Positions 1 to 48,935 of a stretch of 48,935 nt of DNA are shown in pieces. Numbering within the stretch: the first letter of the stretch is position 1; each line of letters starts with the position of its first letter. This stretch comes from Stagnimonas sp. (GTDB lineage Bacteria > Pseudomonadota > Gammaproteobacteria > Nevskiales > Nevskiaceae). The stretch lies in NCBI GenBank assembly GCA_030652575.1, contig JAUSQI010000172.1, positions 1-48,935 on the forward strand. Direction: 5' to 3'. The position numbers and the translations under genes are program-made. The notes under the pieces were generated by a model. The model was not told where the DNA came from, did not search any database, and saw nothing but the letters and a program-made list of their open reading frames with translations.

Positions 1-239
1 AGATGGGCGACAAGACCCAGATCGCCACCGTGGCCCTGGCCGCGCACTACGCAGCGGCATTGACGGTGGTTGCAGGCACTATGCTGGGCATGTTGATTGC
101 CGACGTGCCAGCGGTGTTCGCGGGCGACAAACTGGCCAACAAGATACCGATGAAGCTCGTGCATTCCATTGCCGCCGCCATCTTCGCCGTGCTTGGTGCG
201 GCGACCCTGCTGGGCGCAGGTTCAAAGTTCGGTTTCTGA
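1..239 (+). CDS. GDT1/TMEM165 (UPF0016) family cation transporter, C-terminal part
   Basis: Only the last ~79 residues are present; the gene enters from the left edge. The visible part opens with a G-D-K-T-Q motif, and the two preceding bases (AG) fit a Glu codon, giving the E-x-G-D-(K/R)-(T/S) signature of UPF0016. These proteins carry that motif twice, and this is probably the second copy because only two hydrophobic segments follow, ending in G-S-K-F-G-F. Characterised family members are inner-membrane Mn2+/Ca2+ exporters; Mn2+ is a guess here. It converges on regA, with about 90 bp between them and no convincing terminator. Confidence 0.85.
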   Translation, partial: MGDKTQIATVALAAHYAAALTVVAGTMLGMLIADVPAVFAGDKLANKIPMKLVHSIAAAIFAVLGAATLLGAGSKFGF

Positions 240-327
240 TCCCATGAGCCCGCCGATGAGCGAGTCGCACTTTTTGCTCGGCGTACAAGTGCTGCTCAGA
301 TTGATCGGCCGCCGCACAACAGCGGCT

Positions 328-864
328 TCAGGGCACCCAGCGCTTGGCCAGCTTGCGGGCCAGTGTGCGGCGGTGCATACCGAGGCGGCGAGCCGTCTCG
401 GAAATGTTGAAGTCGGTTTCGGCCAGCACTTCGTGAATACGCTCCATCTCCAGCGTCTTGATCGACGTCGCGCGTGTCGATACCGGCAGTTCGGCCTGCT
501 CGGCGGTCGTGTCGCCGGCAAAGGCGGCTTCGATATCGTCGGTGTTGGCCGGCTTGACCAGGTAGTTGCTCGCGCCGAGCTTGATGGCTTCGACGGCGGT
601 CGCGATGCTGGCAAAGCCGGTGAGCACGACGATCAGCAGCTCGGGATTGTGGAGATGCAGATGGCGCACGACGGCGAGGCCGGATTCATGCCCGAGCTTG
701 AGATCCACCACCGCATGCGTGGGCGTGTGCTGACTCAGCAATGCCACCACGGCATTCAGGGCCGCAGCGCTCAGCACGCTGTAGCCGCGCCGCTCGAAAG
801 AGCGCCGCAGCGTGCGGGCAAAGGCCTCGTCGTCCTCGACGATCAGCAGCACGCGCTCAGTCAC
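328..864 (-). CDS. regA: RegA/PrrA/RoxR-type response regulator
   Basis: A 178-residue cytoplasmic regulator. The N-terminal receiver has the acidic pair E-D-D near residue 10, the phosphoacceptor Asp in A-V-V-D-L-K near residue 55 and the K-P switch near 104. A short linker leads to a C-terminal Fis-type helix-turn-helix (N-I-S-E-T-A-R-R-L-G-M-H-R-R-T). This receiver plus Fis-HTH architecture and size match RegA/PrrA/ActR/RoxR, global redox regulators of respiration. Translation starts at GTG (862-864), which overlaps the last codons of the kinase gene by 8 bp, so the two are translationally coupled. It is the last gene of the cyo unit. Confidence 0.92.
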   Translation of the reverse strand: MTERVLLIVEDDEAFARTLRRSFERRGYSVLSAAALNAVVALLSQHTPTHAVVDLKLGHESGLAVVRHLHLHNPELLIVVLTGFASIATAVEAIKLGASNYLVKPANTDDIEAAFAGDTTAEQAELPVSTRATSIKTLEMERIHEVLAETDFNISETARRLGMHRRTLARKLAKRWVP

Positions 865-2203
865 CTTGCGCTACCTCGCCCTCGATGGCCAAGGCCGCGA
901 CGGGCAGGGTGAGTGTCACCACCGCGCCGCCGTTTTCCGCGTTGGCCGCCCGCACGGTGCCCCCCAGTTTGCGCAGCACGTTCACCACCAGAAACAGCCC
1001 CAGGCCGCTGCCGGGTCGTCCCTTGCTGGATTGATAAGGCTTGCCGAAGCGCTCCAGCATCTCGGGTGCAAAGCCGGGGCCGTGGTCGCGCACGGCAAGG
1101 CGAAGCTGGTCGGCATCGCAGCGTACCAACAGCTCTACCCAGGCAGGCGAGACTTCGCGGGCATTTTCCAGCACGTTGAAGATCACCTGTCGCAACGCGG
1201 TGTCCGAGACGATCGGCGCACGCGAGAAGGTGCTGAAGTCGAGAGGCTCTTCGACGACGTAGTCCAGCGCCATGCCCGGATGCAGGCCTCGCCACTCGCC
1301 GACCAGTTCGTCGAGCAGGCGCGAGAGTGTCGTCAGCACCGGCGACTCGCCACGCGCCTCGCCAGCGGAGAGCAGAATGCCGCTGACGATGTTCTTGCAG
1401 CGCTTCAGCTCGGCATCCATCTCGTTGAGTTCCTGAAGCCGCTCCGGGTGATCGCGAAACTCCTTGAAGTGACGCCAGTCGCCGAGGATCACCGACAGCG
1501 TGGACAGCGGCGTGCCCAGCTCATGGGCGGCGCCGGATGCGAGCAGACCCATGCGGACGATGTGGTCTTCCTCGGCAGCATGCTGGCGCAGGTCGGCCAG
1601 GCGCTGATCACGACGGCGCAGGTTGGCGTTGATGCGGCTGAAGAACAGCACCAGCAGCACGACATTGAGAACGAAGCAGATCAGCGTGCCGCGCACATGC
1701 AGCGCGAACATGCGTTCGGCGTCGTTGGCTTGCAGGCTCAAGGGGACGTAGAACTGCGTCAGTGCGGCGAAGGCTACACAACTCACAGCGACCAGCACCC
1801 AGGTCGACCAAGACTCCAGCAGTGTGGCGGCGAGCACCACCTGCAGCAGATAGAGAAACACGAAGGGGTTGGTCGCCCCGCCACTGAAGTAGAGCAGTGC
1901 CGTGAGTGCCACCACATCCAGCAGCAGACCGGCCATCAGGTCTGCGTTGCGCACCTCGCCCTTGCGGCGCGGCCGCATCATGCTGACCAGGTTGAGAAGC
2001 ACCAGGCCGCCGATGACGGCGAACATCGGCCCCAGTGGCAGCTGCACGTCGAACACCAGCGTGCTGAAGACGATGGTGAAGGCTTGGCCGAACACCGCAA
2101 GCCAGCGCAGCTGGATCAAGAGCAGGGCGTTGCGCTGCCCGGCGGTCTCGCCCAGGGAATCCAGCAGCGAGGGATGACTGGCGAAGGCTTTTGCAGTGGA
2201 CAT
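857..2203 (-). CDS. regB: RegB/PrrB/RoxS-type redox-sensing histidine kinase
   Basis: A membrane kinase of about 448 residues. The N-terminal half has six hydrophobic segments. Between segments 3 and 4 lies G-G-A-T-N-P-F (about residues 108-114), the quinone-sensing heptad of the RegB family. The H-box is A-S-G-A-A-H-E-L-G-T-P-L, with the phosphorylated His near 227. A Cys in L-K-R-C-K near 269 matches the redox-active cysteine of RegB. N-box and G-box ATPase motifs (D-H-G-P-G-F, G-S-G-L-G-L) follow. An ATG at 2203 is preferred because AGGA lies 8 nt upstream; an in-frame ATG at 2209 is closer to it. The gene lies 36 bp after SURF1. Confidence 0.93.
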   Translation of the reverse strand: MSTAKAFASHPSLLDSLGETAGQRNALLLIQLRWLAVFGQAFTIVFSTLVFDVQLPLGPMFAVIGGLVLLNLVSMMRPRRKGEVRNADLMAGLLLDVVALTALLYFSGGATNPFVFLYLLQVVLAATLLESWSTWVLVAVSCVAFAALTQFYVPLSLQANDAERMFALHVRGTLICFVLNVVLLVLFFSRINANLRRRDQRLADLRQHAAEEDHIVRMGLLASGAAHELGTPLSTLSVILGDWRHFKEFRDHPERLQELNEMDAELKRCKNIVSGILLSAGEARGESPVLTTLSRLLDELVGEWRGLHPGMALDYVVEEPLDFSTFSRAPIVSDTALRQVIFNVLENAREVSPAWVELLVRCDADQLRLAVRDHGPGFAPEMLERFGKPYQSSKGRPGSGLGLFLVVNVLRKLGGTVRAANAENGGAVVTLTLPVAALAIEGEVAQGD

Positions 2204-2239
2204 GACCATGATCCTAGCAGCCCGTTGCGGCGGGCTGGC

Positions 2240-2989
2240 TCAGGCTCGCGAGTCCTGTCGCAGGCTGCGTTCGCGGCGGATCACCAACGCGGCCCCGAAC
2301 GGCACCATCAGCGCCAGACCGAACCAGGTCAGCGCGTAGACGAGATGGCTGTTGTGAAAGCGCACCACGGTCAGGCCGCCGATGGGGCCGCCCTCAATGG
2401 TCGCGGCCGCGTCGACGAAGTAGGGGGCCACTTCGCGCGCGGGCAGGCCGCGTGCGGCGGCGATGGCCGCGACATCGCGCGAGTACCAGCGGTTGTTCGC
2501 TAGATCGTTGTGGCGCAGGAATCCACCTTTCGGCTCGGTCAGTCGCAGCAAGCCTTCGACGCTGACTGAGCCGGCCACTTGCCCCTCGGCGCGAGTGGTG
2601 GCATCGCGTTTCTGCATTTCAACGAAGCCGCGATTCACCAGCAGCCACCAGCCATCGCTCGTATGCAGTGGCGTCACCACCCAGCAGCCGGGTCCGCGTT
2701 CGGTGACGGCCTGTGTGCAGGCTTCGAGGTCGTGTCGGAACTCGCCTTCGACGCGCACACGGCGATAGGCATCCGCAGGCGCGATACGGGGCCAGTCGGC
2801 AGGGCCAGGTGCAGCAACCGGCGCTGCGGCCAGCATGCGTTCGGTGCGGGCGATGAGGTCGAGCTTCCAGCTCAGGCGATGCAGCTGCCAGATGCCCAAG
2901 AACATCAGCCCTGCAAAGCTCGCGACGGCCAGCAGCGCAAGCAGCGTCCTGGCAACGCGGCTCAGCGGCCGGGCAGGCTCGGCATCCAT
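2240..2989 (-). CDS. SURF1 family oxidase assembly protein
   Basis: A 249-residue protein with the SURF1 plan: an N-terminal membrane helix ending in G-I-W-Q-L-H-R-L, a periplasmic domain containing V-N-R-G-F-V and a late N-R-W-Y-S-R-D motif, and a C-terminal helix (Y-A-L-T-W-F-G-L-A-L-M-V-P-F-G). SURF1 proteins assist heme insertion into heme-copper oxidases, classically heme A into cytochrome c oxidase. Here the gene starts 10 bp after cyoD, in the place where many operons carry cyoE, so the likely client is this quinol oxidase. That client assignment is inference from position. Confidence 0.9.
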   Translation of the reverse strand: MDAEPARPLSRVARTLLALLAVASFAGLMFLGIWQLHRLSWKLDLIARTERMLAAAPVAAPGPADWPRIAPADAYRRVRVEGEFRHDLEACTQAVTERGPGCWVVTPLHTSDGWWLLVNRGFVEMQKRDATTRAEGQVAGSVSVEGLLRLTEPKGGFLRHNDLANNRWYSRDVAAIAAARGLPAREVAPYFVDAAATIEGGPIGGLTVVRFHNSHLVYALTWFGLALMVPFGAALVIRRERSLRQDSRA

Positions 2990-2999
2990 CTCGAAGCGC

Positions 3000-3416
3000 T
3001 CAAGGCGCCTGCCGCATCTCGTGGGCGTCCATCGGCATCATGTTCTCGTTCATGTGGTACATCACCCACAGCGAACCCGAGAGCGTAATGACCACCAGCA
3101 CGGCGGTGAAGATCAGCGCCAGCATGTTCCAGCCACCTTCGGAACTTGTGTTCATGTGCAGGAAATAGATCATGTGCACGAGGATCTGCACGAAGGCGAG
3201 GGCCATGATGATCAGCACCGTCGCCTGCTTGCTGGGCAGCACGTCGCCCATGACCAGCCAGAACGGGATGGCGGTGAGCACGACCGAGAGAATGAAGCCG
3301 GTCATGTAGCCCTTGAAGCTGCCGTGCGGCTCCTGCTCGTCGTGGCCGCCGGTGTCGTGGTGACCGTGAACCTGCGGACTGCCTGCCTCGTTTTCCTTGT
3401 GCATCGCGGTACTCAT
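3000..3416 (-). CDS. cyoD: Cytochrome bo3-type ubiquinol oxidase subunit IV
   Basis: A 138-residue small subunit with three transmembrane helices: [26 protein letters not shown] and [13 protein letters not shown]. The motif H-M-I-Y-F-L-H-M lies between the last two and is typical of CyoD. The N-terminus is unusually His-rich. Subunit IV is not catalytic and is thought to stabilise the CuB site during assembly. The start ATG overlaps the cyoC stop by 4 bp. Confidence 0.93.
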
Positions 3417-4039
3417 CGCAGCACTCCCATCAGATAGACGAAGGTGAAGACGCCGATCCAGACGACGTCGAGAAAGTGCCAGAACAGGCTGAGGCAGGCG
3501 AGGCGCCGCATGTTGGGCACGGTGAGGCCACGGCGATGCACCTGCGCCATCAGCACCACCAGCCAGACGATGCCGAAGGTGACGTGCAGGCCGTGGGTGC
3601 CGACCAGAGTGAAAAAGGCCGACAGAAAGGCGCTGCGCTGCGGGCCCGCGCCCTCATGGATCAGGTGATGAAACTCATAGAGTTCGAGCGCGATGAAGGC
3701 GATGCCGAACAGGCCGGTGATGCCGAGCCAGACCAGCGTCGCAGTCTGGCGCTTGCGCGCCATCTCCAGCATGGCGAAGCCGTAGGTGATCGACGACAGC
3801 AGCAGCATGGAGGTATTGACGGCGACCAGCGGCAGGTCGAACAGATCCTTCGGGCCGGGGCCGGCGGCATAGCTGCCGCCGAGCACGCCGTAGGCGGCGA
3901 ACAGCACCGCGAACAGCAGGCAGTCGCTCATCAGATACAGCCAGAAACCGAGCAGCGTGGCGTTCTCGGGGTGATGATCTTCGCGCAGGTAGAACGAGTT
4001 GCGCTCTTCCGGGCTGAGTGTGGTGGCAAGGCTGCTCAT
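3413..4039 (-). CDS. cyoC: Cytochrome bo3-type ubiquinol oxidase subunit III
   Basis: A 208-residue heme-copper oxidase subunit III with five predicted helices, the usual count for quinol oxidases. The conserved [16 protein letters not shown] start and the [13 protein letters not shown] motif with paired histidines are present, and the end [13 protein letters not shown] is characteristic. It has no metal centres of its own and supports the proton path and stability of subunit I. It begins one base after the cyoB stop codon. Confidence 0.95.
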
Positions 4040-4040
4040 G

Positions 4041-6059
4041 TCAGGACCTCAGTGCCGAAAGCTGACGGGTTCGCGTGTCTTCGATGTCCGTCACCTCGTT
4101 CGCGTGGATGTGGAAATCGCGGTCGTAATTGAAGGTGTGGCCAATGGCCGTGCCGATCAGCGCCACGAAGCTCAAGCCGGCCAGCCACCAGATGTGCCAG
4201 ATGAGTGCAAAGCCCAGCACCGCGCTGATGCCCGCCAGGATGATGCCCGCCGAGGTGTTGCTTGGCATGTGGATGTCGACGTAGCCATCGCGCGGACGCT
4301 CGTAGCCACGGGCCTTCATGTCGTGCCAGCTGTCGAGTTCGTGCACGCGCGGCGTGAAGGCGAAGTTGTAGGCAGGCGGCGGTGAAGAGGTAGACCATTC
4401 CAGCGTGCGGCCGCCCCAGGGATCGCCACTGTCGTCGCGCAGCGCCTCGCGGCGTTTGAAGCTGACGTAGAGCTGGATCAGGAAGGCCAGGATGCCGAAG
4501 CCGATGAGCACGGCACCGAAGGCGGCGACGACGAAGAAAGGTTGCAGGCTCATGTCCTCGAAGTGCGAGACGCGCCGCGTTACGCCCATCAGGCCCAGCA
4601 CGTAGAGCGGCATGAAGGCGAACAGGAAGCCGATCTGCCAGAACCAGAACGAGACACGGCCCCAGAAGTCGTCGAGCTTGAAGCCGGCCACTTTCGGGAA
4701 CCAGTAGTTGATGCCCGCGAACACGCCGAAGATCACGCCGCCGATGATGACGTTGTGGAAGTGCGCGATCAGGAACAGCGAGTTGTGCAGCACGAAATCC
4801 GCCGGTGGCACGGCGAGCAGCACGCCGGTCATGCCACCGATGACGAAGGTGAACATGAAACCCATCGTCCACAGCATCGGCACCTCGAAGCGGATGCGGC
4901 CGCGATACATCGTGAACAGCCAGTTGAACATCTTCGCGCCTGTAGGGATCGAGATGATCATCGTGGTGATGCCGAAGAAGCTGTTGACGCTCGCACCTGA
5001 GCCCATCGTGAAGAAATGATGCAGCCACACGAGGTAGCTGAGGATGGTGATGACCACCGTGGCGTAGACCATCGAGGCATAGCCGAACAGGCGCTTGCCG
5101 CTGAAGGTGGAGACCACCTCGGAGAACACGCCGAACAGCGGCAGGATCAGGATGTAGACCTCCGGGTGGCCCCAGATCCAGATCAGGTTCACGTACATCA
5201 TGGCGTTGCCGCCGAAATCGTTGGTGAAGAAGTGCGTGCCGACGTAGCGATCGAGCGACAAGAGACCCAGCACGCCGGTGAGCACGGGGAAGGCCGCGAC
5301 GATCAGCACGTTGGTGCAGAGCGCGGTCCAGGTGAAGATCGGCATCTTCATCAGCGTCATGCCCGGCGCGCGCATCTTGATGATGGTGGCGAGCAGGTTT
5401 ACGCCAGAGAGCAAGGTGCCGACGCCCGCGATCTGCAAGGACCAGATGTAGTAATCGACGCCGACCCCGGGACTGTAGGCGATGCCTGATAACGGCGGAT
5501 ACGCAAGCCAGCCCGTGGTCGAGAACTCGCCGACGAACAGCGACACCATCACCAGCGCCGCACCCGCCGCAGTCATCCAGAAGCTGAAGTTGTTGAGGAA
5601 GGGGAAGGCCACATCGCGCGCGCCGATCTGCAACGGCACCACGTAGTTCATGAGCCCGGTGACGAAGGGCATGGCCACGAAGAAGATCATGATCACGCCG
5701 TGCGCCGTGAAGATCTGGTCGTAGTGGTGCGGCGGCAGATAGCCCATCGAATCACCGAAGGCCAGCGCCTGATGCAGTCGCATCATGATCGCGTCGGCGA
5801 AGCCGCGGATCAGCATGACGATGCCGAGCACCATATACATCACGCCGATCTTTTTATGGTCGATGGTGCAGAACCAGTCACGCCACAGCCAGCCCCAGGC
5901 CTTGGCGCGGGTGATCTGCACCAGCACGAACACGCCCAGCAGTGCGGCGCCGACAAAGGTGGCGAGCAGGATCGGCTCGTGGAAGGGGATCACGTCCCAG
6001 CTCAGGCGGCCGAAGATGGCCTGCATCAGCGGTGAGCGTTCGGTGGGCTCGATGGTCAT
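4041..6059 (-). CDS. cyoB: Cytochrome bo3-type ubiquinol oxidase subunit I (catalytic)
   Basis: A 672-residue proton-pumping subunit, similar in length to E. coli CyoB (663). All six heme and copper ligands are visible: His in [10 protein letters not shown] (low-spin heme), W-G-H-P-E-V-Y-I (CuB His with the cross-linked Tyr), V-W-L-H-H-F-F-T (two CuB His) and L-I-A-H-F-H-N-V (high-spin and low-spin heme). It reduces oxygen to water using ubiquinol. It starts about 30 bp after cyoA. Confidence 0.97.
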
Positions 6060-6089
6060 GGCGGTTCTCGGTATCGGTCGTTCGCCGCG

Positions 6090-7166
6090 TCAGCGCAGCG
6101 GGCTGTAGCGCGGCGCGTCGCTGCGGGTGGCTTGCAGTTGATCGGGGCTGATCTGGCAGAGGGCGAGCACGTAGCTGTCCTCGTAGGCGCCGCGGCCCGG
6201 CTGGCGTGGCTGGTCGTAGGTGAGGCGGGCGACGTTGTAGACGTTGTTGAGGCCCAGGCCGCCCTTGGCATCGATGCGCATCATGTCGCGCATGCACATC
6301 TTGGTCGGCTCGACACAGAGGTTGAGGATGGCGTCGTAGAGGCCGGCCATCGTGCTGCCGTAATGGCGCACGGGTTCGCGCTCGCTGGGTTTTTCCAGCG
6401 CCTGGTAGGCCTCGCGGGTCAGCGCCTCCGGCTTGGCGCGCACGTCGGCGACCCAGCGGTCGAAACCTGCGCCGTCCAGGGCCGCAAAGCGGAAGCGCAT
6501 GTGCGAAAAACCCGCGCCGCTGTAGTTGGCCGAGAAGCCCTCGTAATCGCCGGCCTTGTTGATGATGGCGTGCAGCTTGGTTTGCATGCCGGGCATCGCG
6601 TAAATCTGCCCGGCGAGCGCCGGGATGAAGAACGAGTTCATCACCGTCGAAGAAGTGATCTCGAATTCGATCGGCACGTCCACGGGTGCGGCCAGCTCGT
6701 TGACGCTGGCGATGCCGTAGTCGGGATAGAAGAACAGCCACTTCCAGTCGAGTGCGACCACCTGCACCTTCAGCGGCTTGATGTCCGCCGGTAGTGGGCG
6801 CATGGCATCGATGCGACCGAGCTTGCGGAACGGGTCGAGCGTGTGGGTGGCGATCCAGGTCACGGCGCCCAGCGCGATGACGATGAGCAGCGGTGCAGCC
6901 CAGATCAGCAGTTCGAGCTGCGTGGAGTGGTGCCAGTCCGGCGTGTGCTTGGCCTTGGTGTTGCTGGCCCGGTAGCGCCAGGCGAACACGCCGGTCATCA
7001 CCATCACCGGCACCACGATCAGCAGCATCAGCACGGTGGAGATCACGATGAGATCGCGCTGCTGCACCGCGATGTCGCCCGAGGGCGCCATCACCACTGC
7101 ATTGCAACCCGTCAGCAGCGCAGGCAGCAACAAGAGCAGAAGGCAGCGGGTGAGGCGGGCGGCCAT
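6090..7166 (-). CDS. cyoA: Cytochrome bo3-type ubiquinol oxidase subunit II
   Basis: A 358-residue lipoprotein subunit. The ATG at 7166 is chosen because a strong AAGGAGG (7173-7179) sits 7 nt upstream and because it gives a clean lipoprotein signal with lipobox L-L-T-G-C; the frame stays open further upstream but that part is not signal-like. Two membrane helices follow (V-L-M-L-L-I-V-V-P-V-M-V-M-T and L-L-I-W-A-A-P-L-L-I-V-I-A-L). The cupredoxin-like domain lacks the CuA cysteine/histidine set, as expected for a quinol rather than cytochrome c oxidase. The C-terminus has the C-V-E-P-T-K-M-C-M pattern. First gene of the operon. Confidence 0.95.
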   Translation of the reverse strand: MAARLTRCLLLLLLPALLTGCNAVVMAPSGDIAVQQRDLIVISTVLMLLIVVPVMVMTGVFAWRYRASNTKAKHTPDWHHSTQLELLIWAAPLLIVIALGAVTWIATHTLDPFRKLGRIDAMRPLPADIKPLKVQVVALDWKWLFFYPDYGIASVNELAAPVDVPIEFEITSSTVMNSFFIPALAGQIYAMPGMQTKLHAIINKAGDYEGFSANYSGAGFSHMRFRFAALDGAGFDRWVADVRAKPEALTREAYQALEKPSEREPVRHYGSTMAGLYDAILNLCVEPTKMCMRDMMRIDAKGGLGLNNVYNVARLTYDQPRQPGRGAYEDSYVLALCQISPDQLQATRSDAPRYSPLR

Positions 7167-7222
7167 GACAAACCTCCTTGAAAGCGATGGGCTTACTCTA
7201 GGCGCACGCCCTGCCATCCGCG

Positions 7223-7274
7223 ATTGGACGTTTTGTCCTATGTCCATCGCCGCGACATCATGCGATGGTCCAAT
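7223..7274. promoter_or_regulatory. Nested inverted repeats in the cyoA/MFS divergent region
   Basis: The 145-bp gap between cyoA and the divergent MFS gene holds several palindromes. ATTGGAC (7223-7229) is perfectly inverted as GTCCAAT (7268-7274). Inside lie GGAC/GTCC (7226-7229, 7235-7238) and CCATCGC/GCGATGG (7244-7250, 7262-7268), all perfect. The inner part reads GCGACATCATGCGA, loosely like RegA-type GCGAC...CGC sites. A role as operator for one or both genes is inferred from position; no clean -10/-35 pair was recognised. Confidence 0.45.
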
Positions 7275-7311
7275 TCTCTGAAAGGGCACCGAGCCCCAGC
7301 GCGAGACCTTT

Positions 7312-8640
7312 ATGCCGATTGCCACGCATCCGTCACCAGACCGTCCCGTTCAGGATGACCCCAGTGCCCATGTTTCACCGGGCGAGATCGCCATCGGTGT
7401 GATTATCGGCCGCCTGTCGGAGATGTTCGACTTTTTCGTGTTCGGCATCGCCTGCGTGCTGGTGTTTCCGGCGGTGTTTTTCCCGCACGTCGATAGCCAG
7501 ACCGGCACCTTCTACTCCTTCGCCCTGTTTTCGCTCGCCTTCGTCGCACGCCCATTCGGCTCGCTGCTGTTTCGCATCCTGCACACACGCTATGGCCGCG
7601 GCACGCGGCTGACCATCGCGCTGTTCGCACTCGGCACCGGCACGGCCGGCATCGCCTTCGTGCCCGGCTATGCCACGTTGGGCACCTACTCGATTGCGAT
7701 CCTCGCCTTCATGCGCATCGTGCAGGGGCTGGGTATCGCAGGTAGCTGGGATGGCCTGCCATCGCTGTTGGCACTCAATGCACCGGAGAACCGCCGCGGC
7801 TGGTACGCGATGATCCCGCAGCTCGGTGGTCCGATCGGCTTCCTGATCGCCGCCGGCCTCTTTGCTTTTCTGTATTCGTCACTGTCGCTGGCGGACTTTC
7901 TCGACTGGGGCTGGCGCTATCCTTTCTGCGTCGCCTTTGCGATCAATGTCGTGGCGCTGTTCGCAAGACTGCGGCTGGTGGTAACGCCCGAGTTCACCGA
8001 GTTGCTGAAGACGCGCGAGCTGGATCCCTCGCCGTTGGGCGATCTGTTTCGCACCCAGCGCGCCAGCATCGTACTGGGTGCCTTCGCACCGCTGGCCAGC
8101 TTTGCGCTGTTCCATCTGGTGACCGTCTTCCCGCTGTCCTGGGTCACCTTGTTCAGCGATCAATCGGTGGTCGATTGCCTCATCGTGCAGATGTTCGGCG
8201 CGGTGCTCTGCATCGTCAGCATGCTGTTGTCCGGGCAGGTGGCGGATCGCATCGGCCGCCGCGCCACCTTGGCCATCGGCGCAGGGCTGATCGCGCTGTT
8301 CAGTCTCGTCGGCCTGCTGCCGGTGTTTCTGCAGGGCACGCCGCTCGGCGCACTGCTGTTCGTGCTCGGTGGCTTCGTGCTGCTCGGCTTCTGCCATGCC
8401 CAGGCAGCCGGTGCGATCAACTCCACGTTTCCGAGCCAGTACCGCTACAGCGGTGCAATCGTCACGTCGGACCTGGCCTGGCTGTTCGGGGCCGCTTTCG
8501 CGCCTTTGGTGGCGCTGTTCATCGCCGCCAATTTTGGCGTCGGCTACGTGGGGCTTTACCTGCTTTCAGGATCGGTCGGGACACTGCTTGCACTCGGAGT
8601 GAACCGCAGTCTTGAGATGCGATCCGAACGGGACCAGTGA
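7312..8640 (+). CDS. MFS transporter, metabolite:H+ symporter-like
   Basis: A 442-residue protein with about twelve hydrophobic helices. The region E-M-F-D-F-F-V-F-G in helix 1, the R-x-L-x-x-R-Y-G-R-G loop after helix 2 and D-R-I-G-R-R between helices 8 and 9 are major-facilitator signatures. F-V-A-R-P-F-G and the acidic 'E-M-F-D' helix 1 point to the MHS (citrate/alpha-ketoglutarate/proline symporter) branch. The substrate cannot be read from sequence. It is divergent from cyoA and may share its control region. Start ATG at 7312 has only a weak ribosome site. Confidence 0.85.
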   Translation: MPIATHPSPDRPVQDDPSAHVSPGEIAIGVIIGRLSEMFDFFVFGIACVLVFPAVFFPHVDSQTGTFYSFALFSLAFVARPFGSLLFRILHTRYGRGTRLTIALFALGTGTAGIAFVPGYATLGTYSIAILAFMRIVQGLGIAGSWDGLPSLLALNAPENRRGWYAMIPQLGGPIGFLIAAGLFAFLYSSLSLADFLDWGWRYPFCVAFAINVVALFARLRLVVTPEFTELLKTRELDPSPLGDLFRTQRASIVLGAFAPLASFALFHLVTVFPLSWVTLFSDQSVVDCLIVQMFGAVLCIVSMLLSGQVADRIGRRATLAIGAGLIALFSLVGLLPVFLQGTPLGALLFVLGGFVLLGFCHAQAAGAINSTFPSQYRYSGAIVTSDLAWLFGAAFAPLVALFIAANFGVGYVGLYLLSGSVGTLLALGVNRSLEMRSERDQ

Positions 8641-8646
8641 ACTAAA

Positions 8647-8730
8647 GGTTTCTTCCAGCATGCGGTCTGCCCGCTTGACGAGGTCGGCAATCGAGAACGG
8701 CTAGGTCAACACCTCCATGTCGTGCTCCAC
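8647..8730 (-). pseudogene. Decayed C-terminal tail of a response-regulator receiver
   Basis: Just downstream of the receiver gene at 8732, in the +1 frame, the minus strand translates as M-E-V-L-T-(stop)-P-F-S-I-A-D-L-V-K-R-A-D-R-M-L-E-E. This is the classic end of a receiver domain (L-T-K-P-F-S-x-x-D-L then an amphipathic helix), with the invariant Lys codon replaced by TAG (8701-8703). No start or N-terminal part is present in frame. It appears to be left over from a former receiver or hybrid kinase gene. Confidence 0.55.
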
Positions 8731-8731
8731 C

Positions 8732-9082
8732 TCAGGCAATCGCCTTGAGAACTTCCGCAACCATGAAGGGCTTGGGCAATATGCCCGCGAAGGTGAACTC
8801 GCCGAGCTTGGCTTTGGCGAGATCCGGACGGCCTGAGATCACCAGCACGCGAGACTGCGGGTGCAATTCGTGAAAGCGTTTGACGACGTCGAAGCCATCC
8901 GGGCCGTGGCCGAGATTGAAATCGGTGATCAACACATCGACCTCTTCGAGCTGCGCCGCGGAATCGGTGGCGCTGGCTCCATCGCTCACGGCCAGCACGC
9001 TATGGCCCTCTTCGACGAGGCAGTCCTCCAGAAACTCCCTGATGATCTGATCGTCTTCCACAAGAAGAATGCGCTTGCTCAT
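8732..9082 (-). CDS. Stand-alone CheY-like receiver protein
   Basis: A 116-residue single receiver domain with E-D-D near residue 10, phosphoacceptor Asp in V-L-I-T-D-F-N-L-G (about 53), S/T switch in V-I-S-G-R-P and Lys in L-P-K-P-F. There is no output domain. The ATG at 9082 is preferred over an upstream GTG (9097) because GGAG lies 9 nt before it. The motif D-F-N-L-G-x-G-P-D-G-F resembles receivers that accompany hybrid kinases. No cognate kinase is adjacent. Its role (phosphate shuttle or sink) is unknown. Confidence 0.85.
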   Translation of the reverse strand: MSKRILLVEDDQIIREFLEDCLVEEGHSVLAVSDGASATDSAAQLEEVDVLITDFNLGHGPDGFDVVKRFHELHPQSRVLVISGRPDLAKAKLGEFTFAGILPKPFMVAEVLKAIA

Positions 9083-9178
9083 GCTTAGGTTCTCCACGGC
9101 AGCGGAGGCCAGATTGGCCCACCAATCAGCATGCAGTAGACGTCAGGCTGCTGAGCCGCCACTGAAAATGTCGCCTGG

Positions 9179-9298
9179 TTAGTCTTTCAACAACGCGGCC
9201 ACCGCCGCAGCAACACCCTCCCGCGTGTAGGGCTTCTACAGCATCGTGGAATCAGAAAGGCTTTCTGGCGAGGTCGAAAGTTTTGCCTGCGAAACCCT
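9179..9298 (-). pseudogene. Second decayed receiver tail
   Basis: Directly after the receiver gene at 9301, the minus strand (shifted frame) reads R-V-S-Q-A-K-L-S-T-S-P-E-S-L, then D-S-T-M-L-(stop)-K-P-Y-T-R-E-G-V-A-A-A-V-A-A-L-L-K-D and a terminal stop at 9179-9181. The K-P-Y-T-R-E motif plus final helix is the end of a receiver domain. An internal TAG (9236-9238) lies immediately before the conserved K-P. It mirrors the remnant after the neighbouring receiver gene. Confidence 0.55.
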
Positions 9299-9300
9299 TG

Positions 9301-9669
9301 CTAGATTTCGAGATCGGCGGTTGCGTTGTCGACCGCCGCCAACAGGTCGGATGCGACAAATGGTTTCCCCAGAATGACGGCACGGCGCCCGTTGGCCAGG
9401 CGCTTCCTCGCGCTGTAGGGAAGACCGGTGATCATCAAAACCGCCATTCGCGGCTGCCGGTTCTGGAGGGTCACCGCGATATCGGCACCGTCCATCGTCG
9501 CGCCCAGATTGAGATCGGCGATGAGCAGATCGAACTGCGGGTCGCGCCCTGCGGCTTCAAGCGCGCTGTCGGGGGAGACCGCTGTAATGACCTCGTGACC
9601 ATCATCAATCAGGCAGGCCTGCACGAAGCGGCTCACGGCCTCGTCGTCCTCCACCAAAAGTATTCGCAT
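9301..9669 (-). CDS. Second stand-alone CheY-like receiver protein
   Basis: A 122-residue receiver domain: E-D-D near residue 9, phosphoacceptor in L-L-I-A-D-L-N-L-G (about 53), T in M-I-T-G-L-P and K-P-F near 106. There is no output domain. It is clearly paralogous to the receiver encoded 220 bp downstream (same D-x-N-L-G and G-x-P switch region). ATG at 9669 is preferred; an in-frame GTG two codons earlier (9675) cannot be excluded, as neither has a strong ribosome site. Confidence 0.83.
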   Translation of the reverse strand: MRILLVEDDEAVSRFVQACLIDDGHEVITAVSPDSALEAAGRDPQFDLLIADLNLGATMDGADIAVTLQNRQPRMAVLMITGLPYSARKRLANGRRAVILGKPFVASDLLAAVDNATADLEI

Positions 9670-9810
9670 CGCCACTTACCCGGCCGTCGTTGTTTATTTG
9701 ATGGCACCGAAATATCGCAAACAGCCGACTTGCAGATGAATGATCGAGTTGGCACACGTTGCGATGGTCGCATGAGGCAGATTGGGGCCCCCGAAGTGGC
9801 GCGCTTCAAA

Positions 9811-9849
9811 TGCGAATGACTTTCATCCGGGTGCTATCCCGCGTATGAT
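9811..9849 (+). promoter_or_regulatory. Putative Fur-regulated promoter of the heme operon
   Basis: TGCGAATGACTTTCA (9811-9825) matches 11 of 14 fixed positions of the 7-1-7 Fur consensus (TGATAAT-N-ATTATCA). It overlaps a possible -35 (TTTCAT, 9821-9826) that is 17 bp upstream of a good -10 (TATGAT, 9844-9849). The site lies about 70 bp before the HugZ-like start. Match counting was by eye; iron control is inferred from the match and the heme genes downstream. Confidence 0.5.
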
Positions 9850-9919
9850 CTGAACATCAGCCAGCCGGTGGCGAACGCGCCCAGCCAGCCTCCTCATTTA
9901 TATGTTCGGAATCGCTGGC

Positions 9920-10675
9920 ATGACTGATAAAAATCCCAAGATCGCGCGCGATGCGCGTCGCCTGATGCAGTGCGTTTCGCATGGCGTGCTTTCCACCCAT
10001 TCCCTGGCGGTGGAGGGTTATCCATTCGGCAGTGTCGTCACCTTTGCCACCGATGCCGCGGGCCAGCCGGTGCTGCTGCTCAGCGACATCGCCCAGCACA
10101 CCGCCAACATCAAGGCAGATGCCAGGGTCTCGCTGACGCTCGCCGAGCCGAACGACGATCCGCAGGCCGGCGGGCGCCTTACGCTGATAGGCGATGCCGA
10201 GCTCATTACCGACCCTGGCAGCTCGGGCATCGCCGATCGCTACCTGCGGCGTTTTCCGGCGGCGGCGCAGTACCACGAAGCGCATGACTTTGCCTATTAC
10301 CGCCTGCGCGTGCTCAAGGCCCGCTTCATCGGCGGCTTCGGGCGCATCCACTGGGTGTCGGCAGAAGGCATTCAGTTTGCCAACCCCTTCCTCGGCGAGT
10401 CCGAGCGCGGCATGTGCGCGCACATGAACGATGACCACGTCGATGCCATGCGCGATTTCTGCCGCATGGCGGGTGTGGAAACCACCGACACCGAGGCGCC
10501 GCAGATGAGCGGCATCGACCCGGAAGGCTGCGACCTGCTGCTGGGCAAGAAGCTGTTGCGCTTCGAGTTCGATGCGCCCGCCCTCACGCCCAAGGAGGTG
10601 CGCATGGCGATGGTCGCGCTGACGCGACGCGCGCGCAGTGCGGCAGGGCAGGCCAACGCCGTACTCGCGGCATGA
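9920..10675 (+). CDS. hugZ: HugZ-like heme oxygenase (PNPOx-like fold plus DUF2470)
   Basis: About 251 residues from the ATG at 9920 (GGAA nearby); an in-frame ATG at 9902 would add six residues. Residues ~8-150 form a split-barrel pyridoxamine-phosphate-oxidase-like domain (S-H-G-V-L-S-T, G-Y-P-F-G-S-V, D-I-A-Q-H-T-x-N). The C-terminal ~80 residues are a DUF2470-like domain with C-A-H-M-N-D-D-H-V-D-A-M. This pairing defines the HugZ family, which binds heme and cleaves it to release iron in the cytoplasm. The gene overlaps the TonB receptor gene by 4 bp, supporting a role in heme use. Confidence 0.85.
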   Translation: MTDKNPKIARDARRLMQCVSHGVLSTHSLAVEGYPFGSVVTFATDAAGQPVLLLSDIAQHTANIKADARVSLTLAEPNDDPQAGGRLTLIGDAELITDPGSSGIADRYLRRFPAAAQYHEAHDFAYYRLRVLKARFIGGFGRIHWVSAEGIQFANPFLGESERGMCAHMNDDHVDAMRDFCRMAGVETTDTEAPQMSGIDPEGCDLLLGKKLLRFEFDAPALTPKEVRMAMVALTRRARSAAGQANAVLAA

Positions 10676-12759
10676 ACCCGACGCTGCACCGCTGGGGCGC
10701 ACGGCTGCCACCCCGATGGCGCGCCCGCTTGCAGCGCGTGGCAAAGCTCGGCTTCTGGTTTTTCTTCATCAAGGGAATGCTCTGGTTGCTGGTGCCCGTC
10801 GTGCTTGCGCTGTGGGCCACCGAGGCGGCGACACAGGACGCACCCCCTGCCGCCATTGCCGTGCAGTCCCTCGGCGCCAACGAGGGAGAGGCCGAAGTCG
10901 AACGACGCGAGCGCGCCGTGCGGCTGGAACAGGTGGTGGTCACCGGCACCCGCACCGCGCACACGCTGAGCGATTCGCCGGTGGAGGTGCAGCTCATCAC
11001 CGCCGCGCAGATCAAGGACAGCGGCGCACGCGATGTCGCCGAGCTGCTCGAACGCGAAGGCGGCGTGACGGTGACGCGCGTTGCCGGCCGCGGCACCTCC
11101 ATCGAGATTCAGGGCTTGTCGTCGGATCAGGTGCTGATCCTCATCGACGGCCGCCGGGTGGTGGGGCGTATCAACGGCGCAATCGACCTGACCCGGCTCA
11201 AGGCCGCGAACATCGAGCGCGTCGAGATCGTCAAAGGGCCTTCTTCCGCGCTCTACGGCAGCGATGCGCTGGGCGGCGTGGTGAATGTCATCACCAAGAG
11301 CGGTGGGTCCGGCAGCACGGTGACGGCGCGCGCCGACAGCGGCAGGAACATGGAAGCCTTCGGCGGCGTCGCCTACGAGCGGGCGCGATCCGGCGGCAAC
11401 GTCACTCTCGGCGGCACGCTCACCGACAGCTACGACCTCGACAAATCCACACCTTCCACCGACGGCATCACCGGCAACACGCGGTTTGCCGCGCTGAGCC
11501 ACACCCAGCGCTTCTCGCCCGGTGCGAGCGTGCGCGGCACGCTGGACTACTCGCTGGACGACACCTCCCGCGTCGATGCGGGCTCGGCCGTGTTCGACAT
11601 CGTCAAGCGCATTGAAGAACTGCGCCTTGGCCTGGCGCCAGAGTTCACGCTGGGTGCGGACACCAGCCTCGTGCTCGATGGCTATTACACCCGCTATTAC
11701 GATCAGTTCCTGCAGGACCAGCGCGGTGCCGATGCCAACGATCGTGTCGAGAAAACCGTCGATCAGCTTTATGTCACGGGTGCTCAGCTCAACCATCGCC
11801 TGGGCCGTCACGCACTCAGCGTGGGGCTGGAGGCGCAGTTCGAGACACTGACTGCCGATCGCCTCGCCACCGACGGCGAGCGCGACCGGCAGTCAGTGTT
11901 TCTGCAGGACGAGTTGCGCCTTCTGGCCGATGACGCGCTCACGCTGGTGCCCGGTGTGCGCTACGACCGCGACTCGCAGTTCGGCGATGCGCTCTCGCCC
12001 AAGCTGGCACTGCGTTACAACTTCAGCCCCGAGCTGTTCGTGCGTGTCGGCGCAGGGCAGGGCTATCGCGCGCCGGACTTCAAACAGCTGCTGCTGCGTT
12101 TCGACAATCCCGCGGTGGGCTATCGCGTCGAGGGCAATCCCGACCTCAAACCCGAGCGCAGCACCGGCTTCAATGTGGGCGCGACCTGGTACGCCAATGC
12201 CGGCCTGAGCCTGAGCGGCACGGTGTTCCACAACCGGGTGAAGAACCTCATCGACATCGTGCAGCTCACGCCGGGGCGGCCGACGCCGGGCGACCCGGTG
12301 ATCTTCGGCTACGTCAACATCGCCCGCGCGCGGTTGACGGGCAGCGATGTGCAGATCGAATGGCGGCCCGCGCTCGATGCCCGGCGGCCGCTGTCGCTGC
12401 GGGTCGGCCACGGCTATCTCGACAGCGAGGACGCCGACACCGGCCAGCCGCTTTCGGGCCGCGCCAGGCATCGCGCCAATGCCGATATCGGGTGGCGGCA
12501 AGCGGAGTACGAGCTGGGATTGCGCGGCGTGTGGATCGGCAAGCGCATCTTCCAGACCGAACTCGATACCGGCGGCGCACCGACCGGTGCCGGCACCGCC
12601 GATCCCTACTTCCTGTTCGACACCCGCGCGCAGTGGAAAGGCTGGCGGGTCTTCGATGTCAGCGTCGGCGTGCAGAACCTGTTCGACGAGGGCGAGCCGC
12701 GCTTTCTGCCGATCCAGCCCCGCAGCGTTTTCTTTGAATTGAGCAAGGATTTCCCATGA
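10672..12759 (+). CDS. TonB-dependent outer-membrane receptor, probably for heme
   Basis: A 695-residue receptor. A TonB-box-like stretch (L-E-Q-V-V-V-T-G-T-R) near residue 85 precedes the plug domain, which shows D-V-A-E-L-L-E, V-L-I-L-I-D-G-R-R-V and the I-V-K-G-P-S-S-A-L-Y-G-S-D-A-L-G-G signature. The C-terminal ~490 residues form the beta-barrel and end in F, with Y-R-A-P-D-F-K and N-P-D-L-K-P-E-R motifs. Residues 1-48 are odd: a long basic stretch, then G-F-W-F-F-F-I-K-G before the hydrophobic core, unlike a normal signal peptide. An internal ATG at 10777 would give a shorter leader. Substrate is inferred from the flanking HugZ and HmuY genes. Confidence 0.88.
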   Translation: MNPTLHRWGARLPPRWRARLQRVAKLGFWFFFIKGMLWLLVPVVLALWATEAATQDAPPAAIAVQSLGANEGEAEVERRERAVRLEQVVVTGTRTAHTLSDSPVEVQLITAAQIKDSGARDVAELLEREGGVTVTRVAGRGTSIEIQGLSSDQVLILIDGRRVVGRINGAIDLTRLKAANIERVEIVKGPSSALYGSDALGGVVNVITKSGGSGSTVTARADSGRNMEAFGGVAYERARSGGNVTLGGTLTDSYDLDKSTPSTDGITGNTRFAALSHTQRFSPGASVRGTLDYSLDDTSRVDAGSAVFDIVKRIEELRLGLAPEFTLGADTSLVLDGYYTRYYDQFLQDQRGADANDRVEKTVDQLYVTGAQLNHRLGRHALSVGLEAQFETLTADRLATDGERDRQSVFLQDELRLLADDALTLVPGVRYDRDSQFGDALSPKLALRYNFSPELFVRVGAGQGYRAPDFKQLLLRFDNPAVGYRVEGNPDLKPERSTGFNVGATWYANAGLSLSGTVFHNRVKNLIDIVQLTPGRPTPGDPVIFGYVNIARARLTGSDVQIEWRPALDARRPLSLRVGHGYLDSEDADTGQPLSGRARHRANADIGWRQAEYELGLRGVWIGKRIFQTELDTGGAPTGAGTADPYFLFDTRAQWKGWRVFDVSVGVQNLFDEGEPRFLPIQPRSVFFELSKDFP

Positions 12760-14102
12760 ATCGCATCGCACTCCCTCTGGCTGCTGCGTGGCTGCTTTCG
12801 GCTTGCGCGGGCGAACTGCATCTGCCGCCCTCCACTGCGGTGGAGGGCGACCCGGTCGCCACCCCGACACTGCCCGGCCCCGGCGGCGCGCAATCGAGCT
12901 TCGCGGCCAGCGGCAGCAGCCTCTACACCGGCAAGGTCGACGCCACCGGTGCGGACTGGATCTATCTCGATCTCGAAACCCAGAAACAGATCGTGCCGGC
13001 CAACCCGGCCGCCAGCGGTGACTGGGATCTCGCGTTCAAAGGCAGCGAGGTGAAGCTCAATGGCGGCAGCAGCGGCACGCCGCCGGGTGGTCATGCAGTG
13101 CGCCTGTTTGGCGACAAGGTGGCCGAGGGCGTGGTCTATCCGTTCGCGCAGATCACCGGCGCACCTACTGAGACGGCCGTCGAATACCAGACCGACACGC
13201 TCACCGCCGCCGGCCCGCTGGATGGTCTGATCCCCGGTTTGAGCACGGGCGGGCAGCCGGTCTATGCGATGACCACCTATCCCGAGGCCGACCAGAGTCC
13301 AGGCGCCGTTACCCGCGCGGGCGACTACGGCTGGTACCGCGATGCGGGCCTGGCCGGCATGAATGCGATCACCGTGCGCGGCAACGTCGCCTATGTCATC
13401 CGCAGTGTCGAATGCCGTTACTACAAGCTGCGCATGACCGCCTACGCCGATGCCGGCGGTGTGGCGGGCCATCCGGCGTTCGAGTTTGGCGAGATTCCCG
13501 GCCCGGTCTGCAGCAGCGGCGGTGGCAGCAGCGCGGTCGCACCACTGGGTCGTGCGGTGTTCACCGCCACCAGCAACAGCTGGAAGATCGCCATCGACGC
13601 CACCGACGAGGATGCCTGGGTGCATATCGACCTCACCGCCGCGCAGCAGGTGGTGCCGAGCAACCCGGACAACGACGCCAACAGCTGGGACATCGCCTTC
13701 AAGCGCACCGACATCAAGGCCAACAGCGGTGCCAGCGGCAGCGGCACGGTGGCGATCGCCGATGGCCTGCGCGACAGCTGGGAGACCCGCACGGCGGCCT
13801 ACACCGACACCGCGAAATATCACGTCGATGCAGCCGATGCGCTGGCCTTCATCACCTATCCGGCCGCCGAGCGCACGGGGGATACGGCCTGTGGCGGCAT
13901 CAACAGCGACTTTGGCTGGTACTACTATTCGGGCTTCTGCAACGATGGCGACGGCGTGCATCACATCAGCCCGCGCGAGGTGGTCTACGTGGTCAAGGGA
14001 CGCGACGGCAACTACTGGAAACTGCGGATGCTCGACTACTACGACGCGGCGGGCAGCTCGGCGCATCCCTCGGTCGAGTTCGCACCGGTGACCAAACCCT
14101 GA
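12756..14102 (+). CDS. Lipoprotein with two tandem HmuY-like heme-binding domains
   Basis: A 448-residue protein with a lipobox (L-L-S-A-C). Two homologous halves follow. The first (about 40-245) has W-D-L-A-F-K and Y-Y-K-L-R-M-T-A-Y; the second (about 256-448) has W-D-I-A-F-K-R-T and Y-W-K-L-R-M-L-D-Y-Y. Both also show a V-V/I-V-P-x-N-P element and the late G-H/A-H-P-x-x-E-F motif. These are the hallmarks of HmuY, a surface hemophore-like lipoprotein known from Porphyromonas, where one domain is usual. Four Cys outside the lipobox could form disulfides. Heme ligands cannot be assigned by eye. The start overlaps the receptor stop by 4 bp. Confidence 0.82.
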   Translation: MNRIALPLAAAWLLSACAGELHLPPSTAVEGDPVATPTLPGPGGAQSSFAASGSSLYTGKVDATGADWIYLDLETQKQIVPANPAASGDWDLAFKGSEVKLNGGSSGTPPGGHAVRLFGDKVAEGVVYPFAQITGAPTETAVEYQTDTLTAAGPLDGLIPGLSTGGQPVYAMTTYPEADQSPGAVTRAGDYGWYRDAGLAGMNAITVRGNVAYVIRSVECRYYKLRMTAYADAGGVAGHPAFEFGEIPGPVCSSGGGSSAVAPLGRAVFTATSNSWKIAIDATDEDAWVHIDLTAAQQVVPSNPDNDANSWDIAFKRTDIKANSGASGSGTVAIADGLRDSWETRTAAYTDTAKYHVDAADALAFITYPAAERTGDTACGGINSDFGWYYYSGFCNDGDGVHHISPREVVYVVKGRDGNYWKLRMLDYYDAAGSSAHPSVEFAPVTKP

Positions 14103-14140
14103 CGTGCGCCAGCCGCCGTCAGTTGGCGATGCGAACCGGG

Positions 14141-14162
14141 CGATGCGTTTGCAAGCGCATCG
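14141..14162. other. Hairpin after the heme operon
   Basis: CGATGCG (14141-14147) and CGCATCG (14156-14162) form a perfect 7-bp stem about 40 bp after the HmuY-like gene, in the ~200-bp gap before scpA. There is no T-tract, so it is not a typical intrinsic terminator. The rest of the gap shows nothing recognisable. Confidence 0.35.
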
Positions 14163-14306
14163 GTGAGTCGATAGTCTCCGCCCACATGACGCTCAGGGTC
14201 TTTCGGGTCACCTGGTCTCACACGCGGCTTGCGGGCGTTTTGCAGCTTCAAGCCATTGATTACCCGCTGTAATTTCATAAGGTCGGCCGCCAGGCCTTGC
14301 TCCGAA

Positions 14307-15164
14307 GTGAGCGAACCCGAACTCTTCCCCGAAGCTGCTGCCCCTGCCGAGCCCACAGGCCCGGTGCTGGCGCGCGTCAACGGCCATGCGCTAGACAAGC
14401 TGCCGGAAGACCTCTACATCCCGCCCGACGCGCTCTCGGTCATCCTCGAAGCCTTCGAGGGACCGCTGGATCTGCTGCTGTATCTCATCCGCCGCCAGAA
14501 CCTCGACATCCTCGATATTCCGGTGCACACCATCACCAAGCAGTACGTGCTCTACATCGAGCTGATGACCGAGCTCAGGCTGGAGCTGGCGGCCGAGTAT
14601 CTGGTGATGGCCGCCCTCCTGGCCGAGATCAAGAGCCGCATCCTGCTGCCCAAGCCGGTGCGCGAAGACGCCGCGCATGAAGACCCGCGCATGGAGCTGG
14701 TGCGCCGCCTGCAGGAATACGAGCGCTTCAAGAACGTCGCCGAGCAGATCGACCAGCTGCCGCGCATGGGCCGCGAGCTGCACACCGCATCGGCCAAGCC
14801 GGAGGTCATCAAGACCGAGTTGCCGCTGCCGGTGCCCGGTCTTCGCGAGCTGTTGATGGCCTTCCGAGACGTGATGCAGCGGGCGCAGCTGTTCACCAAG
14901 CACCAGATCGCGCGCGAGCCGCTTTCTGTGCGCGAGCGCATGAGCCATGTGCTGCAAATGGTCCAGAGCGGGCCGAAGGATTTTTACGAACTCGTCGATT
15001 TGAGTGAGGGCAAGGGCGGTGTCGTGGTGGTGCTGCTCGCCATCCTCGAACTCACCAAACTCGCATTGATCGATCTGGTGCAGGACGGTCCCTTCGAGGC
15101 CATCCTGCTCGACAAGGCCAAGCCCCGCGAGGCGACTGGCGATGGAGAACTGAGCTATGACTGA
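14307..15164 (+). CDS. scpA: Segregation and condensation protein A (kleisin)
   Basis: A 285-residue kleisin from a GTG at 14307, chosen because it gives the M-S-E-P-E-L-F start and normal length; an upstream TTG (14229) would add 26 unlikely residues. The core F-E-G-P-L-D-L-L-L-Y-L-I-R-R is the ScpA N-terminal signature that contacts the SMC neck, followed by L-A-A-E-Y-L-V-M-A-A-L-L-A and K-S-R-I-L-L-P. The winged-helix C-terminus (V-V-V-L-L-A-I-L-E-L) binds the SMC head. It acts with ScpB in chromosome condensation. The SMC gene is not in the window. The 3' end overlaps scpB by 8 bp. Confidence 0.95.
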   Translation: MSEPELFPEAAAPAEPTGPVLARVNGHALDKLPEDLYIPPDALSVILEAFEGPLDLLLYLIRRQNLDILDIPVHTITKQYVLYIELMTELRLELAAEYLVMAALLAEIKSRILLPKPVREDAAHEDPRMELVRRLQEYERFKNVAEQIDQLPRMGRELHTASAKPEVIKTELPLPVPGLRELLMAFRDVMQRAQLFTKHQIAREPLSVRERMSHVLQMVQSGPKDFYELVDLSEGKGGVVVVLLAILELTKLALIDLVQDGPFEAILLDKAKPREATGDGELSYD

Positions 15165-15873
15165 CCCCAAAGACACGCTGCCGGCAGAAGCTGTCGTCGA
15201 GGCGAAAAGCGACACCCAGACCGACGCAGAGCTGCCGCATCCCGCACCCGCAACGCTCGATTACGAGCACGTGTCGCGTGTGGTCGAAGCGCTGTTGCTG
15301 GCAGCGGACCAGCCGGTCGCCATTGAACAGCTGGTCAAGCTCGTCGCGGTGGACTACCCGGTCGCCAAGCGCGACCTGCGGTTGGCGCTCGAACAGCTCG
15401 ACCAGCGCCTGCGCAACAGCGCCGCCGAGCTGGTGGAAGTCGCGAGCGGCTGGCGCATCCAGGTGCGTGCGGCCTACGCCGATATCGTTTCGCGCCTGTG
15501 GCACGAGAAACCGCCCAAGCTCACGCGCGCCCTGCTCGAAACGCTGGCGCTCATCTGTTACCGCCAGCCCATCACCCGCGGCGAGATCGAAGACGTGCGC
15601 GGCGTGCAGGTGAGCAGCAACATTTTGAAGACCCTGCTCGAACGCGGGTGGATTCGCGAGGTGGGCGTGAAGGAAGTGATTGGCCGCCCGGCCTTGTTCG
15701 GCACCACGCACCAGTTGCTCGACGATCTCAATCTCAAGAGCCTCGACCAGTTGCCGGAGCTGCCGGCGATCAAAGACATGGAGCAGCTCGAAGCGGCGCT
15801 CACGCGTCTCACCGAAACCACGGCCGCACCCGACGACGTGGCCACGCCACCGAGCGACGCCACGATTCACTGA
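15157..15873 (+). CDS. scpB: Segregation and condensation protein B
   Basis: A 238-residue protein with the double winged-helix core of ScpB: V-V-E-A-L-L-L-A-A-D-Q-P, G-W-R-I-Q-V-R-A near residue 100, T-R-A-L-L-E-T-L-A-L-I-C-Y-R-Q-P-I-T-R-G-E-I-E and V-I-G-R-P-A-L-F-G-T-T near 175. ScpB dimers bind ScpA and regulate SMC loading. The extreme N- and C-termini are acidic and low complexity, as is usual. Coupled to scpA by overlap and followed 48 bp later by rluB, a common gene order. Confidence 0.95.
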   Translation: MTDPKDTLPAEAVVEAKSDTQTDAELPHPAPATLDYEHVSRVVEALLLAADQPVAIEQLVKLVAVDYPVAKRDLRLALEQLDQRLRNSAAELVEVASGWRIQVRAAYADIVSRLWHEKPPKLTRALLETLALICYRQPITRGEIEDVRGVQVSSNILKTLLERGWIREVGVKEVIGRPALFGTTHQLLDDLNLKSLDQLPELPAIKDMEQLEAALTRLTETTAAPDDVATPPSDATIH

Positions 15874-15921
15874 TTCACCTTTGCGGTATTGCAGCACCTA
15901 CACGCCGGGAGGCGTCACACC

Positions 15922-17766
15922 ATGTCAGAAAGAATCCAGAAGTTTCTCAGCGGTCTCGGCTATGGCTCGCGCCGCGAGGTGGAGGACTGGATCGTTGAAG
16001 GCCGCCTTGTCGTCAATGGCGAGGCCGCCACGGTCGGCCAGAAGATCAGCGAAGCCGATGCGGTGAAACTCGACGGCAAGCGCCTGTCGCTGAAAGCCGG
16101 CAACGAGCCCATGCGCGTGCTGCTCTACAAGAAGCGCACGGGCGAAATGGTGACGCGCGATGACCCCGAAGGCCGCCGCACGGTGTTCCGCAAACTGCCA
16201 GAACTTGAGACGGGCCGCTGGATCGCCGTGGGGCGTCTCGATGTGAATACGTCCGGCCTGCTGCTGATGACCAACCACGGCGAACTGGCCCGCCGCCTCA
16301 CGCACCCCAGCTTCGAGCAGAAGCGCGAATACGCCGTGCGCGCCTTGGGTGAAGTGAGCGAAGACGCGTTTGCCAATCTGCGCAAGGGCGTGATGCTGGA
16401 AGATGGCGAGGCGAGCTTCGAGTCGATTCGCTTCGGCGACAACGAGGTTGAGGACGACGAGGGCGAAGGCGAGGGTGGCGGCACCAGCCGCGCCAACAAG
16501 TGGTTCATCGTCACCATCAGCGAAGGCCGTAACCGCGAAGTGCGTCGCCTGTTCGAGAGCCAGGGCCTCACGGTCAACCGGCTGATTCGCACCGCCTACG
16601 GGCCGATCAAGCTCGGCGGCGGCATCAAGAGCGGCAGCTACCGTGAGGGCACGGCCGAAGAGCTGCGCCGGCTGATCGAGGCGGTGAACCTCGACGAGAA
16701 GGAGCTGCTGCCAGAGCGCGTGCGCGAGTCCCATCGCACCAAGAGCGACTACAGCTTGAACAAGCCGCAGAAGGAGGGCGAGGCAGCTCCAGCCGCACCT
16801 GTGAAGCGCGGCGACAGCAAAACCGCCGTGCGCGCGGCTGCGAGAGTGAAGCGTGATGCGCGCCGCGAGAACGATGGTGCGCGTTGGGTGAAGGCCACCA
16901 AGGACGAGCGCAAGCTGGTCGAGCGCGCCGAACGCCGCGGCGGCAGCGAGAATGAAGAGTCGACCTACGTGGTGCAGAAGGCCCGTGCGGCCGCCGATAG
17001 CCCCTGGGGCAAGACCCGCATCGCGGCGGTGGAGTCCATCGAAAAAGTCAGCGAAGCCACACCGACCCAGCACAAGGCCAAGGGCTTTGGTGCGCGCAGC
17101 GAACGCAGCTACAGCGAGCGCGGTGACCGCGCGCCCGAAGCGCCGACGCGCAGCTACAAGCGCGAGGCAGGCGATGGCGAAAGCCGCGCGGCCGGCCCAT
17201 ACGGCGCGCGAAAATCCGCCGCCTATGCCCCGCGTGAAGGCGCTGCCCCGCGCAAGCCTTACGGCGACAAACCCAGCTTTGGCGAGCGCAAACCGTACGG
17301 TGAGAAGCCGGACTATGCCGCGCCCCGCAAGCCGTATGGTGATCGCCCGGCACGCGATGAGGGTGAGCGACCGCGCTTCGCCCGCGCCGACAAGCCCAGC
17401 GTCAGCAAGCCCTATCCCCGCAAGGACGGCACGATCGGCGAGCGTCCGCCCTTCAAGCCACGCGGCGAGATGGGTGCCGAGCGCAAGCCCTACGGTGATC
17501 GGGCCCGCAGCAGCGAAGGCCCCGGCTTCAAACCCCGTTTCAGCGCCGCCTCAGGCGATGGCACCCGCCCGGCCTACAAGCCGCGCGCACCGGGTGGCGA
17601 CGAACGTCCCCGTTTCGGCGGTGGCGAGCGCAAGATCTTTGGTGCCAAGCCAGCCCCACGCACCGGCAAGCCGACGCAGCGTTTCGTCGTCAAGGATGGC
17701 GCTGCCACCCGCCCCGGCAAGCCGCAAATGGGCCTGAAGAAAAAGAAGCCTGAGTCGGACGATTGA
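15922..17766 (+). CDS. rluB: 23S rRNA pseudouridine-2605 synthase with a long disordered tail
   Basis: ATG at 15922 has GGGAGG 9 nt upstream, giving 614 residues, about twice the usual length. An S4 RNA-binding domain (residues ~3-60) precedes the RluB/RluE-type catalytic domain with G-R-L-D-V-N-T-S-G-L-L (catalytic Asp near 107) and R-N-R-E-V-R-R-L-F-E. An acidic/Gly insert (E-V-E-D-D-E-G-E-G-E-G-G-G) lies near 175-185. From ~260 the protein is a basic, Pro/Gly/Arg-rich tail with repeated K-P-Y-G-(D/E)-(K/R) units. The function is 23S rRNA modification; the tail probably adds RNA contacts (inference). Follows scpB. Confidence 0.93.
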   Translation: MSERIQKFLSGLGYGSRREVEDWIVEGRLVVNGEAATVGQKISEADAVKLDGKRLSLKAGNEPMRVLLYKKRTGEMVTRDDPEGRRTVFRKLPELETGRWIAVGRLDVNTSGLLLMTNHGELARRLTHPSFEQKREYAVRALGEVSEDAFANLRKGVMLEDGEASFESIRFGDNEVEDDEGEGEGGGTSRANKWFIVTISEGRNREVRRLFESQGLTVNRLIRTAYGPIKLGGGIKSGSYREGTAEELRRLIEAVNLDEKELLPERVRESHRTKSDYSLNKPQKEGEAAPAAPVKRGDSKTAVRAAARVKRDARRENDGARWVKATKDERKLVERAERRGGSENEESTYVVQKARAAADSPWGKTRIAAVESIEKVSEATPTQHKAKGFGARSERSYSERGDRAPEAPTRSYKREAGDGESRAAGPYGARKSAAYAPREGAAPRKPYGDKPSFGERKPYGEKPDYAAPRKPYGDRPARDEGERPRFARADKPSVSKPYPRKDGTIGERPPFKPRGEMGAERKPYGDRARSSEGPGFKPRFSAASGDGTRPAYKPRAPGGDERPRFGGGERKIFGAKPAPRTGKPTQRFVVKDGAATRPGKPQMGLKKKKPESDD

Positions 17767-17788
17767 GTGGGTGCTGCGCTGACTCCGG

Positions 17789-18526
17789 TCAGAGCGGCTT
17801 TCCACTTTCGGTCTTGCCAGCAAGCAGCGAGACCAGCTGCTGCGCAGCGGCTTCCGGCCCCGGATGTGCCATGCCGGTCTCGCCGGAGTAGCCCTTGACG
17901 CGCACCGCCGTGCGCATCGGTCCCGGATAAAAAGTGTTGAAGCGCAGCTGCGGATGCAGGCTGGCGTATTCGAGTGCGAAGGTGGCACTCATCGCCTCGA
18001 TGGCAGCCTTGGTGATGCCGTAGATACCGTGGTAGGCCTTGGGCGTGCGGCCGGCCGTGTCGGTGACGAACACCACCGGCGCGTCGGCGGATTTCTCCAG
18101 CAGCGGCAGGCAGCTGCGCGTCAGCACGTAGGCGGCGGTGAGGTTGGTCTGCAAGCCGTCGAGCCAGTCCTTGGGCGGCACTTCAGCCAGCCGCATGAAG
18201 CCGGTGAAGTGGGTCGCGCAATGCACTAGGCCATCGAGCCTGCCGAACTCGGCTTGGAGCGTCTCGGCCACGGCCTCGTGGTCGTTCCAGGTCGCGCCAT
18301 TGAGATTGAGCGGCACGATGCCGGGTTGTGCGCCGCCTGCTTTCTCGATGAGATCGTAGGTCGCCTCCAGCTTCCTGATCGTGCGGCCGAGCAGGATCAC
18401 GGTCGCACCGCGACTTGCCGCCGCAACAGCCGTGGCACGGCCCAGACCGTCGCCCGCGCCGGTGATGAGGATGACGCGGCCCTTGAGCGCGTCGGCAGCC
18501 AGTGCCGGTGGTTCCGTGATGCTCAT
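17789..18526 (-). CDS. Short-chain dehydrogenase, YciK-like
   Basis: A 245-residue SDR with the nucleotide motif T-G-A-G-D-G-L-G-R near residue 22 and catalytic Y-G-I-T-K near 170. The catalytic Ser position reads V-T-D-T-A-G, so Thr may take its place. The sequence resembles the YciK group (I-L-I-T-G-A-G-D-G-L-G, V-I-L-L-G-R), whose substrate is unknown. It is the last gene of the mtaD-ABM-ubiG-mupP unit and overlaps mupP by 4 bp. This matches the Pseudomonas order ubiG-mupP-SDR, as recalled. Confidence 0.87.
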   Translation of the reverse strand: MSITEPPALAADALKGRVILITGAGDGLGRATAVAAASRGATVILLGRTIRKLEATYDLIEKAGGAQPGIVPLNLNGATWNDHEAVAETLQAEFGRLDGLVHCATHFTGFMRLAEVPPKDWLDGLQTNLTAAYVLTRSCLPLLEKSADAPVVFVTDTAGRTPKAYHGIYGITKAAIEAMSATFALEYASLHPQLRFNTFYPGPMRTAVRVKGYSGETGMAHPGPEAAAQQLVSLLAGKTESGKPL

Positions 18527-19200
18527 GCGATGAGTTTGAGTAGGTCGGTGGGATGCGCGCAGATGAAGTCCGCACCCCAGGTGACCAGGGGATGCTCGCC
18601 TTCGTAGCCCCAGGCAGCAGCGACGGTTTTCATGCCGGCGGCGCGGCCGGCGTCGATATCGCGCTTGTCGTCACCCACGTACCAGCAGTGCTCGGGGGCG
18701 ACACCGGCGCGCTCGCAGGCGAGCAGCAGGCCATCGGGTGCCGGCTTGGCCTTGGGCACCTCGTCGGCGCTGACGATGGCGCAGGCGTCTTTGTCGAGCT
18801 TCAGTGCGGCCATCAAGGGGTTGGTGTACTGCTTCGGCTTGTTGGTCATCACGCCCCACTGCACGCCGCTTTGCGCAAAGCCAGCGAGCGTCTCGGTGAA
18901 GCCATCGAACAGGCCGGAGCTGTCGGCCAGATGCTCTGCGTAATGGGCGAGAAAGGCGTCGCGGTGACGCGGAAAGTCCGCGTGATCGGGCGTGATGCCG
19001 AGCGCCTTGCCCAGCAGTCCGCGCGCGCCGGCGGATGCGACCGGGCGATAGTCCGACAAGGGCAGTGGGCCTAAGCCCTGGGTGCCGCGGATGTAGTTGG
19101 CCGCACCGCCAAGGTCGGGTGCGGTATCCACCAGCGTGCCGTCGAGGTCGAAGAAGATGGCCAGCGGAGACGGGGGGCGGGGAATGGGGGATGGGGACAT
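18523..19200 (-). CDS. mupP: HAD phosphatase, N-acetylmuramic acid 6-phosphate phosphatase (MupP)-like
   Basis: A 225-residue HAD hydrolase: motif I F-F-D-L-D-G-T-L-V-D-T (nucleophile near 18), motif II V-M-T-N-K, motif III K-A-K-P-A-P-D and motif IV V-G-D-D-K-R-D. The cap carries S-A-G-A-R-G-L-L. General similarity would give 'phosphoglycolate phosphatase', but the position between ubiG and a YciK-like SDR is that of mupP, which acts in peptidoglycan recycling in Pseudomonas. Residues 2-12 (S-P-S-P-I-P-R-P-P-S-P) and the start codon come from a G-rich palindromic repeat at 19163-19244. The start overlaps the ubiG stop. Confidence 0.8.
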   Translation of the reverse strand: MSPSPIPRPPSPLAIFFDLDGTLVDTAPDLGGAANYIRGTQGLGPLPLSDYRPVASAGARGLLGKALGITPDHADFPRHRDAFLAHYAEHLADSSGLFDGFTETLAGFAQSGVQWGVMTNKPKQYTNPLMAALKLDKDACAIVSADEVPKAKPAPDGLLLACERAGVAPEHCWYVGDDKRDIDAGRAAGMKTVAAAWGYEGEHPLVTWGADFICAHPTDLLKLIA

Positions 19201-19244
19201 CAGCGTGTCACCCCGTTCCCCGTCCCCTGAACCCCATCACCGCT
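19163..19244 (-). repeat. G-rich palindromic REP-like element at the ubiG/mupP junction
   Basis: An 82-bp imperfect palindrome of G-runs and C-runs. On the minus strand it opens AGCGGTGATGGGG and ends CGTCTCCGCT, with terminal inverted AGCGG/CCGCT. One arm reads GGGGACGGGGAACGGGG and the other CCCCATCCCCCATTCCCC. It encodes the last ~14 residues and stop of UbiG and the first ~12 residues of MupP. A related element lies in ribA (38829-38902), with a similar start (AGCGGGGACGGG) and encoded peptide (S-G-D-G). Confidence 0.6.
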
Positions 19245-19937
19245 TTTTCGGCAGTGCAAGAAGTAATTCACGTCGATGTCGTCGTTGATCTTCGCAAGTT
19301 GCGTGAGCGGGTTGTATTGCAGGCCCCTGATCTCGACGGGTTCCAAACCCGCCGCACGCGCCCAGGCCGTCAGCTCGCTGGGCTTGATGAACTTGGCGTA
19401 GTCGTGGGTGCCGCGCGGCACCAGATTGAGCACGTATTCCGCGCCAACCACGGCGAGTGCGAAGGCCTTGGGATTGCGGTTGATGGTGGAGAACACCACC
19501 GTCGCACCGGGCTTGGCGAGTGCTGCCACCGCAGCAATCACACTGGCTGGATCAGGCACGTGTTCGAGCATTTCGAGACAGCAAACGAGATCGAAGCTGG
19601 CGGGTTCTTTCACTGCCAGCTCTTCGGCGCTGCTCTTTTGGTAAGTGGCTTTCACGCCAGATTCGAGACCGTGCAGCTTGGCCACTTCGAGCACGTCATC
19701 GGCCAGATCAATGCCGGTGGCATCAGCGCCCTTGGCCGCAAGCGCTTCGGTCAGAAGCCCGCCGCCGCAGCCCACATCGAGCACGTGCTTGCCCTTCAAG
19801 CCACCTGCGCATTGCTCGATGAAGCGCACGCGCGGGCCGTTGATGTGGTGCAGGGCGCGCATCGGGCCCTTGGCATCCCACCAGGTCGCGGCCTGTTTCT
19901 GGAAGTTGGCGAGTTCGGCGCTGTCTGCGTTGCTCAT
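19200..19937 (-). CDS. ubiG: Ubiquinone biosynthesis O-methyltransferase
   Basis: A 245-residue SAM-dependent methyltransferase with motif I V-L-D-V-G-C-G-G-G-L-L near residue 52, the UbiG start F-Q-K-Q-A-A-T-W-W-D-A-K-G-P-M-R-A-L-H, C-C-L-E-M-L-E-H-V-P-D-P and the late N-P-L-T...D-D-I-D-V-N-Y. UbiG carries out both O-methylations in ubiquinone synthesis. The normal end (V-N-Y-F-L-H-C-R-K) is extended by S-G-D-G-V-Q-G-T-G-N-G-V-T-R, which is encoded by the G-rich repeat. It overlaps the ABM gene by 4 bp. Confidence 0.95.
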   Translation of the reverse strand: MSNADSAELANFQKQAATWWDAKGPMRALHHINGPRVRFIEQCAGGLKGKHVLDVGCGGGLLTEALAAKGADATGIDLADDVLEVAKLHGLESGVKATYQKSSAEELAVKEPASFDLVCCLEMLEHVPDPASVIAAVAALAKPGATVVFSTINRNPKAFALAVVGAEYVLNLVPRGTHDYAKFIKPSELTAWARAAGLEPVEIRGLQYNPLTQLAKINDDIDVNYFLHCRKSGDGVQGTGNGVTR

Positions 19938-20269
19938 GCGGAGCCTTTGGGTTTGCCGTAGGCGCGTTCGACTTTGGCGACGCGCAGTTCGTAGTGCTCA
20001 TACCAGCGCGTGCGGTCGTAGTCGCGCGCGGCTTTGTGGTCCATGTTGGCTTTCCAATTTGCAATCGCGACTTCGTCCTGCCAGTAGCTCACCGTAATGC
20101 CGAAGCCATCGCTGCCACGTGCGCTCTCGCGGCCGAGATAGCCGGGCATGGTGGTGGCGAGCTCAGCCATCTGGTCGGCCATCTCGACGTAGCCGTCATC
20201 CGCGTCGGGCCGCTGCGAGCAGAAGATCACCGCGTAATAGGGTGGCGCGGGGAGTTTCGAGAAACTCAT
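19934..20269 (-). CDS. Antibiotic biosynthesis monooxygenase (ABM)-fold protein
   Basis: A 111-residue ferredoxin-like ABM domain: Y-Y-A-V-I-F-C-S-Q-R at the start, M-A-E-L-A-T-T-M-P-G-Y-L-G near 40, then I-T-V-S-Y-W and W-K-A-N-M-D-H. The family includes cofactor-free monooxygenases and heme-degrading enzymes but also many proteins of unknown role; activity is not predictable. ATG at 20269 overlaps the mtaD stop; a start 7 codons upstream is less likely. The insertion between mtaD and ubiG suggests co-expression. Confidence 0.83.
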   Translation of the reverse strand: MSFSKLPAPPYYAVIFCSQRPDADDGYVEMADQMAELATTMPGYLGRESARGSDGFGITVSYWQDEVAIANWKANMDHKAARDYDRTRWYEHYELRVAKVERAYGKPKGSA

Positions 20270-21579
20270 GGTTTGATCTTTAGCGCCCACTCGTTGGCCT
20301 TGGCGAGCACTTCATCAATGCTCAAGGTCGTCAGCACGCTGCCTTTGAGCAGCGGTTTGCCTGCCACGAACACATCCGTCACCTGCTGGCTGTTGACGGC
20401 GTAGGCGAGATGCGAGAGCACGTTGTAGACCGGCTGGGTGTTGAGTGCGCCGAGATCAACTGCGATGAAATCCGCCTGCTTGCCGGCGACCAGCGAGCCG
20501 ATCTGCTCGTCGAGCATCAGGGCCCTCGCACCCGCGAGGGTGGCCATGTGCAGGGCGGCGTGGGCGGGCAGGGCTTGGGCGTCGCCTGCGACGGCCTTTG
20601 CCAAGAGTGCTGCGGTCTTCAATTCGCCGAACAGATCGAGGTCGTTGTTGCTGGCCGCACCGTCGGTACCGATGCAGACGTTCACGCCGGCCTTGAGCAG
20701 CTTGTCCACCGGGCAGAAGCCGCTGGCGAGCTTGAGGTTGCTCTCGGGGCAGTGCGCGACATGCACGCCGAGTTCGGCGGCTTCGGCAATCTCTTGGTCG
20801 GTGAGCTGGGTCATATGCACGGCGACGAAATCAGGGCCGAGCAGTTCGAGCTCCTTCAGGCGCTGCCAGGGGCGCATGCCGGTCTGGCCTTCGGCCATCG
20901 CTACTTCGCCGGCGGTTTCGTGCACGTGCATGTGGATGCCGATGCCGAGTTCGTTCGCCAGCGTACGGATCTTGCGCAGTGGCGCATCGCTTACGGTGTA
21001 GGGCGCGTGGGGGCCGAAGATCGTCGTGACCAGGGGATTGCCGTGCAGCGCATCGCGCACGTCGAGACCCTTGCGGATGTAATCGTCCGCATCCGCCGCC
21101 CAGGCGGTGGGGAAGTCCAGCGTGATGAGATTGACCACGCTGCGCATGCCGGCGGCGGTGAAGCCTTCGGCGCTCGCATCCGGGAAGAAATACATGTCAT
21201 TGGCGGTGGTCACGCCACCGCGAATCAGCTCGGCGGCGGCGAGCTTCACGCCATCCACACAAAACTGGCGGGACACATGCGCGCCCTCGGCGGGCCAGAT
21301 GTGGTTCTGCAACCAGTCCATCAGCGGCAGGTCGTCGGCAATGCCGCGCAAGAGCGTCATCGCCGCGTGGGTGTGAGCGTTGACGAGACCGGGCATGACC
21401 ACGTGCGAGGCGAGCGTGAGCGTCTCGCGCGGCGCGTATTGGGCGGTTGCCTCGGCCAGCGGCAGCAGGGCAAGGATGCGGCCCTTGTCCACGACCAGCG
21501 CATGGTTTTGCAGCACCACGCCAGCGGGTTCGATGGGCACGATCCAGCGCGGGGCGACGAGGAGGTCAATGGCTTGCAT
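20266..21579 (-). CDS. mtaD: 5-methylthioadenosine/S-adenosylhomocysteine deaminase (TRZ/ATZ family)
   Basis: A 437-residue amidohydrolase. Metal-binding and catalytic motifs are [16 protein letters not shown], the A-H-C-P-E-S-N strand and [12 protein letters not shown]. This set is typical of the MtaD/TrzN group that deaminates methylthioadenosine and S-adenosylhomocysteine to inosine forms. The start [12 protein letters not shown] at 21579 fits the family. It is divergent from mtnA with only 53 bp between starts, the same pairing as in Pseudomonas, which supports a methionine-salvage role. Confidence 0.9.
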
Positions 21580-21632
21580 GGGCGCAATACAATTCAGGGA
21601 TTCTTGTGCTTCGCATTTTACGGGACTTACCC

Positions 21633-22621
<989 letters not shown>

Positions 22622-22625
<4 letters not shown>

Positions 22626-23134
22626 CGCACGGTGACCGGACGCGGGCGAGGCATCAGCAGCGCCCCGCACAGCATCGAAATCAGCCAGGCCAGCACGATG
22701 CCGCCCAAGGCATAGCCCGCGGCTTCGAGCGTCAGCGGCACGCCAGGCGTGAAGCGCACGGCATCGGCCAGCGAGCGGTCGAAGTGCTTGAGCAGCGCCA
22801 ATGGTTTCTCGAACACGGTGGCGTTGCTCAGGGCCTGCCAGGCCGCATCCACCTTGTTGAAGCGCGCCAGCGTCGTGCGATGGATGCGACCGGAAGCCTG
22901 GAACACGGGGTCGCTGTTTTCCTCGTGGCGGACGATGAAATCCTCGGCGCCCAGATTGAGCACGCCGGCTTCGCGCATCAGTTCTTCATAACGCAGCGAG
23001 GCTTCCTGCCGCGCGCCCGTGAGCGTTTGCAAATACTGGGCGTAATAGACGGGAAACTGCGCGGCACCCACAGCCAGCCCTACCGCCAATATGCGGCCGC
23101 TCAGTCCACCGAAAAATCGGGCAAGAAAGCTCAT
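22622..23134 (-). CDS. DUF2937 family membrane protein
   Basis: A 170-residue protein with a hydrophobic N-terminus ([16 protein letters not shown]), a central helical extracytoplasmic segment of about 110 residues containing [12 protein letters not shown], and a C-terminal helix ([14 protein letters not shown]). The layout and the F-T-P-G-V-P-L-T motif before the last helix fit DUF2937. Function unknown. Monocistronic on the minus strand, with the start 60 bp from the divergent carbonic anhydrase gene. Confidence 0.75.
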
Positions 23135-23194
23135 CTGAAGACTCCTGGGATGCTTGCCGCTAGATTAAGCGCCCCAATCTGAACGCAGTCCACC

Positions 23195-23716
23195 ATGCTC
23201 TACGCCCTCGAAGACAAGCAACCCCAGCTGCTCGGTGACAACTGGGTCGCCGACAATGCCGCCGTCATCGGCAATGTGGTGCTCAAGGAAGGCGCCAGTG
23301 TCTGGTTCGGCTGCACCGTGCGGGGCGACAACGACCCGATCACCATCGGCGAGGGCAGCAATGTGCAGGATGGCTCGGTGCTGCACACGGATGTCGGCGT
23401 GCCGCTCACCATCGGTCGCGACGTGACGATCGGCCACCAGGTGATGCTGCATGGCTGCACCATTGGCGACAACACGCTGGTCGGCATCCAGAGCGTGATC
23501 TTGAATCGCGCGAAGATCGGCAAGAACTCGATCGTCGGTGCGGGGTCGCTGGTGCCCGAAGGCAAGAGCTATCCCGACGGCGTGCTGCTGATGGGCTCGC
23601 CGGCGATCGTCAAGCGCGAATTGAGCCCGCAGGAAATCGCCTTCATCGGCCTCTCGGCCAAGCACTATGTGCAGAATGCGCGGCGCTATGCGACCAAGCT
23701 CAAGCCGCTGGGCTGA
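23195..23716 (+). CDS. Gamma-class carbonic anhydrase family protein
   Basis: A 173-residue left-handed beta-helix protein of the YrdA/CaiE/PaaY group. Hexapeptide repeats ([30 protein letters not shown]) run through residues ~25-135. The three zinc/iron ligand histidines appear in V-L-H-T-D and G-H-Q-V-M-L-H-G-C. The end ([10 protein letters not shown]) is the usual C-terminal cap. Carbonic anhydrase activity is established for only some members; acyltransferase-like roles are possible. Confidence 0.9.
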
Positions 23717-23811
23717 TACCGCTCAGCGAGAGCGTCCCTCTGGCCGTCCGGGTCGAGATCGGTGTAGTGCTCCACCCGAGGCGCATTGGTGCGAGTCGCT
23801 CTTGCATGGCT

Positions 23812-24306
23812 CTACTCGAAGCCATCTTTGGGGAACAGATATTTCACCAGAGTCGCCGAGCCTGGGCCTGTTTCCTTCCAGGTTTTCACATCCAGTTTGA
23901 AGTGGGCGACGGCGCAGGTCGGCATCTCGTCGAAAGGGCAGTGGCCCAAGGTGTGGGCCAGCTCGCTGAAGCCCGGGTTGTGGCCGAACAGCAGCACGTG
24001 CGCCGGGTTGTTTTCGATGTGCGTCACCACGTCCAGCAAGGTTTTACGGGTGGCCTCGTAGAGTTTCGGCTCGATGTGGATGGCGTCGAAGTCGATGCCC
24101 AGATGCTCGGCGAAAATCCTCGCGGTGGTGAGCGCGCGATTGGCTGGACTGCTGATAAGCCGGGTCGCTCTGGGCAGGCCCTGCGTGCGCAAGGCCATGC
24201 GCGGCGCATCGCGGCGGCCGCGTTCGTTCAGAGGGCGCTCGAAATCGGTGAGCTCGGGGTAGTCCCAGGCGGACTTGGCGTGGCGGACGAGTGTCAGTAA
24301 TGGCAT
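23812..24306 (-). CDS. sixA: SixA-type histidine phosphatase
   Basis: A 164-residue protein of the histidine phosphatase superfamily. Catalytic L-V-R-H-A-K-S-A-W lies at residues 5-14 and the second His in L-L-F-G-H-N-P-G-F near 108; S-S-P-A-N-R-A-L-T-T-A supplies the conserved Arg. R-H-A-K-S and G-H-N-P are typical of SixA, which removes phosphate from His of phosphotransfer proteins (ArcB HPt, or PTS NPr). The divergent hybrid kinase gene is 85 bp away, but a functional link is only suggested by proximity. Confidence 0.87.
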   Translation of the reverse strand: MPLLTLVRHAKSAWDYPELTDFERPLNERGRRDAPRMALRTQGLPRATRLISSPANRALTTARIFAEHLGIDFDAIHIEPKLYEATRKTLLDVVTHIENNPAHVLLFGHNPGFSELAHTLGHCPFDEMPTCAVAHFKLDVKTWKETGPGSATLVKYLFPKDGFE

Positions 24307-24391
24307 GGGTTGACGTTAGCAGCGGTTCGTAACGGTTTGATTGCGGTTATGGCATCGTTGCACATCAAGAAAACGGGTCGGCATTGGGGTA

Positions 24392-27544
<3,153 letters not shown>

Positions 27545-27552
27545 GCGGGCGG

Positions 27553-28257
27553 TCAGCGCAGGTAGATGTCGAAGCGTGCCTGCGTGCCTTCCATGCTCAA
27601 GTTGGGCTTTTCCTGACCCAGCCACGGTGCCTTGCTGGGGCGCTTGACCGCGACGCGGCCGACACCGCTGGCCCGTGCGGCAACGAGCAGCGCATCGGCA
27701 TCGGCATCGCCGCCGGTGAGGTCGCGCAGGATCTGCATCTCCTTGCTGGGCAGGGCGCGCTTGCCGTCGTCGGGATACATCGGGTCGAGATAGATCGCAT
27801 CGAAGCCCTGCGCTGCCGCCAGGCTGGCGGCGCTGTCGTGCTCGATGATGCGGATGCGCGTCGCGGCATCGCGCGTCAGCGGCAGGGCCAGAGCGCGGCG
27901 ATGCGCATCGCGCAGCAGCGCGGCCAGCACGGGGTTGCGCTCGGCCAGCGTCACTTCAGCGCCGAGTGCGGCCAGGGTGAAGCCATCGCGGCCCAGACCG
28001 GCGGTGCCATCGAACACGGTTGCCGCCGGTTTTTTATGCAGTCCTACGGCTTTGGCGAGCAACTGTTTGCGTCCGCCCGCGATACGCCGCTGCACGTCGG
28101 GGCTGGACCAGTCGAGCGCGAAGGCGGCATAGCCCTCCAGATGCGGAGCGGCGATGGTCAGCCGGCCTTCGCTGTCGCGGCGCAGATGAAACAAAAAGCC
28201 CCGGACGGTGAGGTCCAGGGCTTCGGTTGCGTCATCAATGGGCGGGAGTGCCGCCAT
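27553..28257 (-). CDS. rsmJ: 16S rRNA (guanine-1516-N2)-methyltransferase
   Basis: A 234-residue SAM methyltransferase. V-F-D-G-T-A-G-L-G-R-D-G-F near residue 84 is motif I in its RsmJ form, and Y-L-D-P-M-Y-P near 157 is the catalytic loop. Late motifs V-A-V-K-R-P-S-K-A-P and the final F-D-I-Y-L are also typical. It modifies 16S rRNA helix 45-adjacent G1516. It begins 4 bp after the SCP2 gene. Its codons ~13-22 contain a terminator-like hairpin plus T-run (see 28193-28221). It converges on the hybrid kinase gene with 8 bp between stops. Confidence 0.93.
   Translation of the reverse strand: MAALPPIDDATEALDLTVRGFLFHLRRDSEGRLTIAAPHLEGYAAFALDWSSPDVQRRIAGGRKQLLAKAVGLHKKPAATVFDGTAGLGRDGFTLAALGAEVTLAERNPVLAALLRDAHRRALALPLTRDAATRIRIIEHDSAASLAAAQGFDAIYLDPMYPDDGKRALPSKEMQILRDLTGGDADADALLVAARASGVGRVAVKRPSKAPWLGQEKPNLSMEGTQARFDIYLR
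27997..28035 (+). terminator. Plus-strand intrinsic terminator antisense within rsmJ
   Basis: ACCGGCGG (27997-28004) and CCGCCGGT (28023-28030) form a perfect 8-bp stem with an 18-nt loop, followed by six T (28030-28035). On the plus strand it lies about 450 bp beyond the hybrid kinase stop and inside the convergent rsmJ gene. It could stop read-through of the kinase transcript. The large loop makes it weaker than usual. Confidence 0.45.
28193..28221 (-). terminator. Intrinsic terminator embedded in the 5' coding region of rsmJ
   Basis: On the minus strand GCCCTGGAC-CTCACC-GTCCGGGGC makes a 9-bp stem (one G-U pair) with a 6-nt loop, directly followed by TTTTT. It spans 37-65 nt after the rsmJ start codon and encodes A-L-D-L-T-V-R-G-F. 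It follows the upstream SCP2 gene, whose stop is only 4 bp from rsmJ, so it could terminate the SCP2 transcript or act as an attenuator of rsmJ. Confidence 0.6.
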
Positions 28258-28261
28258 TGCA

Positions 28262-28570
28262 TCAACCCAGTTTGGAAGGGTCGAAGTAGCTGCTCAGCTT
28301 CTGGGCGAGCATGAGGTCGCCTTCGAGCTGAAGCTTGCCGGTCATGAACGCGGTCATGCCGTTGAGTTCGCCCTTCATGAGTGCGACCAGATCATCGTCT
28401 TCCATCGTGATGCCGAGGTCGGCATTGGGGGCAACGCCTTCTGCGACGGTGGCCACACCGCCCTTGATGGTGACGTTGTGCGGCTGGCTGACGTTGAATT
28501 GGATCACGCAGTCCGAACCTTCGGAATAAGCCTGCGGGAGTTTCTTGATGAGTTCGACGGCTGCGGACAT
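28262..28570 (-). CDS. SCP2 sterol-binding domain protein
   Basis: A 102-residue single SCP2 domain from the ATG at 28570 (GGAGAG 6 nt upstream). It contains C-V-I-Q-F-N-V, A-D-L-G-I-T-M-E-D-D-D-L-V-A-L-M-K-G and the late helix G-K-L-Q-L-E-G-D-L-M-L-A-Q-K-L. SCP2 domains bind acyl-CoA, lipids or hydrophobic ligands in the cytoplasm; the bacterial role is poorly defined. It is similar to the UbiJ/UbiT N-terminal fold, but the small size and lack of ubi context argue against those. Confidence 0.88.
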   Translation of the reverse strand: MSAAVELIKKLPQAYSEGSDCVIQFNVSQPHNVTIKGGVATVAEGVAPNADLGITMEDDDLVALMKGELNGMTAFMTGKLQLEGDLMLAQKLSSYFDPSKLG

Positions 28571-28685
28571 TTTTCTCTCCAGAAAGACAACAAAAAAGGA
28601 GCCAGATGGTAACGACCCTCGCCTCACAGCGGCAAGCATTATCGGTATTTCCTTTGCGTGACAGACAAGCCCAATTACCGAGTGC

Positions 28686-29444
28686 TTACGGCGACGTGGC
28701 AAAGCCCTCGCGTGACCAGCCTTCAGCGGTAAACCGCAGCCACTCGATGCGCTCGGGTCGCCAGTCGGCCAGCACGATGCGTTCGTGCCTCACACCCTGC
28801 AAGATCAGCGAGTGCTCGGCAGGCCGATGCGTATGCCCGTGGATCATGCAAGTGACGTGATGGCGCTTAAAGGCATTGGCAATCGCAGCCGCGTTCACAT
28901 CCATGATGGACTCCGGCTTGTTGCGCTTGCCCTCGCGCAAGCCACCGGCAATGCGCCGACGGCGCGCTGCGGAGAGCCTCAGAAAAATCCACTGCGACAG
29001 GCGGTAGCGCGAAAACCGGCGCCAGCGCTGATAGCCGACATCGTCGGTGCAGAACTGGTCGCCATGCGCGAGCAGCGTCGCCACGCCACCCAGGGTCTCG
29101 ATGTGCTCATCCGGCAGGCGATGCGCGCCCGTCGCGCGCTCGAAGCCATCGCCCAGCATGAAGTCACGATTGCCGGTCTGATAGCGCACCTCGACGCCGC
29201 TGCGGGACAACCCAGCTAGTGCGGCGATCTCGCGCGGATAGTCCGCAAGCCCGAGGTCGTCGCCGACCCAGGACTCGAAGATGTCGCCGAGTAGAAACAC
29301 ACGTCGTGCACCACGCGCGGGCCCGGCACAGAAACGCAAAAAAGCCTCGTTCAAGAACGAGGCTTCTGGGACAACGCCCGTCTGCGGGATCGGCAGATGC
29401 AGATCTGCCAGCAGCAGGTCGGGACGGATGTCAGCCAATGACAT
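28686..29444 (-). CDS. lpxH: UDP-2,3-diacylglucosamine hydrolase
   Basis: A 252-residue calcineurin-like phosphoesterase. Metal-site motifs are L-A-D-L-H-L, L-G-D-I-F-E-S-W, G-N-R-D-F, L-L-A-H-G-D and H-G-H-T-H-R-P. It makes lipid X in lipid A synthesis at the inner-membrane surface. Relative to E. coli LpxH there are about 7 extra residues between A-D-L-H-L and F-L-R-F, and this stretch (E-A-S-F-L-N-E-A-F) is encoded by a perfect terminator hairpin. The ATG at 29444 starts 20 bp after the ppiA stop. The reading frame is open further upstream but the start chosen gives family length. Confidence 0.95.
   Translation of the reverse strand: MSLADIRPDLLLADLHLPIPQTGVVPEASFLNEAFLRFCAGPARGARRVFLLGDIFESWVGDDLGLADYPREIAALAGLSRSGVEVRYQTGNRDFMLGDGFERATGAHRLPDEHIETLGGVATLLAHGDQFCTDDVGYQRWRRFSRYRLSQWIFLRLSAARRRRIAGGLREGKRNKPESIMDVNAAAIANAFKRHHVTCMIHGHTHRPAEHSLILQGVRHERIVLADWRPERIEWLRFTAEGWSREGFATSP
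29338..29365 (-). terminator. Intrinsic terminator embedded in the 5' coding region of lpxH
   Basis: On the minus strand AAGCCTCGTTC-TTGAACGAGGCTT is a perfect 11-bp palindrome (core GCCTCGTTC/GAACGAGGC, 29344-29363), continued by six T (29338-29343). It lies 80-107 nt inside lpxH and about 100 nt beyond the ppiA stop, exactly where a ppiA terminator would be expected. The encoded peptide E-A-S-F-L-N-E-A-F-L looks like an insertion relative to E. coli LpxH. Confidence 0.75.
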
Positions 29445-29464
29445 GTCCGTCGCGTGCGCGCGGC

Positions 29465-30100
29465 TCAACCAATGATGGTGGCCTTGATGATGACGATCGG
29501 CGTCTTCGGCACATCCTGCGCGCCGGTGGGGGTGATGGCGATCTTGTCGACCACGTCCATGCCCTCGATCACCTTGCCGAACACGGCATAGCCCCACTGG
29601 CCACGCTCGCCAGCGTTCAAGAAGGCATTGTCCTTGTGGTTGATGAAGAACTGCGCGGTGGCCGAGTGCGGATCGTTGGTGCGGGCCATCGCCACGCTGC
29701 CACGCACGTTGGGCAGGCCGTTGCCGCCTTCGTTCTGGATCGGCGCGTTGGTGGGTTTCTCGCTGCGACCATCCTTGCCGTAGCCGCCGCCCTGCACCAT
29801 GAAATCCTTGATGACGCGGTGGAAGATCAAGCCGTCGTAATGACCCGCTTTGACGTAGGCGACGAAGTTGGCGACGGTCTTGGGCGCCTTCACGGCATCG
29901 AGTTCGAGGGTGATGTTGCCTTCGCTGGTTTCCAGCAGGACTTTGGGTGCGGTTTCGCTCATTTTTACGGTTTCGGTGGTGGGGGTTTTGGTGGATTTTT
30001 TCTTGTGCTGCTTCGGTGCATCCGCCGAAAAAACAGAGCCGGCAAATACGGTGCACAGCAGGCCGCAGAGCGGGGCAATGAACAGTCTGTTGAAGCGCAT
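29465..30100 (-). CDS. ppiA: Periplasmic cyclophilin-type peptidyl-prolyl isomerase
   Basis: A 211-residue cyclophilin with an N-terminal signal peptide (cleavage likely after S-V-F-S-A) and a Lys/Thr-rich linker (K-K-K-S-T-K-T-P-T-T-E-T) before the domain. Catalytic and binding motifs are F-H-R-V-I-K-D-F-M-V-Q-G-G, S-V-A-M-A-R and S-A-T-A-Q-F-F-I-N. The end V-P-K-T-P-I-V-I is standard. It speeds proline isomerisation during folding in the periplasm. It precedes lpxH by 20 bp, an order seen in other gammaproteobacteria (ppiB-lpxH), though there the cyclophilin is usually cytoplasmic. Confidence 0.93.
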   Translation of the reverse strand: MRFNRLFIAPLCGLLCTVFAGSVFSADAPKQHKKKSTKTPTTETVKMSETAPKVLLETSEGNITLELDAVKAPKTVANFVAYVKAGHYDGLIFHRVIKDFMVQGGGYGKDGRSEKPTNAPIQNEGGNGLPNVRGSVAMARTNDPHSATAQFFINHKDNAFLNAGERGQWGYAVFGKVIEGMDVVDKIAITPTGAQDVPKTPIVIIKATIIG

Positions 30101-30135
30101 GACTTGGATTTCGGCGGTGTATGAGGGGTGGGATT

Positions 30136-31155
30136 CTACGCGGCGAGCTGGGTTTCGCGGGTGACTTCCAGCAAGGCCTTTTCGAGCAGCGCCCAGTTCG
30201 CCCCTGGCTTGTGAACGCCTTCGGACATCACGCGACGAAACGCCCGCCCCCCCGGCTGGCCGCGATACAGACCCAGCATGTGGCGGGTGATGGCACTCAT
30301 CGGCACCCCACGCGATATGGCGTTCTCGATATAGGGCTGCATGCGGCGCAGCGCGGCCTCGCGGCTGCTGACAGGATTGGCGTCGCCGAACAGGGCGGCA
30401 TCGACACCGGCCAGAAACCAGGGGTTTTCATAGGGCTCGCGACCCAGCATCACGCCATCGACCTGCTGCAAATGCTGCGTGCATTCTTCAAGCGTCTTGA
30501 TGCCACCGTTGATGACGATGGTGAGTTTTGGAAACTCCTGCTTGAGCCGGTAGACATGCTCGTAGGTGAGCGGCGGCACCTCGCGGTTTTCCTTGGGACT
30601 CAGGCCTTTCAGCCAGGCCTTGCGGGCGTGGACGATGAATGTCGTGCAGCCCGCCGCCGCCACGGTTTCGACAAAGTGTTTCAGGTAGGGATAGTCATCG
30701 CTGTCGTCCACGCCGATGCGATGCTTCACCGTCACCGGCAGCCGCGTGGCACGCTGCATCGCCGCAACGGCCGTCGCCACAGTGGCGGGCTCGTTCATCA
30801 GGCAGGCGCCGAAGCGGCCGACCTGCACGCGGTCGGAAGGGCAACCGCAGTTGAGATTGACCTCGTCATAGCCGTATTGCTCAGCCATCGCGGCACAGCG
30901 GGCGAGGGCATCGGGTTCGCAGCCGCCCAGTTGCAGCGCAACGGGATGCTCGGCGGCGTCGAACGCCAGATGGCGATCGGCATCGCCGTGAATCAGCGCA
31001 CCCGTGGTGATCATCTCGCTGTAGAGCCGCGCATGGCGGCTTAAGCCGCGCCAGAAAAACCGGCAATGACGGTCAGACCAATCCATGCAGGGCGCAGTGC
31101 TGAAGCGCCAGGGTGACAGGGTGTTTGCAGCAACAGGGGCAGGCGAGATCAGCAA
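30136..31155 (-). CDS. dusA: tRNA-dihydrouridine(20/20a) synthase
   Basis: A flavin enzyme of about 339 residues. F-S-T-A-P-C-M-D-W-S-D opens the TIM barrel, Y-S-E-M-I-T-T-G-A near residue 48, N-L-N-C-G-C-P-S near 103 (catalytic Cys) and H-A-R-K-A-W-L-K-G-L-S-P-K-E-N-R near 178 identify DusA. It reduces U20/U20a in tRNA. No ATG precedes the conserved F-S-T-A-P core: the only ATG (in C-M-D-W) would remove it. The start is therefore set at TTG (31155), and the true N-terminus is uncertain. It begins 16 bp after the transglutaminase-like gene. Confidence 0.9.
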   Translation of the reverse strand: MLISPAPVAANTLSPWRFSTAPCMDWSDRHCRFFWRGLSRHARLYSEMITTGALIHGDADRHLAFDAAEHPVALQLGGCEPDALARCAAMAEQYGYDEVNLNCGCPSDRVQVGRFGACLMNEPATVATAVAAMQRATRLPVTVKHRIGVDDSDDYPYLKHFVETVAAAGCTTFIVHARKAWLKGLSPKENREVPPLTYEHVYRLKQEFPKLTIVINGGIKTLEECTQHLQQVDGVMLGREPYENPWFLAGVDAALFGDANPVSSREAALRRMQPYIENAISRGVPMSAITRHMLGLYRGQPGGRAFRRVMSEGVHKPGANWALLEKALLEVTRETQLAA

Positions 31156-31171
31156 GCAGGGGCGCGACGAA

Positions 31172-32104
31172 TTAACGGAATGCCTGATTGTCCCGCGTTA
31201 CGCCGCTGAAGTCTGCGCCATTGGTCTGGCCGCCCGGCAGATGCAGGGTTTCCCAGCTCATGCCGTCGAGTGAAGGGATGGCGGCAGAGTTGACCTCGTC
31301 GGTCCAGACTTGAAACTTCTTGAGATTGGCAACGCCGTAGCTGGTGGTGATGGCGCAATCGGCAGCATCGCGGCCTCGCCCGAGCAGGATCCAGCCGATG
31401 CGAGGCTCGTTGTGGCGCGCATCCCACAGATGCCAGCGGCCGCCCAAATAAACCTCGAAGCAGGCTGAAAAATCCATCGGCGCCGGATTGATCGGGATGC
31501 CGATGTCGCCGAGATAGCCGGTGGCATAACGCGTCGGGATGTTGAGCGCGCGCAGGAAGGTGATGGCCAGGTGGTTCAGGTCGCGGCAGACGCCGACCCG
31601 CTCGTTGAAAGTCTCCAACGCGGTGCGCGTGTTGCGGGCATACGCATAGCCGAAAGTGATGTTGGACTTGACCCAGTTGCACACCGACCGGACGCGGGAC
31701 CAGCCCAGCGGTGTTTGCCCGAACATCTGCCATGCCGTTTGCGAGAGGCTGTCCACTTCGCAGTAGCGGCTGGGCAGCAGAAACTCCAGGCACTCACCGG
31801 GCAACTCATCCAGAGCGTGCTGATAGGCGTCGAAGGGCTCGGTCAGGTGTTCGCCACTGTCGGCAATCACGAAGTCGTTGTACAGACGCAGCTCACCCGC
31901 TGGCGCGGAGATGCGTGCCCTGACGTTATCCATGTGGTCGCGAAAATAGCCCACGTCGAAAACGCGCTTGCCGTTCGCATAGGCCCGCAGCAAATCGGGC
32001 CGAAGCAGCGCCTCGCGACGCTCGGGAACCACGTTGAGCAGTGTCGTTACGACGGTGGGGTTGGGCAGATCGAAAATGATTTCGTAGCCGGCGCGAATGA
32101 GCAT
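31172..32104 (-). CDS. Transglutaminase-like cysteine protease-fold protein
   Basis: A 310-residue protein with an N-terminal beta-rich region and a C-terminal transglutaminase-like core. The triad is visible as Cys in G-V-C-R-D-L-N-H-L-A, His in R-W-H-L-W-D-A-R-H and the following Asp; T-R-Y-A-T-G-Y-L-G-D lies between them. Such proteins are probable peptidases or amide-modifying enzymes and are often near circularly permuted ATP-grasp genes, which are absent here. ATG at 32104 is preferred over a TTG two codons earlier. Probably co-transcribed with dusA. Confidence 0.85.
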   Translation of the reverse strand: MLIRAGYEIIFDLPNPTVVTTLLNVVPERREALLRPDLLRAYANGKRVFDVGYFRDHMDNVRARISAPAGELRLYNDFVIADSGEHLTEPFDAYQHALDELPGECLEFLLPSRYCEVDSLSQTAWQMFGQTPLGWSRVRSVCNWVKSNITFGYAYARNTRTALETFNERVGVCRDLNHLAITFLRALNIPTRYATGYLGDIGIPINPAPMDFSACFEVYLGGRWHLWDARHNEPRIGWILLGRGRDAADCAITTSYGVANLKKFQVWTDEVNSAAIPSLDGMSWETLHLPGGQTNGADFSGVTRDNQAFR

Positions 32105-32187
32105 GGACAAGTTTCCGAGACAGGAGTGGATTTTTCCCAGCAGCTTGGCGATGTGGCCTGTCCCCGTCCTGAATGTTCTGTGTTGTT

Positions 32188-32760
32188 TCAGTACTCGCCG
32201 AATTCGGCGAGCCAGTCGGCGGCATCCCGCTCGAAATGCGCCACGGGTCCTGAAGCGCCATAGGCCGCGTACATCGGGTGGTTCAAAACCCGCTCGCCAT
32301 TGCGGTGCAGGCCGGATTTAAGCAGGACTTTCTGCGAATCGTGGTTGCGCAGGTCGGCATTTGCCGTTAGCCGCGGGATATCCAGCGCGGAAAAGCCATA
32401 GCGCAGCAGGGCGATCGTCATCTCGGTCGCATAGCCCTTGCCCCAATCGGCCTCGAACAGCCGGTAGCCGACCTGGATCATGTCTTCGCCCATCACCTGA
32501 TTGAGCAGATGGAAGCCGATGCAGCGACCACTCGCCCGCTCACAGGTGGCCCAGACGCCGAGGCCCGGATGTTCTTCGTAATAGCCAAGGATGCGGCCTT
32601 GCAGGTTGGCGCGACTGGCCTCGGCGGTCATCGGCCCGCCGAGGTAGCGCATCACGGCGGGATCGCTGTTGAGACGAAGCAGCAGCGCTTCATCATCGAG
32701 AGTGAACCGGCGCAGTTTCAACCGCGCCGATTCGAGTCCATCGAGGCCGGCGTCTTTCAC
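32188..32760 (-). CDS. GNAT acetyltransferase, RimJ/RimL-like
   Basis: A 190-residue N-acetyltransferase. The start R-L-K-L-R-R-F-T-L-D-D, P-A-V-M-R-Y-L-G-G-P-M-T near 30, I-Q-V-G-Y-R-L and the acetyl-CoA loop W-G-K-G-Y-A-T-E near 110 followed by N-x-x-S-Q-K-V-L-like N-H-D-S-Q-K-V-L-L-K-S-G-L are typical. Substrate is unknown. The GTG at 32760 overlaps the SDR stop by 4 bp, giving a normal start just before the domain. Confidence 0.87.
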   Translation of the reverse strand: MKDAGLDGLESARLKLRRFTLDDEALLLRLNSDPAVMRYLGGPMTAEASRANLQGRILGYYEEHPGLGVWATCERASGRCIGFHLLNQVMGEDMIQVGYRLFEADWGKGYATEMTIALLRYGFSALDIPRLTANADLRNHDSQKVLLKSGLHRNGERVLNHPMYAAYGASGPVAHFERDAADWLAEFGEY

Positions 32761-33533
32761 AAGCCACCGGCACCGATCAAGCCACCATCGACCGTCAGCG
32801 TGGTGGCGGTGACGTAGCTCGCCGCATCCGAAACCAGATACAGAATCGCCGGTGCGATCTCGGCCGGCTGCGCCACGCGGGCGAGTGGAATGCTTTGCAG
32901 CGCGACTTTCAGGATCTGCTCGTTCTGGGTGAGTGCGGAGGCGAACTTGGTTTCGGTCAGGCCCGGCAGCACCGCGTTGACGCGGATTTTCCACGGCGCG
33001 CACTCCTTCGCAAAGGCCTGCGTCATGTTGATGACCGCCGCCTTGCTGATCGAATAGATGCCCTGGAACATGCCCGGTTTCACGCCGTTGATGGAGGCGA
33101 TGTTGACGATCGCACCGCCGCCGCCTTTCTTCATCAGCTTGGCCGCCAGCGAGGCCAGCTCGAAGTAGCCCTTGATGTTGACCTGCAAGGTCTTGTCGAT
33201 CATCCCGACGTCGGTGTCGGTGATGTGGCCGAAATAAGGGTTGGTGGCGGCGTTGTTGACGAGGATGTCGAGCTTGCCGAAGCGCTGCTCGATTTCAGTC
33301 ATCAAGTTCTTCAGTGCAGCCGACTCGCCCTGGTGTGCGGCAATTGCCGTGGCCTTGCCGCCGGTGGCTTCGATTGAAGCAGCAACGCGATCAAGATCTT
33401 CCTGCTTGCGGGACGAGATCACCACATGCGCGCCCTGCTCGGCGAGCAGGCGGGCCGTGGCTTCGCCGATGCCGCGCGAGGCGCCGGTGATGAGGGCAAC
33501 TTTGCCGGTGAGGTCGAATAGTTTTGTGGGCAC
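32757..33533 (-). CDS. Short-chain dehydrogenase/reductase, FabG-like
   Basis: A 258-residue classical SDR: T-G-A-S-R-G-I-G near residue 14, N-N-A-A-T-N near 90, I-A-S-I-N-G (catalytic Ser) and Y-S-I-S-K (catalytic Tyr/Lys) near 160, and the C-terminal T-L-T-V-D-G-G. The GTG at 33533 has AAGGAG 7 nt upstream. The next gene upstream is a phosphotransferase of the acyl-CoA-dehydrogenase-associated type, so the substrate may be a hydroxyacyl compound (inference). Confidence 0.9.
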   Translation of the reverse strand: MPTKLFDLTGKVALITGASRGIGEATARLLAEQGAHVVISSRKQEDLDRVAASIEATGGKATAIAAHQGESAALKNLMTEIEQRFGKLDILVNNAATNPYFGHITDTDVGMIDKTLQVNIKGYFELASLAAKLMKKGGGGAIVNIASINGVKPGMFQGIYSISKAAVINMTQAFAKECAPWKIRVNAVLPGLTETKFASALTQNEQILKVALQSIPLARVAQPAEIAPAILYLVSDAASYVTATTLTVDGGLIGAGGL

Positions 33534-33562
33534 AGCGTTCTCCTTGACGAGAATGAACGAGA

Positions 33563-34636
33563 TCAGTTTTTTGATTTGGCGATGACTTTTTCGGCCACCT
33601 GCGACAACACGGTGACAAACATGCCGAACATCTGCACGCGCGGATTTTTGGTTTGTCCCATCTTCCAGCGGTAATAGATCTGCTGGGCGATGACCCCGAG
33701 GCGGAACAAGCCGAAGACATAGTAGTAGTCGGCATTCCTGACCTCGATGCCGGTTTTCTTCGAGTAGTACTCGACGATCTCGGCACGCGTCATCATCCCC
33801 GGCAGCTGGCTGGGCTGCATGCGCAGGCTCTGCATGCGCGGCTCGTCGCCAGGCTCCACCCAGTAGGCGAGCGATGAGCCGAGATCCATCAAGGGGTCGC
33901 CGAGTGTGGCCATCTCCCAGTCCAGCACGCCGATCAGGGTCATGTTGTCGGCGGGCGAGAGCACTACGTTGTCGAAACGGTAGTCGTTGTGGATCAGTGC
34001 CGAGCGTGGGCAGTCGGCCGGCTGATTGGCCTTGAGCCAGGCGATCACTTCTTCGCAGCGCGGCACGTCGTCGGTCCAGGCTTTCTCGAAGCGGTCGCAC
34101 CAGCCCTTGATCTGGCGCGCGACGTAGCCCTCGGGTTTGCCCAGGTCATCCAGGCCTGCTGCCTTGTAATCGAGCAGGTGCAGCTTGATCTGGGTGTCGA
34201 ACAGGTTGTGGCAAAGCTGCCGCGCCTCGTCGGGCGAATAGACCAGGCCCTTGGGCGGGTCACGACGGACGATGACGCCGGTGAGCTTTTCCATCACGTA
34301 GAAGGGGCTGCCGATCAGCGACTCGTCTTCGGTGTAGGCCAGCGGCGTGGGGCAGGGGAAGTGCGGCCTGAGCCGCTGCATGATGCGGAACTCGCGGCCC
34401 ATGTCGTGCGCGGACTTGGCCTTGGTGCCCGACGGCGGCCGACGCAGAATCATCTCGCGGTCGCCGACGGTCAGCAGATAGGTGAGATTGGAGGCCCCGC
34501 CCGAAAACTGCTTGAGCGTTACCGGCCCATCGGGCAGATCGCTGATCTGCGATTTGAGAAAAGGCAGGATCAGCGATGGGTCAAAAGCGTTTTCATCACG
34601 CACGGCACCGGGTGTGTCCAGCAATGCTGCGGTCAT
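33563..34636 (-). CDS. Aminoglycoside phosphotransferase-fold kinase, ACAD10/11-like
   Basis: A 357-residue APH-fold kinase. F-S-G-G-A-S-N-L-T-Y near residue 44 is the nucleotide loop, L-R-R-P-P-S-G near 64 the conserved turn, L-I-H-N-D-Y-R-F-D-N-V near 214 the catalytic loop, and V-L-D-W-E-M-A-T-L-G-D-P the metal-binding segment. This type is found with acyl-CoA dehydrogenases and may phosphorylate hydroxyacyl-CoA intermediates, as proposed for human ACAD10/11. SD AGAAGGA lies directly before ATG and is flanked by a 5' UTR hairpin. It leads the APH-SDR-GNAT unit. Confidence 0.88.
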   Translation of the reverse strand: MTAALLDTPGAVRDENAFDPSLILPFLKSQISDLPDGPVTLKQFSGGASNLTYLLTVGDREMILRRPPSGTKAKSAHDMGREFRIMQRLRPHFPCPTPLAYTEDESLIGSPFYVMEKLTGVIVRRDPPKGLVYSPDEARQLCHNLFDTQIKLHLLDYKAAGLDDLGKPEGYVARQIKGWCDRFEKAWTDDVPRCEEVIAWLKANQPADCPRSALIHNDYRFDNVVLSPADNMTLIGVLDWEMATLGDPLMDLGSSLAYWVEPGDEPRMQSLRMQPSQLPGMMTRAEIVEYYSKKTGIEVRNADYYYVFGLFRLGVIAQQIYYRWKMGQTKNPRVQMFGMFVTVLSQVAEKVIAKSKN

Positions 34637-34643
34637 TCCTTCT

Positions 34644-34670
34644 CCTCAACTGGGGTTTTTCTTGTTGAGG
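34644..34670 (-). promoter_or_regulatory. 5' UTR hairpin abutting the ribosome site of the APH-fold gene
   Basis: CCTCAAC and GTTGAGG (34644-34650, 34664-34670) form a perfect 7-bp stem with a 13-nt loop. On the minus strand the stem ends exactly where the ribosome site AGAAGGA (34637-34643) begins. It might affect translation initiation or be a regulator site; there is no direct evidence. Confidence 0.35.
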
Positions 34671-34716
34671 GATTCTAGGGTGTGTTCGCGCTCAAATGAG
34701 TGTCGAATCTCAGGCC

Positions 34717-34753
34717 AAAAAAAGGCCGCCGTGCTGTGTGCAGCGCGGCGGCC
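34717..34753 (-). terminator. Intrinsic terminator
   Basis: On the minus strand GGCCGCCG (34753-34746) pairs with CGGCGGCC (34731-34724), followed by seven T (34723-34717). The stem is strong and the T-run clean. It ends transcription coming from the hypothetical gene at 34936-35364, about 180 nt downstream of its stop, and insulates the APH-fold gene. Confidence 0.85.
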
Positions 34754-34935
34754 AAGTACGGGTAGATCTTGCGGGCTCCCTTTAGCCTCAAGACCGCGGT
34801 TCAACCCGGCAGAACATCATTGCCGGGCATTCCGCCCTCCCCATGGGGATCAGTGCGTCACCCCAAGATTTTTGGTGCTCTGCAAAAGCAGCATGGGCAC
34901 CAGCAGCGATTGAAAAACATGGGTCGGCGGGACGA
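34717..34935 (-). ncRNA. Structured 3' region or possible small RNA
   Basis: The ~220 nt between the gene at 34936 and the terminator contain several hairpins on the minus strand: TCCCCATGGGGA, CCCGGCA/TGCCGGG (34805-34811, 34821-34827), and TCTTG-A-GGCT...AGCC-CG-CAAGA. They run straight into the intrinsic terminator. This would suit a 3' UTR-derived small RNA. No known RNA family was recognised; I compared it mentally with 6S, SRP, RNase P and tmRNA signatures without a match. No coding sequence is evident here. Confidence 0.25.
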
Positions 34936-35364
34936 TCAGGCGGCCAGCGCCGGCTCGAACCCCGGCGTCAGCAGCATGCTTGCGGCACCCGTGGTCGAAA
35001 CCGAAACCGAGTCGAAGCCCGCCGCCAGCAGGGCGGAGGCGGCCTGCACTCGTGCTGCCACAGGGGCAGGGCGCAACATCAGCGCCGCCAAGGTATCCAG
35101 CCAGGCATCTGCGGACTGGCGCAGGTCGATGCGACCGCGCGCATCGAGCACGGGCGAGCGGCCGATCCAGCTGACGGTGATGGCACTGCCTGCCACGTTG
35201 ACGCGCATCTCGATGGTCGGCAGGCGGTAATCCCGCGAGCCGCTGGCGTGGATCACTGCGGTGCCGTGCAGTTTCTGGATGGCGGCATCCAGCTCCGCCC
35301 AGAAGACATTCGTGCGCAGGTTGTTGACGATCAAGGTCGTCTGGGCCAGCGTGATGGTGTTCAT
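34936..35364 (-). CDS. Hypothetical protein
   Basis: A 142-residue protein I do not recognise. ATG at 35364 has GGAGA 8 nt upstream. There is no signal peptide or membrane helix. The N-terminal half is alternating beta-like (T-I-T-L-A-Q-T-T-L-I-V-N-N-L, P-T-I-E-M-R-V-N-V-A-G-S-A-I-T-V-S-W), followed by a helical Ala/Leu-rich stretch (A-D-A-W-L-D-T-L-A-A-L-M-L). It is monocistronic, with a strong terminator downstream and an 11-bp-periodic repeat array 86 bp upstream of its start, suggesting a regulated gene. Confidence 0.65.
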   Translation of the reverse strand: MNTITLAQTTLIVNNLRTNVFWAELDAAIQKLHGTAVIHASGSRDYRLPTIEMRVNVAGSAITVSWIGRSPVLDARGRIDLRQSADAWLDTLAALMLRPAPVAARVQAASALLAAGFDSVSVSTTGAASMLLTPGFEPALAA

Positions 35365-35449
35365 TTCGGGTCTCCAAATGCTCGCCTGGGATGGCGATGT
35401 GTGTCGGCCGGTGATCCGGTCTGGACGCATCATCGACATCACGGCATGC

Positions 35450-35493
35450 AAAAGCCTGAGAGAAGCCGGAAAGATTCCTGAAGTTTTCCTGAA
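35450..35493 (-). promoter_or_regulatory. Four direct half-sites at 11-bp spacing (OmpR-family-type operator)
   Basis: On the minus strand four consecutive 11-mers read TTCAGGAAAAC, TTCAGGAATCT, TTCCGGCTTCT and CTCAGGCTTTT, i.e. YTCMGG every 11 bp with no gaps. Direct repeats with 11-bp phasing are the usual binding pattern of OmpR/PhoB-family regulators (compare PmrA/QseB CTTAA-N6-CTTAA). The array ends 86 bp upstream of the hypothetical gene start at 35364. The regulator is unknown and not in this window. Confidence 0.5.
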
Positions 35494-35630
35494 CTAAAAT
35501 AATTCAATAAAAATAATGAGTTGAAGATGAATTTTGCTGAGGAAGCCAGTGTTTTTCCACCATCTCCAAGACTCGGGTCTATGTAACTCCGCTGGATTTC
35601 AGGGGTTGACCGTCATTTCGCCTCGGCCAT

Positions 35631-35656
35631 AAAAAACCCGGCAAGTGCCGGGCTTT
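35631..35656 (-). terminator. Intrinsic terminator after the 35680-36612 gene
   Basis: CCCGGCA (35637-35643) and TGCCGGG (35646-35652) form a compact stem. On the minus strand it is followed by six T (35636-35631), 24 bp after the stop of the membrane-anchored gene. On the plus strand only three T follow, so it acts mainly on minus transcripts. Confidence 0.85.
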
Positions 35657-35679
35657 CAAACAGCGCGAAGCGGTGGGCG

Positions 35680-36612
35680 TCAGATGACGTAAACCGGCCC
35701 GTGCTGCGCCGCACTCACCGTTTTGCCGCTGGCATCGGTCAGTGCGGATTCGACCACCACCGTATAGCGCCCGGGCTTCAGGCCGCGCAGCACGGCAAGA
35801 CGTGGGTTGGCAGCGGCCTCCCAGCTGCCGCTGACCAGTGCGCCCTTGGCGTCGTAGACCTTCACATTCTGGTTGAGTGCGCTGTCGGCGGGCTGCTCCG
35901 AGAACAACAGCGCGATCGCAGGTTCGCCTTTGGGCTGCCCCGCATAGACCAGGCCGAAGTCGCCGCTGGGCGGCACCGTCCACCATGCCGTCAACGCATC
36001 TGAACCATTGCCGGGCTTCTGCGGTGTCGGCCTGCTTTTTTCGGGTTTCGGGCTGGGTGATACCGCTGGCGTTTGGCTGCTACCGCTGGCGGCTGCTTCT
36101 TCTGAACCGCTGTAACTTGCTGCGGCGCTGGTGCTCTCGGTTTCTTGTGTGTAGCCACCACCATTGTTCAGTGTCTGCTGGATGGTAGCTGTGGCAACTT
36201 CCTGCGCCACACGACGGCCTTCTTCTTCACCAATGCGACGCGCATCGGCCTCGGTAAGTCCACTGCCGCCGCCACTGGCACCGGCGCCGAGTTGTTGATC
36301 GACAATGGATTGCGCGACCTGTGCTGCCACCTGGCGTGCCACTTCTTCGCCGATGCGCTTGGCATCTTCTTCCGTCAGGCTGGAGCCGCTGGCTGCCGTG
36401 GCGGCGTCGTTCTCGGTGGCGGCGGTAATCGCGGCCGAATAATCGCCGCTGGTGGTTTGCGCGGTCGCCGTGGGTTCGGCGACGGCTTTTTTGCCTGCGA
36501 AGTAGTCAAGACCGAAATAACCGCCGATGACGATGGCGGTAATGGCACTGATGCCAATAACCAGCTTGGTATTGGATTCCTGCTTCATGGCGTATGTGGA
36601 TTTCTGTTTCAT
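35680..36612 (-). CDS. Membrane-anchored repeat protein, unknown function (second of pair)
   Basis: A 310-residue protein not recognised. A short N-terminus, then a membrane helix (I-S-A-I-T-A-I-V-I-G-G-Y-F-G-L at ~20-35), then a long extracytoplasmic part. Two helical repeats are visible: L-T-E-E-D-A-K-R-I-G-E-E-V-A-R-Q (about 78) and L-T-E-A-D-A-R-R-I-G-E-E-E-G-R-R (about 121). A Ser/Pro-rich linker (~150-200) leads to a C-terminal beta-rich domain ending G-P-V-Y-V-I. The first ATG (36612) has GAAAGG; a second ATG 8 codons on arises from a tandem duplication. It starts 33 bp after its neighbour and ends at an intrinsic terminator. Confidence 0.75.
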   Translation of the reverse strand: MKQKSTYAMKQESNTKLVIGISAITAIVIGGYFGLDYFAGKKAVAEPTATAQTTSGDYSAAITAATENDAATAASGSSLTEEDAKRIGEEVARQVAAQVAQSIVDQQLGAGASGGGSGLTEADARRIGEEEGRRVAQEVATATIQQTLNNGGGYTQETESTSAAASYSGSEEAAASGSSQTPAVSPSPKPEKSRPTPQKPGNGSDALTAWWTVPPSGDFGLVYAGQPKGEPAIALLFSEQPADSALNQNVKVYDAKGALVSGSWEAAANPRLAVLRGLKPGRYTVVVESALTDASGKTVSAAQHGPVYVI

Positions 36613-36620
36613 GGCGTATG
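36573..36620 (-). repeat. 24-bp tandem duplication covering a start codon
   Basis: Two adjacent 24-bp units (36597-36620 and 36573-36596) read CATACGCCATGAAACAG... and CATACGCCATGAAGCAG... on the minus strand, matching at 22 of 24 positions. Each contains an in-frame ATG (36612 and 36588), so the protein starts M-K-Q-K-S-T-Y-A-M-K-Q-E-S. The unit length is a multiple of three, which preserves the frame. The ribosome site GAAAGG precedes only the first copy. Confidence 0.8.
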
Positions 36621-36645
36621 CCTTTCAGTAAGGGGCAACAGTCGA

Positions 36646-37260
36646 TCAGCGATTGGCAGCGTCGCGCGCTGCCTGTTCGACGATCGTCTTGGCGGTTTCG
36701 GCGGCGGCTTGTGCAGCAGCCTCGGCAACAATTTTTGCCAGCTGCTCACGACTCAAACCCGATGCGGGCGTTGCGGTTGCGGTCGGAGCAGATTGGCTCG
36801 GCGCAGGCTCTGCCGATTCCGGTGTCGGCTCAGATGCTGAGGCCGTTTCTTCCGCCGGCGTTTCGGCGGGCAGGCTTTCTACAACGATTTCGTCAGTTGT
36901 TTCGGTCACGGGCAGGGTGGGTGCCTCGGGAGTCGTCGACACATCGGCTGCGGTCTCGACAGGCACTTCCGACGCCGCTTCAGGGATGGGCTCAGACGCT
37001 GCCACCGGCTCGCTCGTCGGCTCTGCGGGCTCGTCAGCCGCGATAGGGGCGGGCGTCGTGCCGAACTCCGAGGGTTCTGCTGTCGTTGCCGTCGCCTCTG
37101 CGCCACTTTCGTCGAGGGCGGCGCCAAAAACTTCTTCGCTCTTGATCGTGGTATCGACAAGCACTTCTTTCTTATGAGGAAACAAGAAACTCAAAACCAG
37201 ATAGCTGACGATGGCCAGCACAACGGCAATGCCGGCAAGCGGCAAAAACTTTTTACTCAT
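36646..37260 (-). CDS. Membrane-anchored low-complexity protein, unknown function (first of pair)
   Basis: A 204-residue protein not recognised. M-S-K-K is followed by one membrane helix (I-A-V-V-L-A-I-V-S-Y-L-V-L-S-F-L-F) and ~175 extracytoplasmic residues. Most of this is Pro/Glu/Ala/Thr-rich and acidic, probably disordered. The C-terminal ~35 residues (L-S-R-E-Q-L-A-K-I-V-A-E-A-A-A-Q) form a helix like the repeats of the following gene. ATG at 37260 has AGGAGAGG about 10 nt upstream. Probably co-transcribed with the 35680-36612 gene; together they may form a coiled-coil complex (inference). Confidence 0.72.
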   Translation of the reverse strand: MSKKFLPLAGIAVVLAIVSYLVLSFLFPHKKEVLVDTTIKSEEVFGAALDESGAEATATTAEPSEFGTTPAPIAADEPAEPTSEPVAASEPIPEAASEVPVETAADVSTTPEAPTLPVTETTDEIVVESLPAETPAEETASASEPTPESAEPAPSQSAPTATATPASGLSREQLAKIVAEAAAQAAAETAKTIVEQAARDAANR

Positions 37261-37391
37261 TATTACGCCCTCTCCTTTATATAGTGCGTTGCTTTCAATC
37301 TGTTCTGCGCATTGTAGGCATAGCCGAGACCTGTGCGAGAGCCCCCGGCATAATAGCGGCCCTCTACCCTTGCCCGTGGTTTCAGACTCCC

Positions 37392-38816
37392 ATGCTCGAC
37401 CGCTATCTCGATTTCACTCAGTCCTCGTTCGGCAAACAGGTCGCCAGTGCTTTAGGCCTGCCGACACCTCCGCGACTCGAACGCGCCGAAGTCGGCTACG
37501 CCACGATGCCGCTCGCGGGTAAAAAAGCCTTGGTGGCTGCCGATGCGTCGGCAACCGCAACCGGCGCCGTATTGGCAGCGCTGCAGCAGTTGGGGGCCAC
37601 GGTGCAAGTGGTGCCGGGCCATGCCGGTTTTGCTGCCGTCAAGGCCGCTGCCTTGAACACGGCCGTTGAACTGCACAGCGAAGGCGGTGAGACCGAAGTG
37701 ATCGCGCCGGTGATCGTGTTCGACGCCACGGGCGTTGCAGGCACCAAAGGCCTCAAGCAGGTGTACGAGCTGTTCCAGTCACGCTTGCGCCGCCTGGCAC
37801 CGAACACTCGTGTTGTGGTGCTGGCCCGTGCGGCCGCAGACGCCAATTCGGTGGAGGCAGCGACTGCGGCCATCGGGCTCACCGGCTTCGTGCGCTCCCT
37901 GGCGAAGGAGATCGGCAAGAACGGCTCCACCGCCAACTTGCTGCAAGTCAGCAAGGCGGGCGATGCCTGGCTGGCGGGACCGCTGGCGTTTTTCACTGGC
38001 CCCAATTCGGCCTATGTGACCGGTCAGGTGCTGGCCGTCGGTGATGCGCCCAAGGGTGCTGTCGCCCCCGCGCATTTCAACCAGTCACTGGCGGGCAAGG
38101 TCGCTGTGGTGACGGGTGCCGCGCGCGGCATCGGTGCGGCCATCGCACAGATTCTGGCGCGCGAGGGCGCGACGGTCGTTGGCATGGACCGCCCTGCTGA
38201 AGAAGGTGCGCTGGGTGCCACGATGGCGCCGATCAACGGTGTTGGCCTGGCGCTGGATGTGACCGCGCCGGATGCCGGCGAGCGTCTGGCCAGTGAGCTG
38301 AAGACCCGCTTCGGCGGTGCCGACATCGTCGTGCACAACGCCGGTGTCACCCGCGACAAGATGCTGCGCAACATGACGCCGCAGCTATGGGACATGGTGC
38401 TCGATATCAACCTCGGTGCCATCCTCAACATCAACGAGCGCTTGATGCAGTCGGGCCTCAAGCCCGGCGCGCGTTTTGTCTGCATCAGCTCCATCGGCGG
38501 CATCGGCGGCAACGCTGGCCAGACCAACTACGCCGCAACCAAGGCCGGCGTGATCGGCTATGCCGAAGCAATGGCTCCCATCCTGGCCAAGAAGGGCATG
38601 GCGATCAATGCGGTCGCACCCGGCTTCATCGAAACCCAGATGACCGCGATGATGCCTGCCGTCAATCGCGAAGTCGGTCGCCGCGTCAACTCGCTGGCGC
38701 AGGGCGGCGTGCCGCAGGACATCGCCGAGGCGGTGACCTTCTTCGCCAGCCCGCTTGCAAACGGCGTCAACGGCCGCACGCTGAGGGTCTGTGGCCAGAA
38801 CTGGCTGGGGGCGTGA
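37392..38816 (+). CDS. 3-oxoacyl-ACP reductase, high-molecular-weight FabG4-like
   Basis: A 474-residue protein, about twice the size of FabG. Residues ~1-215 form a degenerate Rossmann domain lacking the glycine motif. Residues ~225-474 are a full SDR domain: T-G-A-A-R-G-I-G, H-N-A-G-V-T-R-D-K, C-I-S-S-I-G-G (catalytic Ser), N-Y-A-A-T-K (catalytic Tyr/Lys) and V-A-P-G-F-I-E-T. This matches mycobacterial FabG4 (HMwFabG), an NADH-dependent ketoacyl reductase. ATG at 37392 fits the usual M-x-D-R-Y-L-D start. The stop overlaps the ribA start by one base (TGATG). Confidence 0.9.
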   Translation: MLDRYLDFTQSSFGKQVASALGLPTPPRLERAEVGYATMPLAGKKALVAADASATATGAVLAALQQLGATVQVVPGHAGFAAVKAAALNTAVELHSEGGETEVIAPVIVFDATGVAGTKGLKQVYELFQSRLRRLAPNTRVVVLARAAADANSVEAATAAIGLTGFVRSLAKEIGKNGSTANLLQVSKAGDAWLAGPLAFFTGPNSAYVTGQVLAVGDAPKGAVAPAHFNQSLAGKVAVVTGAARGIGAAIAQILAREGATVVGMDRPAEEGALGATMAPINGVGLALDVTAPDAGERLASELKTRFGGADIVVHNAGVTRDKMLRNMTPQLWDMVLDINLGAILNINERLMQSGLKPGARFVCISSIGGIGGNAGQTNYAATKAGVIGYAEAMAPILAKKGMAINAVAPGFIETQMTAMMPAVNREVGRRVNSLAQGGVPQDIAEAVTFFASPLANGVNGRTLRVCGQNWLGA

Positions 38817-39484
38817 TGAAACTCGAAAGCGGGGACGGGATATGGGGTGCGGGAGACGGGCAAGCGCCCCAGTCTCCTGCACCTGGTCTTCCGTACCCAG
38901 TGCTCGAAAAAATCGCTTCTGCGCAACTGCCGACCGCAGAGGCGACCTTCACCATGACCGTGTTCCGTGCCGCTGATGGCAAGGAACACATGGTGATGGC
39001 CCTGGGCGATCTGCAAGCCGAGCCGGCCCCGCTGGTGCGTTTGCACAGCGAGTGCCTGACCGGTGACGCATTGGGCTCGCTGCGCTGCGATTGCGGGCCG
39101 CAGCTGCGTGAAGCCATGCGGTTGATTGCCGAAGAAGGTCGCGGCGCCATCCTGTATCTGCGACAGGAAGGCCGCGGCATCGGCCTTGGCAACAAGATCC
39201 GCGCCTATGCCTTGCAGGATGTCGGTGCGGATACGGTCGAGGCCAATCATCAACTGGGCTTCCCCGACGATGCGCGCGATTACTCGCTGGCGGTGGCCCT
39301 GCTGCACGAGATGGGTGTCTGCCGCCTGCGGCTGTTGACCAACAATCCGCGCAAGGTGGCGTCGCTGGAAAAGGACGGCATCGATGTGGTCGACCGGGTG
39401 CCATTGCGTGTCGGTGAAAACCCGCACAACGCCGGTTATCTGGCCACCAAGCGTCAACGCCTAGGGCACTTGCTGCCGCCGTGA
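38816..39484 (+). CDS. ribA: GTP cyclohydrolase II with an in-frame N-terminal repeat insertion
   Basis: A 222-residue enzyme of riboflavin synthesis. Zinc and catalytic motifs are S-E-C-L-T-G-D-A-L-G-S-L-R-C-D-C-G, R-Q-E-G-R-G-I-G-L and L-T-N-N-P-R-K. Without residues ~5-31 the N-terminus would read M-K-L-E-K-I-A-S-A-Q-L-P, matching E. coli M-Q-L-K-R-V-A-E-A-K-L-P. The extra ~27 residues come from an 81-bp G-rich palindromic insertion that keeps the frame. A GTG at 38901 could also start a near-normal protein. The 3' end overlaps the next gene by 4 bp. There is no fused DHBP synthase domain. Confidence 0.92.
   Translation: MKLESGDGIWGAGDGQAPQSPAPGLPYPVLEKIASAQLPTAEATFTMTVFRAADGKEHMVMALGDLQAEPAPLVRLHSECLTGDALGSLRCDCGPQLREAMRLIAEEGRGAILYLRQEGRGIGLGNKIRAYALQDVGADTVEANHQLGFPDDARDYSLAVALLHEMGVCRLRLLTNNPRKVASLEKDGIDVVDRVPLRVGENPHNAGYLATKRQRLGHLLPP
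38822..38909 (+). repeat. G-rich palindromic REP-like insertion with 7-bp target duplication in ribA
   Basis: CTCGAAA occurs at 38822-38828 and again at 38903-38909, flanking a 74-bp palindrome (38829-38902). Its arms include GTGCGGGAGACGGG and CCCCAGTCTCCTGCAC, which pair with two mismatches, and further G-run/C-run pairs outside. The total gain is 81 bp (27 codons), so ribA stays in frame. Removing it restores the conserved RibA start. The left end AGCGGGGACGGG resembles that of the element at 19163-19244. Confidence 0.7.
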
Positions 39485-41487
39485 GCGCACCTGTCGAACC
39501 GTCGCGCAGCCTGCTGAAAGAACTGGGCTCCATCACGGTTTCCACCTACCAGGTCAGCAAGGGCTTTTTACCACTGGGTCGTTTGCTGGCCTCTGCCGAC
39601 GACGTGACCCAGCCGCAACTGGCCGCTGCCCTCGATGCGCTGTTCGTCAAGCTCTACCAACATCCGATCGTCCATCAGTCCAGCCGCATCACCGAGCGGC
39701 TGCGTACAAAAGGGCTGATCCCCAACGAGCAATCCACCGAGAACCTGATCCGCTTCGTGGTGGATCAGTCCCTGCAACGCTCGCCCGTGCCGGTGCCCGA
39801 GGCACTGGTGCAGGAGTTCTGGAACTTCTTCGGCGAACTGTTCACCGCGCCGGAGCTGAAAGGCCTGGGCGAGCTCTCGCTCGACATGGTGCGGCTGGTG
39901 CTGAAAACCTATGAGCCCCTGTTGACCGAAGTGGTCAATCTGCTCAAGGCCGGCCGCCGCTTCAACGAATGGCAGCTGCGTGAGGTGCTCAACCGCGCGG
40001 CGCTGGTGCGCAACGATATCGCCATCATGCGGCGGCAGATCCGCGCCATCCGCCACATCAAGCCGTTCTTTGCCGCAGACCCCAAGGACTTCAAGGCGCA
40101 GGCCAGGATCGTTGCAGAGATGGTGCGCGAGTTCGGCCCGTTCTTCATCAAGATGGCGCAGGTCGCCGCCGCCAACTCGGATTTTCTGCCCGACGAAATT
40201 GCCAGGGAGCTGGCGGTTTTCCACGAAGACGTGCCTGCCATGAGCGAGGCGGAGGTTCGGCAAGCCTTCATGGAATGTCTTGGCACGGCACCCGAGAAGC
40301 TCTATCTGGAGTTCGATGCGGCGCGGCCGGTCAAGAGCGGTTCGATCGGCAGTGTCTATTTCGCCAAGAAGCCCTTCATCGAGAACGGCATTGAAGTGCT
40401 CAAACCCGTCGTCATCAAAGTGGGCCGCCACAACATCGACCGCGAGTTCGCCATCGGCAAGCTCTCGATCGGGCTGGCCATCATGTCCAGCCAGTACTGG
40501 GCACCGCACTCCAAGCTCGCACCTTTCCTGCGTGCCATGCAGGAGCAGGCCGACGAGTTCGTTGCCGGTTTCATGGCAGAGCTGGATTTCGAGAGCGAAG
40601 CCCGTCATCACCTGCGCTTTTACGAACGCAGCAAGACGACGCAACTGTTCAAGGTGCCGCAGCTCTACGGTCATTCCCGGCGCATTCTGGAGATGGAATA
40701 TCTCGCCGATGCGACCAGCCTCACCCGCGCATTGGCGCGGATGCCCAAGCACGAGCGCAGGGCGTTTCAAACGCAGGTGATGGAGCGACTGCTGTTCACC
40801 GTCCTGCACCACATTTTTGTCTATCGCGAGATGCACGGCGATCTGCATCCCGGCAACGTCATGATCGGCCACGACGGCACCTTGAACCTCATCGACTGGG
40901 GCAACGTCGTGCCGCTGGACGGCAAATGGGGTGTGGTGTGGGATTACCTGGCGGGCGCCGTGCTGGCAGATACCGATCTGCTCGCCGATGCACTCATCAA
41001 GGTCAGCACCCAGCCAGGTGAAAACGGCCAGCGCCGCAGCGAGATCAAGGCGGCACTGGACGAGACGCTTCGCAAGAAAGGCGTGACGCCGCTGACGCGC
41101 AGAAACTTCATCGGTCAGCTGCGGCGCGGCGGCATGGCCGGACTGCACGCGCGCGGACAGGCCGTGCTGCAACTCATGAGCAATACCCAACAGGCTGGCC
41201 TGGTGATCCAGCGCGATTACCTGCATCTGTCACGCGCGCTGTTCGCGGCCGGCGGCAGTTTCGGCTCGCTGTACGAGGGCGACTCCAAACGCCTGCTGCT
41301 GCGTGACGTCACCCGCACGCTGCTGCGCCTGCCGCTGATTGCCACACAGGACGTGTTCCATCGCGAGATCGCGGCGGTGCGGCGCAAGCTCGCGGCCACG
41401 TTGCCGGGGTTTGTTCGTGATCGCCTGCTGCCGCGCACCCCGTCCAGCAGGGCGTCGCTCTCCTTGGCGAGAGATCTCATTCCATGA
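39481..41487 (+). CDS. AarF/ABC1/UbiB kinase-like protein
   Basis: A 668-residue member of the UbiB/ADCK family with an N-terminal helical extension of about 200 residues. Kinase-fold motifs: G-S-I-G-S-V-Y near 285, V-I-K-V-G-R near 315, M-H-G-D-L-H-P-G-N (His ~452) and L-I-D-W-G-N in place of D-F-G. The family-defining K-x-G-Q motif reads K-M-A-Q (Lys ~224). These proteins act in ubiquinone synthesis or lipid handling at membranes. It is longer and more divergent than UbiB itself, so it is probably a paralogue. The GTG start overlaps the ribA stop (GTGA). Confidence 0.87.
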   Translation: MSAPVEPSRSLLKELGSITVSTYQVSKGFLPLGRLLASADDVTQPQLAAALDALFVKLYQHPIVHQSSRITERLRTKGLIPNEQSTENLIRFVVDQSLQRSPVPVPEALVQEFWNFFGELFTAPELKGLGELSLDMVRLVLKTYEPLLTEVVNLLKAGRRFNEWQLREVLNRAALVRNDIAIMRRQIRAIRHIKPFFAADPKDFKAQARIVAEMVREFGPFFIKMAQVAAANSDFLPDEIARELAVFHEDVPAMSEAEVRQAFMECLGTAPEKLYLEFDAARPVKSGSIGSVYFAKKPFIENGIEVLKPVVIKVGRHNIDREFAIGKLSIGLAIMSSQYWAPHSKLAPFLRAMQEQADEFVAGFMAELDFESEARHHLRFYERSKTTQLFKVPQLYGHSRRILEMEYLADATSLTRALARMPKHERRAFQTQVMERLLFTVLHHIFVYREMHGDLHPGNVMIGHDGTLNLIDWGNVVPLDGKWGVVWDYLAGAVLADTDLLADALIKVSTQPGENGQRRSEIKAALDETLRKKGVTPLTRRNFIGQLRRGGMAGLHARGQAVLQLMSNTQQAGLVIQRDYLHLSRALFAAGGSFGSLYEGDSKRLLLRDVTRTLLRLPLIATQDVFHREIAAVRRKLAATLPGFVRDRLLPRTPSSRASLSLARDLIP

Positions 41488-41551
41488 AATCCACTGCACT
41501 ACCGCAGGGTGATTTCACGATATGCACCTTCACCAACTTCTGAGTTTCACG

Positions 41552-42583
41552 ATGCTCTATTCACTTGCCCGCAGTGCCCTGTTCCAACTCGACGCCGAGC
41601 GCGCCCACGAGCTGACGCTTGAAATGCTGTCGCGCTTCCCGGCACTCGCAGGTGCGGTAATGGGGCAGGCGCGGGTGGACGCACCGGCAACGGTGATGGG
41701 GCTCCGCTTCCCCAATCGCGTGGGTCTGGCCGCCGGACTCGATAAAAACGGCGAATGCCTCGCGGCCTGGGAGCGTTTCGGTTTCGGATTCGTGGAGGTC
41801 GGCACCGTCACGCCGCGTCCGCAGGCCGGTAATGCGAGGCCGCGGATGTTCCGGCTGCCGGAGCATCAGGCGCTCATCAATCGTCTGGGGTTCAACAATC
41901 ACGGCATGACCGCGCTCGGTGCACGCCTTCAGCGCAGCCGTCGGTACTTCACCGGCGTGCTCGGTATCAACATCGGCAAGAACGCCGATACTCCCATCGA
42001 GCGGGCGGCAGACGATTACCTGCTGTGCCTGCATCATCTGCACCGGCATGCGGACTACATCACCGTCAACATCAGCAGCCCCAACACCAAGAACCTGCGC
42101 GATCTGCAGTCGGATGCCGCACTCGACGCGCTGCTGTCAGCCATCGCCCAGGCAAGGGAAGAACTGGCGCAGGCGGAAAGCCGAAAGGCGCCGGTGCTGG
42201 TCAAGATCGCCCCCGACCTGCCCGACAGCGCCTTGCCGGCCTTGGTCGAGCTGGCGCAGAAGCACGGCATGGATGGCCTGATTGCGACCAACACCACCTT
42301 GGCACGCGAGGCCGTTACAGGGCACGTTCATGCCAACGAGGCCGGCGGACTTTCAGGCCTGCCGGTGCGGCCGCGCGCCCAGACCGTGCTGAGTCAGTTG
42401 CGCGCCGCTGCGGGGGCGGAGTTTCCGCTCATCGGAGTCGGGGGTATTTCCAGTGGTGCTGATGCCTTGGCGCGCCGCGAAGCGGGTGCCGATCTGGTCC
42501 AGATCTATACAGGCTTCATTTACCAAGGCCCTGAACTGGTAAGGGACTGCGCGCATTCACTGGCTCAATCAACAGCAATCTAG
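41552..42583 (+). CDS. pyrD: Dihydroorotate dehydrogenase (quinone), class 2
   Basis: A 343-residue flavoenzyme of pyrimidine synthesis. The class 2 N-terminus (S-A-L-F-Q-L-D-A-E-R-A-H-E-L) binds quinone at the membrane. G-L-A-A-G-L-D-K-N-G-E, G-F-V-E-V-G-T-V-T-P-R-P-Q, R-L-G-F-N-N-H-G, N-I-S-S-P-N-T and I-G-V-G-G-I-S-S-G are all present; the catalytic base is Ser in N-I-S-S-P-N-T-K-N. ATG at 41552 aligns with E. coli PyrD; an in-frame ATG at 41522 would add ten residues. Confidence 0.96.
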   Translation: MLYSLARSALFQLDAERAHELTLEMLSRFPALAGAVMGQARVDAPATVMGLRFPNRVGLAAGLDKNGECLAAWERFGFGFVEVGTVTPRPQAGNARPRMFRLPEHQALINRLGFNNHGMTALGARLQRSRRYFTGVLGINIGKNADTPIERAADDYLLCLHHLHRHADYITVNISSPNTKNLRDLQSDAALDALLSAIAQAREELAQAESRKAPVLVKIAPDLPDSALPALVELAQKHGMDGLIATNTTLAREAVTGHVHANEAGGLSGLPVRPRAQTVLSQLRAAAGAEFPLIGVGGISSGADALARREAGADLVQIYTGFIYQGPELVRDCAHSLAQSTAI

Positions 42584-42660
42584 GCAAACAGTCTCACGAT
42601 CTTCACTGTTTTGCGCTTTAATACTGCAATCCATATACCAACAAGGAAGGAACTGGATTT

Positions 42661-43914
42661 ATGAAGAAGACCCTCTGGAGCGCCATGGCGCTCGCTGCTT
42701 TTGCAGCGCCCGTAATGGCCGTCAACAACGAAGACACCAGCGGCAACTACGTTGTCGGTTCAGGCGTTTACGAAATCAGCGACAGCAAGCGTGATGCCGA
42801 CAACGGTCTCGGCGGCCAGCTGACCTTTGGCGTGCCGCTCAAGCTCGAACACGGCGCTCTCGAAATCAGCTACTACGACGTGGGCCGCGAGCGTCCCCTC
42901 GACGGTCGCGACGACTACCAGACGGCCTTGTTGGTCAACTACGTGCATGACTTCGGCGCCTTCGGCATCTTCAAGCCCTTCGTCACCGGCGGTCTGGGTG
43001 GCCTGCAGGAAGACGTGCTGGGCGAAAAGCACACGCATTTTGCGGTGAATGCCGGTTTCGGCACCCTGGTGAGCCTGCCCTGGTATGGCCTGGCCATCCG
43101 TGCCGAAGCCAATGCGCTGGCGCATGAAAACAACAAGCGCTCGGCTCCCGCCAATGAAGATTTGCTGGCCGATTATCGCTTCATGCTCGGCCTGCAAGTG
43201 CCGTTGATGTGGGCGGGTGCGGCCATTGCCAGCGATGTGCCGGCGCCGGTGGAGTCCTGCGAGCTGTCGATCGTCGACCCCGTCACGGGTCGTCGCGACT
43301 GCGCAGCCGACTCCGACCGCGACGGCGTTTCGGATGGCGTCGACCAGTGCCCCGGCACCGAACCGGGTGCGGCCGTCAACGAAGTGGGTTGCCCGCTGAT
43401 TGCCACCATGCCGCCTCCGCCGCCTGCCGCGCTGGCAGCACCCCAGCCGGTGTATTTCGCCACCGATGTGGCGGTGATCGACGGCGCCTCCAAGACCAAG
43501 CTCGATGAGGCTGCGGCGTACCTCGCCGCCACGCCGGGTTCGCGCATCGAAATCACCGGCCATGCCGACAACCGCGGCAGCGAGGCTTACAACATCGTGC
43601 TCGCCTCGCAGCGTGCCGAAGCCGTGCGCCAGTATCTGCTGGGCAAGGGTGTGGAGGCCGGTCGCCTGAGCACGCTGTCGATGGGCGAGTTCAAGCCGCT
43701 GGCCAGCAACAGCACGGAGGACGGCCGTGCACTCAACCGCACAGCGCAGTTCCGCATCTTCAACGAGGCCGCGGCGCAGCCTGAAGCCATTCCGGCTCCT
43801 GCTCCGGCTGCTGCCGAAGCGGCACCCGCACCCGCTGCAGATGCACCCGCTGCAGATGCACCCGTCGCCGACGAGATGCCTGCCGAGGTCGAAGCGGCAG
43901 CGCCGGTGCAGTAA
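42661..43914 (+). CDS. OmpA/OprF-like outer-membrane protein
   Basis: A 417-residue porin-type protein. A signal peptide (cut after P-V-M-A) precedes a beta-barrel domain (~22-195). A Cys-flanked linker with a thrombospondin-3-type calcium motif (D-S-D-R-D-G-V-S-D-G-V-D-Q-C-P) and a Pro-run (P-P-P-P-P) leads to the OmpA peptidoglycan-binding domain (I-T-G-H-A-D-N-R-G-S, L-S-x-x-R-A-E-A-V). Unusually, ~45 Ala/Pro/Glu-rich residues follow the OmpA domain. SD AAGGAAGG lies 10 nt upstream; a weak promoter (TTGCGC-17-TATACC, 42611-42639) is possible. An intrinsic terminator follows. Confidence 0.92.
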   Translation: MKKTLWSAMALAAFAAPVMAVNNEDTSGNYVVGSGVYEISDSKRDADNGLGGQLTFGVPLKLEHGALEISYYDVGRERPLDGRDDYQTALLVNYVHDFGAFGIFKPFVTGGLGGLQEDVLGEKHTHFAVNAGFGTLVSLPWYGLAIRAEANALAHENNKRSAPANEDLLADYRFMLGLQVPLMWAGAAIASDVPAPVESCELSIVDPVTGRRDCAADSDRDGVSDGVDQCPGTEPGAAVNEVGCPLIATMPPPPPAALAAPQPVYFATDVAVIDGASKTKLDEAAAYLAATPGSRIEITGHADNRGSEAYNIVLASQRAEAVRQYLLGKGVEAGRLSTLSMGEFKPLASNSTEDGRALNRTAQFRIFNEAAAQPEAIPAPAPAAAEAAPAPAADAPAADAPVADEMPAEVEAAAPVQ

Positions 43915-43931
43915 AAGCGGCACCGCAATGC

Positions 43932-43962
43932 AAAAAGCCGCGGCATCTGCCGCGGCTTTTTT
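43932..43962. terminator. Bidirectional intrinsic terminator
   Basis: AAAAAGCCGCGGC and GCCGCGGCTTTTTT surround a 4-nt loop (ATCT). The stem is 8 bp of G-C pairs, with five A on the left (U-run for minus transcripts) and six T on the right. It lies between the convergent OmpA-like gene (stop 43914) and the lipoprotein gene (stop 43992), so it can serve both. Confidence 0.9.
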
Positions 43963-43991
43963 ATGTGCCCGATTCTATTTTCTGGAGAAGC

Positions 43992-44594
43992 TCAACGGCG
44001 CTTGATGCCATCGAGCCAGCGTCCGCTAAGCGTGCTGGATCTGCTATCGGCGTCGTAGAGCGATTCGCGGTCGACGAGCAGATACGTGTCGATGCTGCGT
44101 TCCACGGCCTGATAAGGCACGTTGCCCAGTTGCACGGTGCCGGCGCGGCCATCCCAGTCCGGCGCATACAGGTAGTAGCGCTCGCCATCGCGGCGGTCCC
44201 GCCACTGGGGTGAATTGACCTGCGCCTGGCTGGAGACGAAGTAGAGATAGCTGCCAGGATCAAAACTCACCGCCAGCCAGTTGGGTCCGGAGCCCACCAC
44301 GACGCCGGGCGCATCGGCGGGGATGTCGACACCGGTGACGTTGGTGTTGCCGCGCTCGATCAGCTTGCCGTCGCCGATGCCGCGCATGTTGTTGGATGCC
44401 GCTCGCGCAAGCTGGATGCGGTCCGAGGTGTAGTACTGCAAGCGACGCTTGTGCGCCTCCGTCAGGTTGTAGTCGCGGATCACCGAATCACTGAAGGCCA
44501 GACGCTCGGCCGCAGGGTCCGTCGCGCAGGCGCTCAAGCCCATTGCCGCGCAGACCAACAGCCACGGTTTCAAGCCCATTTTTTTTGCCGACAT
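43992..44594 (-). CDS. Hypothetical lipoprotein
   Basis: A 200-residue protein with a lipoprotein signal (M-S-A-K-K-M-G-L-K-P then hydrophobic, lipobox G-L-S-A-C near 20-24). The mature part begins with a helix (R-L-A-F-S-D-S-V-I-R-D-Y-N-L-T) and continues as beta-rich sequence (T-V-Q-L-G-N-V-P-Y-Q-A-V near 165). I do not recognise the family. The start includes a run of eight A (AAAAAAAA around codons 4-6), which could be slippage-prone. It is monocistronic and shares a bidirectional terminator with the OmpA-like gene. Confidence 0.8.
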   Translation of the reverse strand: MSAKKMGLKPWLLVCAAMGLSACATDPAAERLAFSDSVIRDYNLTEAHKRRLQYYTSDRIQLARAASNNMRGIGDGKLIERGNTNVTGVDIPADAPGVVVGSGPNWLAVSFDPGSYLYFVSSQAQVNSPQWRDRRDGERYYLYAPDWDGRAGTVQLGNVPYQAVERSIDTYLLVDRESLYDADSRSSTLSGRWLDGIKRR

Positions 44595-44658
44595 GGCACG
44601 GCCTCGTTTGGTGAGATGAATCGTCTAATCTTATCCAAACGTTACCGTGCCGCGTGTC

Positions 44659-44868
44659 ATGTCTTTAGAGATCGACCCACCAATTTCACCCTGCCAGGGC
44701 ATTTGCCGGCTCGAAGCCGAGACCTGCACGGGCTGCGGCCGCTTGATGGGCGAGATCATCGAATGGCCCTCGGCTTCGGGGGGGAGAAAATCTCTCATTT
44801 GCGTGGAAGCCGCAAAACGGCTGGCTATAATCCAGCTTCGTTCGGCAATGCAGGACACACTCAAATGA
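44659..44868 (+). CDS. DUF1289 small cysteine-rich protein
   Basis: A 69-residue protein with the DUF1289 pattern S-P-C-Q-G-I-C-R-L, then C-T-G-C-G-R-L-M-G-E-I-I-E-W. The four cysteines look like a metal or Fe-S site. Function unknown. ATG at 44659 is preferred to a GTG at 44647. The stop overlaps the start of the next gene by 4 bp (ATGA), making it first of a three-gene unit with a membrane protein and a thioesterase. It is divergent from the lipoprotein gene 64 bp away. Confidence 0.85.
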   Translation: MSLEIDPPISPCQGICRLEAETCTGCGRLMGEIIEWPSASGGRKSLICVEAAKRLAIIQLRSAMQDTLK

Positions 44869-45269
44869 GTCGCGTAATCGGCCTCATCTTCATCCTTGGC
44901 TACCTTGTGTTGTGCTTTGCCACCTTGGCCTACTGGCTGCCCAATTTCTTTGCCATCAACTTTCTGCTGCCGCCGGAAGCGAGCTATCGCTACCTCACGG
45001 CCACGGGTCTGCCGTTCGGCCTGCTCCTGGTGACCGTCATCGCGCGTCAATCGCTGAAAGGGTTTTTCTCGATCACCATGTTTTTCCAGGTGTTCACTGG
45101 CGCTGCCCTGCTCTATGCGGCGCTCTACGCCTTCTACTACCCGCAACAGGCCAACTTCTTCTGCGCGGCGCATCTGCTGATCTGCGGCTGCGGCATTGCC
45201 TGGAACCTGTACCACCACCGCAAGGAACTGGCGCGCTACGAGCGTGCCGCTGTCGCTGCAGCGGCATGA
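44865..45269 (+). CDS. Four-helix membrane protein, unknown function
   Basis: A 134-residue protein with four hydrophobic helices: V-I-G-L-I-F-I-L-G-Y-L-V-L-C-F near the start, L-P-F-G-L-L-L-V-T-V-I-A, F-F-Q-V-F-T-G-A-A-L-L-Y-A-A-L-Y, and A-H-L-L-I-C-G-C-G-I-A-W. The short C-terminal tail is basic then Ala-rich. No family recognised. Both ends overlap neighbours by 4 bp (ATGA), so it is translationally coupled to DUF1289 and the thioesterase. Confidence 0.8.
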   Translation: MSRVIGLIFILGYLVLCFATLAYWLPNFFAINFLLPPEASYRYLTATGLPFGLLLVTVIARQSLKGFFSITMFFQVFTGAALLYAALYAFYYPQQANFFCAAHLLICGCGIAWNLYHHRKELARYERAAVAAAA

Positions 45270-45715
45270 ACGCTGCGCGTCGTCCCGCCCGGGCTGACTT
45301 CACCCACCTGACGCGCATCGTCGTCCGCTGGGGTGACATGGATTCACTCGGCCACGTCAATAACGCCAAGTTCTTCACCTACGACGAGCAGGCGCGCCTG
45401 GAGTACTTCGCGCTGTTTGAAGCTGTGGTGCCGGGCATGTGGAAGCAGCAAGGGCTGATTCTGGCGAAACTAGGCTGCGATTTCCTTCAACAACTGCATT
45501 ACCCCGCCACGCTGGATGTTGCCTTCCGCGTCTCGCGCTTCGGTCGCAGCAGCATGGAAACCGAAGGTGCGGTGTTCGAGGGCGAGCGTTTGGTGGCGGT
45601 TTCGCAGGGCGTCGTGGTCTGGTTCGATTACCAGTCGCAGAAGCCGGCGCCCATTCCGGATGCCGTCAAGGCAATGATCCGCGAGCGTGAAGCGGTAGCA
45701 CCGCTCGAAGTGTAG
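45266..45715 (+). CDS. Acyl-CoA thioesterase, YbgC/4HBT hotdog family
   Basis: A 149-residue hotdog-fold thioesterase. R-W-G-D-M-D-S-L-G-H-V-N-N-A-K-F-F near residue 21 is the YbgC-type active-site signature with catalytic Asp; Y-D-E-Q-A-R-L-E-Y-F follows. The second half has the G-R-S-S-M-E-T-E-G-A-V-F strand and V-V-V-W-F-D-Y. It probably hydrolyses medium- or short-chain acyl-CoA; specificity is unknown. Last gene of the DUF1289 unit. Its stop directly abuts the stop of the convergent gene at 45716. Confidence 0.9.
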   Translation: MNAARRPARADFTHLTRIVVRWGDMDSLGHVNNAKFFTYDEQARLEYFALFEAVVPGMWKQQGLILAKLGCDFLQQLHYPATLDVAFRVSRFGRSSMETEGAVFEGERLVAVSQGVVVWFDYQSQKPAPIPDAVKAMIREREAVAPLEV

Positions 45716-47640
<1,925 letters not shown>

Positions 47641-47724
47641 TCATTGCTGCGGATCGTAGCGGCTGGCCACCTCGCGCAGTAGAGTGTCGCCCTCTCTAAA
47701 GCCTGCCAGAGCCCGTCTCCAGCC

Positions 47725-48935
47725 ATGACCACAATTCGCCAAGACGACTTCGTCCAATCCATTGCCGATGCATTCCAGTACATCAGCTACTACCACCCGC
47801 TCGACTACATCCAGGCTCTGGGTGCTGCTTACGAGCGCGAGGAAAGTGCGGCTGCCAAAGACGCCATCGCGCAGATCCTCACCAACAGCCGCATGTGTGC
47901 CGAGGGCAAGCGTCCCATCTGCCAGGACACCGGCATCTGTGTGGTGTTCCTGAAGATCGGCATGAAAGTGCAGTGGGACAGCGAGCTCACCGTGCAGGAA
48001 ATGGTGAACGAGGGCGTGCGCAGGGCCTATCTGAATCCCGACAACAAGCTGCGCGCTTCGATCATGTCCGACCCCGCCGGCAAGCGCACCAACACCAAGG
48101 ACAACACGCCGGCCGTCGTCCACATCGAGATGGTGCCCGGCCATCACGTCGAAGTGGTCTGCGGTGCGAAGGGCGGCGGCAGCGAGAACAAGTCCAAGCT
48201 GGTCTGCCTCAACCCTTCCGATTCGATCGTCGACTGGGTGCTCAAGACCCTGCCGACGATGGGTGCAGGCTGGTGCCCGCCCGGCATCCTCGGCATCGGC
48301 ATCGGTGGCACGCCGGAGAAGGCGATGGTGATGGCGAAGGAGGCGATGATGTCGCCCATCGACATCCACCTGGTCAAAGAGAAGAAGGCGCGTGGCGAGA
48401 CGCTGACGCGCATCGAGGAGCTGCGTCTGGAACTGCTGGAGAAAGTGAACCAGCTCGGTATCGGCGCGCAGGGCCTGGGTGGGCTGACCACCGTGCTCGA
48501 CGTGAAGATCATCGACTGCCCGACGCATGCGGCGAGCCTGCCCGTGGGCATGATTCCCAACTGTGCAGCGACGCGCCACATCCACTTCCATCTCGATGGC
48601 TCAGGCCCTGCCGTGCTGACGCCGCCGCGCCTGGAAGACTGGCCGAACGTGGCCTGGAAACCGGACGTCGAGCGCAGCAAGCGCATCGACCTCAACACGC
48701 TCACGCCGGAAGAAGTGGCGAGCTGGACACCCGGCCAGACCCTGCTGCTCAACGGCAAGATGCTCACCGGCCGCGATGCTGCGCACAAGCGCATCCAGGA
48801 CATGCTGGCCAAGGGCCAGAAGCTGCCGGTGGATTTCACCAACCGCGTCATCTATTACGTCGGCCCGGTCGACCCGGTGCGCGACGAAGCCGTCGGCCCG
48901 GCTGGCCCCACCACCGCCACCCGCATGGACGGCTT
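47725..48935 (+). CDS. Fumarate hydratase class I (4Fe-4S), 5' part
   Basis: The first ~403 residues of a class I fumarase; the gene runs off the right edge (full length is usually ~505). The cluster-ligand cysteines appear in P-I-C-Q-D-T-G, L-V-C-L-N-P and I-P-N-C-A-A-T-R-H-I-H-F. G-A-K-G-G-G-S-E-N-K-S near 155 is the class I substrate loop. The start M-T-T-I-R-Q-D-D-F (47725) agrees with the family. It converts fumarate to malate in the TCA cycle and is oxygen-sensitive. It is divergent from purB with 144 bp between them and no recognised operator. Confidence 0.95.
   Translation, partial: MTTIRQDDFVQSIADAFQYISYYHPLDYIQALGAAYEREESAAAKDAIAQILTNSRMCAEGKRPICQDTGICVVFLKIGMKVQWDSELTVQEMVNEGVRRAYLNPDNKLRASIMSDPAGKRTNTKDNTPAVVHIEMVPGHHVEVVCGAKGGGSENKSKLVCLNPSDSIVDWVLKTLPTMGAGWCPPGILGIGIGGTPEKAMVMAKEAMMSPIDIHLVKEKKARGETLTRIEELRLELLEKVNQLGIGAQGLGGLTTVLDVKIIDCPTHAASLPVGMIPNCAATRHIHFHLDGSGPAVLTPPRLEDWPNVAWKPDVERSKRIDLNTLTPEEVASWTPGQTLLLNGKMLTGRDAAHKRIQDMLAKGQKLPVDFTNRVIYYVGPVDPVRDEAVGPAGPTTATRMDG

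Follow-up and report, generated by a model that had tools for sequence, protein, structure and literature searches.

A probable Fur-regulated heme-acquisition operon with a two-lobed HmuY lipoprotein in Stagnimonas sp.

The window (the whole 48,935-nucleotide stretch of Stagnimonas sp. DNA analysed here) carries a three-gene operon that probably serves Fur-regulated heme acquisition, in which a lipoprotein formed from two HmuY lobes would hand heme to an outer-membrane receptor. The genes, both predicted HmuY folds and a Fur-like site are shown, as is a conserved linkage of the receptor, HmuY and HUG, the product of the first gene, to which one relative adds ABC genes. Work on HmuY proteins has dealt with Bacteroidota, largely oral and gut species; the double-domain form proves to be the normal one in Gammaproteobacteria, where it is apparently undescribed.

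The operon belongs to a 3.44-Mb draft genome from the Nevskiaceae, whose congeners include Stagnimonas aquatica, and contains the following features.

9807 to 9829, forward strand: Fur-box-like palindrome CAAATGCGAATGACTTTCATCCG, from a weight matrix made from relatives' operons.
9844 to 9849, forward strand: possible -10 element TATGAT, weak, from the sequence.
9902 to 10675, forward strand: HUG, a split barrel (CREG/PNPOx) with a C-terminal DUF2470 by Pfam, a heme-handling protein of the PA4388/HOZ type.
10672 to 12759, forward strand: TonB-dependent receptor ORF, 695 aa, Plug and TonB barrel by Pfam.
10672 to 10818, forward strand: small single-span membrane protein (SMP), the ~48 N-terminal residues of the receptor ORF, fused in frame; a separate ORF in three congeners and also found after HUG in others.
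12756 to 14102, forward strand: tandem-HmuY lipoprotein, 448 aa, with Cys17 in the lipobox LLSAC; PF14064 at 127.4 bits (cut-off 27) in two stretches by Pfam search.
12891 to 13502, forward strand: HmuY lobe 1, residues 46–249, by iterated profile and fold match.
13551 to 14096, forward strand: HmuY lobe 2, residues 266–447, by iterated profile and fold match.

The original prediction had described three genes joined by 4-bp overlaps, and the three ORFs are indeed present with both ATGA overlaps, one between HUG and the receptor (10672–10675) and one between the receptor and HmuY (12756–12759); for HUG, 9920 is a possible alternative start to 9902. A scan of the locus for promoters and terminators found no site. 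Divergent from the operon, on the reverse strand, are two stand-alone response-regulator receiver domains (8732–9097 and 9301–9675 of the window), and a few kb upstream, on the same strand, lie terminal oxidase genes (COX1, COX2 and COX3 type subunits) with the SURF1 assembly factor (2240–7325).

That the third gene encodes a tandem-HmuY lipoprotein, as had been proposed, is confirmed by the PF14064 profile, the predicted fold of both halves and the lipobox. Each lobe alone exceeds the PF14064 cut-off in a whole-genome profile search (61–63 bits), which detected no further HmuY in the source genome beyond these two, and the lipobox Cys17 is invariant in an alignment with 13 relatives. An AlphaFold2 model built on a 14-sequence alignment (mean pLDDT 77, pTM 0.50) predicts the HmuY fold in each half, its low pTM meaning that the placement of the lobes relative to one another is not fixed by the model. 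The modelled C lobe matches 3h8t (P. gingivalis HmuY, Z 19.3) and 8b6a (B. fragilis BfrB, Z 18.2), the modelled N lobe matches 6r2h (PinO, Z 14.2) and 6eu8 (Tfo, Z 12.5), and the fold search returned no clear match outside the solved HmuY proteins. By sequence, the nearest solved HmuY is BfrB.

Among genomes from the genus, family and order of the window, 21 of 61 encode HmuY; across the class 14 of 369 do so, and in a sample of the phylum 7 of 398; about 4% of the gammaproteobacterial species sampled carry it. Two lobes were found in 30 of 32 gammaproteobacterial HmuY proteins by an iterated profile, which was trained on the same 32-protein set, the second-lobe E-values being nonetheless 1e-26 or lower, and the two non-tandem proteins are much longer, combining a single lobe with additional domains. 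The HmuY proteins known from Bacteroidota are single-lobed, with solved chains of ~190–240 residues. The two-domain fusion described originally is real, but it is not exceptional, and the idea of the tandem protein as an oddity is rejected. A search of the accessible literature for HmuY in Gammaproteobacteria found nothing on the topic. Proteins of another architecture, unusual for HmuY, are encoded in loci L072 and L073 (also L113 and L114), where, in proteins of ~760–785 aa, a HmuY lobe is followed by PKD-type-looking repeats and a further C-terminal region; a second HmuY-like gene lies alongside.

The gene neighbourhood of HmuY is conserved. Every one of the 14 Nevskiales loci compared has a TonB-dependent receptor next to tandem HmuY, as do all 14 loci fetched from elsewhere in the class (28 of 28 overall). 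HUG is a neighbour in 11 of the Nevskiales loci. It lies upstream in some of these and downstream in others, and the association is therefore more than the inheritance of a single gene arrangement. The strongest link of tandem HmuY to heme is an operon from a gammaproteobacterium of another order (L120), which encodes on one strand the receptor, tandem HmuY, a periplasmic binding protein, a FecCD permease, an ATPase and HUG. The best model for this ATPase is the heme ABC ATPase, at 237 bits slightly below the cut-off of 261. These in-line ABC genes, the Fur-like box and the linkage of receptor, HUG and HmuY together support the initial view of the locus as an operon for heme capture, import and use.

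A Fur-like palindrome is present upstream of 13 of 14 related operons. With a Fur-type weight matrix made from 12 related operons, the window being left out, the site at 9807–9829 scores 22.1 bits on the forward strand and 19.2 on the reverse, and no other site in the 49 kb exceeds 12.3; as the matrix sites were picked by similarity to the Fur consensus, this result indicates a shared operator of Fur type, not Fur binding. No ABC permease, HutX or TonB gene is attached to the operon, as had been remarked, but this is true only locally: contig C5 of the same genome carries an unlinked set of hemP, a FecCD permease (hmuU) and an ATPase (hmuV), the last exceeding the heme equivalog cut-off (281 versus 261). 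The missing attached importer is thus a matter of gene order.

The first gene had been named HugZ, a name rejected both by score, at 52.7 bits against an equivalog cut-off of 240 (TIGR04109), and by a swapped domain order, the DUF2470 part aligning at the opposite end of the chain. In HUG, a barrel (residues 14–155; CREG beta-barrel and PNPOx in Pfam) precedes DUF2470 (169–240), both domains over their cut-offs, and its best matches are PDB 2arz (PA4388, 6.5e-60), the heme-binding MSMEG_6519 (1.6e-25) and Arabidopsis AT3G03890 (8e-22). HUG thus shares its N-terminal split barrel and following DUF2470 with PA4388, plant HOZ and GBP, and MSMEG_6519, differing in that its gene is linked to those for tandem HmuY and an outer-membrane receptor, whereas with the heme oxygenases HugZ and ChuZ it shares the two domains but not their order, and it falls far under their family cut-off. 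Split-barrel DUF2470 proteins include the heme-binding or heme-degrading HugZ, ChuZ, MSMEG_6519 and HOZ, and in a survey of the two domain orders, HugZ and the plant HOZ group both degrade heme, with GBP a heme-sensitive regulator (PMC11014987). Heme propionates are contacted by His136 and Arg166 in HugZ, and by His64 and Arg92 in Pden_1323 (PMC8131568). Judging from alignments, HUG seems to keep this His and Arg (in IAQH and GGRLTL), and it probably degrades heme.

The second ORF is a TonB receptor, as originally annotated, with both Plug and TonB barrel, but its N-terminus is unlike that of its relatives. Three congeners encode, in this order, HUG, a separate 48-residue one-span protein (consensus LAQLGFWFFLIKGLLWLTVPLALAWW) and a receptor that lies in a different frame and has a signal peptide of its own. 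Compared with these, the window lacks ~46 nt net (counted from alignments), covering the SMP stop and the receptor's signal peptide; two frames have been made one, with a junction near the expected signal peptidase site (ATEA/ATQ), and the overlap of HUG with the receptor is therefore the old overlap of HUG with SMP. The SMP span may have become the signal peptide of the receptor, an arrangement known from one draft genome, and a receptor start at Met36 is an alternative to the SMP-fused start. An assembly or sequencing artefact of the draft, concealing a true order of four genes (HUG, SMP, receptor and HmuY), would explain why the fusion occurs in this genome only, none being found in closer relatives among five genomes of the genus, and why the ORFs of the three congeners are separate and differ in frame. 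It is nevertheless unlikely, as it would need a net loss across the SMP stop and signal peptide rather than a single-base slip, and no signal peptide was seen in the other frames. SMP has no family in Pfam or NCBIfam, the window's N-terminal segment giving a sub-threshold DUF4013 match (14.5 versus 26.9 bits); in L034–L036 its gene follows HUG at the operon end, and it also occurs elsewhere without HmuY. Relatives of SMP are found in unrelated contexts in L099–L103; the one in L099 has a PepSY-like protein and a TonB receptor close by. The L034 receptor ORF (about 5500–7578 in flipped coordinates) has, unlike its relatives, an apparent N-terminal STN-type signalling extension, which hints at sigma/anti-sigma control.

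In P. gingivalis HmuY, H134 and H166 hold the heme iron; its homologues have Met ligands, a mixed pair or no iron ligand (PMC8911585, PMC12106395). When 62 HmuY lobes were aligned, no His or Met was present at the H134 and H166 positions of either lobe of the window protein: the former column is Asp or Glu in both lobes of the window protein and its close relatives, the loop alignment here being uncertain, and the latter is Gly in both window lobes and nearly all close relatives, with N-lobe gaps in three and Ala in one. The earlier idea that the protein binds two hemes is consequently left without sequence support; heme may, as was also suggested, be relayed to the receptor. The receptor contains both YRAP and NPDL motifs, with no conserved His between them in the window or in relatives, and its best subfamily model, the heme receptor TIGR01785, scores 234.2 bits, below the cut-off of 316.85. 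These points, with receptor matches to Cir and BtuB and a HUG unlike HugZ, all weigh against heme. Import of a tetrapyrrole or iron compound other than heme (a siderophore, cobalamin or a metal-free porphyrin), with the HmuY lobes as diverged binding modules, would accommodate the missing ligands, the best PDB sequence matches of the receptor being Cir and BtuB, and the 200 bits that it scores against the B12 receptor model. It would also suit the closeness to BfrB, which binds heme or porphyrin without iron coordination, as some HmuY homologues do, while BfrC binds neither heme nor protoporphyrin (PMC12106395). This is quite improbable, however, since the L120 operon holds HUG and heme-type ABC genes with tandem HmuY, the Fur-like box argues for iron, and the heme model is the best subfamily match of the receptor; no paper linking BtuH or cobalamin to HmuY was found in the literature. 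If heme is the ligand, there is a substantial chance, a little short of even, that a single lobe binds it, the C lobe being the binder and the N lobe a spacer or a dock on the receptor. The C lobe is better conserved (69% versus 61% mean column identity), with His356, His402, Cys395 and the motif GWYYYSGFC invariant in 14 close sequences, but the N lobe is also well conserved and has invariant residues of its own. His356 and His402 are candidates for a different ligand site.

Under the preferred heme reading, we infer the ligand, its surface display, the order of transfer and heme degradation as follows. When iron is short, Fur would leave the box at 9807–9829 and the three ORFs would be co-expressed. 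From its anchor in the outer membrane, the double-HmuY lipoprotein would bind heme or another porphyrin in a pocket that uses neither the His/His pair of Porphyromonas nor Met ligands, and pass it to the receptor encoded directly upstream, which would import it with TonB energy. The unlinked HmuU–HmuV ABC importer would then carry heme across the inner membrane to the cytoplasmic HUG, which would receive and probably degrade it.

The closest known systems are P. gingivalis HmuY–HmuR and its Bacteroidota homologues (Tfo, PinO, Bvu and BfrA/B/C), which share the HmuY fold, the lipoprotein anchor, and a gene next to that for a TonB-dependent receptor carrying YRAP/NPDL motifs. The present operon differs in having two lobes per chain with no His or Met at the known positions, and HUG with a Fur-type box in place of in-line HmuSTUV genes. 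It resembles the hemP–hmuTUV operons of Gram-negatives in that its genome has hemP–hmuU–hmuV, unlinked, and in that a relative (L120) has ABC genes in the same operon as tandem HmuY, but is distinct from them in including a HmuY-type surface lipoprotein. More speculatively, and rather doubtfully, gammaproteobacterial HmuY proteins may form their own branch of obligately two-lobed surface lipoproteins, with non-canonical ligands such as His356 and His402 and an inter-lobe relay to a dedicated receptor, which in this strain took SMP as its signal sequence. With this operon, the function of a second lobe, the binding of heme in the absence of the known ligands and the transfer of cargo from such a lipoprotein to a TonB receptor could be studied in a free-living system, and DUF2470 proteins of swapped domain order gain a clear operon context.

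Two further loci contain parts of this gene set: in L097 (5150–6009) HUG and SMP occur without HmuY or receptor, and in L096 (5973–6957) HUG has a C-terminal remnant of HmuY next to it, which suggests operon decay.
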